Below, in pieces: positions 1 through 64,000 of a stretch of DNA of 64,000 bases (positions within the stretch are counted from its first letter, which is position 1; each line of letters opens with the position of its first letter). The notes beneath the pieces were generated by a model. The model was not told the origin of the DNA. It made no database searches and saw nothing but the letters and a program-made list of their open reading frames with translations. A program made the position numbers and the translations under genes. The DNA comes from an uncultured Flavobacteriaceae bacterium. GTDB lineage: Bacteria > Bacteroidota > Bacteroidia > Flavobacteriales > Flavobacteriaceae. The stretch lies in assembly GCA_947500575.1 (NCBI GenBank), contig CANMSI010000003.1:372001-436000 (forward strand), in the 5' to 3' direction.

Positions 1-409
1 TGGGCTGATTTTGTGCTTTTAAATCCCAAAGTTCATTGCTATTTTCTAGTTTTTGTATTAGAAGTATTTGCACGCTATCTAATAAGGATTTGTGTTCTTC
101 GCTAGGAGTCAGTTGTTTCAAAGAATCAATGTCCACAATAATGGAATCAATCTTTTGGGAGTAATTCGTAAAGGAAGCTTTGGATTTGGTTTGCAATGCC
201 AATTTAGACATACTTTCTGCCTCGTAGAGATGCGTTAATAAAGATCCAGTTTTTAATAATTTGGTATCATTCTCTGCGGAAACTTCTGTAGATAAGTATA
301 CCCGTATTTCTGAATAAATATAGAAACCAGAAACTACAGCAAGGATGGCTAATACCAAATAACTCAGTATTATTTTTAAAGTAATCTTGTTCTTAGAACT
401 TGTGCTCAT
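1..409 (-). CDS. Sensor histidine kinase, N-terminal part (cut by window start)
   Basis: The reading frame is open from an ATG at 409 to the left edge, so about 136 N-terminal residues are visible. It begins with a basic stretch, then one hydrophobic membrane segment (about residues 10-30), then a charged helical region typical of a periplasmic four-helix or CHASE3-like sensor domain. This pattern (short basic N-terminus, one membrane helix, long helical ectodomain) is common at the start of flavobacterial hybrid sensor kinases. No kinase domain is visible because it lies outside the window. It is divergent from the thiamine receptor and has no obvious functional tie to it. Another membrane-anchored helical signalling protein cannot be excluded. 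Confidence 0.55.
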   Translation of the reverse strand, partial: MSTSSKNKITLKIILSYLVLAILAVVSGFYIYSEIRVYLSTEVSAENDTKLLKTGSLLTHLYEAESMSKLALQTKSKASFTNYSQKIDSIIVDIDSLKQLTPSEEHKSLLDSVQILLIQKLENSNELWDLKAQNQP

Positions 410-505
410 GGCGTTTATGATATAGCGGGGTATAGTATATACGGATGTATCTGAGTTAGAGTTTATATTTAGTAAGATTTACTATGATTTGTAAAACTTG
501 CGCAA

Positions 506-513
506 TATCTTTG
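506..513 (+). promoter_or_regulatory. Minus-7 promoter box for the riboswitch-receptor transcript
   Basis: TATCTTTG matches the Bacteroidota minus-7 consensus TAnnTTTG. A start about 7 bases downstream would put the transcript 5' end almost exactly at the first strand of the TPP riboswitch, which supports the assignment. No clean TTG minus-33 box is seen at the expected distance; a TTTG at 488-491 is too close. Confidence 0.5.
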
Positions 514-518
514 TCGCA

Positions 519-606
519 TCTCAAAGGGGTGCTGACTTCTATATAAAATTGGAATAAGCTGAGATTATACCCAATGAACCTGGGCGGGTAATGCTGCCAA
601 GGGACA
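519..606 (+). promoter_or_regulatory. TPP (THI-box) riboswitch
   Basis: The conserved THI-box blocks are present in order: GGGGTGC at 526-532, CTGAGA at 559-564, ATACCC at 567-572, GAACCTG at 576-582, and a closing GGGTAATGCTGCCAAGGGA region at 586-604. Between 533 and 557 lies a variable arm. These match the helix-junction and pyrimidine/pyrophosphate-binding cores of the TPP aptamer. The remaining leader (607-758) is about 150 bases with no gene in it; it carries a TTTCTTTTGGG stretch but no obvious terminator hairpin, so control may act on translation of the receptor. TPP should lower expression of the downstream receptor. Confidence 0.93.
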
Positions 607-758
607 ACTTTTAAAGAGTGAGATAGTACTTTCGCTAATCGTGATTTTTTCAGGATCTAGCCGTTTGTGTTACTTTCTTTTGGGCAAGAACTATTCGGTT
701 CACTTAAAATCAATTACAAGAATAACAACCCCTTTTATTCGGCACTAAAAAAGCACGA

Positions 759-3140
759 ATGAAAAATTTATTTACAGCATTAGTAGTATGTTTTTGTTTT
801 ACATTAACTTCCATTGCACAAGAAAAGTTCATAGTTTCCGGTCAGTTTTCAGATGAATACGGAGAGCCTTTGCCAGGTGTTAGCATTGTTGTAAAAGGTA
901 CTACTAATGGGACACAGACAGATTTTAATGGTAATTATTCCATAGAACTGACCAAAGGTTCTTATACGTTGGTATATTCCTTTCTTGCACCAAATGTTAT
1001 TGAAAGAAGTTTTTATTTAGACCAAGATTTAGTTCTCAATGTGAAGATTGGTGAAAAACTTCAAGTATTAGATGAAGCACTTGTCTCAGCAATACGCGTT
1101 ACAAATGCTATTCCCGTTACCTTTTCAAACCTAACCAAAGAGCAGTTAAAGCCCAGAAACTTAGGACAAGACATTCCTATTTTAATTAACTTTCTACCTT
1201 CAGTGGTTACTACATCAGATGCGGGAGCAGGAATTGGGTATACGGGAATTAGAGTGCGTGGAAGTGATGCAACACGGGTAAATATTACCATCAATGGTAT
1301 CCCCTATAACGATGCAGAATCTCAAGGAACTTTTTGGGTAAACATGCCAGATTTTGCATCTTCTACCGAAAGTTTGCAATTGCAAAGAGGGGTAGGAACT
1401 TCTACAAATGGAGCAGGAGCGTTTGGTGCTAGTCTTAACATCTTAACAGATGCTGTTTCTGAAGAAGCCTATGGACAAATTTCTTCTTCCTTAGGAAGTT
1501 TTAATACCCTTAGAAACAATATAAAGTTTAGTACAGGCCTATTAAATGATCATATAGAATTGTCTGGTCGCTTATCGCGTATTACTTCAGATGGTTATAT
1601 AGACAGAGCCTCATCCGAGTTAGACGCATATTTTTTACAAGGTGCCTATGTAGATGATAATACCCTTATAAAAGCATTGCTATTTGGAGGACATGAAATC
1701 ACCTATCAATCTTGGTTTGGAATTGACGCGGCTACCTTGGAGAGTGATCGCACATTTAATCCCGCTGGTCAATATACAGATGATGAGGGAAATACCGTAT
1801 TCTATGAAAATGAAGTAGATAATTATAAACAAGATCATTTTCAGTTATTATGGAATGAGGAATGGTCTAGTCTATGGAATACGAACCTAGCCTTTCATTA
1901 TACGCGTGGAAGAGGATTTTTTGAGCAGTTTAGAGAAGATGATGATTTTGCCACCTATGGCTTTGAACCTCTCACGGTAAATGGAACTCTTGTAAATACA
2001 ACAGATTTGATTCGCAGACGTTGGCTTGATAATGATTTTTATGGGACTACTTTTTCTGCAGATTACAAGGGAGAAGACGTTAATTTTATTTTTGGTGGAG
2101 CGTGGAACAAGTATGAAGGCGATCATTTTGGAGAGGTAATTTGGGCGCGTTTTGCAGGCAATAGTAGTATTAGAGATCGATATTATGATGATAATTCTTC
2201 AAAAACAGATTTCAATTTCTTTGCAAAAATCAACTATAAATTAGATAGCCATTGGAGCCTATATGGAGATGTACAGTACAGAGCTGTAGGGTACAATGCC
2301 AATGGTGAAGACACTGGATTAGTAGACGAGAACTTTAATTTTTTCAATCCTAAGGCAGGAGTTACCTATGATTTAAATTCAAATAATAATTTCTATTTAT
2401 CCTATGCAAGAGCCAATAGAGAACCGAATAGGAATGACTTTGAAAATGGAAATCCTAGACCAGAGCAATTGGATGATTTTGAACTAGGATGGCGTTACGT
2501 GGCGCCAAAGGTTCAAGTAAGTACCAATCTCTACTATATGAATTACAAAGATCAATTGGTCTTAACAGGAGAACTCAATGATGTTGGAGCTCCGTTACGA
2601 GCCAATGTAGGAGATAGTTATCGCCTTGGAATAGAGATAGATGCAAATATTGCTTTAGGTGAAAAATTTGCGATCCAACCTAATATAGCCTTGAGCACCA
2701 ATAAGAATCAAGATTTTGTATTCCAAAGAGATGGCGTGCTTCAAAACTTAGGAAATACCAATATTTCGTATTCTCCCAATATCATTGCTGGAAATATGTT
2801 TAGCTACTTGCCCAATGAAAATGTACAAATTTCGCTGCTTAGTAAATTTGTTGGGAAGCAATATTTTGGTAATATAGATTCTGAAGGATCTGTCTTAGAT
2901 TCCTATTCACAAACGGATTTAAACATTCAGTACGTGATTAACACCAATTCCTTTATTAAAAGCATTACCTTATCTGGCTTGGTAAATAACATTTTCGATG
3001 CCGAATTAGTCACCAATGGTTATTTCTTTACGTTTGATGACGATTTTTCAAATCCAGGTACTATAACAACCATAGAAGGTGCTGGGTTTTACCCTCAAGC
3101 AGGAATTAACTTCTTAGTAGGAGCCACTTTAAATTTTTAA
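759..3140 (+). CDS. TonB-dependent outer-membrane receptor, probable thiamine importer
   Basis: A 793-residue outer-membrane active transporter. Residues 1-20 form a signal peptide, about 25-100 a carboxypeptidase-regulatory-like beta-sandwich found on Bacteroidota receptors, 104-113 a TonB-box-like stretch (LDEALVSAIR), about 118-230 the plug domain (RGS motif at 168-170, followed by NITINGIPYND), and the rest a 22-strand barrel ending in aromatic Phe. The substrate is inferred from the TPP riboswitch in its leader: THI-element-controlled receptors in this phylum are known candidates for thiamine or thiamine-precursor uptake. Unlike many such loci, no pnuT-like inner-membrane transporter or thiamine kinase follows; the next gene is unrelated and lies beyond a terminator. 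The family is certain; the substrate is inferred. Confidence 0.9.
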   Translation: MKNLFTALVVCFCFTLTSIAQEKFIVSGQFSDEYGEPLPGVSIVVKGTTNGTQTDFNGNYSIELTKGSYTLVYSFLAPNVIERSFYLDQDLVLNVKIGEKLQVLDEALVSAIRVTNAIPVTFSNLTKEQLKPRNLGQDIPILINFLPSVVTTSDAGAGIGYTGIRVRGSDATRVNITINGIPYNDAESQGTFWVNMPDFASSTESLQLQRGVGTSTNGAGAFGASLNILTDAVSEEAYGQISSSLGSFNTLRNNIKFSTGLLNDHIELSGRLSRITSDGYIDRASSELDAYFLQGAYVDDNTLIKALLFGGHEITYQSWFGIDAATLESDRTFNPAGQYTDDEGNTVFYENEVDNYKQDHFQLLWNEEWSSLWNTNLAFHYTRGRGFFEQFREDDDFATYGFEPLTVNGTLVNTTDLIRRRWLDNDFYGTTFSADYKGEDVNFIFGGAWNKYEGDHFGEVIWARFAGNSSIRDRYYDDNSSKTDFNFFAKINYKLDSHWSLYGDVQYRAVGYNANGEDTGLVDENFNFFNPKAGVTYDLNSNNNFYLSYARANREPNRNDFENGNPRPEQLDDFELGWRYVAPKVQVSTNLYYMNYKDQLVLTGELNDVGAPLRANVGDSYRLGIEIDANIALGEKFAIQPNIALSTNKNQDFVFQRDGVLQNLGNTNISYSPNIIAGNMFSYLPNENVQISLLSKFVGKQYFGNIDSEGSVLDSYSQTDLNIQYVINTNSFIKSITLSGLVNNIFDAELVTNGYFFTFDDDFSNPGTITTIEGAGFYPQAGINFLVGATLNF

Positions 3141-3148
3141 AATAGAAT

Positions 3149-3196
3149 AAGCCCTTTCTTTTTAGGGAAAGGGCTTGCTCTAGCTAGGGCTTTTTA
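3149..3196 (+). terminator. Tandem intrinsic terminator after the receptor
   Basis: A perfect 10-bp stem (3149-3158 with 3167-3176, AAGCCCTTTC and its complement) is followed at once by a second short stem (GCTCT/AGGGC around 3177-3190) and a T-run at 3191-3195. Together they should end the riboswitch-receptor transcript. Confidence 0.75.
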
Positions 3197-3263
3197 TTTA
3201 TTTGAATTCCTTATGGAATTATGCTCTTTTTTTCCTAGTTTGCTGATACTTTAAAAATACCAT

Positions 3264-3653
3264 ATGACGCCCTTGTTTCTTCTTTTACAAGAATCTATAG
3301 AATTACCAGAAGAGTTTGATCAGTTGTACGAATGGGGAGGCGTTATTGTATTTGCCGTAATTGGTTTTTTTTACTTTTTACCCTCCATTATTGCCTTATT
3401 TAGAGGTAAGAAGAATGTAATTGCTATTATGGCGCTTAATTTTTTTCTTGGATGTACCGTGGTAGGATGGGTAGTTTCTTTGGTATGGAGCTTATCTGCA
3501 GATGCGAAGCCACATACAGTAGTCGTAAATCAAAAACAACCTCAAAATCAGGATAATTTGGAACGAATTTCCAAGCTGAAAAAGCTGCTAGACGATGGTG
3601 CTATTTCCGAGCAAGAGTACATCATTGAAAAGAACAAATTGCTAAATATTTGA
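3264..3653 (+). CDS. Superinfection-immunity-like membrane protein with SHOCT tail
   Basis: A 129-residue protein with two predicted membrane helices (about 25-45 and 52-77) separated by a short basic loop (FRGKKN), matching the small superinfection-immunity (Imm) family first named in phage T4. The C-terminus (about 99-127: LERISKLKKLLDDGAISEQEY) is a typical SHOCT motif, a short oligomerisation module. Such pairings are frequent on bacterial chromosomes and do not by themselves indicate a phage; no phage gene lies nearby. It stands alone between the receptor terminator and a convergent lipoprotein gene. The molecular role is unknown. Confidence 0.8.
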   Translation: MTPLFLLLQESIELPEEFDQLYEWGGVIVFAVIGFFYFLPSIIALFRGKKNVIAIMALNFFLGCTVVGWVVSLVWSLSADAKPHTVVVNQKQPQNQDNLERISKLKKLLDDGAISEQEYIIEKNKLLNI

Positions 3654-3689
3654 CAAGCGCTATGCTGTTTTCGTAAAATCTAATGCTAT

Positions 3690-4127
3690 TTAATTAGATA
3701 TGGTAAGCACCTCTCCACTAAAAGCAGCTCTGTATTCTAGCATATCATAAAAACGGCTACCGGTATCTGGACGGTTTAAAAATTGTCCCGTAAATAGACT
3801 GTATTCATAATCCTCACAGGCACAGGTTACATTTTGCCCGTTGAGGCTCATGGTAGAACAACTATTAGGAGCATGGTTGGGGCAACTTGCTTCAAATACC
3901 CTAAATTGATTGAAGCCCGAATTAATAATAAAAACACCTCGCGTTCCTACTCCATCATTCCCGACATAAATAGCATTTCCAGTATTCTTCAATGGACTAT
4001 ACAATGGTAAATTTAGATTGAGATCAAATCGGAAACCTATTTCTTGAAGAAACGGATTTCTATTTCCACGATCGTTATCGCAAGAAAATAATAATAAGAG
4101 TGAAAAAAGTATTAAAATACGCCTCAT
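3690..4127 (-). CDS. Lipoprotein with degenerate Rieske-like motif
   Basis: A 145-residue exported protein with a lipobox (LLFSC, Cys16). Residues 82-120 look like a Rieske-type cluster region: CPNH at 82-85, then C102-A-C104 and a tail EYSLFTGQFLNRP that resembles the Rieske sequence after the second ligand box. A true Rieske fold needs C-x-H and C-x2-H; here the first box is C-x2-H and the second box has Glu-Asp-Tyr where the His should be, with three other Cys (90, 102, 104). Loss of the 2Fe-2S cluster, or a different metal or disulfides, is likely. It is divergent from greA, sharing the upstream region. Function unknown. Confidence 0.7.
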   Translation of the reverse strand: MRRILILFSLLLLFSCDNDRGNRNPFLQEIGFRFDLNLNLPLYSPLKNTGNAIYVGNDGVGTRGVFIINSGFNQFRVFEASCPNHAPNSCSTMSLNGQNVTCACEDYEYSLFTGQFLNRPDTGSRFYDMLEYRAAFSGEVLTISN

Positions 4128-4176
4128 ACAGGGGTTTCATTTAGAATAACATCCACAAAATTGAACAAAAAAAACG

Positions 4177-4184
4177 TATATTTG
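4177..4184 (+). promoter_or_regulatory. Minus-7 promoter box for greA
   Basis: TATATTTG fits TAnnTTTG exactly and lies 53 bases before the greA start. The only nearby TTG (4161-4163) is 13 bases upstream, closer than the usual spacing of about 19, so the minus-33 element is weak. Confidence 0.5.
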
Positions 4185-4189
4185 TCTTA

Positions 4190-4214
4190 AATCCTCTATA
4201 AAAAAGAGGATTTT
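4190..4214 (+). promoter_or_regulatory. 5'-terminal hairpin of the greA leader
   Basis: An 8-bp perfect stem (4190-4197 with 4205-4212, AATCCTCT and its complement) with a 7-base loop, followed by TT. Judged from the minus-7 box the transcript should begin near 4190, so this hairpin would be the extreme 5' end of the mRNA. That position suggests protection from decay rather than transcription attenuation. Confidence 0.45.
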
Positions 4215-4237
4215 CCTATTTATTAAACGATGAAGTC

Positions 4238-4714
4238 ATGAGTAACGTATCTTATTACACAGCAGAAGGTCTAAAAAACCTTAGAGATGAGCTAAATCAG
4301 CTAAAAGATGTGGAACGGCCAAAAGCGTCGCAGGCAATTGCAGAGGCCCGTGATAAAGGAGATCTTTCAGAGAATGCCGAATATGATGCTGCCAAAGAAG
4401 CGCAGGGATTATTAGAACTAAAAATATCGAAATTAGAAGCAACCTTATCAAATGCTAGATTGATAGATGAGTCACAATTAGACACCTCAAAAGTATTGGT
4501 ATTGTCTACGGTTAAATTAAAGAACCAAAAGAATGGTATGGAAATGAAATATACCTTGGTTGCGGAAAGTGAAGCAGATTTAAAAACTGGTAAAATTTCA
4601 GTGAATTCTCCAATAGGGAAAGGTTTGTTGGGGAAAGAAGTAGGAGATGAGGCAGAGATTACGGTTCCAAATGGAACTTTGAAATTTGATATTTTAGAAA
4701 TTACTAGAGAATAA
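4238..4714 (+). CDS. greA: Transcription elongation factor GreA
   Basis: A 158-residue protein of standard GreA length. Residues about 5-75 form the N-terminal antiparallel coiled coil with the tip loop DLSENAEYDAAKE; Asp42 and Glu45 are the acidic pair that enters the RNA polymerase secondary channel and triggers cleavage of backtracked RNA. The C-terminal FKBP-like domain (about 85-158) carries the conserved SPIGKGLLGKEVGDE stretch. It is followed after 3 bases by a HIT-family gene, an arrangement common in flavobacteria, so the two are probably co-transcribed. Confidence 0.97.
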   Translation: MSNVSYYTAEGLKNLRDELNQLKDVERPKASQAIAEARDKGDLSENAEYDAAKEAQGLLELKISKLEATLSNARLIDESQLDTSKVLVLSTVKLKNQKNGMEMKYTLVAESEADLKTGKISVNSPIGKGLLGKEVGDEAEITVPNGTLKFDILEITRE

Positions 4715-4717
4715 GAA

Positions 4718-5110
4718 ATGGCCAGTATTTTCACCAAAATTATTAATGGAGAGATTCCTTGTTATAAGGTGGCGGAAGATGCAGATTTTTTTGCTTTCTT
4801 GGATATCAATCCAAATGCAGCGGGTCATACCTTATGTGTTCCCAAAAAAGAAGTTGATAAAGTGCTAGATTTGGATGAAGCTACTTATATGGGGCTCATG
4901 GCATTTTCTAGAAAAGTGGGCAAGGCTATTGAGGCGGCAATTGATTGTGAACGTGTAGGGATGTCGGTAATTGGTTTAGAGGTGCCCCATGTGCATGTAC
5001 ATTTAATTCCATTAAATAGCATGCTAGATGCCGTATTTCAGCGTAAAGTATCTTTAACACCAGAAGAATTTACAGCTATTGCTGAAAAAATCAGTGCTAA
5101 AATTGAATAA
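4718..5110 (+). CDS. HIT-family nucleotide hydrolase
   Basis: A 130-residue histidine-triad protein. The signature HVHVHLIP has His91, His93 and His95; the middle strands contain the usual NPNAAGHTLCVPK purine-pocket region at about 31-43. Relatives hydrolyse AMP-lysine, AMP-NH2 or dinucleoside polyphosphates in the cytoplasm. It starts 3 bases after greA and so is very probably translated from the same mRNA. Its 3' end overlaps the convergent zinc-ribbon gene by 14 bases. The exact substrate cannot be read from sequence. Confidence 0.93.
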   Translation: MASIFTKIINGEIPCYKVAEDADFFAFLDINPNAAGHTLCVPKKEVDKVLDLDEATYMGLMAFSRKVGKAIEAAIDCERVGMSVIGLEVPHVHVHLIPLNSMLDAVFQRKVSLTPEEFTAIAEKISAKIE

Positions 5111-5453
5111 TACCTTCCGAATACAGATATATTCCTACCCCAATTAAGACTGCAAGCAGCAGGAGTAATCCATAAAATAGCGAGGTGAATTTTAAAGAAG
5201 TAGGCGTAGGCGTAGCCATTTTCTGGTAGTACTCAAATACCCGTTCTATATCTTCGGTCCAGTTCACAGGATAAATGCTGGAGGAACACTTATTACATTT
5301 AATTTCATGAGAGACATCTCCTGTAGTTCTATGAAATAACTTTCCATAAGTATGCTTTTGATAAAAAGTGAGTTTTAGACCAGGGTTAAAACACTCTGGG
5401 CAGTTATTTGTGATATCTGCTTCTTTTATGACCTCTAATTTTTCCTTTCCCAT
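5097..5453 (-). CDS. Zinc-ribbon membrane protein, function unknown
   Basis: A 118-residue protein with a cytoplasmic N-terminal part carrying two CxxC pairs (Cys18/21 and Cys53/56), a likely zinc ribbon, and one C-terminal membrane helix (about 90-111) followed by a short tail. It lies 18 bases downstream of a histidine kinase gene on the same strand, so both probably share a transcript and the protein may take part in that signalling path. Its last 14 bases overlap the end of the HIT gene on the other strand. No recognised family name. Confidence 0.75.
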   Translation of the reverse strand: MGKEKLEVIKEADITNNCPECFNPGLKLTFYQKHTYGKLFHRTTGDVSHEIKCNKCSSSIYPVNWTEDIERVFEYYQKMATPTPTSLKFTSLFYGLLLLLAVLIGVGIYLYSEGIIQF

Positions 5454-5471
5454 AACAGCCTATTCGTATAC

Positions 5472-6614
5472 TTATACTTTAAAAGACATTTGCATAATAG
5501 TGCCTTTCTTACCGGAGGATAGTACTTTTATTTTCCCTTTATGATATTCCTCTACAATTCTTTTTACAAGTGATAATCCAAGACCCCATCCTCTTTTCTT
5601 GGAGGTGACTCCAGGGTTAAATATATTCTGAAAATCACTTTTGGCAATGCCGTGCCCTGTATCAGCTACCAAGATATTTACGTAATTTCCGTCAAGAACG
5701 ATCTCTATATCAATATTTCCTTTTCCCCGCATTGCATCGATGCCGTTTTTTACCAAATTCTCAATGGTCCAGTTATATAGGGAAGGATTTAGTAATACTG
5801 CTTGTTTTTCTACCTTGGTAGTAAAAGAAAATATGATGAGTTTAGAGCTTCTTAGTTTTAGATATTCGTAAGCATTTCTGGTCTCTTCTACAATATCGTG
5901 CTTGTCTAACTTGGGTAAAGAACCAATTTTAGAAAAGCGTTCTGTGATAGTCTGTAAACGAGAGATATCTTTTTCTATTTCAACCGTAATTTCTGGATTA
6001 ATCTGCTCCGTTTTAAGAAGTTCATTCCAGCCCAATAAAGAAGTGAGTGGGGTGCCAATCTGATGTGCAGTTTCTTTGGCCATTCCGGCCCATAATTTAT
6101 TCTGTTCAGAAGCTTTATTGGTCCTAAAAAAAAAGAAGAGTACGGCGCCAAATAGAAAAATAATGAGAAGAAGTGCAATAGGATAATACTTTAGCTTGTT
6201 GAGCACCTCAGAGTTTCCATAGTACAAGGTTTCCAAATGCTCACCTTCATAATCAATAGAAATGGGTGTATTCTCACCTTTAAATTGCTGGATTTTGTTT
6301 TGAATATAAAGGCTGTCTAAGGTTAATTCTTTAGGGATATTATTGGTCTTAATAGAACCTCCTTTATTTACCAAAATCATTGGAGTAGAAGTGTTTTTCT
6401 GCACTATTTTTAAATAAAGCATTCCAGGATCTGCATCTTCGGGAAGTGACAAAAATTCTGATTGAGAAGCCGCCCATATCTCCATTTTATGGCGTTCTTC
6501 CTCTTTAAATTTTCTAAAAAAGCTATTGGTGTTCCAGAGAATCAAGCTTACGATCACGAAAGACGCTACTAGTAAAATGATGTTCGAAGTCTTTTTTTTG
6601 GAACTAAATTTCAT
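5472..6614 (-). CDS. Membrane sensor histidine kinase (orphan)
   Basis: A 380-residue kinase: membrane helix at about 11-27, an extracytoplasmic region to about 143, a second membrane helix at 144-163, then directly the H-box (ETAHQIGTPLTSLLGW, phospho-acceptor His184) and an ATPase domain with N box (ENLVKNGIDAMRG), G1 (ADTGHGI) and G2 (GWGLGLSLVK). No HAMP linker is seen. The H-box with Gly instead of the usual Lys-Thr (HQIGTPL) is typical of a Bacteroidota subgroup that often lacks an adjacent regulator; none is adjacent here. The zinc-ribbon gene follows. Signal and target unknown. Confidence 0.92.
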   Translation of the reverse strand: MKFSSKKKTSNIILLVASFVIVSLILWNTNSFFRKFKEEERHKMEIWAASQSEFLSLPEDADPGMLYLKIVQKNTSTPMILVNKGGSIKTNNIPKELTLDSLYIQNKIQQFKGENTPISIDYEGEHLETLYYGNSEVLNKLKYYPIALLLIIFLFGAVLFFFFRTNKASEQNKLWAGMAKETAHQIGTPLTSLLGWNELLKTEQINPEITVEIEKDISRLQTITERFSKIGSLPKLDKHDIVEETRNAYEYLKLRSSKLIIFSFTTKVEKQAVLLNPSLYNWTIENLVKNGIDAMRGKGNIDIEIVLDGNYVNILVADTGHGIAKSDFQNIFNPGVTSKKRGWGLGLSLVKRIVEEYHKGKIKVLSSGKKGTIMQMSFKV

Positions 6615-6709
6615 TTAATCACTATGATTCAGCAATAAATATAACTCAAATTGGTAAAAGATAGTGTATTTGGTACTGTATGATCGTTTAATTTAGCTCA
6701 CAATTTATG

Positions 6710-6717
6710 TACATTTG
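6710..6717 (+). promoter_or_regulatory. Minus-7 promoter box just before the flavin reductase gene
   Basis: TACATTTG fits TAnnTTTG. It ends 6 bases before the chosen ATG at 6724, so if used the transcript would start at or within a base or two of the start codon, that is, leaderless. No minus-33 TTG is visible at about 19 bases, so another upstream start remains possible. Confidence 0.4.
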
Positions 6718-6723
6718 TACCGT

Positions 6724-7605
6724 ATGAATCAAGTAGTTTCCATAGTCCCTAGCGAAGTGTCAACAGCCCAATTACATGGGTATCTTTTGGGTGCCATTGG
6801 ACCTAGACCAATTGCGTTTGCTAGTACCATTGATTCGGATGGAAGACCTAATTTATCTCCCTTTAGTTTTTTTAATGTGTTTAGTGCAAATCCGCCGGTA
6901 CTTATTTTTTCCCCTGCTAGACGGGTACGAGATAATACTACTAAGCATACCTTAGAAAATGCTTTGGCAACAAAAGAGGTGGTAATTAACGTGGTAAATT
7001 ATGATACCGTACAGCAAATGTCTCTTGCAAGTACGGAATATGGAGAAGGAGAAAATGAATTTGTGAAAGCGGGGCTTAGCATGTTAGAATCGGATATGGT
7101 AGCTCCTTTTCGAGTTGCGGAATCACCTGTTCAATTCGAATGTAAAGTGATCAAAGTAGAGCCTCTAGGAAAAGAAGGTGGCGCTGGAAATCTAATTTTT
7201 TCAGAGGTGGTTAAAATTCATATCAACAAAAATGTATTGGATGCAAATGGAAGTATTGACCAGCACAAGATCGATTTGGTAGCCCGTATGGGAGGCAATT
7301 GGTATAGTAGAGCCAATGAAGGCTTGTTTGAAGTGCCAAAGCCTTTGTCTACGCTTGGTATTGGGATAGACGGTATGCCAAAAAGCATACGATCAAGTAA
7401 GGTACTTACAGGAAATGATTTGGGAATGTTAGGAAATATAGAATGCATGCCAACGCCGGAAGAGGTGTCTAAATTTGTAACTTTGACCCCTGCTGTTCAA
7501 AACATTATTAGTTTAAATGATGAAGAACAATTACATTTAAAAGCGCAAGAATATTTACATAATAAAGAGGTGCTTTCTGCATGGAAAGTATTATTAGCAA
7601 ATTAA
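6724..7605 (+). CDS. Flavin reductase family protein
   Basis: A 293-residue FMN-binding split-barrel protein of the flavin reductase-like family. The N-terminal part shows the characteristic IGPRPIAFASTID and NLSPFSFFNVFSANPP stretches that line the flavin pocket, and LVARMGGNWYSR further on. An in-frame TTG 9 bases upstream was set aside because the ATG gives the usual family N-terminus. The protein is longer than short reductases, with a C-terminal extension of about 80 residues (from about 215) seen in other Bacteroidota members. It probably forms an operon with the DUF3127 gene 6 bases downstream. Physiological substrate unknown. Confidence 0.9.
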   Translation: MNQVVSIVPSEVSTAQLHGYLLGAIGPRPIAFASTIDSDGRPNLSPFSFFNVFSANPPVLIFSPARRVRDNTTKHTLENALATKEVVINVVNYDTVQQMSLASTEYGEGENEFVKAGLSMLESDMVAPFRVAESPVQFECKVIKVEPLGKEGGAGNLIFSEVVKIHINKNVLDANGSIDQHKIDLVARMGGNWYSRANEGLFEVPKPLSTLGIGIDGMPKSIRSSKVLTGNDLGMLGNIECMPTPEEVSKFVTLTPAVQNIISLNDEEQLHLKAQEYLHNKEVLSAWKVLLAN

Positions 7606-7611
7606 TAGAAA

Positions 7612-7989
7612 ATGGAAATACAAGGAAAAATCAAGATGATTGATGAAACCAAAACCTACGGCAATAATGGGTTTCGGAAAAGAGAGGTAGTGATTACCAC
7701 AGAAGAACAATATCCACAGCATATTTTAGTAGAGTTTGTGCAAGACAAGTGCGATCTACTGAATAATCACACTGTGGGTCAGGATGTAAAAATAAGTATC
7801 AATGTAAGAGGAAGAGAGTGGGTAAACCCACAAGGTGAAACCAAATACTTTAATTCCATCCAAGGATGGCGGATAGAAAGCTTACAGGCTGAAACATCGA
7901 ATGGAGAGATGCCTCCAGTGCCACCAATGGAGGCTTTTGAGCCTGCGCAGGAATTGAATGAAGAAGATCATGACGATCTGCCTTTCTAA
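7612..7989 (+). CDS. DUF3127 OB-fold-like protein with SSB-type acidic tip
   Basis: A 125-residue Bacteroidota-specific protein. Residues 1-95 match DUF3127, whose strand pattern (GKIKMI, KREVVITTEE, QHILVEFVQ, VKISINVRGREW, YFNSIQGWRIE) looks like the single-strand-binding OB fold. Residues 96-125 are a Pro/Glu-rich flexible tail ending in DHDDLPF, very close to the DDDIPF tip by which SSB recruits repair and replication enzymes. That tail suggests it may bind SSB partners or act beside SSB. It follows the flavin reductase gene by 6 bases and ends at a strong terminator. Function not established. Confidence 0.85.
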   Translation: MEIQGKIKMIDETKTYGNNGFRKREVVITTEEQYPQHILVEFVQDKCDLLNNHTVGQDVKISINVRGREWVNPQGETKYFNSIQGWRIESLQAETSNGEMPPVPPMEAFEPAQELNEEDHDDLPF

Positions 7990-8011
7990 CTACTTTTTAT
8001 AATAATATCAT

Positions 8012-8055
8012 AAGCTTATAAGACCATTTATATAGATGGTTTTATAAGCTTTTTT
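8012..8055 (+). terminator. Intrinsic terminator after DUF3127
   Basis: A long near-perfect stem (8012-8021 AAGCTTATAA with 8042-8051, plus inner ACCAT/ATGGT pairs) is followed by a T-run at 8050-8055. The inverted arms make it one of the strongest hairpins in the window. Confidence 0.88.
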
Positions 8056-8132
8056 ATGCCCTATAATCTAACCAATATTATGTAACTTTAAGAAAAAATG
8101 ACGGTTTGAAAAGTGATAGAAAAACACATCCA

Positions 8133-8774
8133 ATGTTCTTTTTAACGGATCGACTTCAATTTCCTCCCGTAGAAGATGCCAATGCAGAAGGCTTGTTAGC
8201 AGTAGGTGGAGATTTATCTCCTGAACGACTTTTACTTGCTTATCAAAATGGAATTTTCCCTTGGTTTAACGAAGACTCTCTAATTTTATGGTGGTCACCA
8301 AATCCACGAATGGTATTATTTCCAAACAAGATTAAAATTTCTAAAAGCATGCGCAAAGTATTGAGCGAAGATCGTTTTACATTAACCAAAAACAGAGCTT
8401 TTAATGCGGTAATAGATCAATGCGCTGGTATTAGTAGGGAAGGCCAAGAAGGAACTTGGATTACCCAGCAGATGAAATTAGCCTATATAGAACTTCATAA
8501 GAGAGGTATTGCCATCTCTTACGAAGTATGGGAAGATGAAGTGCTTGTAGGTGGCTTGTATGGCATAGATTTAGGACATATTTTTTGTGGAGAGAGTATG
8601 TTTAGTACACAGAGCAATGCTTCCAAATTTGCTTTTATAAAATTAGCGCAAGAATTAGAAGCGAAATCATACGCTCTTATAGATTGTCAGTTACATACCA
8701 AGCATTTAGAAAGTATGGGTGCAGAAGAACTTCCAAGAAATCGATTTATGGAGATCTTACAGCGACAAGTTTAA
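8133..8774 (+). CDS. aat: Leucyl/phenylalanyl-tRNA-protein transferase
   Basis: A 213-residue N-end-rule enzyme that moves Leu or Phe from tRNA to N-terminal basic residues, marking proteins for ClpS-ClpAP. Family landmarks are FPP near the start, GLLAVGGDLSPERLLLAYQNGIFPWF, WWSPNPRMVLFP, and GGLYGIDLGHIFCGESMFS. A TTG at 8106 would add nine residues, but the ATG at 8133 gives the usual family start (MFFLTDRLQFPPVE). An ATG at 8098 is out of frame and closes at once. The 3' end overlaps the convergent DUF2490 pseudogene by 18 bases. Confidence 0.96.
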   Translation: MFFLTDRLQFPPVEDANAEGLLAVGGDLSPERLLLAYQNGIFPWFNEDSLILWWSPNPRMVLFPNKIKISKSMRKVLSEDRFTLTKNRAFNAVIDQCAGISREGQEGTWITQQMKLAYIELHKRGIAISYEVWEDEVLVGGLYGIDLGHIFCGESMFSTQSNASKFAFIKLAQELEAKSYALIDCQLHTKHLESMGAEELPRNRFMEILQRQV

Positions 8775-9437
8775 AGTGGAAAGGAAAAAAGCTACTTGCT
8801 GCGTTTCCTCAAAATAGTCTTCAAAACGATACTCTACACCAAATTGAATTTTCATTTTAGCATGTATTAACCAGCCCAAATTAAGGGTAAAACGTTGATC
8901 ATATTGTGGTTTATTTGCCCTAGTAACACTTAGTAAGTTCTCCCAATTCCCTACAATATATGCTTCTCCAATGTCTAGCTTTTCACCTTGAAGCGATGTG
9001 TCTATGGAAAACCGATATCTAAAACGATGTATTGTAAAAGAGGGTATGATACGCTGTTCCCAGCGAAATCGATGTCCAAATCGAATTACAATAGGTTGGT
9101 GAGTAATATTGTATTGCTCTGTAAAACGCAATTCATTGCTATTATCTTCAAATACATTTCTAAACCGATACATTAACCCCAAAGCAACACTTTGATTGTC
9201 TTTTACTTTCCATTTGGAGAAATGGGCAAGGTCTAGCTGCCGTACGTTTAATTGGAAATCACCAGTTCTATAAATATAGTTTCTTTGCGAAAGTGAGAAG
9301 TTATGATCGTAATTTCCTTTCACCGTATAGTTTATACCCAACTGTGGTTACCAAAATCCCACAAAATTTTCTTGTGCTTTTAAAAATGAAGAGACGAATA
9401 AAAAGCAAAAAAGATAAACGTATCTAGTAAAGCACAT
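8757..9437 (-). pseudogene. DUF2490 outer-membrane-type protein with in-frame stop
   Basis: From an ATG at 9437 the frame encodes a signal peptide (hydrophobic core, ending LKAQ) and a mature start QENFVGFW, then TAA at 9348-9350, and then continues in the same frame as PQLGINYTV for about 197 more residues to a stop at 8757. The distal part is a clear DUF2490 beta-strand-rich protein (YRFRNVF, RFGHRFRWEQR, FGVEYRFEDYF). One base change (for example GAA or CAA to TAA) explains the break. Without the first part the product has no signal peptide, so an in-frame TTG at 9341 is an unlikely rescue. The ATG overlaps the preceding gene by 14 bases, as expected for an operon member. A sequencing error is the main alternative. 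Confidence 0.8.
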
Positions 9438-10014
9438 GGTCATAATTTGCAGGAAGCGATTTTCGAATGCTTATAAACGCACCTTCCGAATTAAAAAGTA
9501 CCTCAAATAGCTCGTATTTTTTCTTTTCTTTTCCGGCAACGATATATTCGTAGTTGATACTGGGTATAATCAGATTTTGAAAAGCATTTTTTAGAGTGGT
9601 TTGTGTATTTTCTTCTGCACTAACAGGGTACTGTTGTTGGATTTTTCGAATTCTAAATTTTTCGAATTTTTGAGTGAAGTAGGTGTTCATTTCATTCCAG
9701 CTATCTTCAGGGATGTCTATTTTTTTTATGTTTATTTCCACATCTTCCAAGTCACCATTCTCGTCAAATTCCACACTATATTTAAGTCGGTCTTTTTTAA
9801 ATTTCACTTCATAACTTCGTTTTGCCCCGTCAATTTCTTTATAAAATTTAATTTGCCTTGCTTCTTTTAATTGTTCACTCACAAAATTTAAAGCCTTTTC
9901 GGGGAATTGCGATTTTCTAATGCGATGTTCGCGTTCCTGTTTATTCTGAGAAGAGATGGTATGGGTACCGATAAACAATCCAAATAATATCACATAAAGT
10001 CTATACCTCCTCAT
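9424..10014 (-). CDS. Exported PepSY-like protein, function unknown
   Basis: A 196-residue protein with a signal peptide (about 1-22, ending ISSQ). The mature part has KALNFVSEQL followed by a strand-rich segment (EVKFKKDRLKYSVEFDENGDLEDVEI) like PepSY-like domains of Bacteroidota periplasmic proteins, and a second similar half near the C-terminus (EYIVAGKEKKKYELFEVLFNSEGAF). It overlaps tag by 14 bases upstream and the DUF2490 pseudogene by 14 bases downstream, so the three genes form one operon. The PepSY assignment is tentative. Confidence 0.7.
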   Translation of the reverse strand: MRRYRLYVILFGLFIGTHTISSQNKQEREHRIRKSQFPEKALNFVSEQLKEARQIKFYKEIDGAKRSYEVKFKKDRLKYSVEFDENGDLEDVEINIKKIDIPEDSWNEMNTYFTQKFEKFRIRKIQQQYPVSAEENTQTTLKNAFQNLIIPSINYEYIVAGKEKKKYELFEVLFNSEGAFISIRKSLPANYDHVLY

Positions 10015-10564
10015 ACCTAAAGCAGTTTACTTCATGATCATTTACCATGCCTGTGGCCTGCATATGTGCATATACCACCGTAGTGCCCACAAATTTAAAT
10101 CCACGTTTTTTTAAATCTTTACTGAGGGTATCTGATAGTGGTGTATTTGCAGGGGCATCTTTATAATTATTAAAACTATTCTTAATGGGTTTTCCATCTA
10201 CAAACTTCCAGATATAATCACTAAAACTCCCAAATTCTTCTTGCACTTTCATAAATGCTTGTGCATTAGATACCGTTGCCCTTACTTTTAATTTGTTTCT
10301 TATGATTCCAGCATCTTGCAATAGAGAAGCAATTTTATCTTCCGTATAATTTGCAATTTTTTTATAGTCGAACTGATCAAAAGCTTTTCTGAAATTTTCA
10401 CGTTTTTTAAGCACGGTAATCCAACTTAAACCAGCTTGAAAAGTTTCTAAAATTAGAAATTCAAATAAGGTAGCGTCATCTTTTACGGGAACTCCCCACT
10501 CTTCGTCATGGTATGCTTCGTATAAAGGATCTCCTATACACCAGCCACATTTATGTTTATTCAT
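10001..10564 (-). CDS. tag: DNA-3-methyladenine glycosylase I
   Basis: A 187-residue repair glycosylase that removes 3-methyladenine. Features include the N-terminal CGWC (Cys6), YHDEEWGVP with His19, the catalytic-pocket stretch LFEFLILETFQAGLSW, and the C-terminal zinc pair His177-x3-Cys181 in NDHEVNC; Cys6, His19, His177 and Cys181 match the zinc site of E. coli Tag. It is the first gene of a three-gene operon with two exported proteins, an unexpected partnership. Confidence 0.96.
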   Translation of the reverse strand: MNKHKCGWCIGDPLYEAYHDEEWGVPVKDDATLFEFLILETFQAGLSWITVLKKRENFRKAFDQFDYKKIANYTEDKIASLLQDAGIIRNKLKVRATVSNAQAFMKVQEEFGSFSDYIWKFVDGKPIKNSFNNYKDAPANTPLSDTLSKDLKKRGFKFVGTTVVYAHMQATGMVNDHEVNCFRYEEV

Positions 10565-10729
10565 TCACTGTATTCTTTCGTTTAAAGATAGCGGTTTTCA
10601 TCTAAAAAGAGAAGCTTTAGCAGTTTGGTTTGCCGTAAAAAAACAAAGGATATTCCTAATTTAAATTATAGCTTAAAATGAAAAATATAGGAACTAATAT
10701 AGTATATTGCTTGGACAAAAAATTGCTTT

Positions 10730-11887
10730 ATGGAAATGCATCTCGTCAAAGCCTACTGCTTCATTGCGCTCTTTTTTATGAGTGCCTGCGGAGCAAAGGA
10801 TGATGATATAAGTACTACTGAGGAAGAGAATATATCGACACAAGAACAAACAGAAGTTGCAAAGGAACTACGCTTTGTAGACGAGTATATTTTACCAGAT
10901 GCCACAACTTTTGAAAATACAATAGTTGGTGGTTTATCTGGAATTGATTACAATAATGATACTGTATATTTAATAAGTGATAGTGGAAACGCACCCATAA
11001 GGTTTTACACGGCTCAAATCAGTTTTAATGCCTCTGAAATTACAGATGTTAGTTTGGAATCTGTGGTAGAATTAAAGGATATACAAGGAAATAGTTTTGT
11101 GAATGCTACTGCAGATCCTGAAGCCATTAGAGTATCAAATGGGTCGATTATTTGGGCTAGTGAAGGGAATATTACGAACGGAATTGCTCCTTTTGTGAGA
11201 AAGGCAATGCCAGATGGAACTTTTACAAGCGAAATACAGTTGGATGCTAAATTCACCCTTTTAAATGATGACGAAAAGGGCCCTCGTTTTAATGGAGTTT
11301 TTGAAGGGCTCAGTAGCAGTTTTGAAAATGATGGATATTGGGTTGTTAACGAACTACCCTTAAAGCAGGATGGTCCTATACCAACACTAACTCCAACAAA
11401 TTCTCCTGTTCGAATTACTTTTATAAATGCGGCTAATGAAAATACAGAAAAGGAATTTGCCTATCCTTTATCTGTGGTTGCTAGACCTGCAGTAGGAGAA
11501 AATGATTTTGAAGTGAACGGAGTGGTGGAACTACTTTCTTACGCTGAGAATAAATTTTATGTCTTGGAACGTTCTTTTTCTAGTGGTTATGAAGATGGTG
11601 GTAATTCCGTGAAGATTTATGATGTAGACACTTCTATGGCAACAGATGTAAGTGGGATAGAGCGTTTAGAAAATACAAGCTACATGCCCGCTACTAAGGA
11701 ATTGTTATTTGATTTTGAAACTATAAGAGATCAACTAACTATGGGAATAGTAGATAATATTGAAGGGATTAGCTTTGGTCCTCCATTTGCCAATGGAAAT
11801 GCGTCATTATTATTGGTTTCTGACAATAATTTTAGTGCATTTGCACCTCAACTCAACCAATTTATCTTGCTGGAAATAGTGAAATAA
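10730..11887 (+). CDS. Esterase-like-phytase family lipoprotein
   Basis: A 385-residue lipoprotein (MSAC, Cys20) with an acidic linker (about 24-42) and then a beta-propeller-like domain of the esterase-like activity of phytase family. Seen are GGLSGIDYNNDTVYLISDSG near the start, ADPEAIR, VFEGLSSSF, FYVLERSFSSG and NIEGISFGP..LLLVSDNNF, motifs repeated across this family. Likely anchored in the periplasm or on the surface. Two ATGs (10730 and 10736) are possible starts. It is monocistronic. The family shows phosphoester-hydrolase-like motifs, but the substrate is unknown. Confidence 0.85.
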   Translation: MEMHLVKAYCFIALFFMSACGAKDDDISTTEEENISTQEQTEVAKELRFVDEYILPDATTFENTIVGGLSGIDYNNDTVYLISDSGNAPIRFYTAQISFNASEITDVSLESVVELKDIQGNSFVNATADPEAIRVSNGSIIWASEGNITNGIAPFVRKAMPDGTFTSEIQLDAKFTLLNDDEKGPRFNGVFEGLSSSFENDGYWVVNELPLKQDGPIPTLTPTNSPVRITFINAANENTEKEFAYPLSVVARPAVGENDFEVNGVVELLSYAENKFYVLERSFSSGYEDGGNSVKIYDVDTSMATDVSGIERLENTSYMPATKELLFDFETIRDQLTMGIVDNIEGISFGPPFANGNASLLLVSDNNFSAFAPQLNQFILLEIVK

Positions 11888-12009
11888 GGGAGTCTAAACC
11901 AAGAACACACTTTCTGTAAGTTCCATTTATTGTTTCCTACTAATAGGCGCAGATCATTTTTATCTGTACAAAATACTAGATAAAATAAATTAGATAAATA
12001 GCCCAAAAG

Positions 12010-12618
12010 ATGACAGCAGCAACAACTTTAATCTTAGATAGTTTGCCTGGGGCAGTTGATTATGATTCGTATAGAAAAATGGTACATGAACTTGCTTCTC
12101 AAGGACAAACCACAGGCCCCAATAAAACGGAAGCATTAATTGAATATACCCAGTTAAATGATAGGCGCATGAAGCGTTGGGATAAAACACTCAAAATAAC
12201 TGAAGAAGACCAAGAGCTAATTGCATCCATTGATAAAAAAATCACCTTTTTAGTGCTTACAGAAAGTTGGTGCGGAGATGCAGCACCTGCTATGCCAGTG
12301 ATGAACAAAATAGCTTCTTTAAATCCCAATATTAGCTTTAAGGTGCTACTGCGTGATGAGCATACAGCATTGATGGAACAGTTTCTTACCAATGGTGGGA
12401 TGTCTATTCCAAAATTAATTATTTTTGATGAGGAGCAAACCGAAGTTCTAGGAAGTTGGGGACCACGCCCTAGCAAAGCAACAGCTTTGGCTGAAGCGTA
12501 TAAAGAAGTTCATGGAACATTAACACCAGAATTTAAGCAAGATCTTCAGGTTTGGTATAATAAGGATAAGGGACAAAATACGGTAGCAGATATTTTACAA
12601 TTACTTCCCTTGGAATAA
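12010..12618 (+). CDS. Thioredoxin-fold protein with single active-site cysteine
   Basis: A 202-residue cytoplasmic protein. Residues 75-150 are thioredoxin-like: FLVLTESWCGDAAPAMPVM at the active-site position and MSIPKLIIFDE carrying the cis-proline. The usual CxxC is replaced by C-G-D-A (Cys88 present, second Cys absent), so it cannot run a dithiol exchange in the normal way; monothiol or binding roles are possible. The WCGDAAP motif is conserved in a Bacteroidota/Firmicutes subgroup, so it is unlikely to be a local mutation. Its end overlaps the convergent TonB-like gene by 18 bases. Confidence 0.87.
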   Translation: MTAATTLILDSLPGAVDYDSYRKMVHELASQGQTTGPNKTEALIEYTQLNDRRMKRWDKTLKITEEDQELIASIDKKITFLVLTESWCGDAAPAMPVMNKIASLNPNISFKVLLRDEHTALMEQFLTNGGMSIPKLIIFDEEQTEVLGSWGPRPSKATALAEAYKEVHGTLTPEFKQDLQVWYNKDKGQNTVADILQLLPLE

Positions 12619-13311
12619 ATAAGTAATTGAACCTTTTTGAGAAGCTTTGTTAGAGGTATTAAAAGAAGCTCGAAAAGCATATGCAATAGCATTATCTACC
12701 AAACAACCATTTGCGGTATTAGAGCTTTTCTTATTAAATTCTGCTTCTATCACATTGCCTAAGGCATCTACCTGAATATTGATAACTACTTTTCCACCCT
12801 CGATACAAGTGTAGATGGGAGGAGGTAATGCATGGCTATTACGCCCAACTAGGGAATAAGAGACTGATGTAGTGCGCTCTGCAAGGTTCTGTGTACGTTC
12901 TTCTTTTTGTGCTTCTCGTTCTCCCAAAAGTTGTTTTTTCTCTTCTCTCTTTTTTGCTAATTCCTTTAAACTAGCTGCATAGCCACTATCCGAACTTAAA
13001 AAATCTTTGGAGGGTTCTTCGCTAGATTGTTCTTCTCTTAGTTCTTCTAAAGTCTTTAGGGGTTCTGGAGCACCATAGGTGGGCTTAGCAGTTTGGTTAT
13101 AAGCCATATGGCTTTTAATAGGATCTGCTTTGGCTATTTCTTCCAGCATTTTTTCCTCTTCCTCAAGCAGTTCGGCTAAATCTTCTTCAGCTAACAGTTC
13201 AATAACATATTCTTCCTCTTCCTGACTCCCTAAGTGAATATTGTACAAAGACAATACAATGAGCGACATGGAGAAGAATGTTATTAAAAAAGATAACTGA
13301 CTTCGATTCAT
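12601..13311 (-). CDS. TonB-C-like periplasmic membrane-anchored protein
   Basis: A 236-residue protein with one N-terminal membrane helix (about 7-27), a highly acidic and then Glu/Lys-rich coiled segment (about 30-150), and a C-terminal domain (about 160-236: GGKVVINIQVDALGNVIEAEF ... AFRASFN) that resembles the TonB C-terminal fold. The layout anchor-linker-TonB-like fits an energy transducer, but the usual proline-rich linker is replaced by a charged helix and the C-terminus diverges from classic TonB. It may span the periplasm for a particular receptor. It lies downstream of the truB operon with a gap of 69 bases. Confidence 0.65.
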   Translation of the reverse strand: MNRSQLSFLITFFSMSLIVLSLYNIHLGSQEEEEYVIELLAEEDLAELLEEEEKMLEEIAKADPIKSHMAYNQTAKPTYGAPEPLKTLEELREEQSSEEPSKDFLSSDSGYAASLKELAKKREEKKQLLGEREAQKEERTQNLAERTTSVSYSLVGRNSHALPPPIYTCIEGGKVVINIQVDALGNVIEAEFNKKSSNTANGCLVDNAIAYAFRASFNTSNKASQKGSITYLFQGK

Positions 13312-13380
13312 ACTTGCTATAACCTCTTTTTTATAAAAATATTTTAATAATTCGACGAAATGACCCTTTAAAACCTAATT

Positions 13381-14100
13381 TTAAAGGTCTTTTCTATCTC
13401 CAAGCAAGGCTTTTTCAAAGTCCTTAGGAGATTGAGCTATATTTACGTTATAAGCACCTATTTTGGTTCTTCTCAAGGCAGATAAATGTCCACCAGTATC
13501 CAAGCTTTTTCCAAAATCATAAGCTAAAGATCGAATATAGGTTCCTTTGCTACAGACCACTCTAAAATCTACCTGAGGAAGGTTAATATGGGTTATTTTA
13601 AATTCTTCAATCGTAATTAGACGAGATTTTATAGCTATGGTTTCTCCTTCACGCGCATATTCATACAAGCGTTTTCCATCTTTTTTTAAGGCAGAAAAAA
13701 TAGGAGGTATCTGCGCTATTTCACCAATAAATGGTAGCGTGGCTTTTTCGATGATCGCATCGGTTAAATGTGCTATGGGAAATTGCTGATCTATTTCAGT
13801 TTCCAAATCATAAGAAGGAGTGGTTGCTCCCAAACTAATGGTTCCAGTATATTCCTTTATTTGCCCCTGTAACTCATTGATTTTTTTGGTAAACTTTCCT
13901 GTACAGATAAGCAACAAACCCGTGGCCAAGGGGTCTAAAGTACCTGCATGCCCTACTTTAATCTTCTTGAGATTAAATTTTTTCCGAATGGCCCACTTCA
14001 CACAATTAACCGCTTGGAAGGAAGTCCACCCTAAGGGTTTATCAATAAGCAATAATTGCCCATTTAAAAAGTCATCTACGGTGGTAGCTCCACTATCCAT
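13381..14100 (-). CDS. truB: tRNA pseudouridine-55 synthase
   Basis: A 239-residue enzyme that makes pseudouridine 55 in the T-loop of tRNAs. The catalytic motif GHAGTLDPLATGLL holds Asp56; the N-terminal KPLGWTSFQAVN and C-terminal KGTYIRSLAYDFG and RRTKIGAY stretches are standard TruB elements. It lacks a long PUA domain, as is usual for short Bacteroidota TruB. It is the last gene of the ftsX-DUF3098-uppP-truB series, 34 bases after uppP. Confidence 0.97.
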   Translation of the reverse strand: MDSGATTVDDFLNGQLLLIDKPLGWTSFQAVNCVKWAIRKKFNLKKIKVGHAGTLDPLATGLLLICTGKFTKKINELQGQIKEYTGTISLGATTPSYDLETEIDQQFPIAHLTDAIIEKATLPFIGEIAQIPPIFSALKKDGKRLYEYAREGETIAIKSRLITIEEFKITHINLPQVDFRVVCSKGTYIRSLAYDFGKSLDTGGHLSALRRTKIGAYNVNIAQSPKDFEKALLGDRKDL

Positions 14101-14134
14101 TCTTAAAGTATCTTAGCGATAGATTTTTAAAAGG

Positions 14135-14935
14135 TTAACCCCAAAAACTATACCCAATTGCAATGCATCCTACTATAAGACAGTAGATAGCAAAATAAGA
14201 AAGCTTACTTTTCTTTACTAATTGTATCATCCAAGTACAAGCTGCCAAACCAGCAATAAAGGCAGCAACGAATCCGGCCCCCATGGCAATAGTATTTTCA
14301 CTGGCAAAGTTGAGCTCACCCCCTAACAGGTCTTTTCCCATTTTTCCAAAAATAAGTGGTACTACCATCAAAAAGGAAAATCGGGCAGCTTTGGTTTTAT
14401 CTACGCCTAAGAGCACCGAAGTAGAAATAGTAGCTCCACTTCTGGAAATACCTGGTAACATAGCAATTGCTTGCGAAATACCTATAATAAAGGCACTTTT
14501 AAAACTCACTTTTTTAGAGGTGTCTTTCGCTTTGTCTGCAAAGTAGAGTAATAATGCAGTAATAAGCAACATAGCACCCACAAAACGAATATTTCCACCA
14601 AAAAATGCCTCCAGTTGTTCTTCAAAAAAGAGTCCAACAAATACAGCAGGAAGCATAGAAACAATAATTTTTAAAGAGAATTGAGATTCCTCGTTCCATT
14701 TAAATTGGAACAGACCCTTTATAATCTCCCAAACATCTTTTCTGAAAACTACCAAGGTACTTAAGGCAGTGGCAAAATGAAGTACTACCGTAAAAAGTAG
14801 ACTATCCTTCGGATTTGGAACAGAATCGTCTCCTAAAATAGCCTTTCCAAGTTCCAAATGTCCACTAGAAGATACAGGTAAAAATTCTGTTAGACCTTGT
14901 ATAATACCAAGGATAATAGCGTCTAATGTGTCCAA
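14135..14935 (-). CDS. uppP: Undecaprenyl-diphosphate phosphatase
   Basis: A 266-residue polytopic membrane enzyme that recycles undecaprenyl pyrophosphate to the monophosphate carrier lipid for peptidoglycan and surface glycans; activity also confers bacitracin tolerance. Landmarks are QGLTEFLPVSSSGHLEL near the N-terminus (with the catalytic Glu and His) and PGISRSGATIS in the middle. The start codon is TTG (14935): it gives the family N-terminus MDTLDAIILGIIQG, and no ATG is near. One base separates it from the DUF3098 stop, indicating coupling. Confidence 0.96.
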   Translation of the reverse strand: MDTLDAIILGIIQGLTEFLPVSSSGHLELGKAILGDDSVPNPKDSLLFTVVLHFATALSTLVVFRKDVWEIIKGLFQFKWNEESQFSLKIIVSMLPAVFVGLFFEEQLEAFFGGNIRFVGAMLLITALLLYFADKAKDTSKKVSFKSAFIIGISQAIAMLPGISRSGATISTSVLLGVDKTKAARFSFLMVVPLIFGKMGKDLLGGELNFASENTIAMGAGFVAAFIAGLAACTWMIQLVKKSKLSYFAIYCLIVGCIAIGYSFWG

Positions 14936-14936
14936 T

Positions 14937-15203
14937 TTATTTTTTAGTCTTATGAGGATTCAACAATATGGCATAAATCTCAATCCCTAAGCCTATTAAT
15001 ACCAGGGTAGGCGCTAAACGAATTCTTCTAAAACTATAAATGTCTGGGTTAAATACGTTTGGGTCATCACTACCACCACCACTCATTAAAATGAATCCTA
15101 AGGCAATAAATCCTAGTCCAAGAAACATGAACTGATAGTTCTTTTTCTGAAATATAAATTCAGATTTTGTTTTTTGTTCTCCCTGTTGTTGTTTTTTACT
15201 CAT
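14937..15203 (-). CDS. DUF3098 membrane protein
   Basis: An 88-residue protein of the Bacteroidota family DUF3098: a short basic, Gln-rich N-terminus, two membrane helices (about 26-42 and 63-81) and between them the conserved GGGSDDPNVFNPDIYSFRR loop. It lies between ftsX and uppP with 9 and 1 base gaps, a constant arrangement in flavobacteria, which points to a role in cell division or envelope synthesis. Molecular function unknown. Confidence 0.9.
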   Translation of the reverse strand: MSKKQQQGEQKTKSEFIFQKKNYQFMFLGLGFIALGFILMSGGGSDDPNVFNPDIYSFRRIRLAPTLVLIGLGIEIYAILLNPHKTKK

Positions 15204-15212
15204 ACTGCAAAT

Positions 15213-16091
15213 TTAGTAATATAAATCGTCTGTTCTTAGATTTAAGAAACGCTGTGTGGCAAAATAAGTACTCACTAGTGAAATTAGAATGCCTAAGACA
15301 AAGACTCCAATAAAAAGGATGCCTAAAATCAACTGATTTTTAAAAAGCTGAAGCTCCGGAAAATTTAAGTTTATATAATATAAAACAATTCCGAGGGCTA
15401 TTAATGCTAAGACCGCACCCAGCATGCCTAATTTTATATTTGTCCAAATAAATGGTCTACGAATAAAACGCTTGGTGGCCCCAACCATTTGCATCGTTTT
15501 AATAATAAAACGTTTAGAATAAATGGATAATCGGATAGAACTGTTAATTAATAAAACAGCAATAAATGTAAAGATAGCACTGGCTATTAAAATCCAAAAC
15601 CCAATGCGCTCTACGTTTTCAACAATTAAACCGACTAAAAAAGCATCATAACTCACTTCATGTACATAAGGCTTTTCGCCTAAATCTGCGACGATTTCTG
15701 CCACCTGATCCTGCGTTACATAATCTGCTTTTAATTGGACATCAATAGAATTCTTCAAAGGATTATATCCTAGATACTCCTCAAAATTTTCACCAAGATC
15801 TGAGCTCAATTGCTCCGCTGCTTCTTCTTTTGGTACGTAAGTTGCCTGCTTGGTATAGTCTGCCATAGCAAGGCTTTTTTGGAGCTGGTCTATTTCAACA
15901 GCTTTAGCATTGTCTTTTAAGAAAACAGAAATAGTAATCTGTTCTTTAGCATTATCGGCTAGTTGTTTGGTGTTCACAATAAGCAAGCCCAAAATACCAA
16001 GCAAGAAAAGAACCAATCCAATACTTAACACAACGGAAAAGTAGGATGATATCAATTTTCGTTTTTGATAACGTTCAAAAGATTTACTCAT
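15213..16091 (-). CDS. ftsX: Cell division ABC transporter permease FtsX
   Basis: A 292-residue protein with the FtsX layout: a cytoplasmic N-terminus, membrane helix 1 (about 20-42), a periplasmic domain of about 110 residues that controls peptidoglycan hydrolases, and three further helices at about 160, 215 and 260. KTMQMVGATKRFIRRPF in the cytoplasmic loop is the classic FtsX signature. An upstream ATG at 16124 would add 11 hydrophobic residues; the ATG at 16091 gives the usual MSKSFERYQKRK start. FtsE is not in this window. It heads an operon with DUF3098, uppP and truB. Confidence 0.95.
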   Translation of the reverse strand: MSKSFERYQKRKLISSYFSVVLSIGLVLFLLGILGLLIVNTKQLADNAKEQITISVFLKDNAKAVEIDQLQKSLAMADYTKQATYVPKEEAAEQLSSDLGENFEEYLGYNPLKNSIDVQLKADYVTQDQVAEIVADLGEKPYVHEVSYDAFLVGLIVENVERIGFWILIASAIFTFIAVLLINSSIRLSIYSKRFIIKTMQMVGATKRFIRRPFIWTNIKLGMLGAVLALIALGIVLYYINLNFPELQLFKNQLILGILFIGVFVLGILISLVSTYFATQRFLNLRTDDLYY

Positions 16092-16265
16092 TGTAGGTGT
16101 TGAAAGCGTAAAAATAACAAACAATAACCAATTTACCTTTCAGAATAGTGCTAACAATTGCTTAAATAAGCAACTGCTAAGTCTTTTGGGAAGAAGGGTT
16201 GAGAGGTCTTGGTTTTTTTGAAGTAGTTAATTGTATTGTAATTCATTTCAATGCCCTATGTTTAC

Positions 16266-16283
16266 AGCATTATTAGTAATGCT
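16266..16283 (+). promoter_or_regulatory. Hairpin just before the prenyltransferase start codon
   Basis: A 7-bp perfect stem (AGCATTA at 16266-16272 with 16277-16283) with loop TTAG ends 8 bases before the UbiA ATG. A second perfect palindrome, TTGCTTA-AA-TAAGCAA, lies at 16158-16173. The first could affect ribosome access; the second could be an operator. Neither has a T-run. Confidence 0.35.
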
Positions 16284-16291
16284 ATAATCAC

Positions 16292-17152
16292 ATGCTTTTA
16301 GACCTTAAAATTTCGAGACCAGGACTTTGGTTTCCCACGGTATGGATATATTTAGTTCCTTTTAGCAATCAAGAGGCATTTTGGAGAACATTTCCGTTTT
16401 GGTTAGGACTGCTCTTTGTGACTTTCCCTCTAAATTACTTGGTATACGGCTTAAACGATTTTAACGATGTGTACGCAGATGCTGTAAATGATAGAAAGGG
16501 AAATTTCCTTTTCGGCGCCAAAGCCCCCAAAGAGAAGTTGAAAGGTGTTCCCTTAAAAATAACGGTTATTATAGTTCCCTTTATGGCCGTGTTTACTTTT
16601 ATGGCAGGCACGCAAATGTTCTTGTTGTTGCTCTTAATGGTGGGAATGAATATTGCTTATAATTTTAAACCTTTTCGGTTAAAGGAGAGACCTCCTTTTG
16701 AAATTCTTATTCAGATAGGATATGTGGTTACAGCGCTTTTTAGTACCGAACTAAATAACCTACCTCAACTGCCTTGGCAAACGCTTGTATATCTCTCTTT
16801 GTTTGCCTTTCAGGCGCATATTGCGGGCGAAATTATGGACATTGAACCCGATATAAAAGCTGGAAAAAAAACTACAGCAACCCTATTAAAGCGTAAAAAA
16901 GCGAAGATAATTATGCTTTTTCTGCTTGTAGTAGAGGCTGTACTGGTATGGTATTGGTTTCAAGATCTGGTGCTGTCCTCTTTTTTAGGAGTATTTGCAT
17001 TTTGGTTGCTGCTTGATGTTTTTATCTTTTTTAAAGACCGCCCTTACACCTTAAAACAAATGCAATTTTTTGGCTATGCAATTAACCTTTCGGCCATTCT
17101 ATCGATGATTTGGGTGCTCTATAGTGGAAAACTATTAAACCCCATTTTCTAA
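16292..17152 (+). CDS. UbiA-family prenyltransferase
   Basis: A 286-residue polytopic membrane enzyme. The two Asp-rich motifs of the UbiA family are present: NDFNDVYADAVND at about 56-68 and DIEPDIKAGKKTTA at about 185-198, which bind magnesium and the prenyl diphosphate. About eight membrane helices are seen. The acceptor is not identifiable; candidates are quinone, haem or carotenoid precursors. Because the second motif lacks the features of MenA or CtaB that would settle the matter, no gene symbol is given. It stands alone, divergent from ftsX. Confidence 0.85.
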   Translation: MLLDLKISRPGLWFPTVWIYLVPFSNQEAFWRTFPFWLGLLFVTFPLNYLVYGLNDFNDVYADAVNDRKGNFLFGAKAPKEKLKGVPLKITVIIVPFMAVFTFMAGTQMFLLLLLMVGMNIAYNFKPFRLKERPPFEILIQIGYVVTALFSTELNNLPQLPWQTLVYLSLFAFQAHIAGEIMDIEPDIKAGKKTTATLLKRKKAKIIMLFLLVVEAVLVWYWFQDLVLSSFLGVFAFWLLLDVFIFFKDRPYTLKQMQFFGYAINLSAILSMIWVLYSGKLLNPIF

Positions 17153-17194
17153 AGATTCCATACCTATTAGCTTTTCGTTTTCAGGGATTAAAGC

Positions 17195-17202
17195 TATTTT
17201 TG
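17195..17202 (+). promoter_or_regulatory. Minus-7 promoter box for leuS
   Basis: TATTTTTG fits TAnnTTTG and lies 58 bases before the leuS ATG. The minus-33 region has only a T-run (17172-17175), so it is a partial match. Confidence 0.4.
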
Positions 17203-17260
17203 CCACTGCACAAAACCACAGCTTTTTTTAAAGCAAGAAGGTTTTTTTAATGGCATAGAA

Positions 17261-20107
17261 ATGAACTACGATTTTAAAGAAATTGAGGCCAAATGGCAAC
17301 AGTATTGGGCAACCAATCAAACGTTTAAAGCTCAAAATAATTCAGATAAACCCAAGTACTACGTCTTAGATATGTTTCCTTATCCTTCAGGGGCAGGTTT
17401 GCATGTTGGCCATCCATTAGGATATATTGCTAGTGATATCTATGCTCGCTACAAGCGGCATAAAGGATTTAATGTATTACATCCTATGGGCTATGATTCT
17501 TTTGGATTGCCTGCTGAACAATATGCCATACAAACAGGACAGCACCCCGCAAACACTACTTTGGTTAATATTGAAGGAGGTGTGGATAAAGATGGGAAGG
17601 AAATAGAAGGATACCGAAAACAACTAGACCGCATGGGCTTTTCCTTTGATTGGAGTAGGGAAGTGCGCACATCAAATCCGAGCTATTATAAATGGACGCA
17701 GTGGGTTTTTATACAGCTTTTTAACTCCTGGTATAATATCACTTCAGATAAAGCGGAAGATATTGGTGCTTTGATTTCAATTTTTGAGAAAGAGGGCAAT
17801 ACGAACATCAATGCGATTTGCGATGATGATACTGCAGCATTTTCAGCTGCTGATTGGAATCAGTATTCCAAAAAAGAACAAGAAGAAATACTTTTAAAAT
17901 ATAGGTTAACGTATTTAGCAGATACAGAGGTAAACTGGGTTCCTGCTTTGGGAACGGTATTGGCCAATGATGAAATTGTGAATGGGGTTTCTGAACGCGG
18001 AGGGCACCCGGTAGTCAGAAAAAAGATGACCCAATGGAGCATGCGCATAACGGCTTATGCACAACGCTTGCTTGATGGTTTGGATACCATAGATTGGCCA
18101 CAACCATTAAAGGATACCCAAACTAACTGGATAGGGAGGTCTGAAGGAGCTGAGGTAACGTTTCAAATTCCCAACTCAGAATTTGAAATCCCAGTTTTTA
18201 CAACACGCCCTGATACTATTTTTGGAGTGAGTTTTATGACCTTGGCTCCAGAACATGAGCTGGTGGAGAAAATTACCACCCCAGAACAAAAAGATGAAGT
18301 CGAAGCCTATGTAGCAGCAACTGCCAAACGTTCAGAACGAGATCGAATGGCCGATGTAAAAACAATTAGTGGTGCATTTACAGGGGCCTATGCACAACAT
18401 CCTTTTAGTAAGGAGCCTATCCCTATTTGGATAGGAGATTATGTGTTGGCGGGTTATGGAACAGGAGCGGTGATGTCTGTGCCTTGTGGCGATCAACGCG
18501 ATCATGATTTTGCTTCTCATTTTAACATTCCGATACCCAATATTTTTAAAGATGTTGATGTTTCTGAGGAAGCCTTTGCAGACAAGGCCACCACTGTCAT
18601 TGCCAATTCTGACTTCTTAAATGATTTGTCTTATAAGGAAGCGGTTAGAAAAGCGATAGATGCTTTGGAAGATCTGGGGCAAGGCAGGGGTAAAATTAAT
18701 TACCGTATACGAGATGCAGTGTTTAGCAGGCAACGTTATTGGGGAGAACCCTTTCCAGTGTATTATGCAGACGGAATGCCACAGATGATTGCTGCAGAAC
18801 ATTTACCGGTGAAGCTCCCAGAAGTTGAAAAATATTTGCCCACTGAAACCGGAGAACCTCCCTTAGGAAATGCAACCCATTGGGCTTGGGACACACTGAA
18901 GAATGAAGTGGTGAGCAATGATCTTATAGATCATAAAACGGTATTCCCATTAGACCTAAATACCATGCCGGCTTGGGCAGGGAGCTCTCAGTATTTTAAT
19001 AGATATATGGATCCTCATAATGATGCGGAAATCTTTTCCCAAGAGGCTATCAATTACTGGGAAGATGTAGACTTGTATATAGGAGGAGTAGAACACGCTA
19101 CCAGCCATTTGTTGTATGCCCGTTTCTGGCAAAAATTTATGTTCGATAGAGGACTAGTGCCTAAGGACGAATTTGCCAAGAAAGTCATTAACCAAGGAAT
19201 GATTACTGGAACGAGTGCTTTTGTTTATCGAGAAGAGGGGACAAATAATGTAATTTCTAAAGGATTAATTTCCAATAAGAAAGTTATGCCGATACATACA
19301 AATGTTTCTTTTGTAAACTCTTCTGATGAATTGGACATCGAAAGCTTTAAAGAATGGCGTCCGGAATATAAGGATGCCAACTTTGTTTTGGAAGATGGAA
19401 AGTACGTTGTTGGGAGAGAAGTGGAAAAAATGTCAAAATCCAAGTACAATGTGGTGAACCCAGATGCCATCTGTGAAGCTTATGGAGCAGATTCTTTGCG
19501 TTTGTACGAAATGTTTTTAGGGCCTTTGGAACAATCCAAACCTTGGAACACTGCTGGGATTACGGGAGTGCATAGCTTTCTTAAAAAATTATGGCGCTTG
19601 TATTTTGATGAAAATGGAGCCAAATTCACGGATGCTACTCCTACAAAGGAAAATTATAAAACACTCCACAAAACCATTAAAAAAGTGGAAGAAGATATTG
19701 AGAACTTTTCGTTTAACACTTCGGTATCTACTTTTATGATTTGTGTAAATGAACTGTCTTCTCAAAAATGTACCTCAAAAGAAATTTTGGAGTCGCTGGC
19801 TATTCTAGTGTCTCCTTATGCGCCGCATATAGCGGAAGAATTATGGGAGCAGTTAGGTCATAGTACTTCCATTGCCACTATTGCCTTTCCAAAATTTCAA
19901 GAACAATACCTGGTAGAAAGTAGTAAGGAATACCCTATCTCGTTTAATGGTAAAATGCGTTTTACCATGGAGTTGTCATTGGATTTGGATAAAGAGGCGA
20001 TAGAAGCAGCGGTGATGGCACATGAAAAAACGCAACAACAATTGCAAGGACGCACCCCTAAGAAGGTCATTGTAGTGCCAGGAAAGATTGTAAACATCGT
20101 GGGTTAG
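17261..20107 (+). CDS. leuS: Leucyl-tRNA synthetase
   Basis: A 948-residue class I synthetase that charges tRNA-Leu. Class motifs are HVGH (in GAGLHVGHPLGY, near residue 48) and KMSKS (in VEKMSKSKYNVV, near 728). The CP1 editing domain shows TTRPDTIFGVSF, whose Thr-rich strand hydrolyses mischarged tRNA. Before KMSKS there is a leucine-specific insert (about 650-720). Compared with E. coli LeuRS (860 residues), the extra length lies in an insert at about 150-195 near the CP1 entry and in that leucine-specific insert, both typical of Bacteroidota. A SemiSWEET gene follows by 27 bases. Confidence 0.98.
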   Translation: MNYDFKEIEAKWQQYWATNQTFKAQNNSDKPKYYVLDMFPYPSGAGLHVGHPLGYIASDIYARYKRHKGFNVLHPMGYDSFGLPAEQYAIQTGQHPANTTLVNIEGGVDKDGKEIEGYRKQLDRMGFSFDWSREVRTSNPSYYKWTQWVFIQLFNSWYNITSDKAEDIGALISIFEKEGNTNINAICDDDTAAFSAADWNQYSKKEQEEILLKYRLTYLADTEVNWVPALGTVLANDEIVNGVSERGGHPVVRKKMTQWSMRITAYAQRLLDGLDTIDWPQPLKDTQTNWIGRSEGAEVTFQIPNSEFEIPVFTTRPDTIFGVSFMTLAPEHELVEKITTPEQKDEVEAYVAATAKRSERDRMADVKTISGAFTGAYAQHPFSKEPIPIWIGDYVLAGYGTGAVMSVPCGDQRDHDFASHFNIPIPNIFKDVDVSEEAFADKATTVIANSDFLNDLSYKEAVRKAIDALEDLGQGRGKINYRIRDAVFSRQRYWGEPFPVYYADGMPQMIAAEHLPVKLPEVEKYLPTETGEPPLGNATHWAWDTLKNEVVSNDLIDHKTVFPLDLNTMPAWAGSSQYFNRYMDPHNDAEIFSQEAINYWEDVDLYIGGVEHATSHLLYARFWQKFMFDRGLVPKDEFAKKVINQGMITGTSAFVYREEGTNNVISKGLISNKKVMPIHTNVSFVNSSDELDIESFKEWRPEYKDANFVLEDGKYVVGREVEKMSKSKYNVVNPDAICEAYGADSLRLYEMFLGPLEQSKPWNTAGITGVHSFLKKLWRLYFDENGAKFTDATPTKENYKTLHKTIKKVEEDIENFSFNTSVSTFMICVNELSSQKCTSKEILESLAILVSPYAPHIAEELWEQLGHSTSIATIAFPKFQEQYLVESSKEYPISFNGKMRFTMELSLDLDKEAIEAAVMAHEKTQQQLQGRTPKKVIVVPGKIVNIVG

Positions 20108-20134
20108 TAAGTTTGAAACGTAACATATAATGAT

Positions 20135-20389
20135 TTGGATAAGGTAGAAATTTTGGGTCTTGTTGCTGCTGTGCTTACCACCGCCTCTTTTGTACCGCAA
20201 GTGCTTAAAGTATGGAAACAGAAGTCTGCAAAAGACATTTCGCTTAGCATGTATGTGGTATTCTCTCTTGGTCTAGGACTTTGGTTGGTATATGGTTTTT
20301 ATATTAATAGCCTCAGCATTATGATTGCCAATAGCATAACACTGGTCCTGACTTTTGCCATTATTTGGGCGAAATTGAAATACAAATAA
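20135..20389 (+). CDS. SemiSWEET sugar transporter (TTG start)
   Basis: An 84-residue protein with three membrane helices and the PQ-loop signature (SFVPQV, Pro21-Gln22), the hallmark of SemiSWEETs, which dimerise to move sugars such as sucrose or glucose. KSAKDISLSMYVVFSLG is the conserved helix 2 entry. No ATG fits the frame: an ATG at 20130 closes after five codons, and the TTG at 20135 gives the family N-terminus MDKVEILGL. It is 27 bases after leuS and may be read from the same transcript. Confidence 0.9.
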   Translation: MDKVEILGLVAAVLTTASFVPQVLKVWKQKSAKDISLSMYVVFSLGLGLWLVYGFYINSLSIMIANSITLVLTFAIIWAKLKYK

Positions 20390-20392
20390 TTG

Positions 20393-20511
20393 AAATACCC
20401 CCCCTAAAAAAATACTTATTCGATATAAAATATATTTTTTAGCAAAATACCCCCATAAAAAATGGGGTGATAATGTTATTATTTGATCTTTTTATCGAAA
20501 ATACCCCTATA
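20393..20511 (+). repeat. Three phased AAATACCCC repeats before ald
   Basis: Three direct copies of AAATACCCC(n)TA lie at 20393-20406, 20445-20457 and 20498-20511. Their C-runs begin at 20398, 20450 and 20504, so the spacing is 52 and 54 bases, close to five helical turns. The second copy forms a hairpin (CCCCAT/ATGGGG, 20451-20467), and the third abuts a TATATTTTG sequence that resembles a minus-7 box with one extra base. The region has no gene and no T-run terminator. It looks like an operator array for a protein that wraps or bridges DNA, as Lrp-type regulators do. Confidence 0.6.
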
Positions 20512-20579
20512 TTTTGTGAATATGCTTTTTATTTAGTGAAAATTTGTTCATTTTTGAATACAAACTAAAAAAGTACATC

Positions 20580-21680
20580 ATGATTATAGGGGTTCCAAAA
20601 GAAATCAAAAACAATGAAAGCCGAGTTGGTATGACACCTGCTGGAGTATTTGAGCTGGTAAAGAACAATCACAAGGTATATGTGCAATATGGGGCAGGAG
20701 AAGGAAGTGGTTTTTTTAATGAAGATTATCAAAAGGTTGGAGCAATCATCCTAGATACCATAGGGCAGATATATGCCATAAGTGATATGATTGTAAAGGT
20801 GAAGGAACCCATAGAAGAAGAATATGATCTTATTCAGAAAGGACAATTGGTATTTACCTATTTTCACTTTGCGTCTAGCGAACCACTCACAAGGGCGATG
20901 ATTGCTAGCAAGGCTATTTGCATAGCTTACGAAACGGTTGAAGATGAAGATGGTACCTTGCCTTTATTAACCCCCATGTCAGAGGTTGCAGGTAGAATGG
21001 CAATTCAGCAAGGTGCTAAATATTTGGAGAAACCTGTAAAAGGTAGAGGTGTTTTGTTAGGAGGTGTGCCAGGTGTGGCTCCAGGCAAAGTGCTGATACT
21101 AGGCGCAGGTGTAGTGGGGATACAGGCTGCAAAAATGGCAGCAGGTTTGGGGGCACATGTCACGGTTTTGGATATCAATATGAAACGTCTTCGTTATGTA
21201 AATGACGTAATGCCACCCCATGTGGTAACAGAGTTTTCTAATGAATACAACATTAGAAAATATATTAAAACACACGATTTGATAATTGGAGGTGTTTTGT
21301 TGAAAGGAGCAAAAGCCCCGAATCTTATAAGTCGTGATATGATTAGTGATATGAGACCCGGAACCGTAGTAGTAGACGTTGCGGTAGATCAGGGCGGATG
21401 TATAGAAACTACAAGACCCACAACCCACGAGGACCCAGTGTATTTAATTGATGATGTAGTACACTATGCGGTTGCCAATATGCCAGGGGCAGTGCCCTAT
21501 ACTTCTACCATGGCATTAACAAACGTAACATTACCTTATGTTCTTAAACTGGCCAATCTTGGTTGGGAAGAAGCATGTGAAAGAGATGATTCATTAAAAA
21601 AAGGATTGAATATTATTGGAGGTAAGGTAGTATATAAAGAGATTATGGAAGCCTTTCATTGGGATGCAATTGTAAATTAA
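20580..21680 (+). CDS. ald: Alanine dehydrogenase
   Basis: A 366-residue NAD-dependent enzyme that interconverts L-alanine and pyruvate with ammonia. The N-terminal substrate domain has Arg15 (NNESRVGMTP), Lys75 (KVKEP) and His96 (TYFHFAS), the known substrate-binding and catalytic residues; the nucleotide domain shows GAGVVGIQAAKMAAGLGA. An upstream start at 20544 would add 12 residues, but the ATG at 20580 gives the family start MIIGVPKEIKNNE. It sits alone behind a phased repeat array. An Lrp/AsnC regulator is encoded about 0.9 kb away on the opposite strand. Confidence 0.97.
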   Translation: MIIGVPKEIKNNESRVGMTPAGVFELVKNNHKVYVQYGAGEGSGFFNEDYQKVGAIILDTIGQIYAISDMIVKVKEPIEEEYDLIQKGQLVFTYFHFASSEPLTRAMIASKAICIAYETVEDEDGTLPLLTPMSEVAGRMAIQQGAKYLEKPVKGRGVLLGGVPGVAPGKVLILGAGVVGIQAAKMAAGLGAHVTVLDINMKRLRYVNDVMPPHVVTEFSNEYNIRKYIKTHDLIIGGVLLKGAKAPNLISRDMISDMRPGTVVVDVAVDQGGCIETTRPTTHEDPVYLIDDVVHYAVANMPGAVPYTSTMALTNVTLPYVLKLANLGWEEACERDDSLKKGLNIIGGKVVYKEIMEAFHWDAIVN

Positions 21681-21801
21681 ACTTCCTACAATTTGGCAGT
21701 ATCTGGCAGTTTTATTGGTTTGGCGCGTTTTTTGATCTTTTTTAGTTCCCATGTACTGGGGAATGTTTTGTATATTTAATTAAAATTTAAAGGAAAAAAT
21801 T

Positions 21802-22494
21802 ATGATGACCTATTATATATTGATTGGTGCCATTGCACTGGTTAGCTGGTTAGTTAGTAGCCGACTTAAGAGTAAGTTTAAGCATTATTCCAAAGTGCAG
21901 TTGCGCAATGGTATGAGCGGAGCAGAAATTGCTGAAAAGATGTTAGCCGATCATGGAATTACAGATGTGCAAGTGGTTTCTACTCCTGGAATGCTTACGG
22001 ATCATTACAATCCAAAAAATAAAACGGTAAACCTTAGTGAAGGTGTCTACAACCAACGCAATGCATCCGCTGCTGCAGTAGCAGCACATGAATGTGGCCA
22101 TGCTGTGCAACATGCACAAGCCTATGAGTGGTTAACAATGCGCTCCAAACTAGTACCTGTGGTGCAAGTAACTTCCGGAATGTCTACTTGGGTTGTTTTT
22201 GGTGGTTTAGCTTTAGCAGCAGGAACAGGATTAGGATGGGGTATTTATGTAGCCATTGCTGGTTTAATTATGATGGGTTTTGCAACCTTATTCAGTTTTG
22301 TAACCTTACCGGTAGAATACGATGCTAGTAATCGTGCTTTAGCGTGGTTAAAAAATAAGCATATGGTAAGTCAGGAAGAATATAAAGGCGCAGAGGATGC
22401 TTTAAAATGGGCTGCGCGCACCTATCTTGTAGCAGCTTTAGGATCTTTGGCCTCCTTATTATATTGGGCCTGGGCAATTTTTGGAAGTGATTAA
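21802..22494 (+). CDS. Membrane zinc metallopeptidase (Zn_peptidase_2/YugP type)
   Basis: A 230-residue membrane protein with an N-terminal helix (about 4-20), the zinc signature HECGH at 96-100 and, further on, two hydrophobic spans (about 118-160) and a C-terminal one (about 207-227). The stretch VNLSEGVYN and PVEYDASNRAL, where the Glu gives the third zinc ligand, complete the YugP-like family pattern. Members are thought to act on membrane or envelope proteins, but substrates are unknown. A second ATG follows directly (21805). It ends at a strong terminator. Confidence 0.92.
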   Translation: MMTYYILIGAIALVSWLVSSRLKSKFKHYSKVQLRNGMSGAEIAEKMLADHGITDVQVVSTPGMLTDHYNPKNKTVNLSEGVYNQRNASAAAVAAHECGHAVQHAQAYEWLTMRSKLVPVVQVTSGMSTWVVFGGLALAAGTGLGWGIYVAIAGLIMMGFATLFSFVTLPVEYDASNRALAWLKNKHMVSQEEYKGAEDALKWAARTYLVAALGSLASLLYWAWAIFGSD

Positions 22495-22520
22495 ACAAGG
22501 AAAAATCAAAAAAAGAATTA

Positions 22521-22545
22521 AAAGGCTCCAGATGGAGCCTTTTTT
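22521..22545. terminator. Bidirectional terminator between metallopeptidase and lrp
   Basis: A 9-bp stem (AAAGGCTCC at 22521-22529 with complement to about 22542) with loop AGAT is followed by a T-run at 22540-22545; the A-run upstream gives T on the other strand. It overlaps the last codon of the convergent lrp gene and probably serves both transcripts. Confidence 0.85.
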
Positions 22546-23014
22546 ATATGGTAATTTGCCTGTCTATCTGTTGGTTTAAAGAAATGAAAGTCTCTGTTCT
22601 GGAAACCCCTTCTATTTGTTGAATATTCTTGTTAAGTACATGCATCAGGTGTTCGTTGTCTTTGCACAGTACCTTTATTAAAATAGACCAATTCCCAGTA
22701 GTATAATGGCACTCTAAAACTTCTGGAATCTTTTCCAACTGTTTTACCGCCGCCGGATTGCTCATGGCTTTGTCTAGAAAAATTCCAATATAGGCCATGG
22801 TCGTATATCCCAGTACTTTGGGGTTAATCACAAATTTAGACCCAGCGAGTAAACCAGAGTTTTCTAGTTTTCTCAAACGCTGGTGTATAGCCGCCCCAGA
22901 AATACCGATGTTTCTAGCAATTTCTAAAATAGGTTTTCTAGCATCTTGCATTAAGAATCGTAAGATCTTTTTGTCAATGCCATCAATTTTTACGCTTTTG
23001 TTAGAAGATTTCAT
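22544..23014 (-). CDS. Lrp/AsnC-family transcriptional regulator
   Basis: A 156-residue regulator: a winged helix-turn-helix at about 10-60 (DKKILRFLMQDARKPILEIARNIG, then AIHQRLRKLENSGLL) and a C-terminal RAM ligand-binding domain (about 75-150: MAYIGIFLD, VLECHYTTGNWSILIKVL). Such proteins form octamers and sense amino acids. Neighbours are alanine dehydrogenase and a saccharopine dehydrogenase-like gene, so it may control amino-acid breakdown; the phased repeats before ald are candidate targets. This link is inference. Confidence 0.95.
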   Translation of the reverse strand: MKSSNKSVKIDGIDKKILRFLMQDARKPILEIARNIGISGAAIHQRLRKLENSGLLAGSKFVINPKVLGYTTMAYIGIFLDKAMSNPAAVKQLEKIPEVLECHYTTGNWSILIKVLCKDNEHLMHVLNKNIQQIEGVSRTETFISLNQQIDRQITI

Positions 23015-23062
23015 GAATTTGATTTCAGATATATGTAAATATACCTAAAATCATTGCAATTC

Positions 23063-24436
23063 TTAATGAGTAATAGATGCAGGGTTATAGCCTACATAGG
23101 GTACATGATATTCTCTAAAAACAATACCGTAGGTAGCTAATTCACTAAGAATGGGTTCGTAGACCTCTTTGTTTATTGGGATTTGAACTCCTGGAGTAGT
23201 TATCTTCTCATTCAGAATTAGCAGGGTAGCCATCGCCACTGGAAGACCCACTGTTTTCGCCATGGATGTATGTGTTCTATTTTCCCCGTTAACAACCATA
23301 TTGGAATCTATTTGAAGCTTCTCACCTTCCAATTCATATCCAAATTTGTGATACATCACAATCATATCTTTATCATCAGCTGCTAAGGACCAGCTTTCCT
23401 CTAATATTTCTTGTAATATTTGGGCAGGAGTTCCTTCTCCACGTTTAATCTTCTTTTCCGAATCAAAGAGCTGCAATTCTAAGAGCTTTGCCCACATAAT
23501 ATCGTCCTGATCTATTTTTAAATAGTGTCGCAATTTTAGCTCAACGGAATCTGTAGGAGAATATGGTAGAAAGAGATTGACAAATGCTCGGTACGACATG
23601 CCTTCTGAATCTTCAATGATATAATCATCATCCGTCATCCCCAATTGTACAAACATATTCCAGGCTTTCGAAAATCCAACACGTCTAATAGTACCTCTGT
23701 ATAAGGTTAAAACATCGTTAAGACCATATATTTCTCTGTAATTGAGGGAATCTCTATTGGCATAGGCCTCAAATTGTCCATAACCCTCTACTTCTAAGAA
23801 TTCTGTGCGTCTAAACAATTTGTGGTAGGGAATATATTTATAAGTACCTTCTTGTATGAATTTAGCAGCTCCCCCTTGACCCGCTACAACTACATTTCTT
23901 GGGTTCCATGTAAATTTATAATTCCACAGATTGGTGTCGCTTTCTGGTGCTACCAGACCTCCTGTAAAAGATTCAAAAAGAATAAGCTTTCCTCCTTTAT
24001 CTCTAATGCCATCTATTAATTGCATTGCACTCATATGATCAATCCCTGGATCCAATCCAATCTCGTTCATAAAGACCAAGCCTTTTTCTTTGACTTTCTG
24101 GTCTAATTCCATTATTTGTTTACTTATATAGGAAGCCGTAACTAAGTGTTTTTCATACGTCAAACAATCTTCTGCAACTTTAATATGCAAACGGGGTGGG
24201 AGCATTGAAACTACAATAGAAGCATTTTTAATGGCTTCTTTCCGGGCATCGTCCTTGAAAATATCAAGTTGTAAAACAGTACAGGCCCGATGCGAAGAAA
24301 TGTGCGTAGCGATGTTTTCTGGTCGCAAATCTGCAATGGTTAAATGCAAGTTTTCTGTGGATGCTTTTTCAAGGAAATAATCCAAAAGATAAGAGGTAGA
24401 TTTTCCTGCACCGAATACAAGTATTTTTCGCAACAT
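23063..24436 (-). CDS. Saccharopine dehydrogenase family enzyme
   Basis: A 457-residue NAD(P)-dependent enzyme with N-terminal Rossmann motif GAGKSTSYLLDYF, VVSMLPPRLHIKVAEDC, and NEIGLDPGIDHMSA, features of the glutamate-forming saccharopine dehydrogenase (Lys9-like) group. The C-terminal part includes EGTPAQIL and GYELEGEKLQIDS. It likely works in lysine metabolism through saccharopine. It lies 48 bases upstream of lrp on the same strand and may share a transcript. Whether it acts in synthesis or degradation is not visible; in flavobacteria degradation is more usual. Confidence 0.87.
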   Translation of the reverse strand: MLRKILVFGAGKSTSYLLDYFLEKASTENLHLTIADLRPENIATHISSHRACTVLQLDIFKDDARKEAIKNASIVVSMLPPRLHIKVAEDCLTYEKHLVTASYISKQIMELDQKVKEKGLVFMNEIGLDPGIDHMSAMQLIDGIRDKGGKLILFESFTGGLVAPESDTNLWNYKFTWNPRNVVVAGQGGAAKFIQEGTYKYIPYHKLFRRTEFLEVEGYGQFEAYANRDSLNYREIYGLNDVLTLYRGTIRRVGFSKAWNMFVQLGMTDDDYIIEDSEGMSYRAFVNLFLPYSPTDSVELKLRHYLKIDQDDIMWAKLLELQLFDSEKKIKRGEGTPAQILQEILEESWSLAADDKDMIVMYHKFGYELEGEKLQIDSNMVVNGENRTHTSMAKTVGLPVAMATLLILNEKITTPGVQIPINKEVYEPILSELATYGIVFREYHVPYVGYNPASITH

Positions 24437-24520
24437 CTGTTTTAAGTACTTTTATACATTTAATAACGGATACTAAGGTATCAAATTGTTACATTTATAA
24501 AAAAAATAGCTATTGAAGTT

Positions 24521-24904
24521 ATGAACAAAACAATTTGTTTGACTGGAATCTTCTTTGGAGCAACCGCTGTCTTACTCGGAGCTTTTGGAGCTCATGGCTT
24601 GGAGAAATTGGTAGATGCAGATGCAATTCAGACTTTTGAAACGGGAGTTACCTATCAAATGTATCACGCACTCTTTTTATTGATTTTAGGGAACATCAAT
24701 AGGATACCTGAATCACAAAAAAAGCTGGTGTTCTATTGTGTCGCGCTTGGCGTGCTTCTTTTTTCTTTTTCAATTTACTTTTTGGCTACCAATAGTTTAA
24801 CTGGCTTTGATTTTAAAAAGATAGCATTTATAACCCCTTTGGGTGGAGGTTTGATCATTTTGGGATGGGTATTTTTTGGAATTCGAATGTTTCAGCAGAA
24901 ATAA
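24521..24904 (+). CDS. DUF423 membrane protein
   Basis: A 127-residue protein with four membrane helices and the DUF423 signatures GAFGAHGL (about 21-28), YQMYHALFLL and ITPLGGGLIILGW. The family (YwdK/YgdD type) is widespread and uncharacterised. It is divergent from the saccharopine dehydrogenase-like gene and ends 73 bases before pckA, which has its own promoter box. Confidence 0.92.
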   Translation: MNKTICLTGIFFGATAVLLGAFGAHGLEKLVDADAIQTFETGVTYQMYHALFLLILGNINRIPESQKKLVFYCVALGVLLFSFSIYFLATNSLTGFDFKKIAFITPLGGGLIILGWVFFGIRMFQQK

Positions 24905-24948
24905 GCGAATTAAAACGATTTTTAATGGAGGGTCGGTGTAAATTTTTA

Positions 24949-24956
24949 TAATTTTG
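24949..24956 (+). promoter_or_regulatory. Minus-7 promoter box for pckA
   Basis: TAATTTTG fits TAnnTTTG and ends 21 bases before the pckA ATG, giving a short leader of about 15 bases. The minus-33 position has only a T-run near 24919-24923. Confidence 0.5.
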
Positions 24957-24977
24957 CACAAACAAAAACTAAAAAAC

Positions 24978-26594
24978 ATGGATGCACCTAGATCAACTAC
25001 GAAATCGATTTCGTTAGATCAATATGGAATTACATCAAAAACAATTTTTTACCAACTTTCATCATCAGAACTTCATGAGCTTGCGCTAGATAAAGACATG
25101 GGTAAAGAGGCCTCCTCAGGGGCACTTGCTGTCAATACAGGCGAGTTCACTGGAAGATCTCCTAAAGACAGATTTATTGTTAAGGATGAGATAACCTCAG
25201 ATAGAATTTGGTGGGGCGATATTAATATTCCCTTCGCTTCGGACGATTTTGATAAGTTGTATGATAAGGTTATTCAATATTTAAATGAGAAGGAGCTTTA
25301 TGTAAGGGATTGCTATGCTTGTGCAGATGATGATTACCGCCTTAATATTCGTGTTATTAACGAATATCCATGGTCAAATATGTTTGCGTACAATATGTTT
25401 TTAAGACCAACGGAAGTCGAGTTGGAAGGTTTTGACGCAGAGTGGACTGTTATTAACGCTCCTGGGTTTATGGCCAATGCAGAGGTAGATGGCACGCGTC
25501 AACACAATTTTGCAATTCTGAATTTTAGTAAAAAGATAGCGCTTATTGGAGGTACGGGCTATACTGGAGAAATTAAGAAGGGGATTTTTTCAGCACTTAA
25601 TTTTATTCTTCCAGTATTTAAAAATACTTTACCCATGCACTGCTCTTCCAATGTAGGGCCAGAGGGGGATACAGCGATCTTTTTTGGGCTTTCCGGTACT
25701 GGAAAGACCACCCTATCTACAGATCCAAGTAGAAAACTTATTGGAGATGATGAGCATGGTTGGACCAATGAAAATACCGTATTCAACTTTGAAGGTGGCT
25801 GTTACGCAAAAGTAATTGATCTTTCTTCAGAGAAAGAGCCAGAGATTTATGGGGCTATAAAAAAAGGCGCCATTCTAGAAAACGTCATCATGGATACGCA
25901 AGGGGTGGTAGATTTTAAAGATACCTCCATTACACAGAATACACGTGTGAGTTATCCTATTTATCATATTGAAAATATACAGAATCCTTCTATTGGGAAA
26001 AACCCAAAAAATATATTCTTTTTAACAGCAGATGCTTTTGGAGTTTTACCTCCAATATCAAAGCTTACACCTAGTCAGGCGGCTTATCATTTTATCTCAG
26101 GATATACTGCAAAAGTTGCCGGGACAGAGGCAGGAGTGGTAGAGCCTAGACCCGAATTTTCTGCTTGTTTTGGAGCACCTTTTATGCCTTTGCACCCAAC
26201 CAAGTATGCAGAGATGTTAAGTAAGAAGATGAAAGAATCTGGTGTAAATGTTTGGTTGGTAAATACCGGGTGGACCGGAGGTCCTTATGGGGTAGGAACT
26301 AGAATGAAATTGAAATATACTAGAGCCATGATCCATGCGGCTTTAAATGGCGATCTAGGGTTGTACAATTACGATAATTACCATATTCATAGTGTGTTTG
26401 GAGTTGCACAGCCCAGAGAATGCCCTGGCGTACCTACAGACGTATTAAGTCCAAGAACAACATGGAATGATGATGAAGCTTATTATAAAACGGCTTTTAA
26501 ATTATCCAATGCTTTTAGAGAAAACTTTAAAAAGTTTGAATCGTATGCTAATGAGGAAATACGAAGAGGCGGTCCTCAGAGATATGCGCCTTAA
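24978..26594 (+). CDS. pckA: Phosphoenolpyruvate carboxykinase (ATP)
   Basis: A 538-residue enzyme that turns oxaloacetate and ATP into phosphoenolpyruvate, the entry to gluconeogenesis. Landmarks are the kinase-1a motif GLSGTGKTTLS, the kinase-2 region IGDDEHGW, and TGEFTGRSPKDRFIV near the N-terminus. A TTG eight codons upstream was rejected because it lies inside the minus-7 box and the ATG at 24978 gives a normal start. A strong terminator follows. With ald and the saccharopine dehydrogenase-like enzyme nearby, the area fits growth on amino acids. Confidence 0.98.
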   Translation: MDAPRSTTKSISLDQYGITSKTIFYQLSSSELHELALDKDMGKEASSGALAVNTGEFTGRSPKDRFIVKDEITSDRIWWGDINIPFASDDFDKLYDKVIQYLNEKELYVRDCYACADDDYRLNIRVINEYPWSNMFAYNMFLRPTEVELEGFDAEWTVINAPGFMANAEVDGTRQHNFAILNFSKKIALIGGTGYTGEIKKGIFSALNFILPVFKNTLPMHCSSNVGPEGDTAIFFGLSGTGKTTLSTDPSRKLIGDDEHGWTNENTVFNFEGGCYAKVIDLSSEKEPEIYGAIKKGAILENVIMDTQGVVDFKDTSITQNTRVSYPIYHIENIQNPSIGKNPKNIFFLTADAFGVLPPISKLTPSQAAYHFISGYTAKVAGTEAGVVEPRPEFSACFGAPFMPLHPTKYAEMLSKKMKESGVNVWLVNTGWTGGPYGVGTRMKLKYTRAMIHAALNGDLGLYNYDNYHIHSVFGVAQPRECPGVPTDVLSPRTTWNDDEAYYKTAFKLSNAFRENFKKFESYANEEIRRGGPQRYAP

Positions 26595-26614
26595 ATAGCT
26601 TTTTTGATATAAAA

Positions 26615-26647
26615 AAAGCCCTGATTTGTAGTCAGGGCTTTTCTTTT
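26615..26647. terminator. Terminator between pckA and the hemD-like gene
   Basis: A 10-bp stem (AAAGCCCTGA at 26615-26624 with 26632-26641), loop of 7, then a T-rich run TTTTCTTTT. The A-run on the left gives a T-run on the other strand, so it can serve both convergent genes. Confidence 0.87.
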
Positions 26648-26668
26648 ATATAATTGTTGGTAAGCTAG

Positions 26669-27415
26669 TTATTTCTTATTCGCAACATTAATGTATTTCT
26701 GCAAAGCCATTGTCATAGAGGGAGTCTCAGGTGTTGGCGCCTTAATATCGCATCGAAGCCCAGCATCTGTTGCAGCATTAATGGTAGAATTTCCATATAC
26801 CGCAATTCGCGTATCATTTTGTTCGAAATCTGGAAAATTCTTCAGCAACGATTCAATGCCAGAAGGGCTAAAGAATACTAGTATATCGTAATACACATTT
26901 CTAAGATCTGATAAATCACTGATAACAGTTTTGTAAAAAATAGCACGTTTCCAATTGACACCTAATTCCTCTAAGGTTTTAGGAACAATAGGTTTTAAAA
27001 CATCCGAAGAAGGTAATAAAAAACGTTCTTCTTTATATTTCTTGAACATGGGAATCATTTCAATGAAATTTCGCTTGCCAACGTAAATCTTGCGTTTTCG
27101 ATAAACCACATATTTTTGTAGATAATATGCGACTGCTTCCGATTGGCAAAAATACTTCATAGCATCTGGCACCTTAAAACGCATCTCTTCAGCAATTCTA
27201 AAAAAATGATCTACAGAGTTTCTACTGGTTAAGATAATAGCAGTGTAGTTGTTAAGGTCAATCTTTTGCTGACGAACGCTTTTAGCATCAACTCCTTCTA
27301 CATGTATAAAAGGCCTAAAGTCTACTTTCACCTTTTCTTTTTCAATAAGTCTAGAGTATGGAGAGTTTTCCATTTTTGGTTCCGGTTGTGATACCAAAAT
27401 CGTCTTTACTTTCAT
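26669..27415 (-). CDS. hemD: Uroporphyrinogen-III synthase family protein
   Basis: A 248-residue protein of the HemD family: two similar alpha/beta halves, IILTSRNSVDHFF in the first, DILVFFSPSGIESLL and RIAVYGNSTINAATDAGL in the second. In the haem pathway it closes hydroxymethylbilane to uroporphyrinogen III. A longer start at 27475 would add 20 residues with little family likeness; ATG at 27415 gives MKVKTILVSQPEP. It follows a DUF4271 gene by 5 bases, a conserved Bacteroidota pairing. HemD is poorly conserved, so enzymatic activity is probable rather than proven. Confidence 0.85.
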   Translation of the reverse strand: MKVKTILVSQPEPKMENSPYSRLIEKEKVKVDFRPFIHVEGVDAKSVRQQKIDLNNYTAIILTSRNSVDHFFRIAEEMRFKVPDAMKYFCQSEAVAYYLQKYVVYRKRKIYVGKRNFIEMIPMFKKYKEERFLLPSSDVLKPIVPKTLEELGVNWKRAIFYKTVISDLSDLRNVYYDILVFFSPSGIESLLKNFPDFEQNDTRIAVYGNSTINAATDAGLRCDIKAPTPETPSMTMALQKYINVANKK

Positions 27416-27420
27416 AAATA

Positions 27421-28077
27421 TCAGGCTTTTAACAAACTTCCAATTATCACAAAGGGTGAAATTTCGAGTGCGCAAAGGTACAAAATAAAATAGAAAAAGT
27501 TGTTAGCTATGAATTTTTGATGATTTCGAACTACAGTAACCCATCCAATGCCATTAATTAAAAGAATTAGGAAGATGGTTACATAAACTACAGCTTCGGA
27601 ATCTTTTAGCACGTACACTAAAACTACATTTGATAAAAACATGACCATCCCACTATAATTGAGATAGGATAATTTTTTAAAAACAAACTCGGAAATTGTC
27701 TTGTTGGTATTAAACACAAAACCGTTTCCTAATTGTAAAATTACTTTTAGTAGTATAAAAAGTAATAAGAGTCCTAGAATAAGCAGGTAGATCATAGGGT
27801 AATTATCATTTGACGATTCAAATAAGATTGCCCTGGCTAAATATATAAAAAGTGCAAAGTTGAGTACTTGAAAAATGGTGAAGAAAATATGAAACCAGTT
27901 GAGCAACTTATCCTTTTTATTATACATGAAAATGTATTTATTATTAAAAGGGAGAATAATGAAATTGGTAAATCGCATATAAAAAATACTCTTAGCAATA
28001 ACCACACATAGAACACTTGAAAAAATGATGATTGTAATCCAATCCATGGAATTGGTAGTTCTTAGAATAGGTTCCAT
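27421..28077 (-). CDS. DUF4271 membrane protein
   Basis: A 218-residue protein with about six membrane helices, matching the Bacteroidota family DUF4271 (RFTNFIILPFNNKYIF near the start; EFVFKKLSYLNYSG in the middle). It overlaps the upstream GT39 stop codon by one base (TAATG), so translation is coupled, and is followed by the hemD-like gene after 5 bases. The steady pairing with hemD suggests a link to haem or envelope metabolism, but no activity is known. Confidence 0.87.
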   Translation of the reverse strand: MEPILRTTNSMDWITIIIFSSVLCVVIAKSIFYMRFTNFIILPFNNKYIFMYNKKDKLLNWFHIFFTIFQVLNFALFIYLARAILFESSNDNYPMIYLLILGLLLLFILLKVILQLGNGFVFNTNKTISEFVFKKLSYLNYSGMVMFLSNVVLVYVLKDSEAVVYVTIFLILLINGIGWVTVVRNHQKFIANNFFYFILYLCALEISPFVIIGSLLKA

Positions 28078-29753
28078 TATTTTAGTTTTATGTTTTGTCC
28101 ATTAAGCCCAGTATACAATCCATTTTCCGAAATACTAATCTTAAAATAACCAGGTTCTTCAAGGCTAGATTTGGGTAAGTTAAAATTAAAATAAGTAGTA
28201 TCCTGTGCTACTAAAGTTACTATATTCTCATCTTTTACGGCCGCTTTCAAAGGGAGTACTTCTTGTACCTGTTTGTATCTATTTGTATAAGCAATACTAA
28301 ATTTTATTTTTTCTAAAGGAATGTTTTTTGAGTATGGATTATATACTTTTAAAACAACTTCTTGTGCCGTATTGTATGCTAATTCATCTTCATCTAAAAA
28401 GCAATGCAACTTCCTAAACGACTCGAAATTGGCGATGTATGATCCATAATATTGGGTCCCTTTTCCATTTTTATATGAGACATCGCCTTGTTTTACATAC
28501 TTAGAAACGTACAGAACTTTTTGATGTTGTACTTTAAATTCGCTGCTATCAATGGAATACTGATTTTTGCGGTAGTGTATGTTATTTAACGAATAGGTTG
28601 GGTTTCCTGAATAAAAAGAATACATGGGTGTGTTTCGATACGAATTCTCAAAAACCACTGGAATATCTCCAATTTGCGACTGTAAATTGGTAACCCATTC
28701 CTTATTTCCATGGCTTTCATATACCAGTGGTAATAAAGGTTGATGAATAATCCATAAACGCAGGTAACAAAGAATAATTAAATTGGCAATACCCAATCTA
28801 AAAATCCATTTTCGAACACCAACATTATCTAGCATATAATGATACACTAAAATAAAAATTGGAATACATACCACAATAATCCACTGTGTTTGTACACGTC
28901 TGTTAAAACTAGACACAAAAAAGAACAACAATACACCATAGGTAAGAAATAAAAGCGCCCTCGTATAGGTGTCTTTTGCTCTTGTTTTAAAAAGTGCATA
29001 GTATATCAATGGGAAGGTAAGACCAAAAAGAGCTACTAGATTTATAAAAAAACCAAGCGTAAAGTCTTCGAACTCATATGCTCTATTAGGCCGTTCAAAA
29101 AGGTGGTATTTAATGGAAACAAAATCATTGTCAAATAGCCATATAAAATGAGGTATATAGCAAATCAGTGCAACAAAAACTGCAAGCCAGGCGTATTTGT
29201 TTGTTAGTAGTTTGAGGTTGGATGCCAAAACAAAAACAATCACCAATACAGCATGATACTTGCTATACATTAAACAAGCCATTACCAAGCCTAAAAGCAA
29301 TGTAATAGGGATAGAAGGATGAGCAATAAATTTTTTGTATACCCAAAGGAATAAGGCAGTAAAAAAGAGTAAAGGAGTATCTGGAAGCGTAAGAAATCCA
29401 TAGGCATTTAGCAGTGTCATAGAAAGCCCTAGTATAAAGAAATGAAAAATGTACTTTCTCTTTTCCGCATGCTCTATTAGCCCCCAAAGAACTACAAAAG
29501 TGGCAACAGATAATACGCAACTCATAAATCGAACACCCAATTCTCCTTCAAAAAAGAAACTACTTATTTTAACCAATAAAGCCACCATAGGTGGATGATC
29601 AAAATAACCCCAAGCCATATTTTGGGCATAGTGCCAGTAGTAAGCCTCGTCAAAAATTAATTCTGTAAAATAACCTTGAATAAGATTCAATAAAAAAAGA
29701 GCTCCTAAACAGTAGAGAAAAGTTCTGGGTATTTTTTGTGTCATTCCTTCCAT
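28077..29753 (-). CDS. GT39-type membrane glycosyltransferase
   Basis: A 558-residue protein of the ArnT/PMT (GT39) superfamily: about ten membrane helices in residues 10-350 and a periplasmic C-terminal part. The first loop has the acidic catalytic motif DEAYYWHYAQ followed by YFDHPPMVALL, typical of enzymes that take a sugar from a polyprenyl phosphate. TTG at 29762 was rejected; ATG at 29753 or 29744 fits the promoter box. The divergent GT2 gene (polyprenyl-phosphate sugar synthase type) could supply its donor. The acceptor is unknown. Confidence 0.9.
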   Translation of the reverse strand: MEGMTQKIPRTFLYCLGALFLLNLIQGYFTELIFDEAYYWHYAQNMAWGYFDHPPMVALLVKISSFFFEGELGVRFMSCVLSVATFVVLWGLIEHAEKRKYIFHFFILGLSMTLLNAYGFLTLPDTPLLFFTALFLWVYKKFIAHPSIPITLLLGLVMACLMYSKYHAVLVIVFVLASNLKLLTNKYAWLAVFVALICYIPHFIWLFDNDFVSIKYHLFERPNRAYEFEDFTLGFFINLVALFGLTFPLIYYALFKTRAKDTYTRALLFLTYGVLLFFFVSSFNRRVQTQWIIVVCIPIFILVYHYMLDNVGVRKWIFRLGIANLIILCYLRLWIIHQPLLPLVYESHGNKEWVTNLQSQIGDIPVVFENSYRNTPMYSFYSGNPTYSLNNIHYRKNQYSIDSSEFKVQHQKVLYVSKYVKQGDVSYKNGKGTQYYGSYIANFESFRKLHCFLDEDELAYNTAQEVVLKVYNPYSKNIPLEKIKFSIAYTNRYKQVQEVLPLKAAVKDENIVTLVAQDTTYFNFNLPKSSLEEPGYFKISISENGLYTGLNGQNIKLK

Positions 29754-29763
29754 TAATTCCAAA

Positions 29764-29771
29764 CAAAATTA
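29764..29771 (-). promoter_or_regulatory. Minus-7 promoter box for the GT39 operon
   Basis: On the minus strand TAATTTTG fits TAnnTTTG and lies 10 bases before the ATG at 29753, so the mRNA leader would be only a few bases. Confidence 0.45.
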
Positions 29772-29847
29772 CGAATTATACTTAGGAAGAGAATTTTAAA
29801 AAAATGATAAAAGAAAAAGGGGATTTCATTCGAGGGTCATAAAATAG

Positions 29848-29855
29848 TACTTTTG
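29848..29855 (+). promoter_or_regulatory. Minus-7 promoter box for GT2-pyrC-DUF4296
   Basis: TACTTTTG fits TAnnTTTG and ends 19 bases before the GT2 start. It faces away from the GT39 box in the same 120-base intergenic region, making a compact divergent promoter pair. No clear minus-33 TTG. Confidence 0.5.
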
Positions 29856-29874
29856 CCCAAATTATTACAAGTCC

Positions 29875-30603
29875 ATGTCAGATCGTTTAGTTATTATTCC
29901 CACATTCAACGAGATTGAAAACGTAGAAGCCATTATACAGGCTGTCTTCGATGTAGACATGGGTTTCCACGTTTTAATTGTAGATGATAATTCTCCAGAT
30001 GGTACGGCTTCTAAAGTTCTGGAAATGCAGAAGCAATGGAAAGATCAATTATTTTTAGAAGTAAGAAAGGAAAAAGCAGGATTGGGAACTGCGTATATCC
30101 ATGGATTTAAATGGGCTATTGCACGAAAGTATGATTACATTTTTGAAATGGATGCAGATTTTTCACATAAACCATCTGATTTACCTCGCCTGTATAAGGC
30201 ATGCGCGGATGGTGCCGATGTATCTGTAGGATCTCGCTATAAAAAAGGGGTAAATGTGGTTAATTGGCCGTTGTATAGAATCTTGTTATCCTATGGAGCA
30301 TCTTTCTATGTTAAAATAATTACGGGCATGCGTGTGCACGATCCTACGGCAGGATTTGTTTGTTATCGAAGAGCAGTTTTAGAGGCTATTGATTTAGATG
30401 CTGTTCGTTTTATTGGCTATGCTTTTCAGATTGAGATGAAGTTTAGAGCACATTTGAAAAAATTCCGCATCGTGGAAGTTCCCATCGTTTTTACGGATAG
30501 GGTCCTCGGAAAATCTAAGATGAGTTCTTCCATTGTAAGCGAGGCTATTTTTGGAGTTTTAAAAATGAAATTTAGCAGCATATTTCGCAAAAAAGATTTT
30601 TAG
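29875..30603 (+). CDS. Polyprenyl-phosphate sugar synthase (GT2, Dpm1-like)
   Basis: A 242-residue GT-A glycosyltransferase of the dolichyl-phosphate mannose synthase type. It has IPTFNEIENVEAII at the start, IVDDNSPDGT, the metal-binding EMDADFSHKP (DxD) and VHDPTAGFVCYRR. There is no C-terminal membrane domain, so it is a soluble or peripheral enzyme that would load a nucleotide sugar onto a polyprenyl phosphate at the inner membrane. The GT39 enzyme encoded divergently is a plausible consumer. It is the first gene of a tight operon with pyrC (2-base gap). Confidence 0.93.
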   Translation: MSDRLVIIPTFNEIENVEAIIQAVFDVDMGFHVLIVDDNSPDGTASKVLEMQKQWKDQLFLEVRKEKAGLGTAYIHGFKWAIARKYDYIFEMDADFSHKPSDLPRLYKACADGADVSVGSRYKKGVNVVNWPLYRILLSYGASFYVKIITGMRVHDPTAGFVCYRRAVLEAIDLDAVRFIGYAFQIEMKFRAHLKKFRIVEVPIVFTDRVLGKSKMSSSIVSEAIFGVLKMKFSSIFRKKDF

Positions 30604-30605
30604 GA

Positions 30606-31937
30606 ATGAGGCAGATACTAATTAAAAACGCTGTAATTGTTAATGAAAATTCTCAATTTGAAGGGGATATCTTAATACAAGGAGAGCGTATTGCAAGAAT
30701 TGATAAAGACATTAGTTCAGATACGGCCCAAGTAATAGATGTACAAGGAAGCTATGTGCTTCCTGGTATTATTGATGACCAAGTTCACTTTAGAGAGCCT
30801 GGTCTTACCCATAAAGGGAATATTGCTTCAGAAAGTAGAGCGGCTATGGCTGGGGGTATCACCACTTTTATGGAACAGCCTAATACGAATCCGCAGACCA
30901 CAACCATTGAAAAGTTAGAAGAGAAATTTGTCACAGCTTCTAAATCTTCGTTTGCTAACTATTCATTTCTTTTTGGAGGAACAAACGATAATTTAGAGGA
31001 ACTTAAAAGGCTGGATAAAAATGCCTGTTCTGGAATTAAGTTATTTTTAGGGTCGTCTACCGGGAATATGTTGGTAGATAATGAGGTGGTTATTGAAAAA
31101 ATCTTCAGAAGTACAGAAATGGTGATCTCCACGCATTGCGAAGATGAAACTACCATTCGACAAAATATGGCTACTTATGTAACGAAATATGGCGATGATA
31201 TTCCTATGGAATGCCACCCGCTAATAAGAAGCGAAGAAGCTTGTTATATTTCCTCATCAAAAGCAATTGCACTTGCTAAAAAGACAGGAGCACGCTTGCA
31301 TGTATTTCATATTTCTACTGGGAAGGAAACGGCGCTTTTCAGAAATGATATCCCTCTAAAAGAAAAAAAGATAACGGCAGAGGTTTGTGTGCATCACCTT
31401 TGGTTTTCGGATAAGGATTATGCTTCTAAGGGAACGCGAATTAAGTGGAACCCAGCTATTAAAACCGAATTGGATCGAACACAACTATGGGATGCACTTT
31501 TAGATGATCGCATAGATGTGATTGCTACAGACCATGCACCACATACTTCAGAAGAAAAGAATCAACTATATACCAAAGCCCCTTCTGGAGGTCCCTTGGT
31601 ACAACATGCTTTACCTGCTATTTTAGAGAAATACCATGAAGGAGTAATTTCCTTGGAAAAAGCAGTGCAGAAAATGTGTCACAACCCAGCTATTCTATTT
31701 CAAATAAAAGAGAGAGGGTATATTAGAGAAGGATACTATGCAGATTTAGTGGTGGTTGCAAATAGTCCATGGACGGTGAGTAAAGAAAATATTGCTTATC
31801 AATGCGGTTGGTCCCCGTTTGAGGGAACTACATTTAAATCTAAGATATCTCATACTTTTGTAAATGGTCATTTAGCTTATGAAAATGGTGTCTTTTCACA
31901 AGAAAGAAATGCTCACAGATTAACCTTTGATAGATGA
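30606..31937 (+). CDS. pyrC: Dihydroorotase
   Basis: A 443-residue amidohydrolase of the type I dihydroorotase group, closing carbamoyl aspartate to dihydroorotate in pyrimidine synthesis. Metal-site motifs are DQVHFREPG (His61, Arg63), THCEDE, HVFHIST and ATDHAPH; the substrate motif EQPNTNPQT is in the usual place. Allantoinase is the closest alternative, but the FREPG motif and context favour dihydroorotase. The stop overlaps the next start (ATGA), so translation of the DUF4296 lipoprotein is coupled. Confidence 0.93.
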   Translation: MRQILIKNAVIVNENSQFEGDILIQGERIARIDKDISSDTAQVIDVQGSYVLPGIIDDQVHFREPGLTHKGNIASESRAAMAGGITTFMEQPNTNPQTTTIEKLEEKFVTASKSSFANYSFLFGGTNDNLEELKRLDKNACSGIKLFLGSSTGNMLVDNEVVIEKIFRSTEMVISTHCEDETTIRQNMATYVTKYGDDIPMECHPLIRSEEACYISSSKAIALAKKTGARLHVFHISTGKETALFRNDIPLKEKKITAEVCVHHLWFSDKDYASKGTRIKWNPAIKTELDRTQLWDALLDDRIDVIATDHAPHTSEEKNQLYTKAPSGGPLVQHALPAILEKYHEGVISLEKAVQKMCHNPAILFQIKERGYIREGYYADLVVVANSPWTVSKENIAYQCGWSPFEGTTFKSKISHTFVNGHLAYENGVFSQERNAHRLTFDR

Positions 31938-32377
31938 GTATGAAAAAAATAGTATTGGCTTTATTAGTGTGCGTTCTATGGGCTTGTGGCGAAAAAATGG
32001 TAAAAGAACCAGATAATCTTATTCCCAAAGAAACGATGTCTGAGATTTTATTTGATTTGGCGATTCTCAATGCTGGTAAGAACACCAACCCTTCTATCTT
32101 GACTAAAAACAAGATAGAAATAATGGAAAATTTATATACCAAATACAAAATAGACAGCACGCAATTTGTTACCAGTGATACCTATTACGCATCCATACCT
32201 GCAGAGTATGAGGACATTTATAATTCTGTAGAAAAGCGATTAGACAAATTAAAGAAAAGCATAGACGAGGCCAAAAAGAAGGAAATGGACAGTGTGCGGA
32301 AAAAAAATGTTCCGCCTAGTACGATCAAAGAAAGAGCTACTTTAAAAAAGGCCGATTCTACAGGCGCTCTTCCTTAA
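31934..32377 (+). CDS. DUF4296 lipoprotein
   Basis: A 147-residue lipoprotein (VLWAC, Cys18) of the Bacteroidota family DUF4296: LIPKETMSEILFDLAILNA, then a helical stretch with YTKYKIDSTQF and YYASIPAEYEDIYNSVEKRLDKL. The C-terminal 40 residues are Lys/Glu-rich and probably disordered. It overlaps pyrC by 4 bases, as in many flavobacteria; the reason for this pairing is unknown. Its last 20 bases overlap the convergent epimerase gene. Confidence 0.88.
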   Translation: MSMKKIVLALLVCVLWACGEKMVKEPDNLIPKETMSEILFDLAILNAGKNTNPSILTKNKIEIMENLYTKYKIDSTQFVTSDTYYASIPAEYEDIYNSVEKRLDKLKKSIDEAKKKEMDSVRKKNVPPSTIKERATLKKADSTGALP

Positions 32378-33365
32378 ATTTTTGACACACAAATTCAAAG
32401 GTGTCTTCCAAAGCTTCGAATTCAAAATCAAGACTGTTTTTAATTTTCTGATTGCTATAAACTCTTGGATACTTTAAAGAATGTACTGCCACTTTTGTTA
32501 ATTTTCTCCCGTTTTGAGTGAGCAGGTTTTTAAACCAATCCAAACGCCACAAAATTTCAAGATGCCACATTTTTAATGGTTTTTTGGGTGGTTTCATTTC
32601 CCACCTTCTTGTGATTTCTGTTAAGATTTGTTGATAGGAAATGTTTTTAGAGATGGCTATAAAACGTTCATTTTGTATGGAAGAATCCATTAACTGTATC
32701 ATCATCTTTACCGTATCATGTACGCTTATGCATGCAGTACCACCGGGTGGATAATAGGAATATTTTTTAGCTGCAGTAGTGAATAGAACGCCACTACCAC
32801 TATCCCAAAATCCTGGTCCAAGAATAACCCCTGGGTTTACAATTACAACAGGGAGCCCTTCTTGAGTTCCACGCCAAACCTCCATCTCGGCAGCATATTT
32901 GGTCAAAGCATATACATTGGCATCGGTAGTGCTCCATTCACTTTCTTCTGTAGCTTCTGCAGTTCCATTACTTCTTCCAATGGCTGCAATAGAGCTTACA
33001 TAGCACAACTTATGAACCTTATGCGCAAGACATAAGTTTACAATATTAGCCGTGCCCTCCACATTAATTTTCAATAAGGTTTCATAGTCCCCGGGATCAA
33101 AGGAAATTAGAGCGGCGCAATGATAAACCAGAGAAACACCTTCGAAAGCAGTTTCTAAAGAGGGAATATCCGTAATATCGCCTTGTACCCAAGTAATTTT
33201 ATCAAATAGTTGATGAGGAGCTTCATGGTAATATGAAAAAACCTTTTTCACCACTTCTATCTTCTTTTCAGTTCTAAAAAGTGCTTTAATTTTCACATCT
33301 TTTTTTGCTAAATCGAATAGCAGATGCGCTCCTACCAAACCCGTTCCACCCGTAACTAAAATCAT
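32358..33365 (-). CDS. NAD-dependent epimerase/dehydratase (extended SDR)
   Basis: A 335-residue extended short-chain dehydrogenase/reductase: nucleotide motif GGTGLVG at 6-12, DITD, NVEGTANIVNLC, the catalytic Tyr-x3-Lys in YALTKYAAE, and VNPGVILGPG. The SDR pattern and C-terminal half resemble dihydroflavonol-reductase or 3-beta-HSD-like family members rather than classical sugar epimerases. The substrate is not identifiable. It is monocistronic and converges on DUF4296. Confidence 0.87.
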   Translation of the reverse strand: MILVTGGTGLVGAHLLFDLAKKDVKIKALFRTEKKIEVVKKVFSYYHEAPHQLFDKITWVQGDITDIPSLETAFEGVSLVYHCAALISFDPGDYETLLKINVEGTANIVNLCLAHKVHKLCYVSSIAAIGRSNGTAEATEESEWSTTDANVYALTKYAAEMEVWRGTQEGLPVVIVNPGVILGPGFWDSGSGVLFTTAAKKYSYYPPGGTACISVHDTVKMMIQLMDSSIQNERFIAISKNISYQQILTEITRRWEMKPPKKPLKMWHLEILWRLDWFKNLLTQNGRKLTKVAVHSLKYPRVYSNQKIKNSLDFEFEALEDTFEFVCQKFKEERL

Positions 33366-33473
33366 ATTTCAAAGGTACTTAATTTGGAAAAGATAGGATT
33401 ATGTTTCTTGGGCATCTATATGAATACACTGAAGTTTTGAACTAATAAAGTATTAAAAAATGACGATTGCGTT

Positions 33474-33481
33474 TATATTTG
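33474..33481 (+). promoter_or_regulatory. Minus-7 promoter box for tyrS
   Basis: TATATTTG fits TAnnTTTG exactly and ends 28 bases before the tyrS ATG. No minus-33 TTG is found at the usual spacing. Confidence 0.5.
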
Positions 33482-33509
33482 CAGCATCGATTTAAAATTT
33501 GAGAGTGGT

Positions 33510-34808
33510 ATGATTTCAAACTTTGTGGAAGAATTAAAATGGAGAGGAATGTTACACGATGCAATGCCTGGCACCGAGGAACATTTATTGAAGGAGATGC
33601 AAGCGGCTTATTTAGGAATAGACCCCACGGCTGACTCTCTACATATTGGGCATCTAGTAGGAGTAATGATGTTACGTCATTTTCAACTATCAGGACATAA
33701 GCCTTTTGCATTGGTTGGTGGTGCTACAGGAATGATAGGAGATCCTTCAGGAAAATCTGATGAACGTAATTTATTGGATGAAGCTACCCTGCGGCATAAT
33801 GAAAATGCTTTAAAAGAACAATTATCTCGGTTTCTAGACTTTAATAGCGATGCCCCAAATGCGGCAGAGTTAGTGAATAACTACGACTGGATGAAAGATT
33901 TTTCCTTTCTCGAATTTATCCGAGATATTGGAAAGCATATTACGGTGAATTATATGATGGGAAAAGATTCTGTAAAGAAACGCCTTTCCGCGGATGCGAA
34001 AGAAGGAATGTCTTTTACAGAATTTACATATCAACTGGTACAGGGGTACGATTTTTTGCATTTGTATAGAAGCCATAATTGTTCACTTCAAATGGGCGGA
34101 AGTGATCAGTGGGGTAATATTACTACTGGCACAGAGCTTATAAGAAGAATAGGCGGAGGAAAGGGATATGCCCTTACCTGCCCTTTAATTACAAAAGCAG
34201 ATGGCACCAAGTTTGGAAAGACAGAAGGCGGCAATGTGTGGTTGGATGCAAATAGAACATCGCCGTATAAATTTTATCAATACTGGCTAAATACTTCCGA
34301 TGAAGATGCAGAAAAGTATATTAAAATATTTACCTTCTTATCAAAAGATACAATTAATGCTCTTATAGAAGAGCATTCCGCTGCACCACATGCAAGAGTG
34401 CTTCAAAAACGTTTGGCCAATGAAATTACGGTTATGGTGCATTCTCAACAAGATTTAGATAATTCAATCAAAGCGAGCGCTATTCTTTTTGGAAAATCTA
34501 CAGCAGATGATTTGAAGACTTTAGATGAGAAAACATTTTTAGAAGTATTTGATGGGGTACCCCAAGCCGAGGTGCAAAGGACTGATATTCAGGAAGGTTT
34601 AGACATGATAGGTGCTTTGGCGGCTAAAACAAGCTTTTTGGGATCTAATGGAGAAGCAAGAAGAGAATTAAAGCAGAACTCAATTTCTGTTAATAAAGAA
34701 AAGGTAAAAGAAACATATCTTATAGGTACTTCTGACCTCATAAATGACAGGTATGTACTGCTGCAGCGTGGCAAGAAGAACTATTTTTTACTTATCGTGA
34801 ACGAATGA
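33510..34808 (+). CDS. tyrS: Tyrosyl-tRNA synthetase
   Basis: A 432-residue class I synthetase. The HIGH motif is in [14 protein letters not shown] (about 35-50), the KMSKS equivalent is KFGKTEGGN, and the tyrosine pocket stretch is [13 protein letters not shown]. The C-terminal part (about 360-432: [17 protein letters not shown]) is the S4-type tRNA-binding domain. Its stop overlaps the next start by 4 bases (ATGA), coupling it to a small ankyrin protein. Confidence 0.98.
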
Positions 34809-35455
34809 AGGTCTATGAGTTTTTCATCGTGTCAGAATTAAAGGCTTTTTATGGTCATTTACTCACTGATATAGAAAAGCATGCCAGTATAAAAGATCAT
34901 TTAACGGTCGTAGCGCAGCGTATGTTTCAAGGGATGAAGGAACAAAATGAAGCCGTATGGAGTCAAGTAAATAATTACAATCCATTGCACTTAGGAAAGG
35001 GAAAAGAGGAACTTTGTAAGCTTTCTTGGAACTTAGAAGATGCCCAACATACCGTTGCAAATGAACACGGTTTTAAAAATTGGGAAAAGATACCTAGTAT
35101 CCCCTATAACCTTCTTTTTGAGCAAGCAGTAAATGCTTTGTTGAAGGGAGATCTTACTACTTTAAAGAAACTAATTCAGAAAGATGCTTCCTTGCTTTCC
35201 GCAAGATCGCTGTACGGACATAAAGCAACACTATTGCACTACTGTGGCAGTAATGGAGTAGAGTTATGGCGTCAAAAAGTACCCTACAATTTGCCAGAGA
35301 TAGTACAATATTTATTGGACGAAGGAGCAGATGAAACTGCTAAAATGAATGTGTATGGAGGCGAATTTACTACAATACAATTATTACAAACGAGTGCACA
35401 CCCAAAAGCTGCTGGTTTATTAGACCAGTTGGTTCCTTTATTTAAGGACAGATAG
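34805..35455 (+). CDS. Ankyrin-repeat-like protein coupled to tyrS
   Basis: A 216-residue soluble protein. Residues about 70-95 hold a conserved [19 protein letters not shown] helix seen before ankyrin repeats in bacterial proteins, and residues 105-210 hold two or three degenerate ankyrin repeats ([48 protein letters not shown]). It overlaps tyrS by 4 bases, so the two are made together. Protein binding is the likely role; whether it binds TyrRS is untested. Confidence 0.78.
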
Positions 35456-35457
35456 GA

Positions 35458-36438
35458 TTATAATATCATTAAATTACATCCGCGAATATCTGAATGATCA
35501 AAACGGCCTAAAATCTCGAAGTGCCCATCGGTATGGATCTTTCCTAGGTCCTGTGTAGCAATAAAAGAACAAGAGTACAAATTTGCCAAATCTATAATAT
35601 TAACACCTCCAGTTTTACCAATTGAAAGCGCACTTAATGGGTCTTCCGGATCTCTAATAAGAACTTTCATCCAAGGTGGGGTTTCAAATAAGCCATGACC
35701 CTTGGAATACGCTTGCGATAATAATTCTGTCATTCCATATTCCGAATGAATTTCTGCAACTCCCAAACCACCTTGTAGAAGGCTATGTAGTTCTTCCCGG
35801 ATCATCTCTTTTCTTCGCCCTTTCATACCGCCTGTTTCCATGACCAGCGTATGAGATAATGAAAGTTGAGTATGCTCTATTAGGTCTAACAGGGCAAAGG
35901 AAACACCCAGTAGTAAGATCTTTGTTTTTTTTGCTTCTAAGGCGTTTATTTTTTCAACTAAACCGTCTAAGTCATTTAAATAAAAACCGCTATCAGGATG
36001 TGCACTCCTTCCAATAAGATCGTTCACCATATAGATCAATGAGGAATGCTCTCTTTCTAAATATGAAGGTAATAATGCTAAAACACAGTATGATTCAATT
36101 TTTCCGTAAAAAAGTTCAAAGGCCTTAAGATAACTTTTTTGATATAGGGATGCATCTGCAACAATGTGTTTGCTAGTTACACTTCCGGTTGTACCACTGC
36201 TGGTAAAGGTAATTGCGGCTTCTGAATGTGAATTGGAAAAAACTTGTTTTGATTTAAAAAAAGATACAGGTAAGAATGGAATGTCTCCTATATGCTGAAC
36301 ATTGCTTGGATTTTTATTCAAGTAATTACAGAACTCCTGGTAAACTTTAGTATGTTCAAATTGAAACTGAAATACTTGTAATGCGCAAGACTCAAATTCT
36401 TTTTCACTTTTAATATCAAAAATACTATCAGGATTCAT
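35458..36438 (-). CDS. LuxE/PaaK-like acyl-protein synthetase (orphan)
   Basis: A 326-residue adenylate-forming enzyme of the LuxE-like group: TFTSSGTTGSVTSKH (phosphate-binding loop), METGGMKGRRKEM, EYGMTELLSQAY and the C-terminal GRFDHSDIRGCN. LuxE-type proteins activate fatty acids as acyl-AMP and pass them to a Cys. There are no luxC, luxD, luxA or luxB genes in view, so bioluminescence is not implied; an acyl-transfer role in lipid or secondary metabolism is more likely. Monocistronic with its own promoter box. Confidence 0.85.
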   Translation of the reverse strand: MNPDSIFDIKSEKEFESCALQVFQFQFEHTKVYQEFCNYLNKNPSNVQHIGDIPFLPVSFFKSKQVFSNSHSEAAITFTSSGTTGSVTSKHIVADASLYQKSYLKAFELFYGKIESYCVLALLPSYLEREHSSLIYMVNDLIGRSAHPDSGFYLNDLDGLVEKINALEAKKTKILLLGVSFALLDLIEHTQLSLSHTLVMETGGMKGRRKEMIREELHSLLQGGLGVAEIHSEYGMTELLSQAYSKGHGLFETPPWMKVLIRDPEDPLSALSIGKTGGVNIIDLANLYSCSFIATQDLGKIHTDGHFEILGRFDHSDIRGCNLMIL

Positions 36439-36455
36439 GCTTTTTTTACCTATCG

Positions 36456-36487
36456 CAAAAATACAAGAGTTAAGTCAAGGATACCAA
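36456..36487 (-). promoter_or_regulatory. Promoter of the LuxE-like gene
   Basis: On the minus strand the box TATTTTTG (36463-36456) fits TAnnTTTG and a TTG (36487-36485) lies 21 bases upstream, within the accepted spacing. It starts just 18 bases before the ATG. Confidence 0.55.
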
Positions 36488-36503
36488 TGCTTTTTTAGAT
36501 TCA

Positions 36504-36539
36504 TAAAAAAACCCTTCCTAAAAAAAATAAGAAGGGTTT
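36504..36539 (-). terminator. Terminator of the upstream T9SS signal protein gene
   Basis: A 9-bp stem (AAACCCTTC at 36509-36517 with 36531-36539), 13-base A-rich loop, and on the minus strand a seven-T run (36510-36504). It ends the transcript of the gene at 36561-36884. Confidence 0.8.
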
Positions 36540-36560
36540 CCTTGGATATAGTAGGGCTGT

Positions 36561-36884
36561 TTATTTTACAACTAATTTTCGGTTCATGGTAGTTTCATTC
36601 TGAGTAAGCTGTAACACATATACACCAGGCACCAAGCGCGAGATGTTTAATGCATTCGTAGTTATTCTATCTCTTAAAACTACCTCACCAAACACATCGT
36701 ATACAACAATGTCTTTCATGTCTTTCTTTTGAGTGGTTACGTAAACCACATCATTAAAGGCCGGGTTAGGATATAATTTAAAACTAGCAGGAGTTTCTTG
36801 CTTTTCTGTTAGAGCTTCTTTTGTCTCTTGTCCAGATAAAACCATAGTGCATGCTAATAATAACACAAAGTAGATTTTTCTCAT
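36561..36884 (-). CDS. Free-standing T9SS type A sorting-domain protein 1
   Basis: A 107-residue exported protein: signal peptide (about 1-18, MRKIYFVLLLACTMVLSG), a 15-residue linker, then a complete type A C-terminal sorting domain (about 34-107: FKLYPNPAFNDVVYV, VVYDVFGEVVLRD, LNISRLVPGVYVLQL, MNRKLVVK). This domain normally sits at the end of large secreted cargo and sends it through the type IX system. Here there is no cargo. A close relative lies 178 bases away; the pair probably arose by duplication. Confidence 0.9.
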   Translation of the reverse strand: MRKIYFVLLLACTMVLSGQETKEALTEKQETPASFKLYPNPAFNDVVYVTTQKKDMKDIVVYDVFGEVVLRDRITTNALNISRLVPGVYVLQLTQNETTMNRKLVVK

Positions 36885-37061
36885 AAGTAGGTATTGATTT
36901 GGGGATCAACATAGTAAAGATAGTAATTGACCTTGCATGTGAGGATAAAATGTTGTGAAACAAGGTTTTTTGTAGGTTAAAAGACACCCTTTATCCTTTC
37001 ATCGATTTTATTGGTAGACTCGTCGATGGAATCAAAAAGTTATAGAATGCTAAAAATAGGA

Positions 37062-37370
37062 TTATTTGATAATGAGCTTGCGAGTAGCTACTTTATCTTT
37101 CTCAAAGACACGTAATACATAAACACCGGCATCTAGTTCCGAAACATTTAATTCTTTTCCTAAGATGGTAGTCTCTAAAACTTGCCCCCCCAGTACATCA
37201 AAAATTAGAATCTTTTTTGCAGCATTTAGAGAAGTATTGATATACACTTTTCCATTAATTGTGGGATTTGGATATAGTTTAAACCCATCAATAGCACCAC
37301 TCCCTTTGGAATCTTGACCAAAAGAAAGGGAACAAATAAAGAAGAATGCTACAAGGTAAAAGTGCTTCAT
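37062..37370 (-). CDS. Free-standing T9SS type A sorting-domain protein 2
   Basis: A 102-residue relative of the neighbouring protein: signal peptide (about 1-18, ending SFGQ), short linker, then a full sorting domain (FKLYPNPTINGKVYI, ILIFDVLGGQVLETT, LNVSELDAGVYVLRV, ATRKLIIK). Again no cargo is present. It is divergent from the PhoB-type regulator gene, sharing a 328-base upstream region. Roles as a small surface protein or as a competitor or regulator of T9SS are possible; none is shown. Confidence 0.9.
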   Translation of the reverse strand: MKHFYLVAFFFICSLSFGQDSKGSGAIDGFKLYPNPTINGKVYINTSLNAAKKILIFDVLGGQVLETTILGKELNVSELDAGVYVLRVFEKDKVATRKLIIK

Positions 37371-37602
37371 ATATACTTATATACGACAAATATAAGAATT
37401 TTAGTTGTCTCAATTCGTCTCATCTCTTTAGAAGTATCAAAAATTTAGCCAAAATGTAATAAAAAGTGGATAATAATGTAATTACCATAAAAGTAAGGGG
37501 CTTTCCTTGTAATTTATCGATTAATTGGTTACTCCCAGCGAGCGTTAAAATGATTACTTAGGGGTATTTCTTTTTAAGTTTAACAGGAAGGGAGATATTC
37601 CA

Positions 37603-37620
37603 TGTTACCTTAATGTTACC
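37603..37620 (+). promoter_or_regulatory. Candidate Pho box before the PhoB-type gene
   Basis: Two perfect 7-base direct repeats TGTTACC (37603-37609 and 37614-37620) are separated by exactly 4 bases, giving the 11-base period of Pho boxes. They lie 23 bases before the minus-33 TTG of the regulator promoter. A weaker CGTTAAG follows at 37633-37639. The rest of the 328-base gap (37371-37698) holds AT-rich sequence, one TTAGGGGTATTTC element at 37558-37570, and no gene. Confidence 0.55.
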
Positions 37621-37643
37621 ATATTAAATCAACGTTAAGTGGC

Positions 37644-37673
37644 TTGAGTGTAATAGTATTATCTTTACATTTG
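37644..37673 (+). promoter_or_regulatory. Promoter of the PhoB/PhoR-type operon
   Basis: A TTG (37644-37646) and TACATTTG (37666-37673) are separated by exactly 19 bases, the best match in the window to the Bacteroidota minus-33/minus-7 promoter. It gives a leader of about 20 bases before the ATG. Confidence 0.75.
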
Positions 37674-37698
37674 GGTAAATTAATCAAGCGCGTACCTT

Positions 37699-38385
37699 AT
37701 GAAAAAAAAGGATATTAAAATTCTTCTTGTAGATGACGAACCTGATATTTTGGAAATTGTAAGTTATAATCTTTCTTCTGAAGGGTATCAAGTGTATACC
37801 GCTGAAAATGGTGTAGAAGGGGTTGCAAAGGCAAAGAAAAAAAACCCACATCTTATTATTTTGGATGTAATGATGCCAGAAATGGATGGTATAGAAGCAT
37901 GCGAAGTAATACGCAAAACTCCCGGTTTAGAGCATACTATTATTACCTTTTTAACAGCCAGAGGGGAAGATTATTCTCAAGTGGCAGGTTTTGATGCTGG
38001 TGCGGATGATTATATTACCAAACCTATTAAACCAAAAGTGCTAGTAAGTAAGGTGAAGGCCTTGCTTCGAAGATTGAAAAGTAGCGATGTAGAACCGGAA
38101 GATATTGTGAAAGTGGGGGATATTGTCATTAATCGAGAAGAGTACAAAGTGATTAATGCTGGAAAGGAAATTATATTACCTCGCAAAGAATTTGAATTAT
38201 TATCTTTATTGACCTCCAAACCAAGCAAAGTATTTAAACGAGAAGTTATATTGGATAAAGTTTGGGGAAATGAAGTGGTAGTAGGAGGGCGCACTATTGA
38301 TGTACATATCAGAAAACTACGTGAAAAAATTGGAGATCATCACTTTAAAACCGTTAAAGGAGTTGGTTATAAGTTTGTTTTGTAA
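37699..38385 (+). CDS. phoB: PhoB-type response regulator
   Basis: A 228-residue OmpR/PhoB-family regulator. The receiver domain (1-120) has the acidic pair DDE near residue 14, phospho-acceptor Asp57 (LIILDVMMPEMDG), Thr in FLTARG and Lys in YITKPIKPK. The C-terminal winged helix (about 130-228) has LPRKEFELLSLL, VFKREVILDKVWG, and GRTIDVHIRKLREKIG. The direct repeats in front resemble a Pho box, supporting a phosphate-response role with self-control. The kinase gene overlaps by one base (TAATG). Phosphate genes are not in view, so the symbol is an inference. Confidence 0.85.
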   Translation: MKKKDIKILLVDDEPDILEIVSYNLSSEGYQVYTAENGVEGVAKAKKKNPHLIILDVMMPEMDGIEACEVIRKTPGLEHTIITFLTARGEDYSQVAGFDAGADDYITKPIKPKVLVSKVKALLRRLKSSDVEPEDIVKVGDIVINREEYKVINAGKEIILPRKEFELLSLLTSKPSKVFKREVILDKVWGNEVVVGGRTIDVHIRKLREKIGDHHFKTVKGVGYKFVL

Positions 38386-39443
38386 TGGCCGTAAGGGTAA
38401 AAAAATCATATAAGTTTGCCCTGCGTTCTTCTTTTTGGATTACACTCATACTTACGAGTGTTTTGGCCGGAATTTTATGGATGTTTAATGCGCTAGATTG
38501 GAAGGTGTTGTGTATATACGCACCCATTAGCTTTGGTGTTACTGTTTTTATTATACAATCTAGAATAGAACGCTTTATCTATAGAAGAATCAAAAAGATA
38601 TATGATGATGTATCTCTTTTAGAATCGTCTTCTCTTTCGTCCGAACTCATTAATACGGATATGAAAACCTTAACTGCAGAAATTGAGAAATTTGCAAAGG
38701 ACAAGAAGATAGAGATCGATACATTAAAAATTAGAGAAGAATACCGAAAAGACTTTTTGGGGAATGTTTCGCACGAGTTAAAAACACCTTTGTTTACTGT
38801 TCAAGGTTATATTCTTACCTTGTTAGATGGTGCCTTGGAGGATAAAAATGTACGAAAAAAATATTTACAAAGAGCTAATAAAGGAGTTGAAAGACTTATT
38901 TATATTGTAAAAGATTTGGATCTAATTACAAAACTCGAAGCTGGTGAAATGCGTGTCATTTTAGAAGGTTTTGATATTATTGAACTCATTCAAAGTGTGT
39001 TCGAACTTTTAGAAATGAAAGCTACTAAAAAGCAAATTACCCTTACTTTCGACATGGTTTATCCAAGGCCTATTTATGTCTACGCAGATAAGGAAAAGAT
39101 TCAGCAAGTGCTTACCAATTTGCTTGTGAATTCTATTAAATATGGACATGAAAATGGTACCACAGAAGTAAGTGTAGAGAATCTTATAAAGAATAAGGTT
39201 ATTGTTCGAGTAACGGATAATGGTGAGGGAATTCCTGAGCACCATATCCCTAGACTTTTTGAGCGTTTCTACAGAGTAGATAAAAGTGGAAGTAGAAGCG
39301 AAGGAGGTTCTGGTTTAGGCCTATCCATTGTAAAACACATCATAGAAGCACATGACGAAAAAATCTATGTGGAAAGTGTGGTAGAAGTTGGTTCCGAGTT
39401 TTCTTTTACCTTAGAAAAATCCAATCAGGAAATCACAATTTAA
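38385..39443 (+). CDS. PhoR-type sensor histidine kinase
   Basis: A 352-residue kinase: two membrane helices (about 17-35 and 41-58), a short cytoplasmic helical linker, H-box (GNVSHELKTPLFTVQGY, His130), N box (QVLTNLLVNSIKYG), G1 (TDNGEGIPEHH), F and G2 (GSGLGLSIVKHI). With little extracytoplasmic sequence and no PAS domain seen, it matches the short PhoR-like kinases of flavobacteria. It overlaps the response regulator by one base, so the two are a matched pair. The signal is inferred from the regulator's candidate Pho box. Confidence 0.93.
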   Translation: MAVRVKKSYKFALRSSFWITLILTSVLAGILWMFNALDWKVLCIYAPISFGVTVFIIQSRIERFIYRRIKKIYDDVSLLESSSLSSELINTDMKTLTAEIEKFAKDKKIEIDTLKIREEYRKDFLGNVSHELKTPLFTVQGYILTLLDGALEDKNVRKKYLQRANKGVERLIYIVKDLDLITKLEAGEMRVILEGFDIIELIQSVFELLEMKATKKQITLTFDMVYPRPIYVYADKEKIQQVLTNLLVNSIKYGHENGTTEVSVENLIKNKVIVRVTDNGEGIPEHHIPRLFERFYRVDKSGSRSEGGSGLGLSIVKHIIEAHDEKIYVESVVEVGSEFSFTLEKSNQEITI

Positions 39444-39465
39444 GTTACTTCAAGGAAGATTTCCG

Positions 39466-39473
39466 TAGCTTTG
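39466..39473 (+). promoter_or_regulatory. Minus-7 promoter box for trmB
   Basis: TAGCTTTG fits TAnnTTTG and ends 22 bases before the GTG start of trmB. No clean minus-33 TTG is present. Confidence 0.45.
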
Positions 39474-39495
39474 CCCCTTTAAAATAATCTTAGCC

Positions 39496-40167
39496 GTGGG
39501 CAGTAAAAATAAGCTTAAACGATTTAAAGAGAATGAAACCTTTGCCAATGTTATTCAACCCAAAAGGGAGGAAATTCAGGAAGGTACTTTTAGCTTAAAA
39601 GGAAATTGGACATCACATTTTGGAAACAAAAACCCTATTGTCTTAGAACTGGGTTGTGGCAAAGGAGAGTACACTATAGGATTGGCACGCCTAAACCCTA
39701 ATAAAAATTTCATTGGGATTGATATTAAGGGCGCTCGTTTCTGGCGCGGAGCCAAAACGGCCTTGGAAGAGAACATAACCAATGTTGCTTTTATTCGTAC
39801 ACAAATAGAATTGATTGATCAGATTTTTGCTAAGAACGAAGTAGCTGAGATTTGGATTACTTTTCCAGACCCTCAAATAAAATATAAGCGCACCAAACAC
39901 CGGATGACGAATAAGGTTTTTCTAGAAAAATATAAGCATGTTCTTGTGGATGGAGGGGAAGTACACTTAAAGACAGATAGTGAATTTATGCATGGATACA
40001 CACTTGGATTATTGCATGGACTTGGTTTAGAAGTTATCTACGCAAATCACGATGTTTATAAGAACGAAGGTAGCCCAGAAGAAGTGTTAAATATTCAAAC
40101 TTTCTACGAAAATCAGTATCTTCAAAGTGGAAAACCGATCACCTACCTAAAGTTCCGCATAAACTAA
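39496..40167 (+). CDS. trmB: tRNA (guanine-N7)-methyltransferase (GTG start)
   Basis: A 223-residue SAM-dependent enzyme that makes m7G46 in tRNA. It shows the SAM motif LELGCGKGEYTIGLA, NFIGIDIKGARFWRGAK and the substrate motif ITFPDPQIKYKRTKHR. GTG at 39496 is the only start that keeps the family N-terminus (MGSKNKLKRF); no ATG fits. It leads a group with a LysE-type transporter (3-base gap) and an alkyltransferase-like gene (1-base overlap). Confidence 0.96.
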   Translation: MGSKNKLKRFKENETFANVIQPKREEIQEGTFSLKGNWTSHFGNKNPIVLELGCGKGEYTIGLARLNPNKNFIGIDIKGARFWRGAKTALEENITNVAFIRTQIELIDQIFAKNEVAEIWITFPDPQIKYKRTKHRMTNKVFLEKYKHVLVDGGEVHLKTDSEFMHGYTLGLLHGLGLEVIYANHDVYKNEGSPEEVLNIQTFYENQYLQSGKPITYLKFRIN

Positions 40168-40170
40168 ACC

Positions 40171-40800
40171 ATGATGCACCTGTTAATTCTGTTTTTTGCT
40201 ACCTTCTCGGCAGCCTTTATGGCAACTGTTCCACCGGGATTGTTAAATATGAATGCTGCAAAAACCAGTGTTGAAAAAGGGAAACTAAATGGGATTATTT
40301 TTAGCCTAGGAGTATCTACCATGATTATGCTGCAAGCATATATTGCAGTAGTGATTTCTAAGTTCCTTTATAATAATCCGGAGGTTGTAGAATTACTTTT
40401 AAAGATTGCTTTAGTTGTATTTGCTTTCTTTGCTATTTATTTTTTTTACAAAGCTAAGAAAGGAGACAAAGAACAATCCAAAGTGGTCAAGGTAAGTAAA
40501 AAGAATAGCTATTTCAAAGGGATGCTATTAGCGGCACTAAATTTACTAACCATTCCCTATTACAGTGGTCTTAATGCCATGTGGAATGCATCTGGTTGGA
40601 TAAAATTTGAGATATGGGATATTGCTATTTTTATCTTAGCGGCGGGTTTAGGTACTTTTGCTGTATTGTATCTATACACCGTTTATTTTTATAAATTGGA
40701 AGCTAAAACACATCGGTTTTCTAGAAATGCGAACTATATAATAAGTGCCTTAATGGTGGTACTTTTAATTGTCACAATTATCCGAATTTTTTATTCCTAA
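40171..40800 (+). CDS. LysE-family transporter
   Basis: A 209-residue membrane protein with six predicted helices, matching the LysE/RhtB exporter family: FMATVPPGLLNMNAAKTSVEKGKLNG at the first helix pair is characteristic. Family members export basic amino acids, homoserine lactone-type compounds or cations. The substrate here is unknown. It sits between trmB and the ATL gene (stop and start overlap by one base), likely in one transcript. Confidence 0.88.
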   Translation: MMHLLILFFATFSAAFMATVPPGLLNMNAAKTSVEKGKLNGIIFSLGVSTMIMLQAYIAVVISKFLYNNPEVVELLLKIALVVFAFFAIYFFYKAKKGDKEQSKVVKVSKKNSYFKGMLLAALNLLTIPYYSGLNAMWNASGWIKFEIWDIAIFILAAGLGTFAVLYLYTVYFYKLEAKTHRFSRNANYIISALMVVLLIVTIIRIFYS

Positions 40801-41144
40801 TGAAGCCAGAAAATCAAAATTTCTTTCATAAAGTATATGAGGTTGCCAAACTGATTCCGTTTGGGAGAGTTACTTCCTATGGAGCAATTGCGAAGTATTT
40901 AGGTGCTGCACGCAGTGCTCGCATGGTAGGCTGGGCAATGAATGGAGCAGGAGGGATGGAAGATGTGCCTGCACATAGAGTCGTAAATAAAGCAGGCCTG
41001 CTTACTGGGAAACACCATTTTGACGGAACTAATTTAATGCAACAACTGCTCGAAAATGAAGGGATTGTGGTAATAGATAATCAAATTCAAAATTTGGATA
41101 AGCACTTTTGGGACCCGGGAAAAGAATTGGCAGAAGATTTTTAA
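40800..41144 (+). CDS. Alkyltransferase-like protein (ATL)
   Basis: A 114-residue protein with the DNA-binding fold of O6-alkylguanine-DNA alkyltransferases: IPFGRVTSYGAIAKYLG is the recognition helix region and GWAMNGAGG the Arg/Asn finger region. In true enzymes the active site is PCHR; here it is PAHR (Ala58, His59), so it cannot accept the alkyl group. Alkyltransferase-like proteins with Ala or Trp at that position bind O6-alkylguanine and hand the damage to nucleotide excision repair. Its extra tail (about 90-114) is short. It overlaps the LysE gene by one base. Confidence 0.92.
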   Translation: MKPENQNFFHKVYEVAKLIPFGRVTSYGAIAKYLGAARSARMVGWAMNGAGGMEDVPAHRVVNKAGLLTGKHHFDGTNLMQQLLENEGIVVIDNQIQNLDKHFWDPGKELAEDF

Positions 41145-41240
41145 TAATCTCTATTTTCCTCAAATTTTCCCCAATAAGTCTTGTCTATTTGGGCATTTTA
41201 CTTTTCAATCCAATCCCTTTCTGCTCTCGTGTCTATGGTG

Positions 41241-41248
41241 TATCTTTG
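41241..41248 (+). promoter_or_regulatory. Minus-7 promoter box for the Fe-S operon
   Basis: TATCTTTG fits TAnnTTTG and lies 46 bases before the Mrp gene. A T-run (41218-41220) sits 20 bases upstream in place of a TTG. Confidence 0.5.
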
Positions 41249-41294
41249 TAATTTAGAATCAATTTACATAACAAAGTAAAGCAGTTAGATTAGC

Positions 41295-42443
41295 ATGAAG
41301 TTGAACAAGCAAGATATCCTGAAAGCCTTAGAGGAAATCTCCGTACCAGGAGAAGGGAAGAATATGGTAGAGAGCGGGGCAGTAACCAATGTGATGGTTT
41401 TCGGAGAAGAGGTTGTTGTAGATGTTACTATTGGAAACCCCACCTTACAAGCTAAGAAAAAGACAGAGGTAGAAATTTTAAAAATAATTCACCAAAAGGT
41501 TCATCAAAAAGCTAAAATTAAAGTAAATATTAAGGTGGATGCTGCAGCTGAAAAACCTACGGCCAATGAGATCAAAGGAAAAGCAATTCCTGGCATTAAA
41601 AATATCATCGCTGTTGCATCTGGAAAAGGTGGTGTAGGTAAATCTACTGTGACAGCTAATTTGGCCGTCACTTTGGCTAAAATGGGTTTTAAAGTTGGAC
41701 TTTTAGATGCTGATATTTATGGACCATCAATGCCTATTATGTTCGATGTGGCTCATGAGAAACCGCTAGCTGTTAATGTAAATGGAAAATCTAAAATGCG
41801 GCCCGTAGAAAATTATGGAGTGCAGTTGTTATCTATTGGCTTTTTTACACAACCTAATCAGGCTGTAATTTGGAGAGGTCCTATGGCAGCGAAGGCATTG
41901 AATCAAATGATTTTTGATGCGCATTGGGGTGAGTTAGATTTTATGATCATAGATCTTCCTCCAGGTACAGGTGATATTCATTTAAGTATTATGCAGTCTT
42001 TACCAATTACGGGGGCTGTAGTAGTAAGTACCCCGCAAGAAGTTGCCCTCGCAGATGCCCGTAAGGGAGTAGCCATGTTTCAACAAGAAGCCATCAATGT
42101 TCCAGTATTGGGAGTTGTTGAAAATATGGCTTATTTTACACCTGAAGAATTGCCTAATAACAAATATTATATCTTTGGAGAGGCAGGTGCTAGAAACCTT
42201 TCGGAAGATTTAAAGGTGCCATTTTTAGGTGAAATACCCTTGGTGCAAAGTATTAGAGAAGCAGGTGATGTAGGCCGGCCGGCTGCTATGCAAACTGCCA
42301 CTGCTATTGAGGCTTCCTTCGAAGAAATTACTAGAAATGTGGTGCAAGAAGTAGTAGGTAGAAATAAAAGTTTACCCCCTACCGAAGCAATTAAGATAAC
42401 AACAATGGCAGGATGTTCTGCAGTTACCAATAAAAAGAAATAA
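41295..42443 (+). CDS. apbC: Mrp/ApbC-type iron-sulfur carrier ATPase
   Basis: A 382-residue P-loop protein that carries Fe-S clusters to target enzymes. Residues 1-90 form a DUF59/MIP18-like domain; the deviant Walker A GKGGVGKST is at 110-118, with LLDADIYGPSMP and IIDLPPGTGD further on. The C-terminal domain contains Cys in TMAGCSAV near the end, but the usual CxxC cluster site of the family is not clearly visible in the middle, so cluster binding may rely on other residues. An Nfu gene follows after 2 bases. Confidence 0.94.
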   Translation: MKLNKQDILKALEEISVPGEGKNMVESGAVTNVMVFGEEVVVDVTIGNPTLQAKKKTEVEILKIIHQKVHQKAKIKVNIKVDAAAEKPTANEIKGKAIPGIKNIIAVASGKGGVGKSTVTANLAVTLAKMGFKVGLLDADIYGPSMPIMFDVAHEKPLAVNVNGKSKMRPVENYGVQLLSIGFFTQPNQAVIWRGPMAAKALNQMIFDAHWGELDFMIIDLPPGTGDIHLSIMQSLPITGAVVVSTPQEVALADARKGVAMFQQEAINVPVLGVVENMAYFTPEELPNNKYYIFGEAGARNLSEDLKVPFLGEIPLVQSIREAGDVGRPAAMQTATAIEASFEEITRNVVQEVVGRNKSLPPTEAIKITTMAGCSAVTNKKK

Positions 42444-42445
42444 CA

Positions 42446-42685
42446 ATGACATCAGAAGAAATCAAAACAAATGTGCAAAAGGCATTAGATGAGATTCGTC
42501 CTTTTTTGCAAAGTGATGGAGGAGATATTTCATTGGTTTCCATAGACAATGATACTTCTGTAAAAGTGAAGCTAGAAGGCAATTGTATAGGATGCAGTGT
42601 AAACCAGATGACATTGCGAAATGGGGTAGAAATGACCATTAAGAAATATGTTCCTCAAATAGAGGAAGTGGTCAATATCGAATAA
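42446..42685 (+). CDS. Nfu-type scaffold (NifU C-terminal domain)
   Basis: A 79-residue single-domain protein with the conserved CIGCS (Cys47, Cys50), which holds a 4Fe-4S cluster across a dimer, and IRPFLQSDGGDISLV at the N-terminal side. It passes clusters to apoproteins. It is encoded 2 bases after Mrp, so the pair probably works together. Confidence 0.95.
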   Translation: MTSEEIKTNVQKALDEIRPFLQSDGGDISLVSIDNDTSVKVKLEGNCIGCSVNQMTLRNGVEMTIKKYVPQIEEVVNIE

Positions 42686-42733
42686 TTTTGCAAACGCAAA
42701 CTTCAATAGTTTTATGCTATCTAAGGCTTTTCC

Positions 42734-43792
42734 ATGATTAAAACGGATATTCTTATAATTGGCGCAGGGCCAACAGGGCTTTTTACGGTTTTCGAAGCCG
42801 GATTGTTACAACTAAAATGTCATTTGATAGATGCCTTGCCGCAACCTGGTGGACAGTGTTCGGAAATTTACCCCAAAAAACCCATATATGATATTCCCGG
42901 TTTTCCCGAAGTACTGGCAGGTGATTTGGTATCTAATCTTATGGAACAGATTAAACCTTTTCAACCAGGATTCACACTAGGGGAAAGGGCTCAGACCATT
43001 GAGAAATTAGAAGATAATACCTTTGTAGTTACAACAAATAAAGGCACAAAACATCAGGCACCTATCGTTGCAATTGCAGGTGGTTTGGGGAGTTTTGAAC
43101 CCAGAAAACCTCTTTTAGAAAATATAGGAAGATTTGAAGATAAAGGGGTTGCTTATATTATCAAGGATCCAGAGATATATAGAGATAAAAAAGTTTTAAT
43201 CGCTGGTGGAGGCGATTCTGCTTTAGACTGGAGTATCTTTTTAGCAGATGTATCCAAGGAAGTAACGCTAGTGCATCGTAGAAATGAGTTTAGAGGTGCC
43301 TTAGACTCTGTGGAAAAAGTACAGCGCTTGAAGAACGAAGGCAAAATAACCTTGATTACTCCGGCCGAAGTAATAGGTTTAGAAGGAGATAAGCAGTTAG
43401 AAACAGTGCTTGTTAAAATAGCTGGAGATGATGAGCCCGTTAGAAAGCAGATAGATAACTTTATTCCTCTTTTTGGGCTATCACCAAAATTAGGTCCTAT
43501 TGCAGATTGGGGGCTTGAGATAGAAAAGAACGCAATTAAAGTAGATAATACGTTGGATTATCAAACCAATATTCCTGGTATTTATGCTATTGGAGATGTG
43601 AATACCTATCCTGGTAAATTGAAATTAATTTTATGTGGTTTTCACGAAGCTACACTTATGTGTCAAAGCGCATACCAACGCATATATCCGGATAAAAAAT
43701 ATGTAATGAAATATACTACCGTTGGTGGCGTAAACGGATTTGATGGTAGTAAAAAAGAAGCTCCGAAAGCGGTGGTCAAAGTAATTGAATAA
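42734..43792 (+). CDS. Ferredoxin/thioredoxin-reductase-like flavoprotein
   Basis: A 352-residue FAD protein of the thioredoxin reductase-like ferredoxin-NADP reductase group: FAD motif GAGPTG at 10-15, PGGQCSEIYPKKPIYDIPGFP, the NADPH motif AGGGDSALDWS near 157, and GIYAIGDVNTYPGK. The CxxC of thioredoxin reductase is missing (SAL DW in its place), so it cannot reduce thioredoxin; ferredoxin is the expected partner, and a ferredoxin gene is 62 bases away. It lies in the same run as Mrp and Nfu. Confidence 0.93.
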   Translation: MIKTDILIIGAGPTGLFTVFEAGLLQLKCHLIDALPQPGGQCSEIYPKKPIYDIPGFPEVLAGDLVSNLMEQIKPFQPGFTLGERAQTIEKLEDNTFVVTTNKGTKHQAPIVAIAGGLGSFEPRKPLLENIGRFEDKGVAYIIKDPEIYRDKKVLIAGGGDSALDWSIFLADVSKEVTLVHRRNEFRGALDSVEKVQRLKNEGKITLITPAEVIGLEGDKQLETVLVKIAGDDEPVRKQIDNFIPLFGLSPKLGPIADWGLEIEKNAIKVDNTLDYQTNIPGIYAIGDVNTYPGKLKLILCGFHEATLMCQSAYQRIYPDKKYVMKYTTVGGVNGFDGSKKEAPKAVVKVIE

Positions 43793-43854
43793 AAAAGTAA
43801 GGTTCGGCACTTTAAAAAGACTTTAAGAATGTTTTTTGAGTGATGTAGTTAGGC

Positions 43855-44184
43855 ATGAGTGATATAAAAATTAAGATTAAGGATAGAGAAGGTGTGCTTC
43901 ATGAGGTAGATGCACCAACGGATATGAATATGAATCTAATGGAAGTTGTACGCTCTTACGAGCTAGCTCCAGAAGGAACTATTGGTGTATGTGGCGGCAT
44001 GGCTATGTGTGCCTCCTGCCAATGTTACGTTATATCGGATCATGACCTACCCGAAAAATCAGATGATGAAGACGCCATGCTTGCAGAGGCTTTTTATGTA
44101 GAAGATAACAGTCGGTTAGGTTGTCAAATTCATATGACCTCAGATTTAGAAGGTCTGGAAGTAGTATTGGCTCCCGAATCTTAA
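43855..44184 (+). CDS. Adrenodoxin-type 2Fe-2S ferredoxin
   Basis: A 109-residue ferredoxin. Cluster ligands are Cys46, Cys52, Cys55 and Cys90 (GVCGGMAMCASC and RLGCQIH), spaced as in adrenodoxin. Cys57 is an extra residue in a conserved stretch. It is probably the electron partner of the reductase encoded just before. Partner enzymes may include Fe-S assembly or monooxygenases. Confidence 0.95.
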   Translation: MSDIKIKIKDREGVLHEVDAPTDMNMNLMEVVRSYELAPEGTIGVCGGMAMCASCQCYVISDHDLPEKSDDEDAMLAEAFYVEDNSRLGCQIHMTSDLEGLEVVLAPES

Positions 44185-44197
44185 ACCTTAAGGATAT

Positions 44198-45934
44198 TTA
44201 TATTCTTGCTTGATACGTAAATAGGTTGTGATAACGTCCTTCAGCAGCAATTAAATCATCATGGGTGCCTTGCTCCGCAATACGCCCATTTTCAATCACT
44301 AGAATTTGGTCTGCTTTTCTAATAGTACTCAGGCGATGCGCAATTACAAAAGTAGTTCGTCCCTTGGTCAATTCTGATAAACTCTTTTGAATAAGTGCTT
44401 CACTTTCTGTATCTAAATTGGATGTGGCTTCGTCCAATATCAATATTTTAGGGTTGGCCAAAACTGCTCTTGCAATAGCAATTCGTTGGCGTTGTCCACC
44501 GGATAACTTCACCCCTCTTTCTCCAATTAAGGTATCCAAACCGTCTTCAAAACGATCCGTAAATTCGTTTACGTAGGCTGCTTTTATAGCTTTTTGTAAT
44601 GCTTCTTCAGAAGCATTGGGTCTTGGGAATAAGATGTTTTCTCTAATAGTTCCCTCAAATAAAAACTCATCTTGTAATACCACTCCTAAATGCTGTCTAT
44701 AACTACTCAGGTTTACTTTAGAAAGATCTGAACCGTCAATACGAATCGTTCCTGATTGTGGGTTTAAAAAAGTACCAGCCAAGCCAGCAATAGTAGATTT
44801 ACCAGAACCTGAACTTCCTACAAGTGCAACTACTGTTCCTGGAGGAACATTAAAACTAATATTGTGCAATACTTCTTTATCTTCCTCATAGGCAAAGGAC
44901 ACGTCGTCAAATTCCATGTGACCCTTCAAGGTATCTAGCTGAATAGTACGATCTGCTTCATCTGCTTCTGGAGTTTGATTCATTAATTCTTCGGTACGAT
45001 CTAGACCAGCCAATGCTTCTGTAAGCTGACTCCCAATATTACTCATTTGAACAATGGGAGCAATCATTTGAGCTAATAATACCGTAAACATTAAAAATTC
45101 ACCAATAGTTAATTGGTCTTGAATAATTTTATATCCGCCAAAACCCATAACCCCAGTAGTAGCAACGCCAATTAAGAAGGTAGCAGAACTGGTCATAAAT
45201 GCGGTGGTAGTTAAGCTCTTTTTTACATTTTGAAACAACTCATCTACCCCATTTTCAAAAATTTTGTGCTCTTGTTCTTCCGCGTTGAACCCCTTAATAA
45301 CTCTAATTCCACCCAGTGTTTCTGTAAGTCTTCCTTTGACTTCAGCATTTATTTTGCCTCGATTTCTGAAAATAGGCCTAATAATTTTAAAGGCTTTTAG
45401 GGCAATAATTCCAAAAATAACAAGTGGTACAAAGGTGAAAAGAGTCATTTCAACACTTATATTTAAAAGTAAAACCAAGGATACAACAGCAGTAATGGTT
45501 CCGCCTACTAATTGTACTAAGCCGGTTCCAATGAGATTACGTACCCCTTCCACGTCCGACATAATCCTGGAAACCAAGGCGCCAGATTTGGTATTGTCAA
45601 AAAATCGGATGGGTAAGGAAAGCACCTTTTTTTGTACTTGAGCTCGTAGTTCGGAGATTAAAAATTGGGCTTGAACACTTAAAATTCTAGTAAGCAAAAA
45701 TGAAGTAATTGCTTGCACTGTAATAGCAATTATGACCACTAGTACTAGAATTTTAAGCATGGGCACATTTTCATTGGCAATTACATCATCTATAAGGTAT
45801 TTGGAAGCAACAGGAGCTACAAAACTTGCCGCTTTGCTTACAACTATTAGAAACAACCCAATAAAAACTAGATTACGCCTTGGCCATATAATGGTCTTAA
45901 AGGCGGTAAGTATACTAACTTTTTTTTCAGACAT
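44198..45934 (-). CDS. ABC exporter (fused permease and ATPase)
   Basis: A 578-residue half-transporter of the MsbA/LmrA type. Six membrane helices fill residues 15-320, with the coupling-helix region between; the ATPase has Walker A GSSGSGKSTIAGL, the signature LSGGQRQRIAIARA and Walker B ILILDEATSNLD, plus the His in VIAHRLST. It works as a dimer. The substrate could be lipid, drug or peptide; lipid A flipping is only a possibility. It converges on the ferredoxin gene with a 13-base gap. Confidence 0.95.
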   Translation of the reverse strand: MSEKKVSILTAFKTIIWPRRNLVFIGLFLIVVSKAASFVAPVASKYLIDDVIANENVPMLKILVLVVIIAITVQAITSFLLTRILSVQAQFLISELRAQVQKKVLSLPIRFFDNTKSGALVSRIMSDVEGVRNLIGTGLVQLVGGTITAVVSLVLLLNISVEMTLFTFVPLVIFGIIALKAFKIIRPIFRNRGKINAEVKGRLTETLGGIRVIKGFNAEEQEHKIFENGVDELFQNVKKSLTTTAFMTSSATFLIGVATTGVMGFGGYKIIQDQLTIGEFLMFTVLLAQMIAPIVQMSNIGSQLTEALAGLDRTEELMNQTPEADEADRTIQLDTLKGHMEFDDVSFAYEEDKEVLHNISFNVPPGTVVALVGSSGSGKSTIAGLAGTFLNPQSGTIRIDGSDLSKVNLSSYRQHLGVVLQDEFLFEGTIRENILFPRPNASEEALQKAIKAAYVNEFTDRFEDGLDTLIGERGVKLSGGQRQRIAIARAVLANPKILILDEATSNLDTESEALIQKSLSELTKGRTTFVIAHRLSTIRKADQILVIENGRIAEQGTHDDLIAAEGRYHNLFTYQARI

Positions 45935-46073
45935 CTTTTAAAAACAAGGAATTAAAAAGTGCAAGTTACTTCAATATCTTTTAGGCAGTAACTGTCCTGT
46001 CTTTTTTTCACAAAAATTAGTATTTCAAATAGAAGTCTATTACTTTAACAGGGCAAATCCAAATGTGTTACCA

Positions 46074-48248
46074 ATGAAATTTCTACCCTTTCTACTATTG
46101 CTAACTTTTTTCTCTTGTAAAACAGAAAAACAGCCCTTAACAGAGGAAGAACGATGGCAAGCTCATGTAGATAATACAACGATTATTAGAGACGATTTTG
46201 GAGTACCACATGTATATGGAAAATCAGATGCTGATGCGGTGTTCGGATTATTGTATGCACAGTGCGAAGACGATTTTAAACGCGTGGAGCAAAATTATAT
46301 TTGGGCTATAGGTCGTCTGGCGGAGGTAGAAGGAGAAGATGCGCTATACAGTGATTTACGAGCGCGTTTATTTATGACCATGGAAGAAGCAAAGGCGAAC
46401 TATGAAAAAAGTCCTGAATGGTTAAAAGAGTTATGCAACGCTTTTGCTGATGGCATTAATTATTACCTACATACACATCCCGAAGTAAAGCCTCGACTCC
46501 TAACTCATTTTGAACCATGGATGCCTATGTATTTTAGTGAGGGCTCTATCGGGGGGGATATTGAACGTATCTCTACACAAAAAATAAAGGCTTTTTACGA
46601 AAAAGGAATTGAGTTTCCAAAATCGGAAGTGATGAAATTGAAGAAGGCAGAAGAAGAATTGGAACCTCAGGGTTCTAATGGGATAGCTATTTCTGGTGAA
46701 CTAACACAATCTGGGAATGCCATGCTACTTATAAATCCGCATACTTCTTTCTTTTTCAGGGGAGAAGTACATATGGTTAGCGAAGAAGGGCTAAATGCCT
46801 ATGGAGCTGTTACTTGGGGTCAGTTTTTTGTGTATCAAGGTTTTAATGAAAAAACAGGGTGGATGCATACGTCTACCTATACAGACATTATAGACGAGTT
46901 TAAGGAGACTGTGGTAGATATGGATGGTAAACTGCTTTATAGATATGGAGAAGAAATGAGAGCTGTTGAAACTTCTGAGCTAACCTTGAAGTATAAAACA
47001 GACACCGGATATGATACCAAAAAGTTTCCAATATACCGCACCCATCATGGTCCTATTACACATATGGAAGACGATGATCTAATAGCTTCCGCCATGATGT
47101 GGGAACCTGTAAAGGCATTGGAGCAGTCCTATACAAGAAGCAAACAAGACGGGTATGAAGGGTTTAGAAAAATGATGGACATACGAACCAATTCGTCCAA
47201 CAATACCGTCTATGCGGATGCCGAAGGGAATATTGCTTATTTTCATGGGAACTTCATACCGGTTCGTGATACTATTTTTGATTATACAAAACCAGTAGAT
47301 GGAAGCAATCCTAAAACAGATTGGAAGGGCTTGCATACTGTGGATGAAAATATTCTTTTATTGAACCCAGAAAATGGCTGGCTCCAAAATTGTAATTCAA
47401 CACCTTTTACTGCTGCATTGGAATACAGTCCCAAAAGAGAAAACTATCCTAAATATATGTCTATAGATAGAGAGAATTTTAGGGGGGTACATGCTATTAG
47501 TTTATTAAAAAATAAAAGTGAATATACTCTAGATAGTTTAATAGAACTAGCGCACGATCCCTACCTACCTGCATTTGAGAAATTAATTCCTGGATTGGTA
47601 AAGGCATATAACAGTTATGATGATAAGAACCCAAAACTTAGAGAAGCCATAGAAATTTTAGAAAAATGGGACTTTAAAACTTCTAAAGAATCAATTGCTA
47701 TGACCCTAGCTCATTATTACGGAACCTTGTATGGTAGATATGGTAAAAGACCTGGTAGAATGAGTGATATGGAGCTAATGACCTATTTTGGGACAGCATC
47801 TCCTATGGGAGAACGAACAAGGATTTTTGAACAAGTAATAGATCAGTTAACTGCCGATTTTGGAACTTGGAAAATCCCTTGGGGAGATGTGAATAGGTAT
47901 CAGCGCATTAACGGAGATATACGCCAGCCGTTTAACGATGCCGAACCTAGTATTCCTGTTGGGTTAGCCTCTGGAAGATGGGGTGCCTTAGCGGCCTATG
48001 GTATGCGCTACAATAATGGAGCAAAAAAAATATATGGAACTAGAGGAAATAGCTTTGTAGCGGTAGTAGAATTTGGAGATAAGGTACAAGCTAAGAGTAT
48101 GCTAGCTGGAGGGCAGAGTAGTGACCCCTCTTCTCCTCATTTTAATGACCAAGCACAGCGTTATGCGGATGTGGAGTTCAAAGATGTGGCATATTATAAA
48201 GAGGATGTTTTAAAACGAGCGAAAAGAACGTATCATCCAGGAGAATAA
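46074..48248 (+). CDS. Penicillin-acylase family lipoprotein
   Basis: A 724-residue Ntn-hydrolase lipoprotein (LLTFFSC lipobox, near Cys15). The precursor should cleave itself before Ser201 in GSNGIAIS, making the N-terminal nucleophile of the beta chain; HTSFFF and other family positions follow. GTG at 46065 was rejected in favour of the ATG at 46074, which keeps the lipobox spacing normal. The family includes penicillin, cephalosporin and acyl-homoserine-lactone acylases; an AHL-type role in quorum quenching is possible but not shown. It stands alone. Confidence 0.9.
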   Translation: MKFLPFLLLLTFFSCKTEKQPLTEEERWQAHVDNTTIIRDDFGVPHVYGKSDADAVFGLLYAQCEDDFKRVEQNYIWAIGRLAEVEGEDALYSDLRARLFMTMEEAKANYEKSPEWLKELCNAFADGINYYLHTHPEVKPRLLTHFEPWMPMYFSEGSIGGDIERISTQKIKAFYEKGIEFPKSEVMKLKKAEEELEPQGSNGIAISGELTQSGNAMLLINPHTSFFFRGEVHMVSEEGLNAYGAVTWGQFFVYQGFNEKTGWMHTSTYTDIIDEFKETVVDMDGKLLYRYGEEMRAVETSELTLKYKTDTGYDTKKFPIYRTHHGPITHMEDDDLIASAMMWEPVKALEQSYTRSKQDGYEGFRKMMDIRTNSSNNTVYADAEGNIAYFHGNFIPVRDTIFDYTKPVDGSNPKTDWKGLHTVDENILLLNPENGWLQNCNSTPFTAALEYSPKRENYPKYMSIDRENFRGVHAISLLKNKSEYTLDSLIELAHDPYLPAFEKLIPGLVKAYNSYDDKNPKLREAIEILEKWDFKTSKESIAMTLAHYYGTLYGRYGKRPGRMSDMELMTYFGTASPMGERTRIFEQVIDQLTADFGTWKIPWGDVNRYQRINGDIRQPFNDAEPSIPVGLASGRWGALAAYGMRYNNGAKKIYGTRGNSFVAVVEFGDKVQAKSMLAGGQSSDPSSPHFNDQAQRYADVEFKDVAYYKEDVLKRAKRTYHPGE

Positions 48249-48278
48249 AGAATCTGCAAACTTAGTAGAAATATAATG

Positions 48279-48911
48279 TTACTGATCTTTCACTACAATT
48301 AATGTAGCTTTAGAACCTGTAGATAGATTCCATTTATTAGAATAAATAAGTTGTCCTTTTTCATCGTAGACATTTATTTGGGCCGTGTTAGGACCAGATG
48401 ATCCTTGATTTAAGGCTTCAAAATCAATTCTATTAAAACCTTTTTGAAGATCAATATTTACGCCTTTAAAAGCACCAGATAGCAAGATATTAGGTTCTAC
48501 TACTTGGTCGTTGGCATAAATCTTAACTCTATCTCCATCTACATATTCATGATCTCTACAAACAACGCCTATATATTTGGCGTTACTTTTAAGATCTCCT
48601 AAATACATATCTCCAAAGTGCTTTTTAGAACCTTTCTTTTCCTTTTCGCCTACTTTCGGATCTATTTTAAGATCATGACCTGCTTGAAGTAATTTCTTAC
48701 CAGGTGTCATATCAATTTTTCTCTTGGAAGTGCTTAGCTCTGATTTCTTTCCTATCACAGAAGGCATTCTTAGAGAGGTTCCTTTCTTTTTATTCTCCTT
48801 TACGTCTAATTTCCCTTCAATTTTTAAAGGTTTGGTCACAGGGATGTCGCTCTGAGCTGTTCCTTGAAAGGCCCAAAGTAATAAAACACCCAATGTGATT
48901 ATAATTCGCAT
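48279..48911 (-). CDS. Exported Lys-rich protein, function unknown
   Basis: A 210-residue protein with a signal peptide (about 1-19, ending GTAQ) and a very Lys-rich first half (about 30-95, with ENKKKGTSLRMPSVIGKKSE and KVGEKEKKGSKKHFG), followed by a beta-strand-rich C-terminal half (YIGVVCRDHEYVDGDRVKIYAND, RIDFEALNQGSSGPNTAQINVYD) like a small immunoglobulin or beta-sandwich domain. The pattern is known in flavobacteria but has no function. It lies opposite the penicillin-acylase gene, 30 bases away. Confidence 0.7.
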   Translation of the reverse strand: MRIIITLGVLLLWAFQGTAQSDIPVTKPLKIEGKLDVKENKKKGTSLRMPSVIGKKSELSTSKRKIDMTPGKKLLQAGHDLKIDPKVGEKEKKGSKKHFGDMYLGDLKSNAKYIGVVCRDHEYVDGDRVKIYANDQVVEPNILLSGAFKGVNIDLQKGFNRIDFEALNQGSSGPNTAQINVYDEKGQLIYSNKWNLSTGSKATLIVVKDQ

Positions 48912-49030
48912 CTACGTATAATGAGTCGTGCTACACTCGTAAAAATAACAAATACCCTGCCATAGGCTTATAAATTGCTGTTAAATTCGACGAAAAGAAA
49001 TCAGGGAATTACAAATGAATGAGTACAATA

Positions 49031-49891
49031 CTAGGATGCAGTGTCTGATTTAACAGATTTAGTTAGCAAGAAACTACTTAAAACGATAAGTGCACCACCC
49101 CATATCATATTAGGCTCTAAAGACTCTTTTAAAACAAGATGTCCCAATAAAATGGTACTTACCACCTCCAGGTACATGAGTGAGGAAGTGGTAGCCGCTT
49201 TTAGGTGCTTTAGACCATAGAAGAACAAACTAAAAACGACCACACCAATTAAGAAACCATAGATGGTGGCTATCCCTATATCTGACCATTCGGCAACAGG
49301 AAAATTGATATATAAAAAAGGAAAAAATAGAATTACACTTGCAAAATTTTGATAAAAAATTAGTTCATTTTTATCGTAGTTCTGAGCTTCTGATTTAAAA
49401 ATGACTACGGTAATGGCATATCCTACGGAAGCTCCTACGGCTGCTAACATTCCAACAAAATCCTTGTCTTCAAAACTCAAGCTTTTATGTGCATATGAGA
49501 TGGTTAAACCAACGAAGGCTAATAGAATAAGAAACCATTGATATTTGCTTACTTTTTCCTTTAAAAAAAGAACACCGAGAAGGGTCACAAAAATTGGCCA
49601 GGAATAGAATAGTATGACTGCATTTCCAATGGAAGTGTATATATATGATATCAAGAAAAGGTAGATTCTAAAGGTATTAATTACAGAGGCTCCGAGCATT
49701 TTTTTGTAATTACCTCTAAAAAAAGGAATCCGTTTGGAGAACATCCAAGAAGCAAGTAAGAATACAGGCACAACTGTTCTAAACCATGCGATGGAGCCAG
49801 CTGTCATACTGGTCATGTATTTTATAAGAAGACCATTAGTGCCTGCAATTAAAGCACTTAATAAAACAGCATATATAGCTTTTTGATTCAT
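49031..49891 (-). CDS. EamA/DMT-family transporter
   Basis: A 286-residue membrane protein with ten helices in two EamA repeats (LISYIYTSIGNAVILFYSWPIFVTLLG in the first, LMYLEVVSTILLGHLVLKE in the second), typical of drug/metabolite exporters. Substrate unknown. It is 20 bases downstream of a lipoprotein gene on the same strand, so they may be co-transcribed. Confidence 0.9.
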   Translation of the reverse strand: MNQKAIYAVLLSALIAGTNGLLIKYMTSMTAGSIAWFRTVVPVFLLASWMFSKRIPFFRGNYKKMLGASVINTFRIYLFLISYIYTSIGNAVILFYSWPIFVTLLGVLFLKEKVSKYQWFLILLAFVGLTISYAHKSLSFEDKDFVGMLAAVGASVGYAITVVIFKSEAQNYDKNELIFYQNFASVILFFPFLYINFPVAEWSDIGIATIYGFLIGVVVFSLFFYGLKHLKAATTSSLMYLEVVSTILLGHLVLKESLEPNMIWGGALIVLSSFLLTKSVKSDTAS

Positions 49892-49911
49892 TAAAAATGA
49901 GTGAGTGGTAT

Positions 49912-50562
49912 TTACTCTCCTAACTCACTAATTTTCTTTTCATACAATTTTTTACTTTCTACTACAGCTACGTTTAATTCGGACATAATTCCATCTACAC
50001 GGCCTTCAATACTTTTCATTTGATCGTTAATGTCATCAAAAGAATTTAAAGCAGCCGCTACTTCAAGGGCTTTCACCACTTCTACCGCATCACCATGTAA
50101 AAGACGTAATTTATCAATAGCTTTTGAGGTATTGGCAAGGGTGCCATTATATTTTGTTCTAGCCTTTTCTATGGCAGATAGCAAGGTTTTTTTGGTAGCC
50201 TCATCACTTAAACTAGCCGTTTGCGTTTCCATGGCGGTAAAAAGGTTGGTAGCCTTTTCTTTAAGATCTTCGTATTCTTTATTAAGATTCTCAACTCTTT
50301 TGTTTACTTTCTCCCAGTCACCATAGACCTTAGCGAATTCTTTATCCTCGTTTTTGGTATCTTCTAAAGCTTCTTTTAATGCATTCAAGGAGGAAAGCCC
50401 CTTATTGACATTTTTATTAGCATTCTCTTTCTTTTTTTCAAAAGAACTTACTTGCGATTTAAACTTATCTTTTAGTCTAATAAGGTCTTCTGGACTTTTG
50501 TCTTTCCAACAAGAAGTAAATACGAGACTTAGTACTAAAAGAGCGATTATTTTTCTGTTCAT
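49912..50562 (-). CDS. Coiled-coil lipoprotein, function unknown
   Basis: A 216-residue lipoprotein (LVFTSC, Cys18). The mature part is almost all helix with heptad-like repeats (about 25-130 and 150-215): LKDKFKSQVSSFEKKKENA, VENLNKEYEDLKEKATNL. It resembles small periplasmic coiled-coil lipoproteins of Bacteroidota; no known family is recognised. It is the first gene before the EamA transporter. Confidence 0.7.
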   Translation of the reverse strand: MNRKIIALLVLSLVFTSCWKDKSPEDLIRLKDKFKSQVSSFEKKKENANKNVNKGLSSLNALKEALEDTKNEDKEFAKVYGDWEKVNKRVENLNKEYEDLKEKATNLFTAMETQTASLSDEATKKTLLSAIEKARTKYNGTLANTSKAIDKLRLLHGDAVEVVKALEVAAALNSFDDINDQMKSIEGRVDGIMSELNVAVVESKKLYEKKISELGE

Positions 50563-50640
50563 GAGATGCTATTTATAATGTTAAAGTGCCTAAATATACA
50601 ATTTATTAGTAGCTAATATGGACAAAAAGAAATTGCCTAT

Positions 50641-51537
50641 TTATTCTGTTTTATAATCTATTAGGCGCTGAGGTCCTTCCAGAACTTTCCGAACAATTTG
50701 AAGTGTTCCATTGTCTTTGGTAGCAATATGCCATTTGATTAAGGAGATATGACCTCCTTCAATTTCAATTCCAGTAATACTTCTTGGATGCACACAGCTT
50801 CCATCATTAAAAAAAGCCAATTCCCCTGGCTCTGGAAAACGAGGACGGTGCGTATGGCCTATGACCGTCATTAAATTTCCATTTTTAGCAACCCATCGTT
50901 TTACTCTGCGTTCCAATTTAATTAACTCTTTGAAATTTTTCGCTGGACTAGTAGGATCTGAAATCCCAACAATTTGCAAAGGTTTCCACAATGCCCTCAC
51001 CAAAAATCGATTAATGCGCCAACCATGATAGTTCATAAAATCTGCTTGATGTCCATGAGCAAGAAAAATCTGTTGTCCGTTTTCGGTATGTTTTAATACC
51101 AAACCTTCATGATACTCTAGACCTTGCAATAGCACTTCTTCCCTACCATCTTTGGGGTCAAAATACGTATGTAGATGCTTTTTTACATAATTGGCATTGC
51201 GGTAGACCATATCATGATTTCCCCATAGTAAATGCAATCTTTGTTCTTCATGAAATTGCTTCATAAGCATATACACATTTTTATGTGCCAGCAACAGAGG
51301 TTCAAAAGATCGGTTTTCCCATAATTCATCTCCATCTCCTAGTTCGCAATAGGTAAAACCCTCATTATAATAATGTTTTAAAGCATGAAAGTAAATATTC
51401 CGATTATTGGCAAAATCATCCGCAAAACTATTATCGCCTCGGTGACAATCACTAAAGAGAATGAATTTAGAAGTATCGTCAAAGGGGACTATTTTAGCCT
51501 TAGAATATGCACGTGTTAATCGGGAATCGGAGGACAT
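50641..51537 (-). CDS. Calcineurin-like metallophosphoesterase
   Basis: A 298-residue cytoplasmic phosphoesterase with the usual metal motifs: FSDCHRGDN (about 27-35), GDGDELW, GNHDMVY, and GHTHRPRF near 228, preceded by LAHGHQADF near 160. The C-terminal 60 residues contain a conserved GELAFFNDGSCVHPRSITGIEI stretch. Members act on nucleotides, cyclic nucleotides or lipids; the insertion with HGWRINRFLVRALWKPL may touch a membrane. Substrate unknown. Monocistronic, divergent from the GAF protein gene. Confidence 0.92.
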   Translation of the reverse strand: MSSDSRLTRAYSKAKIVPFDDTSKFILFSDCHRGDNSFADDFANNRNIYFHALKHYYNEGFTYCELGDGDELWENRSFEPLLLAHKNVYMLMKQFHEEQRLHLLWGNHDMVYRNANYVKKHLHTYFDPKDGREEVLLQGLEYHEGLVLKHTENGQQIFLAHGHQADFMNYHGWRINRFLVRALWKPLQIVGISDPTSPAKNFKELIKLERRVKRWVAKNGNLMTVIGHTHRPRFPEPGELAFFNDGSCVHPRSITGIEIEGGHISLIKWHIATKDNGTLQIVRKVLEGPQRLIDYKTE

Positions 51538-51653
51538 GAATCAAATTTTGTATAAATATCATAAAAAATGAAGACAATTCTTAAGGTTTCCTTTAACAAT
51601 AATATCGACATTTCTTTTGTAATTTTACGTTAAAATAACGACTAACATTGACT

Positions 51654-54026
51654 ATGACGAAGGATACAAATGTTGAAATGCCACTGGATCTGCTTATAAG
51701 TTTCCACAAATTGTTGGAACATTATGATCGTATGGCCAAAAGTGAAGATGCATTTTTGGCGACCAAGGCAAAGTATATCTTAGAAGCTCAAGCACCTTAT
51801 CCCGAATTAAGGGAGGGTTTTTGTGATGAGTCTTTGTTGGAAAAACACAAAGACGTTATTAAAATTATTCTTCAAGATACTTTTACGGAAGTGCTGGGTG
51901 CTAATGAAATTAAGGCAGCATCTGTACCCTATACCAATCTAGTCTTTAATACCACGGAGCGCTTTAAAAATATATTGAAGAATGCAGGCCCAAATTATGA
52001 TCTTCAAATCCGAAATCAAGAAGAAGGTGTCAACTACATCATGGCTGCAACAGTGATTCTTAATTTCTATTACGGATTTCACTTAGATTTTAAGAGACCG
52101 CTTTTTTACGATATTCCTGATGAAAAAGGAGTTATGCGTCATTATCGAATTTTATACAATGCAGATTTTATAGACATAATTCCTAATGGCACACCCAAAG
52201 AGCTAACACAAAAGGATGTAGATGAATTATTAGAAAATGTAGATGATTTAGAACTTTGGAAAGAAAAAATACCTCCTAGTAGTTTTATTACCAAAGGTTT
52301 TGTGATTTCTAATATGTTCGATGTTACCGCAGAGCATTCCATTTCCGAAATAAAATCTAGCCTTATTAGAAATAACAAAAGAGGAGATGATAATTTTATG
52401 GATCATCTTCATAATACTTTTAAATCCCTTTTTAATCTTCCCAACATTCAAGTAGGTTTTGTAACCTATAATTCTGGGACAGATCAGTTTGAAAGAGTGT
52501 ATGGAAAAGGAGTGGCCAGCTTCATTTTAAAGGATAAGGATACCCAAAACTGTGAAGAAGCATTGTGCAAGGGATCTTATAGTAAACTAATTGAAGCAGG
52601 TACGTATTATACCATATCGAATGTAGATAAACAATATGAACTTTCAGGAGGAATTGCCCCCTATAGTGGTTTAAAGAAACAAGGAGTTAAGAGCGCTATT
52701 TTTGCTCCAATTGCGGATGAAGGCGAAGTTTTGGGAGTGCTAGAATTGGTAGCTACTGAGGTTAATGAACTCAATAGTGTGAACGCTACTAAATTGGTAG
52801 ATGTAATGCCTTACATCGTTGCTGCTGTTTTACGTTCTAAGGTAGAAGAAGAAAATTTGATTGCTGCTATTATACAGCACGAATGTACGTCTGTGCATTC
52901 TTCTGTGTATTGGAAATTTCAAGAAGAAGCAAAACGCTTTATTATTGATGATTTGGAGGGAAGGCAACCTTCTTTCAAAGAAATTGTTTTTAAGGATGTT
53001 TACCCCTTATATGGACAGGTAGATATAAAAGACTCTTCACAAGCAAGGAATACGGCTATTCAGCGCGATTTGATGATTCAACTATCCGAGGTGAATACGG
53101 TGCTTACTGCCGCATGGGAAGCAAATAAGTTGCCTATTTATGAAGAGCTAATCTTTAGGGTAAATAAGCATTTAGATAGCATTAAAGAAGTTCTTTATAC
53201 CAATAGTGAACAGGCTATTTTTGATTTTATAAAAGAAGAGGTAACTCCCGTTTTTAAACACCTTAAAAAAGAAGATAAAAATTTAAAAAAGCAAATAGAG
53301 CTTTACGAGGCTAGTATTGATGAAAACACAGAATCGTATTACGATCATCGTAGAAATTATGATGAGAGTGTTATGAAGATTAATAAGAAGCTAGTCTCGG
53401 TAATTGATAAGAAGCAAGTAGAAGCTCAAGAGATGTTTCCTCATTACTTTGAACGTTACAAGACAGATGGAGTGGAGCACAATTTATACATTGGCGATTC
53501 TATTGCGGAAGATCGAGATTTTGATCCATTGTATTTAAATAATCTGCGATTATGGCAATTACAGGTAATGTGCGAAATGGAAAACACATATTATAATTTA
53601 AAGCCCAAATTACCTGTGCAATTAGATGTGGCTTCTCTTGTTTTAGTCTTTAATGCGTCTTTGTCTATTCGGTTTAGAATGGATGAAAAACAATTTGATG
53701 TAGATGGAACATACAACGCTCGATACGAGATTATAAAGAAAAGAATAGATAAATCTTTTATTAAAGGAACCAATGAACGTCTAACTCAAAAAGGAAAAAT
53801 AGCCATTGTTTATTCTCAAAAGAAAGATGAATTGGAATACCTAAGATATATTGCCTTTTTAAAGTCTAAGGGTTATTTTACCAATGCCATTGAGATCGTA
53901 GAATTAGAAGGTCTTCAGGGAGTTTCAGGTCTCAAGGCAATTAGAGCGGAGATCTTGTACAAAAAAGGAAAAGAATCCGAAAAGACCTATACGTATAATG
54001 ACCTTATGGATGAATTAAAGGCTTAG
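51654..54026 (+). CDS. Large GAF-domain protein, otherwise uncharacterised
   Basis: A 790-residue soluble protein with no signal peptide. About 250-400 look like a GAF domain (IQVGFVTYNSGTDQFERV, SIAEAG-type turn, KSAIFAPIADEGEVLGVLELVATEV). Residues 1-240 and 400-790 have no recognised domain; the last 300 include helical stretches with regularly spaced acidic residues and a strand-rich patch (DVASLVLVFNASLSIRFRMD). There is no HD, GGDEF, EAL, kinase or DNA-binding output domain, so a ligand-controlled protein-interaction role is most likely. TTG two codons upstream of the ATG at 51654 was rejected. It converges on the HD-membrane gene, overlapping by 12 bases. Confidence 0.78.
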   Translation: MTKDTNVEMPLDLLISFHKLLEHYDRMAKSEDAFLATKAKYILEAQAPYPELREGFCDESLLEKHKDVIKIILQDTFTEVLGANEIKAASVPYTNLVFNTTERFKNILKNAGPNYDLQIRNQEEGVNYIMAATVILNFYYGFHLDFKRPLFYDIPDEKGVMRHYRILYNADFIDIIPNGTPKELTQKDVDELLENVDDLELWKEKIPPSSFITKGFVISNMFDVTAEHSISEIKSSLIRNNKRGDDNFMDHLHNTFKSLFNLPNIQVGFVTYNSGTDQFERVYGKGVASFILKDKDTQNCEEALCKGSYSKLIEAGTYYTISNVDKQYELSGGIAPYSGLKKQGVKSAIFAPIADEGEVLGVLELVATEVNELNSVNATKLVDVMPYIVAAVLRSKVEEENLIAAIIQHECTSVHSSVYWKFQEEAKRFIIDDLEGRQPSFKEIVFKDVYPLYGQVDIKDSSQARNTAIQRDLMIQLSEVNTVLTAAWEANKLPIYEELIFRVNKHLDSIKEVLYTNSEQAIFDFIKEEVTPVFKHLKKEDKNLKKQIELYEASIDENTESYYDHRRNYDESVMKINKKLVSVIDKKQVEAQEMFPHYFERYKTDGVEHNLYIGDSIAEDRDFDPLYLNNLRLWQLQVMCEMENTYYNLKPKLPVQLDVASLVLVFNASLSIRFRMDEKQFDVDGTYNARYEIIKKRIDKSFIKGTNERLTQKGKIAIVYSQKKDELEYLRYIAFLKSKGYFTNAIEIVELEGLQGVSGLKAIRAEILYKKGKESEKTYTYNDLMDELKA

Positions 54027-55223
54027 TGCTACTTCCATTGCCCTATCTGGTCCAAAATACCTAAAAGCAATTCCAAAGGCAATTACAGATAATACGGTTC
54101 CGATCATAAAGATGGTATAAGTCCATCTCAAAATCTTGTATTTTCTGTTCAATACTAACCCTAAGAAATATAAATCTTTGGTAAGGGATGAATATACATA
54201 TTCCTTATCCTTAATTAATTCTTGAATCGCCCATTCGTATTCTGGCAGGCTCATTTGATGAAAATTACCAAAAAAGAGCAGATTCACTTTTTTATTTTCA
54301 ACATCCGTTTTCGAAAACTTACCCTGAGTTACATTGGGTCTGGTTGCCAAAACGGCTAATATCATGGATACTACACTAAAGGTGATAAAGATGAGGGTTG
54401 GGTAGATTAGATAGTCGTTAGAAGGGTTGTCGAGCTTCGGAATTAGATTCGACAAAGCAAGTGAAATAATAATAGCGTTTACAGAAAGTAGAATATTGGC
54501 TTTGGTATCTGCTATATCACTTAGGGTAAGATGATTTTTAAGGGTTACCCTAAACAGCGTTTGAACTCCTCTATCAGGGCTTTCACTTTTGTATTTGGCT
54601 TTAAGTGCCTCCTTCTTGGCTATTTCTTTTTCCGTTTTCTTCTCTTTGATTAATTTTTTTAAGTTTTTATCTTTTCCTTCTTGCCAATTGCTTTTCGCAT
54701 AATCTGTATAAAACTGATGCTCTTTTTTAAACATTGCTATGTTGGCATCGCACCATTCTTTAGTACTATACGAAGCAATTCCTAAGATGTTTAACTCCTC
54801 TCTTAAAAAATCTGAAGTCTCCCAATAACTACTTTGACCGAAATGTGAGGCGTCTGCATCCCGAATAATCATTTCGGAAAGTGTTTTAGGCTCATAATTT
54901 CTTTGGGTAGCCATAATAAGGTTGGATACTTTTTTACGTGTATCGGCATCTACGCCCTCAGTTTCCATAAAATTCATTGCTATTTCACAACTACTTTTTT
55001 CATGGTCTTGGGATCCTTTGGTATAACCCGTATCGTGCAACCATGTCGCCAAAAGTAAGATCTCCTTTTCTTTGCTGTCTAGCTTTTCAGAATTCAATAA
55101 TTCTTTAGTACTTTTAACCACACGCTGGGTATGTTTCAAGTTATGATAGAGGTATTTTTCATCAAGTTGATGTGTAAGCAAATCGCTAACAAAAATTTCA
55201 ACTTTTTCTAGAATGTCCGACAT
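54015..55223 (-). CDS. HD phosphohydrolase fused to Pycsar-effector-like membrane domain
   Basis: A 402-residue fusion. Residues 1-170 form an HD phosphohydrolase: His31, His63-Asp64 (WLHDTGYTKG), His74 and an Asp at 122/124 (IIRDADASHFG), the metal set of HD enzymes. Residues about 180-215 are a Lys-rich linker. Residues about 220-393 match the PycTM-type domain of Pycsar effectors: the entry VTLKNHLTLSDIADTKANILLSVN, helices at about 243-262, 272-293 and 366-390. Known Pycsar effectors open membranes after binding cCMP or cUMP. No nucleotide cyclase lies adjacent, and the gene is set among housekeeping genes, so it may be a stand-alone regulator instead of a defence effector. Family match is good; role is inferred. 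Confidence 0.85.
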   Translation of the reverse strand: MSDILEKVEIFVSDLLTHQLDEKYLYHNLKHTQRVVKSTKELLNSEKLDSKEKEILLLATWLHDTGYTKGSQDHEKSSCEIAMNFMETEGVDADTRKKVSNLIMATQRNYEPKTLSEMIIRDADASHFGQSSYWETSDFLREELNILGIASYSTKEWCDANIAMFKKEHQFYTDYAKSNWQEGKDKNLKKLIKEKKTEKEIAKKEALKAKYKSESPDRGVQTLFRVTLKNHLTLSDIADTKANILLSVNAIIISLALSNLIPKLDNPSNDYLIYPTLIFITFSVVSMILAVLATRPNVTQGKFSKTDVENKKVNLLFFGNFHQMSLPEYEWAIQELIKDKEYVYSSLTKDLYFLGLVLNRKYKILRWTYTIFMIGTVLSVIAFGIAFRYFGPDRAMEVALSL

Positions 55224-55280
55224 AAAACAGCTGTTTGAATTCCCCCAAAGTACGAAATTTTGAATTTTAAAGACATAGAC

Positions 55281-58200
55281 ATGAAGAAATATTACATCTT
55301 ACTTGTTGCTAGCTTTATTTTTACTGGATGTGCTACTTATAAAACGAAGTATGCGAACCCTAATTCAGCGAAAGATATTTCTTCAGAAAAGGAAGTTTCT
55401 CATACATTTTATCTCATTGGAGATGCTGGCCTTTCCCCTTCAGGGAAACTAAATCCGGCCTTGCAAATACTTAAAGATAAGTTAGCGAAGGCCGACCCTA
55501 ATAGCACAGCTATTTTTCTGGGAGATAATATTTATCCTGCTGGTTTACCAAGTAAGAAGAAGGAGGTGGAGTATACTATTGCCAAACATCATTTGGATGC
55601 ACAATTAAGTACATTGGAAAATTTTAAGGGTCAACCTATTTTTATTCCTGGTAATCATGATTGGTATAGCAAAGGGCTTAAGGGACTGGAGCGGCAGCAA
55701 AAGTATATAGAAGGGCAATTAAAAGACAAAAAAGTATTTTTTCCGGAAGATGGTTGTCCTATTCAAAAGATTGATGTGAATGAACAAATAGCAATCATTG
55801 CTATTGATACAGAATGGTATTTAACCAATTGGGATAAACACCCAACAATTAATGACGAATGTGATATTAAAGACAGAGAAAAGTTCTTTGGCGAACTAGA
55901 GGGTTTAATTAAAAAGAACGCAGATAAGACCACCATAATAGCCTTACATCACCCTATGTTTACCTATGGAGTGCATGGAGGTCAGTTTTCCTTAAAGCAG
56001 CAATTTTATCCAGCTAAAACAGGTATTCCTTTACCTATTCTTGGGTCTGTTGTAAATGTGCTTCGAAAGACTACGGGAGCTTCTACCACAGATGTTCATA
56101 ATGCACGGTATAGAGAGCTTAGAAAGCGAATTGTGACCTTATCTCAGTATTCTGAAAAAGTAATTTTCGCTTCTGGGCATGAACATACACTGCAATATAT
56201 TGTAGAAGATAATACTCCTCAAATTGTTAGTGGTTCTGGAGCAAAAAAAGGAGCTTCTAGATTACTCAACGGAAGTCTTTTTTCTACTGGTCAAATGGGA
56301 TATGCAGTTTTAAAGGTGTATACAGATGGTTCTTCTATTGTACGCTTTTATGGGGTTAATGATGCTGAAAAGGAAGAATTTTTATTTGCTTCTGAAGTAT
56401 TAACAGCAGATAGAAAAGTAGAAGTCGCCGCTTACAATAGTGAGTTTCCAAAAGAAAAAAGAGCAGCAATTTATAGTGAAGAAGAGACTACAAAAAGCAA
56501 ATTCTTCAAAACTATTTGGGGAGAGCGGTATAGAAAGTACTACAGTACAGAAGTGACTGCTCCCACAGTGAACTTAGATACATTATTTGGCGGATTGAAG
56601 CCTATGCGTAAGGGAGGTGGGCATCAATCCAAGTCCTTGAGAATGGTTAACAAAGATGGAAAACAATATGTAATGCGTGCCCTTCGTAAAAGCGCAGAGC
56701 TATACTTGCAGGCCATAGCTTTTAGAGATCAATATATCATTGGTGACTTTGAAGAAACTTTTACAGAAAGTATATTGTTAGATTTTTATACAGGTTCGCA
56801 TCCATATGCACCTTTTACTATTGGACCTTTAGCAGACGCCATTGATGTATTTCATACCAATCCCACTTTATATTATGTTCCAAAGCAAAAAGCTTTAGAA
56901 GATTTTAATGAGATTTTTGGAGATGAATTATATATGATTGAAGAACGTACTACCAATGGTCATGGAGATCAAAAGAGTTTTGGCTATGCAAATAAAATGG
57001 AAAGTACAGATGATCTTTTGAGGAAATTACGACAAGATGAAAAGTACAGTGTAGACACTGATATGTATATCCGTACGAGATTGTTTGATATGGCATTGGG
57101 GGATTGGGATAGGCATTCTGATCAGTGGCGATGGGCAGAGTTTAAAGATAAAGAAAGCGGTAAAATTGTATATAAACCCGTTCCTAGAGATAGAGACCAA
57201 GCTTTTTCTATTATGGGCGATGGTGCTTTAATGGCACTAGCAACTCGTGTAGTGCCAGGTCTTCGAATTATGGAAGGTTTCAATGATGAGATGCGAAGTG
57301 TAAAAGGATTTAACTCCTCACCGCTAACATATGCGCTAGATATTGCGCTTTTGGAACAGACAAGTCCTGAGGATTGGGAAAAGCAAGTACAAAACATTCA
57401 AAAGAATTTAACTGCTGAGGTAATAGACCATGCTTTTAAATCATTTCCAGAGGAAGTTAGAGATGATACGGTAATGGAGCTTAAGCGGGTACTGTTAGCC
57501 AGAGTAGAGGCATTATCCGATATCTCCAAAGAATATTATAGCATACTCAACAAGTTCGCAATTGTTACTGGGACCGATAAGGACGACTGGTTTATGATTA
57601 ATCGACTGCCCAATGGTATTACAGAGATTAAAGGGTATCGTATCAAAAATGGTAAAAAAGGGGAGCTCTTTTTCAATAAAAAGTTTTCTAGTGATACTAC
57701 GAAAGAAATATGGCTTTATGCGCTAGACGATGATGATAGATTTGAGGCCGAAAGTGAACACAGAGGTACTATTAAGGTGCGCTTAATTGGAGGTCAAAAC
57801 AATGATATTTATGATATCAAAGGAGATTCAAAGGTTGTAATTCATGATTACAAAAGCAAAAAGAACACTTTTACGAATACAAAAGGTGCAAGGGTGCGGT
57901 TAACGGATGACTATGAAACCAATACCTACATGCCTTTAAATTTAAAAGCTTCTACCAACCAGTTTATCCCAACCGTTGGCGCTAATCCAGATGATGGTTT
58001 CAGAATAGGTTTAACCAATATTTATACTTTTGAAGGGTTTAATCAAAACCCCTTCACCAGTCAGCATACAGTAAATGCTTCCTTTTATTTTGCTACTAAC
58101 GGCTTCGATATATCGTATAAAGGAGAATTTGCAAGAGTCTTAGGAAACGCTAATTTGGAAATGGCTGCAAAGTTTACAAGCCCCAATTTTAGTATTAATT

Positions 58201-58991
58201 TCTTTGGCTTTGGAAATGAAACCGAAAATTTTGATGATGATTTAGAACTGGATTTTAATAGGGTAAAATTACAAACCTTACGTTTTTCACCTTCCCTGGT
58301 TTGGAGAGGAGATCTAGGATCAAAATTTAGAACAGGAATCTCTTATGAAACCATTGATGTAGAAGAAACGGAAGATCGTTTTATAAACACCTTTTTTCAA
58401 GAAAATGGTGAGGAAAGTGAAAATAGTTTTGTGGGTATAGATGCAGAGTATACCTACGAGAATAGAGATAACCCGGCATTTCCAACCCTCGGCATGGCCA
58501 CTTCTTTACACTTTGGGTACAAGAGCAGCACGGATAATGGTGATCAAAATTTCGGATATATTATTCCTAGCCTATCTTTTGATTATAAACTAGTTCCAAG
58601 TGGACGTTTGGTATTGGCAACCAAATGGAAAGCACATTTTAATATTGGTGATGATTATGAGTTTTACCAAGCTGCTAGCATTGGGGGAGTAGATGGACTT
58701 AGAGGTTTCAGAAATCAAAGATTCACTGGTAAAACAGCCTATTATCAAAATACCGATCTTCGGTTTAGTTTGGCAAAGAAACGGACAGGGATACTTCCTT
58801 TAGCAGTAGGCTTATATGGAGGTTTTGATTATGGAAGAGTATGGTTTCCGAACGATTCTTCTAACATTTGGCATACTTCTTATGGAGGTGGATTTTTTAT
58901 TAATGGAGCAGATATTCTTTCAATGAACTTGGCACTTTTCAACAGTGATGACGGTATACGTTTTGCTTTTGGTCTCGGATTTGGCTTTTAA
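55281..58991 (+). CDS. Phosphatase-kinase-like-Omp85 fusion lipoprotein
   Basis: A 1236-residue lipoprotein (FTGCATYK lipobox, near Cys17). Residues about 40-340 are a calcineurin-like phosphatase: GDAG (Asp48), GDNIYP (82-83), GNHD (124-127), LHHPMF (223) and SGHEH (299-302). Residues about 430-700 carry kinase-like motifs: a Gly-rich GGGHQSKSLR (445-454), YVMRALRK (463-470), LGDWDRHSDQW (606-616) and RDRDQAFS (636-643), which match HipA/Fam20-type DRH and metal sites. The final 300 residues form an Omp85/BamA-type barrel: ENRDNPAFPTLGMATSL, SIGGVDGLRGFRNQRF, ending GFGF. TTG at 55260 was rejected. It is divergent from the HD-Pyc gene. The middle domain assignment is tentative. Confidence 0.85.
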   Translation: MKKYYILLVASFIFTGCATYKTKYANPNSAKDISSEKEVSHTFYLIGDAGLSPSGKLNPALQILKDKLAKADPNSTAIFLGDNIYPAGLPSKKKEVEYTIAKHHLDAQLSTLENFKGQPIFIPGNHDWYSKGLKGLERQQKYIEGQLKDKKVFFPEDGCPIQKIDVNEQIAIIAIDTEWYLTNWDKHPTINDECDIKDREKFFGELEGLIKKNADKTTIIALHHPMFTYGVHGGQFSLKQQFYPAKTGIPLPILGSVVNVLRKTTGASTTDVHNARYRELRKRIVTLSQYSEKVIFASGHEHTLQYIVEDNTPQIVSGSGAKKGASRLLNGSLFSTGQMGYAVLKVYTDGSSIVRFYGVNDAEKEEFLFASEVLTADRKVEVAAYNSEFPKEKRAAIYSEEETTKSKFFKTIWGERYRKYYSTEVTAPTVNLDTLFGGLKPMRKGGGHQSKSLRMVNKDGKQYVMRALRKSAELYLQAIAFRDQYIIGDFEETFTESILLDFYTGSHPYAPFTIGPLADAIDVFHTNPTLYYVPKQKALEDFNEIFGDELYMIEERTTNGHGDQKSFGYANKMESTDDLLRKLRQDEKYSVDTDMYIRTRLFDMALGDWDRHSDQWRWAEFKDKESGKIVYKPVPRDRDQAFSIMGDGALMALATRVVPGLRIMEGFNDEMRSVKGFNSSPLTYALDIALLEQTSPEDWEKQVQNIQKNLTAEVIDHAFKSFPEEVRDDTVMELKRVLLARVEALSDISKEYYSILNKFAIVTGTDKDDWFMINRLPNGITEIKGYRIKNGKKGELFFNKKFSSDTTKEIWLYALDDDDRFEAESEHRGTIKVRLIGGQNNDIYDIKGDSKVVIHDYKSKKNTFTNTKGARVRLTDDYETNTYMPLNLKASTNQFIPTVGANPDDGFRIGLTNIYTFEGFNQNPFTSQHTVNASFYFATNGFDISYKGEFARVLGNANLEMAAKFTSPNFSINFFGFGNETENFDDDLELDFNRVKLQTLRFSPSLVWRGDLGSKFRTGISYETIDVEETEDRFINTFFQENGEESENSFVGIDAEYTYENRDNPAFPTLGMATSLHFGYKSSTDNGDQNFGYIIPSLSFDYKLVPSGRLVLATKWKAHFNIGDDYEFYQAASIGGVDGLRGFRNQRFTGKTAYYQNTDLRFSLAKKRTGILPLAVGLYGGFDYGRVWFPNDSSNIWHTSYGGGFFINGADILSMNLALFNSDDGIRFAFGLGFGF

Positions 58992-59107
58992 GGAATGGAC
59001 AACGGAAGACATTAATTGCCGTTATCTCAGCTTATCTGGTCATATCTAATTTTAATTCTTATGTAACATTTAGATTCTTGTAACTACTCATATAGTAAAA
59101 GACTGAT

Positions 59108-59374
59108 ATGCCAAGAGCATGGGCAAATGCAATTTTAAAATTTAATAGATCTCAACTAAAAAAGAGGAATATTCGCGAACTAAAAGACCTACTCCATGAA
59201 GCTCCCCGAAAAACGGTAACTAAGTTTAAAGAAGTAAATCCGTCTGAATTAAAACGCATTAAGAAAAATATACAACAGAAAGCAAGAGAGCATGACAAAC
59301 GAGAAATTGTATTATATACAATAGCTTTACTTGTAAGTGTTTTTTTATTATGGTTGATAAAAAAGATGCTTTGA
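59108..59374 (+). CDS. Small basic tail-anchored membrane protein
   Basis: An 88-residue protein: a highly basic helical part (about 1-65, with FNRSQLKKRNIRELKDLL and KRIKKNIQQKAREHDKR) and one C-terminal helix (about 66-84). Very basic cytosol-facing part plus a tail anchor suggests binding of nucleic acid or acidic lipid at the membrane. No family is recognised. ATG at 59108 is a good start. It follows the Omp85 fusion by 117 bases, without clear coupling. Confidence 0.65.
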   Translation: MPRAWANAILKFNRSQLKKRNIRELKDLLHEAPRKTVTKFKEVNPSELKRIKKNIQQKAREHDKREIVLYTIALLVSVFLLWLIKKML

Positions 59375-59385
59375 TAAGTTTTGAG

Positions 59386-59416
59386 TTAGCATAAAGCACC
59401 ACCTAAAAAATGCTAA
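59386..59416. repeat. Inverted repeat between convergent genes
   Basis: TTAGCAT (59386-59392) pairs with ATGCTAA (59410-59416) around a 17-base spacer. There is no T-run on either strand, so it is a weak terminator candidate at best. Confidence 0.3.
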
Positions 59417-59423
59417 TCCTAGT

Positions 59424-60314
59424 CTAATTTAATTTATAAGAGTATAAATTTCTACCTGTTGGACCCTTTTTCTCATCAGAAAGAAGTAAGGTTGTATTAT
59501 CGGAGAAACAAAGTGCTTCTAGTTGGGTTGAAACTCCTAAATTAATTGTGGTCATTTTTCCATTTGAAAAATTATCCATTTCAAACTCGGTAAAAATCCA
59601 TAGAGTTCCATAACCTAAAAGTGCAATTGTTTTTCCATCTGGAGAGATATCTGCTGCGGTTACTTGGCAATTTTTTGGTGATTGGCAGGTGTTTATTTCC
59701 CCCACCAACTTGGCTTTGTGCTTCCCTTTTTTAGCAGGAATTTTGTAGATAAGCGCCCTTCCATTAAATGGATTAGTTCTGTTTTTGGTAATAACAAACA
59801 ACGCATCTTTAAAATAGAAAAATGCTTCGGCATCATATAAGTGTTCTTCTTTTGAAGGAGGGAATTCTTTTTGCTCAGGATATTCAAAAAAAATAGCCTC
59901 AGCTTCTATTTTACTGCCTTTTTCATGAATGGGATTTGGTACCTTGTAGACTACGAGATGTTTGCGCTTGTTGGCATTGTTACCAAAGTCGCCAATATAT
60001 AAATTTCCTTTTTCGTCCTTAGTAAGGTCTTCCCAATCCTTGTTTTTTGCATTTTTAACTTTAAGAGTATTTTGTAAAACACCCTTAAAATCTACTTCAT
60101 AGATTATATCAGGATTTCCGTTATCTGCGATAACCCAAATACGGGATTCTTGAAGTGTAACGATACCTGAATTCTCGTTTAATTTTTTTGGGAGCGTCGT
60201 AATGAAGGTGAGTTGTCCGTAATTAGAACAACTTATCATCAAAGTGCAAAATAGAAATAAGAAAACTTTGGATCCTATTCGTTTGCTATGGGCATAAATA
60301 TTTCTGTTTTCCAT
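59424..60314 (-). CDS. Beta-propeller-like lipoprotein
   Basis: A 296-residue lipoprotein (TLMISC, near Cys29; long basic n-region). The mature part has repeated strand patterns with Asp-rich turns (RIWVIADNGNPDIIYEVD, GNLYIGDFGNNANKR, DALFVITKNRTNPFNG, GKTIALLGYGTLWIF, NTTLLLSDEKKG), as in phytase-like or SdiA-regulated propeller proteins. It overlaps the upstream GyrI-like gene by 40 bases, so translation is coupled and no later ATG preserves the signal sequence. Substrate unknown. Confidence 0.72.
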   Translation of the reverse strand: MENRNIYAHSKRIGSKVFLFLFCTLMISCSNYGQLTFITTLPKKLNENSGIVTLQESRIWVIADNGNPDIIYEVDFKGVLQNTLKVKNAKNKDWEDLTKDEKGNLYIGDFGNNANKRKHLVVYKVPNPIHEKGSKIEAEAIFFEYPEQKEFPPSKEEHLYDAEAFFYFKDALFVITKNRTNPFNGRALIYKIPAKKGKHKAKLVGEINTCQSPKNCQVTAADISPDGKTIALLGYGTLWIFTEFEMDNFSNGKMTTINLGVSTQLEALCFSDNTTLLLSDEKKGPTGRNLYSYKLN

Positions 60315-61171
60315 GTTAGTTCATTCATACCGGAACTTGGGTTATTGTGGAATACTTCTATTGGATTTGCTGTGATATTGATCTTGTTTTTCTTGGCGTA
60401 GTCTTGCAAGGAATACCAGGCTCTATCCGAAGTGATATAATTACCATTGTAGATTGCTTTAAGGGCTTTTGTTCCTTTGATCTCCTTATAAGAAATATCA
60501 GAAATCTCTGGCAAACTATCAGTTTTTATTATAGGATAGCAAAAATTATAAGATATGGAATCGTTTTGCTGGTTCCAATGCACTACCTCAATAATAGGTC
60601 TTCCATTGAGTGTTATATTATTTTCTACTAGTGTATTGCTTAAATATACATAATTCTGCATCATGCTTTTGGCTTTCCCGAATTGATTACCCTTTAAAGG
60701 AATATAGGCACAATAGGTAGCCTGGAACGCTTCTTCGCCTTGGATTGTAACTCTAAAGTTCTTAAGATGTTCGTTTAGTTTCTTATTAAAATCTAACACC
60801 ATCTTTTCCGTGCGTCTTTCAAAATCGGTGGTGCCAAAATGTAATGAGGCCTTGTTTTTAAGACTATTTTGCACATCTTTTATGTATATTTTCACAGAAG
60901 AAGTAGAATCTGTTAAGGGCGTTATATTCCAAATATAGGTGTGTACAGAATCCTTAAAATGGATGGTTTGCATTAGGTTTTGCAAATTCTCTTGATCTAT
61001 ACTTCCCTTTAAATTCAAAGAAGAATTCCACAGTTTAATGGTTTGGTTAATGGTACCCGGATTCGCTTTTGCTGTGAAGGATACCAGATAATCATAAGGT
61101 TTTATAAAGAAATACCAGATCAATCCTCCAATCAGAAGTACGGCAATAAAAGAAAGTAGTTTCCTTTTCAT
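60275..61171 (-). CDS. Membrane-anchored SRPBCC/GyrI-like protein
   Basis: A 298-residue protein with an N-terminal membrane helix (about 5-23). Residues about 25-150 resemble an SRPBCC lipid- or ligand-binding domain (VSFTAKANPGTINQTIKLWN, TYIWNITPLTDSTSSVKIYI), and the C-terminal part (about 155-295) a GyrI-like/AraC effector-binding domain (CYPIIKTDSLPEISDISYKEIKGTKALKAIYNGNY). This layout is known in Bacteroidota as membrane-bound ligand sensors or carriers. It is 3 bases downstream of the PAP2-type gene and 40 bases overlapping with the next lipoprotein. Confidence 0.8.
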   Translation of the reverse strand: MKRKLLSFIAVLLIGGLIWYFFIKPYDYLVSFTAKANPGTINQTIKLWNSSLNLKGSIDQENLQNLMQTIHFKDSVHTYIWNITPLTDSTSSVKIYIKDVQNSLKNKASLHFGTTDFERRTEKMVLDFNKKLNEHLKNFRVTIQGEEAFQATYCAYIPLKGNQFGKAKSMMQNYVYLSNTLVENNITLNGRPIIEVVHWNQQNDSISYNFCYPIIKTDSLPEISDISYKEIKGTKALKAIYNGNYITSDRAWYSLQDYAKKNKINITANPIEVFHNNPSSGMNELTWKTEIFMPIANE

Positions 61172-61174
61172 AGG

Positions 61175-62530
61175 CTATTGTGCAGCTAATTTTTGTGTAG
61201 ACTTCATTTTAAGATTACCCACCACAAAAGCACCCAAATCTCTTCCTTGACCAACACCAATTTCTACTGCTGCGCGGTAATGGATCCCTCCATACATTCT
61301 GCTAATAGCTGCTTCATCGGCAGCTGTATTGAAGGAGCTAAATGATCTAATAGGTAATCCGTAGGCCACTTCCGTATCATCATCAAAAGCAAAATTATCA
61401 CCGAAAACATCGGTTAAGGCAGTAGCAGCAGCTCCAGAAACTACACTATGTCCGCTGGTATATTCTGGAAATGGAGGAGTTTGTAGAACGGGCTTCCAAC
61501 TATCATCTATATGCTCGTTAATAAGCGTTTCAGGTCTAATTAGGTTACTTCTATATTTCTCATCCCAACAGCTTATAAACGCATCTGCAATAGCAATAGA
61601 AGTTTTGGTATATGCATAAAGGGTATCGTCAAAATTGGAATTTGTTTTCCTAGCAGCAATTTTTGTAATTCCGATCCAATGCGCTCCAGGCGTAATTTTT
61701 TTGGTCGCAAACATTAAATGCCCTCTAGTAACGGAGACATAAGGATTACAATCCCAAAATTGTGCAATTGCAACTTCTTCAGAAGTATCTCCCTTTTTAG
61801 TAATTTCCATACTAATGTCATAGACCTCTTTCAATTCTTTGTAGAAATCAGAACCTTTTTCCATTGAGAAGGGCGGAGGTGGTGCTGGTTTAAATTGTGC
61901 TGCAGAGTCAATAATAAAAGGTCTAATTTTATTCCAGTGAGGTTCAATACCATCCATATAAGACGGAGGTGTTGGTTGCCATCTGGAAGCATCTTCGGTA
62001 TTGACCGTAAATTTGGGCATGGTCCTAGTTTGTTTATAGTTGTCTTTATCCATCCATTGCGCAATGTGCTCTGCAACTTGTAAACCATAGTCTTTTGACG
62101 CTTTAAAAACTTCCGGATTTTTAGTCTCCCAACCCAGATATAGACTATCTCTATACTTAATAACTCGCTCTTCCGAAAAGATTAATCTTCTGCTAAGATC
62201 CATATGCGCAATGAGTGCTGCCAATTGATAATTTAGTTGCAGGGAAGTATCTGGCGCTGGAATTTGGGTTAAATCCTTTACCTGGCCGGTAAGACTTTGA
62301 TATTTTTCACTTTCTAAGGCGATGATTTCATATGCAGCAATATTTGGATATGCATAAATTCTGCTGGCCACGGGGGGCGAAAAAATATCATGAATCATAA
62401 TTTCCGTTACTTTATCCACAGCATTATGTAATTCTTCTGGACTAATCTCTATAGGCTGTACTTCTTTCTTCTGGTCACAGGAGTATAATAATACAACAAG
62501 CGTACATATTCCTACTAACTTTTTCATCAT
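61175..62530 (-). CDS. PAP2/vanadium haloperoxidase-family lipoprotein
   Basis: A 451-residue lipoprotein (LLYSC, Cys18) of the vanadium-dependent haloperoxidase group within the PAP2 superfamily. The vanadate- or phosphate-binding motifs are visible: an RPETLI stretch (residue about 325), PEYTSGHSVVSGAAA (about 358-372) and RMYGGIHYRAAVEIG (about 410-424). Such proteins either halogenate or act as acid phosphatases; the phosphatase reading is as likely. Expected on the outside or in the periplasm. A second Met (62527) is an alternative start. It is 9 bases after the FG-GAP gene and leads into the GyrI-like gene. Confidence 0.88.
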   Translation of the reverse strand: MMKKLVGICTLVVLLYSCDQKKEVQPIEISPEELHNAVDKVTEIMIHDIFSPPVASRIYAYPNIAAYEIIALESEKYQSLTGQVKDLTQIPAPDTSLQLNYQLAALIAHMDLSRRLIFSEERVIKYRDSLYLGWETKNPEVFKASKDYGLQVAEHIAQWMDKDNYKQTRTMPKFTVNTEDASRWQPTPPSYMDGIEPHWNKIRPFIIDSAAQFKPAPPPPFSMEKGSDFYKELKEVYDISMEITKKGDTSEEVAIAQFWDCNPYVSVTRGHLMFATKKITPGAHWIGITKIAARKTNSNFDDTLYAYTKTSIAIADAFISCWDEKYRSNLIRPETLINEHIDDSWKPVLQTPPFPEYTSGHSVVSGAAATALTDVFGDNFAFDDDTEVAYGLPIRSFSSFNTAADEAAISRMYGGIHYRAAVEIGVGQGRDLGAFVVGNLKMKSTQKLAAQ

Positions 62531-62539
62531 ACGTCAATT

Positions 62540-64000
62540 TTAATTTATCAGTTTATATACCTGCGCGCTATCATTATTGAAGGTAACAAGCAAATGTGGT
62601 TGTTGGTTAATGGTAATAATGTTCAAATGTCTAACAGACTTTTGAAGGAAGTCTAGACCAATAGTGTTTCCCAAAAGCACCTTATTTTCATTTTTAATTA
62701 AAGCGCCAGAAAAGGCATCTAGTCGTCCATGATAAGGTTTTACTCCAAAGTAATTTCCTCCTAGAAGCGCTTCTTTTTTGCCATCTGAGTCAAAATCATA
62801 TATCAAAAATGCCATGATGGGTGCTACTTGAAGGGTATTTTGAAAGGGAACAAAATTAAAGCTTCCTTTCTCATTCTTTAAGTAACCAGATCTCAATTCA
62901 TTTACCTCTAAAACCTGTGCCTTTTTTAAAGCAGCTTGCTCCATAATTTCTGGGATAGACTTACCTGCAAAAGAAGTATAATTTGTAAATTTTTTGCGAA
63001 GTGCAACCATTTGACCCGCTAGTTCGTCCAAACCAACAATGGGATAGTAACTACCATTCTTTTCAGTAGCAATAATGGTTTCTGTCTGACCGTTATCGTC
63101 AAAATCTGAATAATACATTTTCATCGGATGTTCACGAGAGGCTTTAAATTTAGTATTATTTCCAAAATTCCCTAAAAGGTAATCTAGATCACCATCGCCA
63201 TCAATATCAAAGGGAACAATTGCTTGCCATAAGCCTTTGAGAGATTGATTTAAAACCATTACTTCTGTAAATACGCCCTTGTTATTTTTAAAGAAACGAG
63301 GAGACATCCATTCACCTACTACAATTAGATCTTTTGCTCCATCTTCATCAAAATCTTGCCATAATGCATCTGTAATCATCCCTAATTTTTGAAGGGCTTC
63401 GGGTTCTTCTAAGGACCAATTTCCATTGTTGTTCTTAAGAATATAAGAACGGGGCAGATTACCAAAATCGGCAGAAACGGACTGGTTCCCTACAAAGAGG
63501 TCTGCATCACCATCTTGGTCATAGTCATAGGGTTTTATAACCGATGCGTTTTCAAAAGAATCCGGTAAAGAAGTTTGTGCAAATGAAGAGTCATTTTGAG
63601 TATAATAGGTGTCCAGAAGTGGTTTCATTTTACCGAAAAAGTCAGCACCTCCTGTTCCAATAAAAAGATCGTTCTTTCCATTTTTATCAAAATCTGAAAT
63701 TACGGCTGCCACATCCTCTTTGATAGAATCTTTCGCAATTTCTAGAATATCTTGTTGTACATAAATACTATCTGTCTGAATAAATATTTTCGATGGAATA
63801 TACTTGGAACCTCCAAAGAAAAGATCTTCTTTTCCATCATTATTTAAATCTCCTTGCGCAATTGCGGGCCCTCTATCTGATATTTGATAGGGAATTAACT
63901 TTTGGCGGTTAAAATCGGTGTAATTGTCTTCTGTATGTGTAAAGTTAAGCCCTAAATTACCTTCTACTTTTTTAAAAATTGACGGTGATACGATAGGTTT
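62540..64000 (-). CDS. FG-GAP/VCBS repeat exported protein, C-terminal part
   Basis: The frame is open to the right window edge, so the N-terminal part is missing; about 486 residues are seen. An in-frame GTG at 63712 is only an internal codon. It holds at least five FG-GAP/VCBS-type repeats with calcium-loop motifs (GDLNNDGKEDLFFGG, SDFDKNGKNDLFIG, YDYDQDGDADLFVG, FDIDGDGDLDYLLG, YDFDSDGKKEALLG). This fits a large exported propeller protein, often found with SusC/SusD or CRTAC systems. The PAP2-type gene follows by 9 bases, so the cluster is one operon. Its signal peptide is outside the window. Confidence 0.87.
   Translation of the reverse strand, partial: KPIVSPSIFKKVEGNLGLNFTHTEDNYTDFNRQKLIPYQISDRGPAIAQGDLNNDGKEDLFFGGSKYIPSKIFIQTDSIYVQQDILEIAKDSIKEDVAAVISDFDKNGKNDLFIGTGGADFFGKMKPLLDTYYTQNDSSFAQTSLPDSFENASVIKPYDYDQDGDADLFVGNQSVSADFGNLPRSYILKNNNGNWSLEEPEALQKLGMITDALWQDFDEDGAKDLIVVGEWMSPRFFKNNKGVFTEVMVLNQSLKGLWQAIVPFDIDGDGDLDYLLGNFGNNTKFKASREHPMKMYYSDFDDNGQTETIIATEKNGSYYPIVGLDELAGQMVALRKKFTNYTSFAGKSIPEIMEQAALKKAQVLEVNELRSGYLKNEKGSFNFVPFQNTLQVAPIMAFLIYDFDSDGKKEALLGGNYFGVKPYHGRLDAFSGALIKNENKVLLGNTIGLDFLQKSVRHLNIITINQQPHLLVTFNNDSAQVYKLIN

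Follow-up and report, generated by a model that had tools for sequence, protein, structure and literature searches.

In 2014, Heinz and Lithgow (PMC4104836) defined the "Metallo" subfamily, whose members join a phosphatase-type domain (PF00149) to an Omp85 barrel. They apparently do so without POTRA domains, as does the protein studied here, which is encoded in a window of 64,000 nucleotides from an uncultured Flavobacteriaceae bacterium. In the accessible part of that paper, the "Metallo" domain is called a metalloprotease, the subfamily is given as conserved only at the genus level, and the word "kinase" does not appear. The same part of the text records that Omp85 subfamilies without POTRA exist and proposes, as a conservative hypothesis, that Omp85 subfamilies of unknown role serve in assembly or translocation. 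The patatin-Omp85 protein PlpD, as presented there, likewise combines an enzyme and an Omp85 barrel in one chain, but the enzyme is a different one and PlpD has a POTRA domain. Work on a Riemerella metallophosphoesterase (Niu et al. 2021) is cited in the accessible text of PMC10281475. Among the titles found for Omp85 proteins with kinase or phosphoesterase domains, which covered few subscription journals, none points to a combination of kinase, phosphatase, and Omp85 barrel.

The window protein differs from the "Metallo" description in that its phosphatase has a purple acid phosphatase fold, a kinase-fold domain lies between phosphatase and barrel, and its family spans many Bacteroidota families (in a sample drawn within Bacteroidota). 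As far as the 2014 text is accessible, its "Metallo" members likely belong to this same family, and their description is corrected here. The protein is a widespread outer-membrane protein of Bacteroidota, hitherto unrecognized as a combination of a kinase-shaped domain, a phosphatase, and a BamA-type barrel. A preliminary description of the sequence had proposed these three parts in one lipoprotein and held that nothing like it was known. The three folds and a lipobox (FTGC, Cys17) were indeed found; the claim of novelty was too broad for the pairing of phosphatase and Omp85, which dates from 2014, and stands for the kinase, which the accessible text of PMC4104836 does not mention. We favor, with a probability of roughly 0.6, the reading of the whole protein as an outer-membrane phosphotransfer machine built of an Omp85 barrel and an exported kinase-fold domain, here with a phosphatase.

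Domain layout, phosphatase, and barrel

The reading frame is already open at a TTG at 55260, and the ATG at 55281 begins the 1236-amino-acid protein (Table 1), whose gene is present as a single copy in its own genome. Marine relatives in Zobellia and Maribacter have the gene as well. Bacteroidota lipoproteins can carry an acidic surface-export signal after the cysteine; this signal is absent from the residues following Cys17. Three domain folds were computed, namely, phosphatase, kinase-fold, and Omp85 barrel. A sequence-only search for solved relatives of the whole protein gave no match, the corresponding search with a profile of the middle domain gave one chance match (E 0.64), and residues ~385 to 800 match no Pfam or NCBIfam model.

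Table 1. Features of the gene and its neighbors (positions within the window; residues of the window protein)
Feature	Position	Strand	Basis or remark
Whole gene, 1236-aa lipoprotein	55281..58991	+	Signal, phosphatase, kinase-fold, beta-rich linker, Omp85 barrel in one chain
Signal peptide and lipobox FTGC, Cys17	55281..55331	+	Sequence
Purple-acid-phosphatase-like domain, residues 39-380	55395..56420	+	Pfam PF00149, structure match, ligand positions
Kinase-fold domain, residues 405-760	56493..57560	+	AlphaFold2 model of 385-800, PDB comparison, profile comparison
Glycine-rich loop KGGGHQSKSL, 444-453	56610..56639	+	Between model strands 440-444 and 450-456
Model strand QYVMRALRK, 462-470, with R466 and K470	56664..56690	+	AlphaFold2 model, alignment
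D501	56781..56783	+	Model helix 494-505 (alpha-C position, by order); kept in 149/149 aligned rows
Catalytic-loop motif DWDRHSDQW, 608-616	57102..57128	+	CotH profile alignment, conservation
Metal-binding (DFG-like) motif PRDRDQAF, 635-642	57183..57206	+	CotH profile alignment, conservation
Beta-rich linker of short strands, 761-890	57561..57950	+	Structure model
16-strand Omp85 barrel, 895-1236	57963..58988	+	Model, poorly scored in barrel
Omp85 L6-type motif IGGVDGLRGFRNQRF	58680..58724	+	Sequence
Divergent neighbor, HD domain and PycTM membrane protein	54015..55223	-	PycTM gene near relatives in many Bacteroidota
Neighbor, 792-aa protein	51648..54026	+	No own Pfam match; one homologue with GAF domains; homologues in 7/40 distant loci
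Neighbor	59424..60314	-	No own Pfam match; one homologue matches SdiA-regulated PF06977 (presumably a beta-propeller); homologues in 19/40 distant loci

The N-terminal domain matches Metallophos PF00149 at residues 42 to 239 above the cut-off of that model (E 3.4e-7), and its model aligns with pig purple acid phosphatase (5uq6) over 264 residues with a Z of 23.6. The motifs GDAG, GDNIYPAG, GNHDW, HHP, and GHEH follow the pattern GDxG, GDNxY, GNHD, HHP, GHxH of the purple acid phosphatases, the metal ligands of which are D, D, Y, N, H, H, and H. With D48, D82, Y85, N125, H223/H224, H300, and H302 all present, the phosphatase site is complete. In contrast to the purple acid phosphatases, the domain is fused to a kinase-fold domain and a barrel, and positions of the site are damaged in several relatives. 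In the alignment, 15 of 21 diverse triple forms (with all three domains) have the full set of eight phosphatase positions, and 21 of 21 have the eight kinase residues. A decay of the phosphatase ligands in paralogues that retain the kinase residues is a new observation.

The C terminus is modeled as a 16-strand barrel of the BamA fold, which places it in the Omp85 superfamily; it aligns with BamA over 305 residues with a Z of 20.9, although the pLDDT of the barrel is low. The NCBIfam model Omp85_fam matches with an E of 7.7e-17, but its 61.9 bits fall short of the cut-off of 200; ShlB (Pfam) matches below its cut-off at residues 1131 to 1195, and the barrel of a split homologue exceeds the Pfam Omp85 cut-off. 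The L6 motif of Omp85 proteins, (V/L)RG(F/Y), is found as LRGF at residues 1140 to 1143; R1141 is kept in 19/21 diverse triple forms and 15/17 forms lacking the phosphatase ("double" forms), and G1142 in 20/21 and 17/17, respectively. A BamA-type barrel with such a motif would also suit a BamA-like factor that works in assembly or translocation and has its N-terminal domains as cargo or scaffold. Such a role has been suggested for patatin-Omp85 and "Metallo" proteins and is in line with the conservative hypothesis in the accessible text of PMC4104836. This explanation appears highly improbable, given that the Pfam and NCBIfam scans of the window protein recognized no POTRA domain, that the active sites are conserved although mere cargo or scaffold would have no need of them, and that in two split loci (L243 and L244) the enzymes are encoded apart from the barrel, each with its own signal, rather than as fused passengers.

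The middle domain and its putative active site

The AlphaFold2 model of residues 385 to 800 has a pLDDT of 87.7 and a pTM of 0.88. Foldseek returned 10 matches with an E of ≤0.001, which are PI4KII, HipA (including an "MDT protein" that we take to be HipA), HipT, Rio2, and MSMEG_1954, presumably a kinase; the TM-scores are low, at ≤0.43 among the matches listed. In VIA-align, where mostly helical models may reach a Z of 14 without a clear relative, the best structural match is PI4KII-beta (Z 15.4, 249 aligned, rmsd 4.1), followed by CotH (5jda; Z 14.5, 256 aligned, rmsd 4.2), and HipA (Z 11.5) and Golgi casein kinase (4kqb, which we take to represent the Fam20 family; Z 10.9) come lower, with other kinases in between. 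The model thereby shows the overall two-lobe atypical kinase fold of the PI4KII/CotH/HipA/Fam20 group. The preliminary description, which had proposed that a predicted structure be compared with Fam20C, CotH, and HipA, was borne out as to the fold group, and its assignment to the HipA/Fam20 type needs adjusting, as PI4KII and CotH are nearer.

Profile comparison by hhalign gave a score of 38.2 with CotH (E 8e-4, probability only 24%), against scores of ≤20.6 for nine negative controls and 43.3 for the positive control, CotH against HipA. In this alignment, DWDRH sits on the GnWD loop of CotH and PRDRDQAF on its PwDYDNTFG motif. The comparison with HipA (25.9, probability 2.7%) falls within the noise of the CotH profile with unrelated families (up to 29.3) and was set aside as stand-alone evidence because it is too weak. 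The Pfam CotH, HipA_C, and Fam20C models gave no match up to an E of 10, either with the full-length protein or with its middle part. Among 45 relatives they gave one match each (E 0.016, 0.25, and 8e-4, respectively), mostly chance matches, and the Fam20C scan gave none in 61 Bacteroidota genomes nor in 14 control genomes, which makes it uninformative. Taken as a model-based assignment, a kinase fold of the middle domain is supported, and the outcome named beforehand as counter-evidence, a prediction unlike a kinase, did not occur. With the CotH spore-coat kinases (PF08757) the protein has the fold and the order of the catalytic motifs in common, but the Pfam CotH model does not match it; PI4K type II, a eukaryotic lipid kinase with a lysine on strand 3, has the nearest fold but 10% identity; Fam20C and HipA belong to the same fold group and give no family match. 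A separate CotH relative is present in the same genome.

The motifs named in the preliminary description lie where it had put them (GGGHQSKSL at 445 to 453, VMRALRK at 464 to 470, DWDRHSDQ at 608 to 615, and PRDRDQAF at 635 to 642). Conservation was counted over 149 distinct rows, window protein included, of an alignment of 153 (leaving out one phosphatase-only row, L150, locus-edge pieces from L037 and L049 without the region, and one duplicate); the sample is skewed to close relatives, with 110 such rows before duplicate removal. D610, R611, H612, D639, R466, and K470 each occur in 147 of 149 rows, and D637 and R638 in 149 of 149, so that the loss of DRH and DRD from most relatives, named beforehand as evidence against a kinase, is not seen. 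The diverse full-length rows retain all eight residues in every case (21 of 21); of the 19 rows that lack a fused phosphatase, 17 retain the first six and 19 retain D637 and R638. The putative catalytic-loop Asp (D610) and metal-binding Asp (D637) are both conserved, and both line up with the CotH motifs.

VMRALRK is a strand in the model, as had been claimed, but not a plain VAIK strand, because the strand-3 lysine position is probably occupied by R466, with K470 four residues on. R466 aligns with the HipA lysine in low-confidence N-lobe alignments, which were taken only as a hint. In ordinary kinases, arginine at this position is a classic inactivating change. The domain might be a pseudokinase-like module; it would sense or bind a nucleotide or some phosphorylated ligand and serve to gate or regulate an assembly factor of the Omp85 type, leaving the phosphatase as the sole enzyme. 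Two relatives in which D610 is lost (D610N in L131 and L132) agree with this, as does the periplasm, for which we know of no ATP source. Pseudokinases usually lose such Asp residues, however, and D610 (147/149) and D637 (149/149) are kept more strictly than the phosphatase site, so we regard this explanation as unlikely.

Kinase-fold enzymes also AMPylate or glutamylate, as SelO and SidJ illustrate for other chemistry, and a shared fold does not equal a shared function. Transfer of AMP, glutamate, or lipid by the middle domain would be consistent with its unusual Gly-Gly-Gly loop, the R466/K470 pair, the conserved D639, and the failure of Pfam and NCBIfam kinase models to match the protein. 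By analogy it seems quite unlikely, as PI4KII, CotH, HipA, and Fam20, which come nearest in fold, all act as phosphotransferases; kinase activity of CotH is reported in the accessible text of PMC7821199.

Family forms and the proposed phosphotransfer machine

Two arrangements of the family are newly observed. The first is the double form, a kinase-fold domain and barrel without phosphatase and with a signal-like segment in front. In the second, found in two genomes (L243 and L244), kinase, phosphatase, and barrel are three adjacent genes on the same strand, and both split kinase genes encode LAGC. Of the double forms, 16 of 17 have a hydrophobic N-terminal segment, as do 18 of 21 diverse triple forms; among triple rows, a simple pattern recognized a lipobox in no more than 74 of 112 close and 8 of 21 diverse ones. 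L134, counted as a double form, begins at the edge of a contig, has no signal, and could represent a broken triple form. The favored reading treats the kinase-barrel unit as core and the phosphatase as optional. The natural split form allows each part to be purified alone.

By analogy with other Omp85 N-terminal domains, the likeliest location of the kinase and phosphatase domains is the periplasm. In the favored phosphotransfer machine, the Omp85 barrel would anchor the exported PI4KII/CotH/HipA/Fam20-type domain, and the phosphatase of the window form would be held by the N-terminal lipid. With its Gly-rich loop, K470/R466, D610, and D637, the kinase domain would bind Mg2+ together with a nucleotide or polyphosphate and phosphorylate a substrate in the envelope, which could be a lipid head group or a protein of the outer membrane or periplasm. 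The phosphatase may undo this step or release phosphate, while the barrel would tether the two enzymes to the membrane and might also help to present or assemble the substrate. The arrangement suggests a single outer-membrane machine that both adds and removes phosphate outside the cytoplasm. If active, the domain would represent a widespread kinase that forms part of an outer-membrane protein and works outside the cytoplasm, where ATP is not known to occur, and the donor used and what becomes modified can now be tested.

Genomic neighborhood

In 96 genomes, loci of the kinase domain are linked to polyphosphate kinase (PPK) and PycTM genes, a new observation. PPK lies within 20 kb of the family gene in at least 42 of the 96 (<2 expected) and PycTM within 10 kb in at least 57 (<1 expected); the chance values presume genomes of 4 Mb, and some added genomes are nearer 2 Mb. 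The sample comprises 80 hand-picked genomes of 110 matched outside the family and order of the window, with positions among the matches listed, and the 16 of the remaining 30 that have the kinase domain, with distances read by eye. A single densely sampled family accounts for 18 of the PPK-linked cases, and PPK is not near in half or more of the genomes, including that of the window.

The PPK linkage, the Arg/Lys change on strand 3, and the extracytoplasmic place would all be explained if the kinase used a donor other than ATP. This reading, in which an ATP-free exported kinase phosphorylates the envelope from polyphosphate or another donor, with phosphatase and barrel completing an outer-membrane cycle, is very unlikely. 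Literature on polyphosphate kinase and Pycsar and on periplasmic phosphate donors yielded nothing usable. For a domain without a Pfam family, the linkage to polyphosphate and PycTM genes offers a lead to function.

The HD-PycTM neighbor matches the PADLOC PycTM model; in Pycsar defense systems, a PycTM effector adjoins a cyclase. A defense reading of the window protein itself was dropped because it matches no PADLOC model. A cyclase-TPR cluster is present in 7 of 40 distant loci.

Kinase fold of the middle domain

The reading frame named in the preliminary description is real and encodes 1236 amino acids from ATG to stop (see the table). The protein starts with a lipoprotein signal (lipobox FTGC, Cys17), and its gene is present in one copy in its own 4.2-Mb genome. 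Its closest named relatives are from Flavobacteriaceae, such as Maribacter, Zobellia, Cellulophaga, and Arenibacter, and best-segment identity ranges from 56 to 69% among the retained 80 of 152 loci encoding a relative. Matches (E ≤ 1e-10) occur in 154 of 395 Bacteroidota genomes, some being phosphatase-only or partial. Pfam retrieved the phosphoesterase and, below cut-off, ShlB in the barrel, NCBIfam retrieved only Omp85 below cut-off, and the middle domain had no match in either scan.

This middle domain had been proposed to be kinase-like, of the HipA/Fam20 type. An AlphaFold2 model of residues 385 to 800, computed from 66 sequences (the protein and related loci), has a pLDDT of 87.7 and a pTM of 0.88. 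Foldseek against the PDB gave 10 matches with E ≤ 0.001, all entries of PI4KII, HipA, HipT, Rio2, and MSMEG_1954, with low TM-scores. In VIA-align, the model matched PI4KII-beta (Z 15.4, 249 aligned, rmsd 4.1), CotH (Z 14.5, 256 aligned, rmsd 4.2), HipA (Z 11.5), and, from the Fam20 family, Golgi casein kinase (Z 10.9); the hits ranked between these are kinases too, among them CtkA (13.1) and VPS34 (11.9). Both proposed likenesses were recovered, with higher Z for PI4KII and CotH. When a model has no clear match, the background given by VIA-align is a best Z of 7 to 8, and 14 for five that are mostly helical; the N-lobe of the present model is strand-rich.

An independent comparison by hhalign of 45 diverse middle domains with 30 CotH relatives scored 38.2 (E 8e-4, probability 24%), against at most 20.6 for nine unrelated control profiles from the protein itself and its neighbors. 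The alignment pairs GDWDRH with the GnWD loop of CotH and PRDRDQAF with its metal motif PwDYDNTFG. With 25 HipA relatives the score was 25.9, the DWDRH loop falling on the HipA N.DDH loop; this score alone proves nothing, because an unrelated family scored as high as 29.3 against the CotH profile. The positive control, CotH with HipA, scored 43.3. When the 45 relatives were scanned singly, Pfam matched Fam20C in one (8e-4), CotH in one (0.016), and HipA_C in one (0.25), among 28 families altogether that are mostly chance. Judged by its model, the middle domain is a kinase fold.

The folds themselves were already known; the domain family lacks a Pfam or NCBIfam match, and its locus association is new. 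An Omp85 "Metallo" subfamily with PF00149, termed metalloprotease, was listed in 2014, and the word "kinase" is absent from the text examined (Heinz and Lithgow 2014, PMC4104836). The present family shares PF00149 and Omp85 with it and adds the kinase-fold domain. Phosphatase plus Omp85 was already described there, and the combination with a kinase fold is undescribed in the literature searched: no pointer to a kinase in these Omp85 proteins was found, most subscription journals lying outside the search.

Conservation of the active sites

The DRH and DRD residues highlighted in the preliminary description are kept in nearly all aligned relatives. D637 and R638 do not vary in any of 149 distinct rows of the alignment, and D610, R611, H612, D639, K470, and R466 are each kept in 147. 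The exceptions, loci L131 and L132, have all six residues changed; position 466 is Lys and position 470 is Gly. Both encode double forms (kinase fold and barrel, no phosphatase) with D610N and an altered Gly loop, and are probably pseudokinases on an Omp85 barrel. In an extended alignment of low confidence, R466 occupies the strand-3 Lys position of HipA, and it is mainly the R466/K470 pair on strand 462 to 470 that calls for caution over ordinary ATP chemistry.

A longer model (1200 residues, 31 sequences, pLDDT 69.5) matched purple acid phosphatase (Z 23.6, 264 aligned, rmsd 3.3) and, in a poorly scored barrel, BamA (Z 20.9, 305 aligned, rmsd 4.1), in agreement with the phosphatase and Omp85/BamA-type barrel originally recognized. 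The modeled barrel has 16 strands, and the protein carries an LRGF motif there. All eight phosphatase positions checked are present in this protein and, by alignment, in 15 of 21 diverse triple forms (all three modules in one chain). They are damaged in L111, L112, L113, L117, L125 (cut off by a stop), and L130, where the eight kinase residues are nevertheless complete. L111, L112, and L113 are second copies in genomes that also have L005, L004, and L011. The final ~680 bases of L037 and L049 hold, on the minus strand, edge pieces of a second gene whose family match lies outside the kinase region.

Module arrangement and probable export

Among 110 matched genomes beyond the family and order of the window, the kinase domain is present in 96, of which 80 had been picked and 16 come from the other 30. 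Double forms are mostly 850 to 920 amino acids long, and 16 of 17 carry a hydrophobic N-terminal segment ahead of the kinase domain. We infer from these signal-like segments a Sec signal, by which the kinase domain would be exported. In genomes G251 and G055 the modules are three neighboring same-strand genes, each with a hydrophobic N terminus, a naturally divided version of the fused protein: kinase plus beta linker (518/545 amino acids, LAGC lipobox), a more distant phosphatase (403 amino acids, matching the family profile at E about 1e-20, lipobox-like ALSC by eye), and barrel (394/395 amino acids). On a tree built from the kinase domains of 53 selected rows, six changes are required between triple and other forms, five forced by well-supported branches, and the phosphatase was therefore gained or lost several times. 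The core unit is kinase fold plus barrel; the phosphatase is optional and either fused to it or encoded on its own. The double form L134 may come from a broken gene.

An acidic export signal is known from surface lipoproteins of Bacteroidota. A lipobox was recognized in 74 of 112 close rows, and the six residues after Cys in these rows average 0.2 acidic and 1.6 basic; the absence of this signal favors a periplasmic location. Folds, conservation, and locus are computational results, and catalysis, donor, substrate, and membrane side are inferred: the kinase domain probably phosphorylates some envelope component, and the phosphatase would undo this.

Genomic neighborhood

Neighbors were clustered for 40 distant loci in 38 genomes, each label coming from one Pfam-scanned member: HD/PycTM protein (24 loci), SdiA-regulated-type lipoprotein (19), polyphosphate kinase (PPK; 10), GAF-containing protein (7), cyclase-TPR protein (7), and SixA-like histidine phosphatase (6).

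Coordinates of the features (homologues counted in 80 close loci, some of them short)
Feature	Source	Position	Strand	Homologues
Calcineurin-like phosphoesterase (Metallophos_2 just under Pfam cut-off), three genes upstream	window	50641-51537	-	58/80
HD domain fused to PycTM (Pycsar effector) membrane domain	window	54015-55223	-	75/80
Lipoprotein with phosphatase, kinase fold, and barrel	window	55281-58991	+	
PAP2-type phosphatase, downstream	window	61175-62530	-	59/80
FG-GAP repeat protein, downstream	window	62540-64000	-	44/80
GAF protein	window			67/80
SdiA-type neighbor	window			74/80
Split three-gene set	L243	6841-10793		
Split three-gene set	L244	8551-12594		

PPK lies within 20 kb of a family gene in 40 of 80 genomes, which belong to 9 of 24 families (expectation about 1.4 genomes), and PycTM lies within 10 kb in 51, from 17 of 24 families (expectation about 0.5). 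In the 16 added kinase-bearing genomes, read by eye, PPK was near in two (G271, G306) and PycTM in six (G040, G149, G241, G268, G271, G306), giving 42 and 57 of 96. PPK and PycTM also lie within 20 kb of each other where no listed copy of the family gene is nearby, e.g., in G359, G005, G066, G087, and G152; the genome that contains the window has PPK on a different contig. That HD-PycTM recurs together with PPK suggests a function different from phage defense or additional to it. Across the 96 genomes, a locus of PPK, SixA-like phosphatase, HD-PycTM, and SdiA-regulated-type lipoprotein recurs around the kinase-Omp85 gene, for example in L216, L220, L221, L230, L237, and L238.
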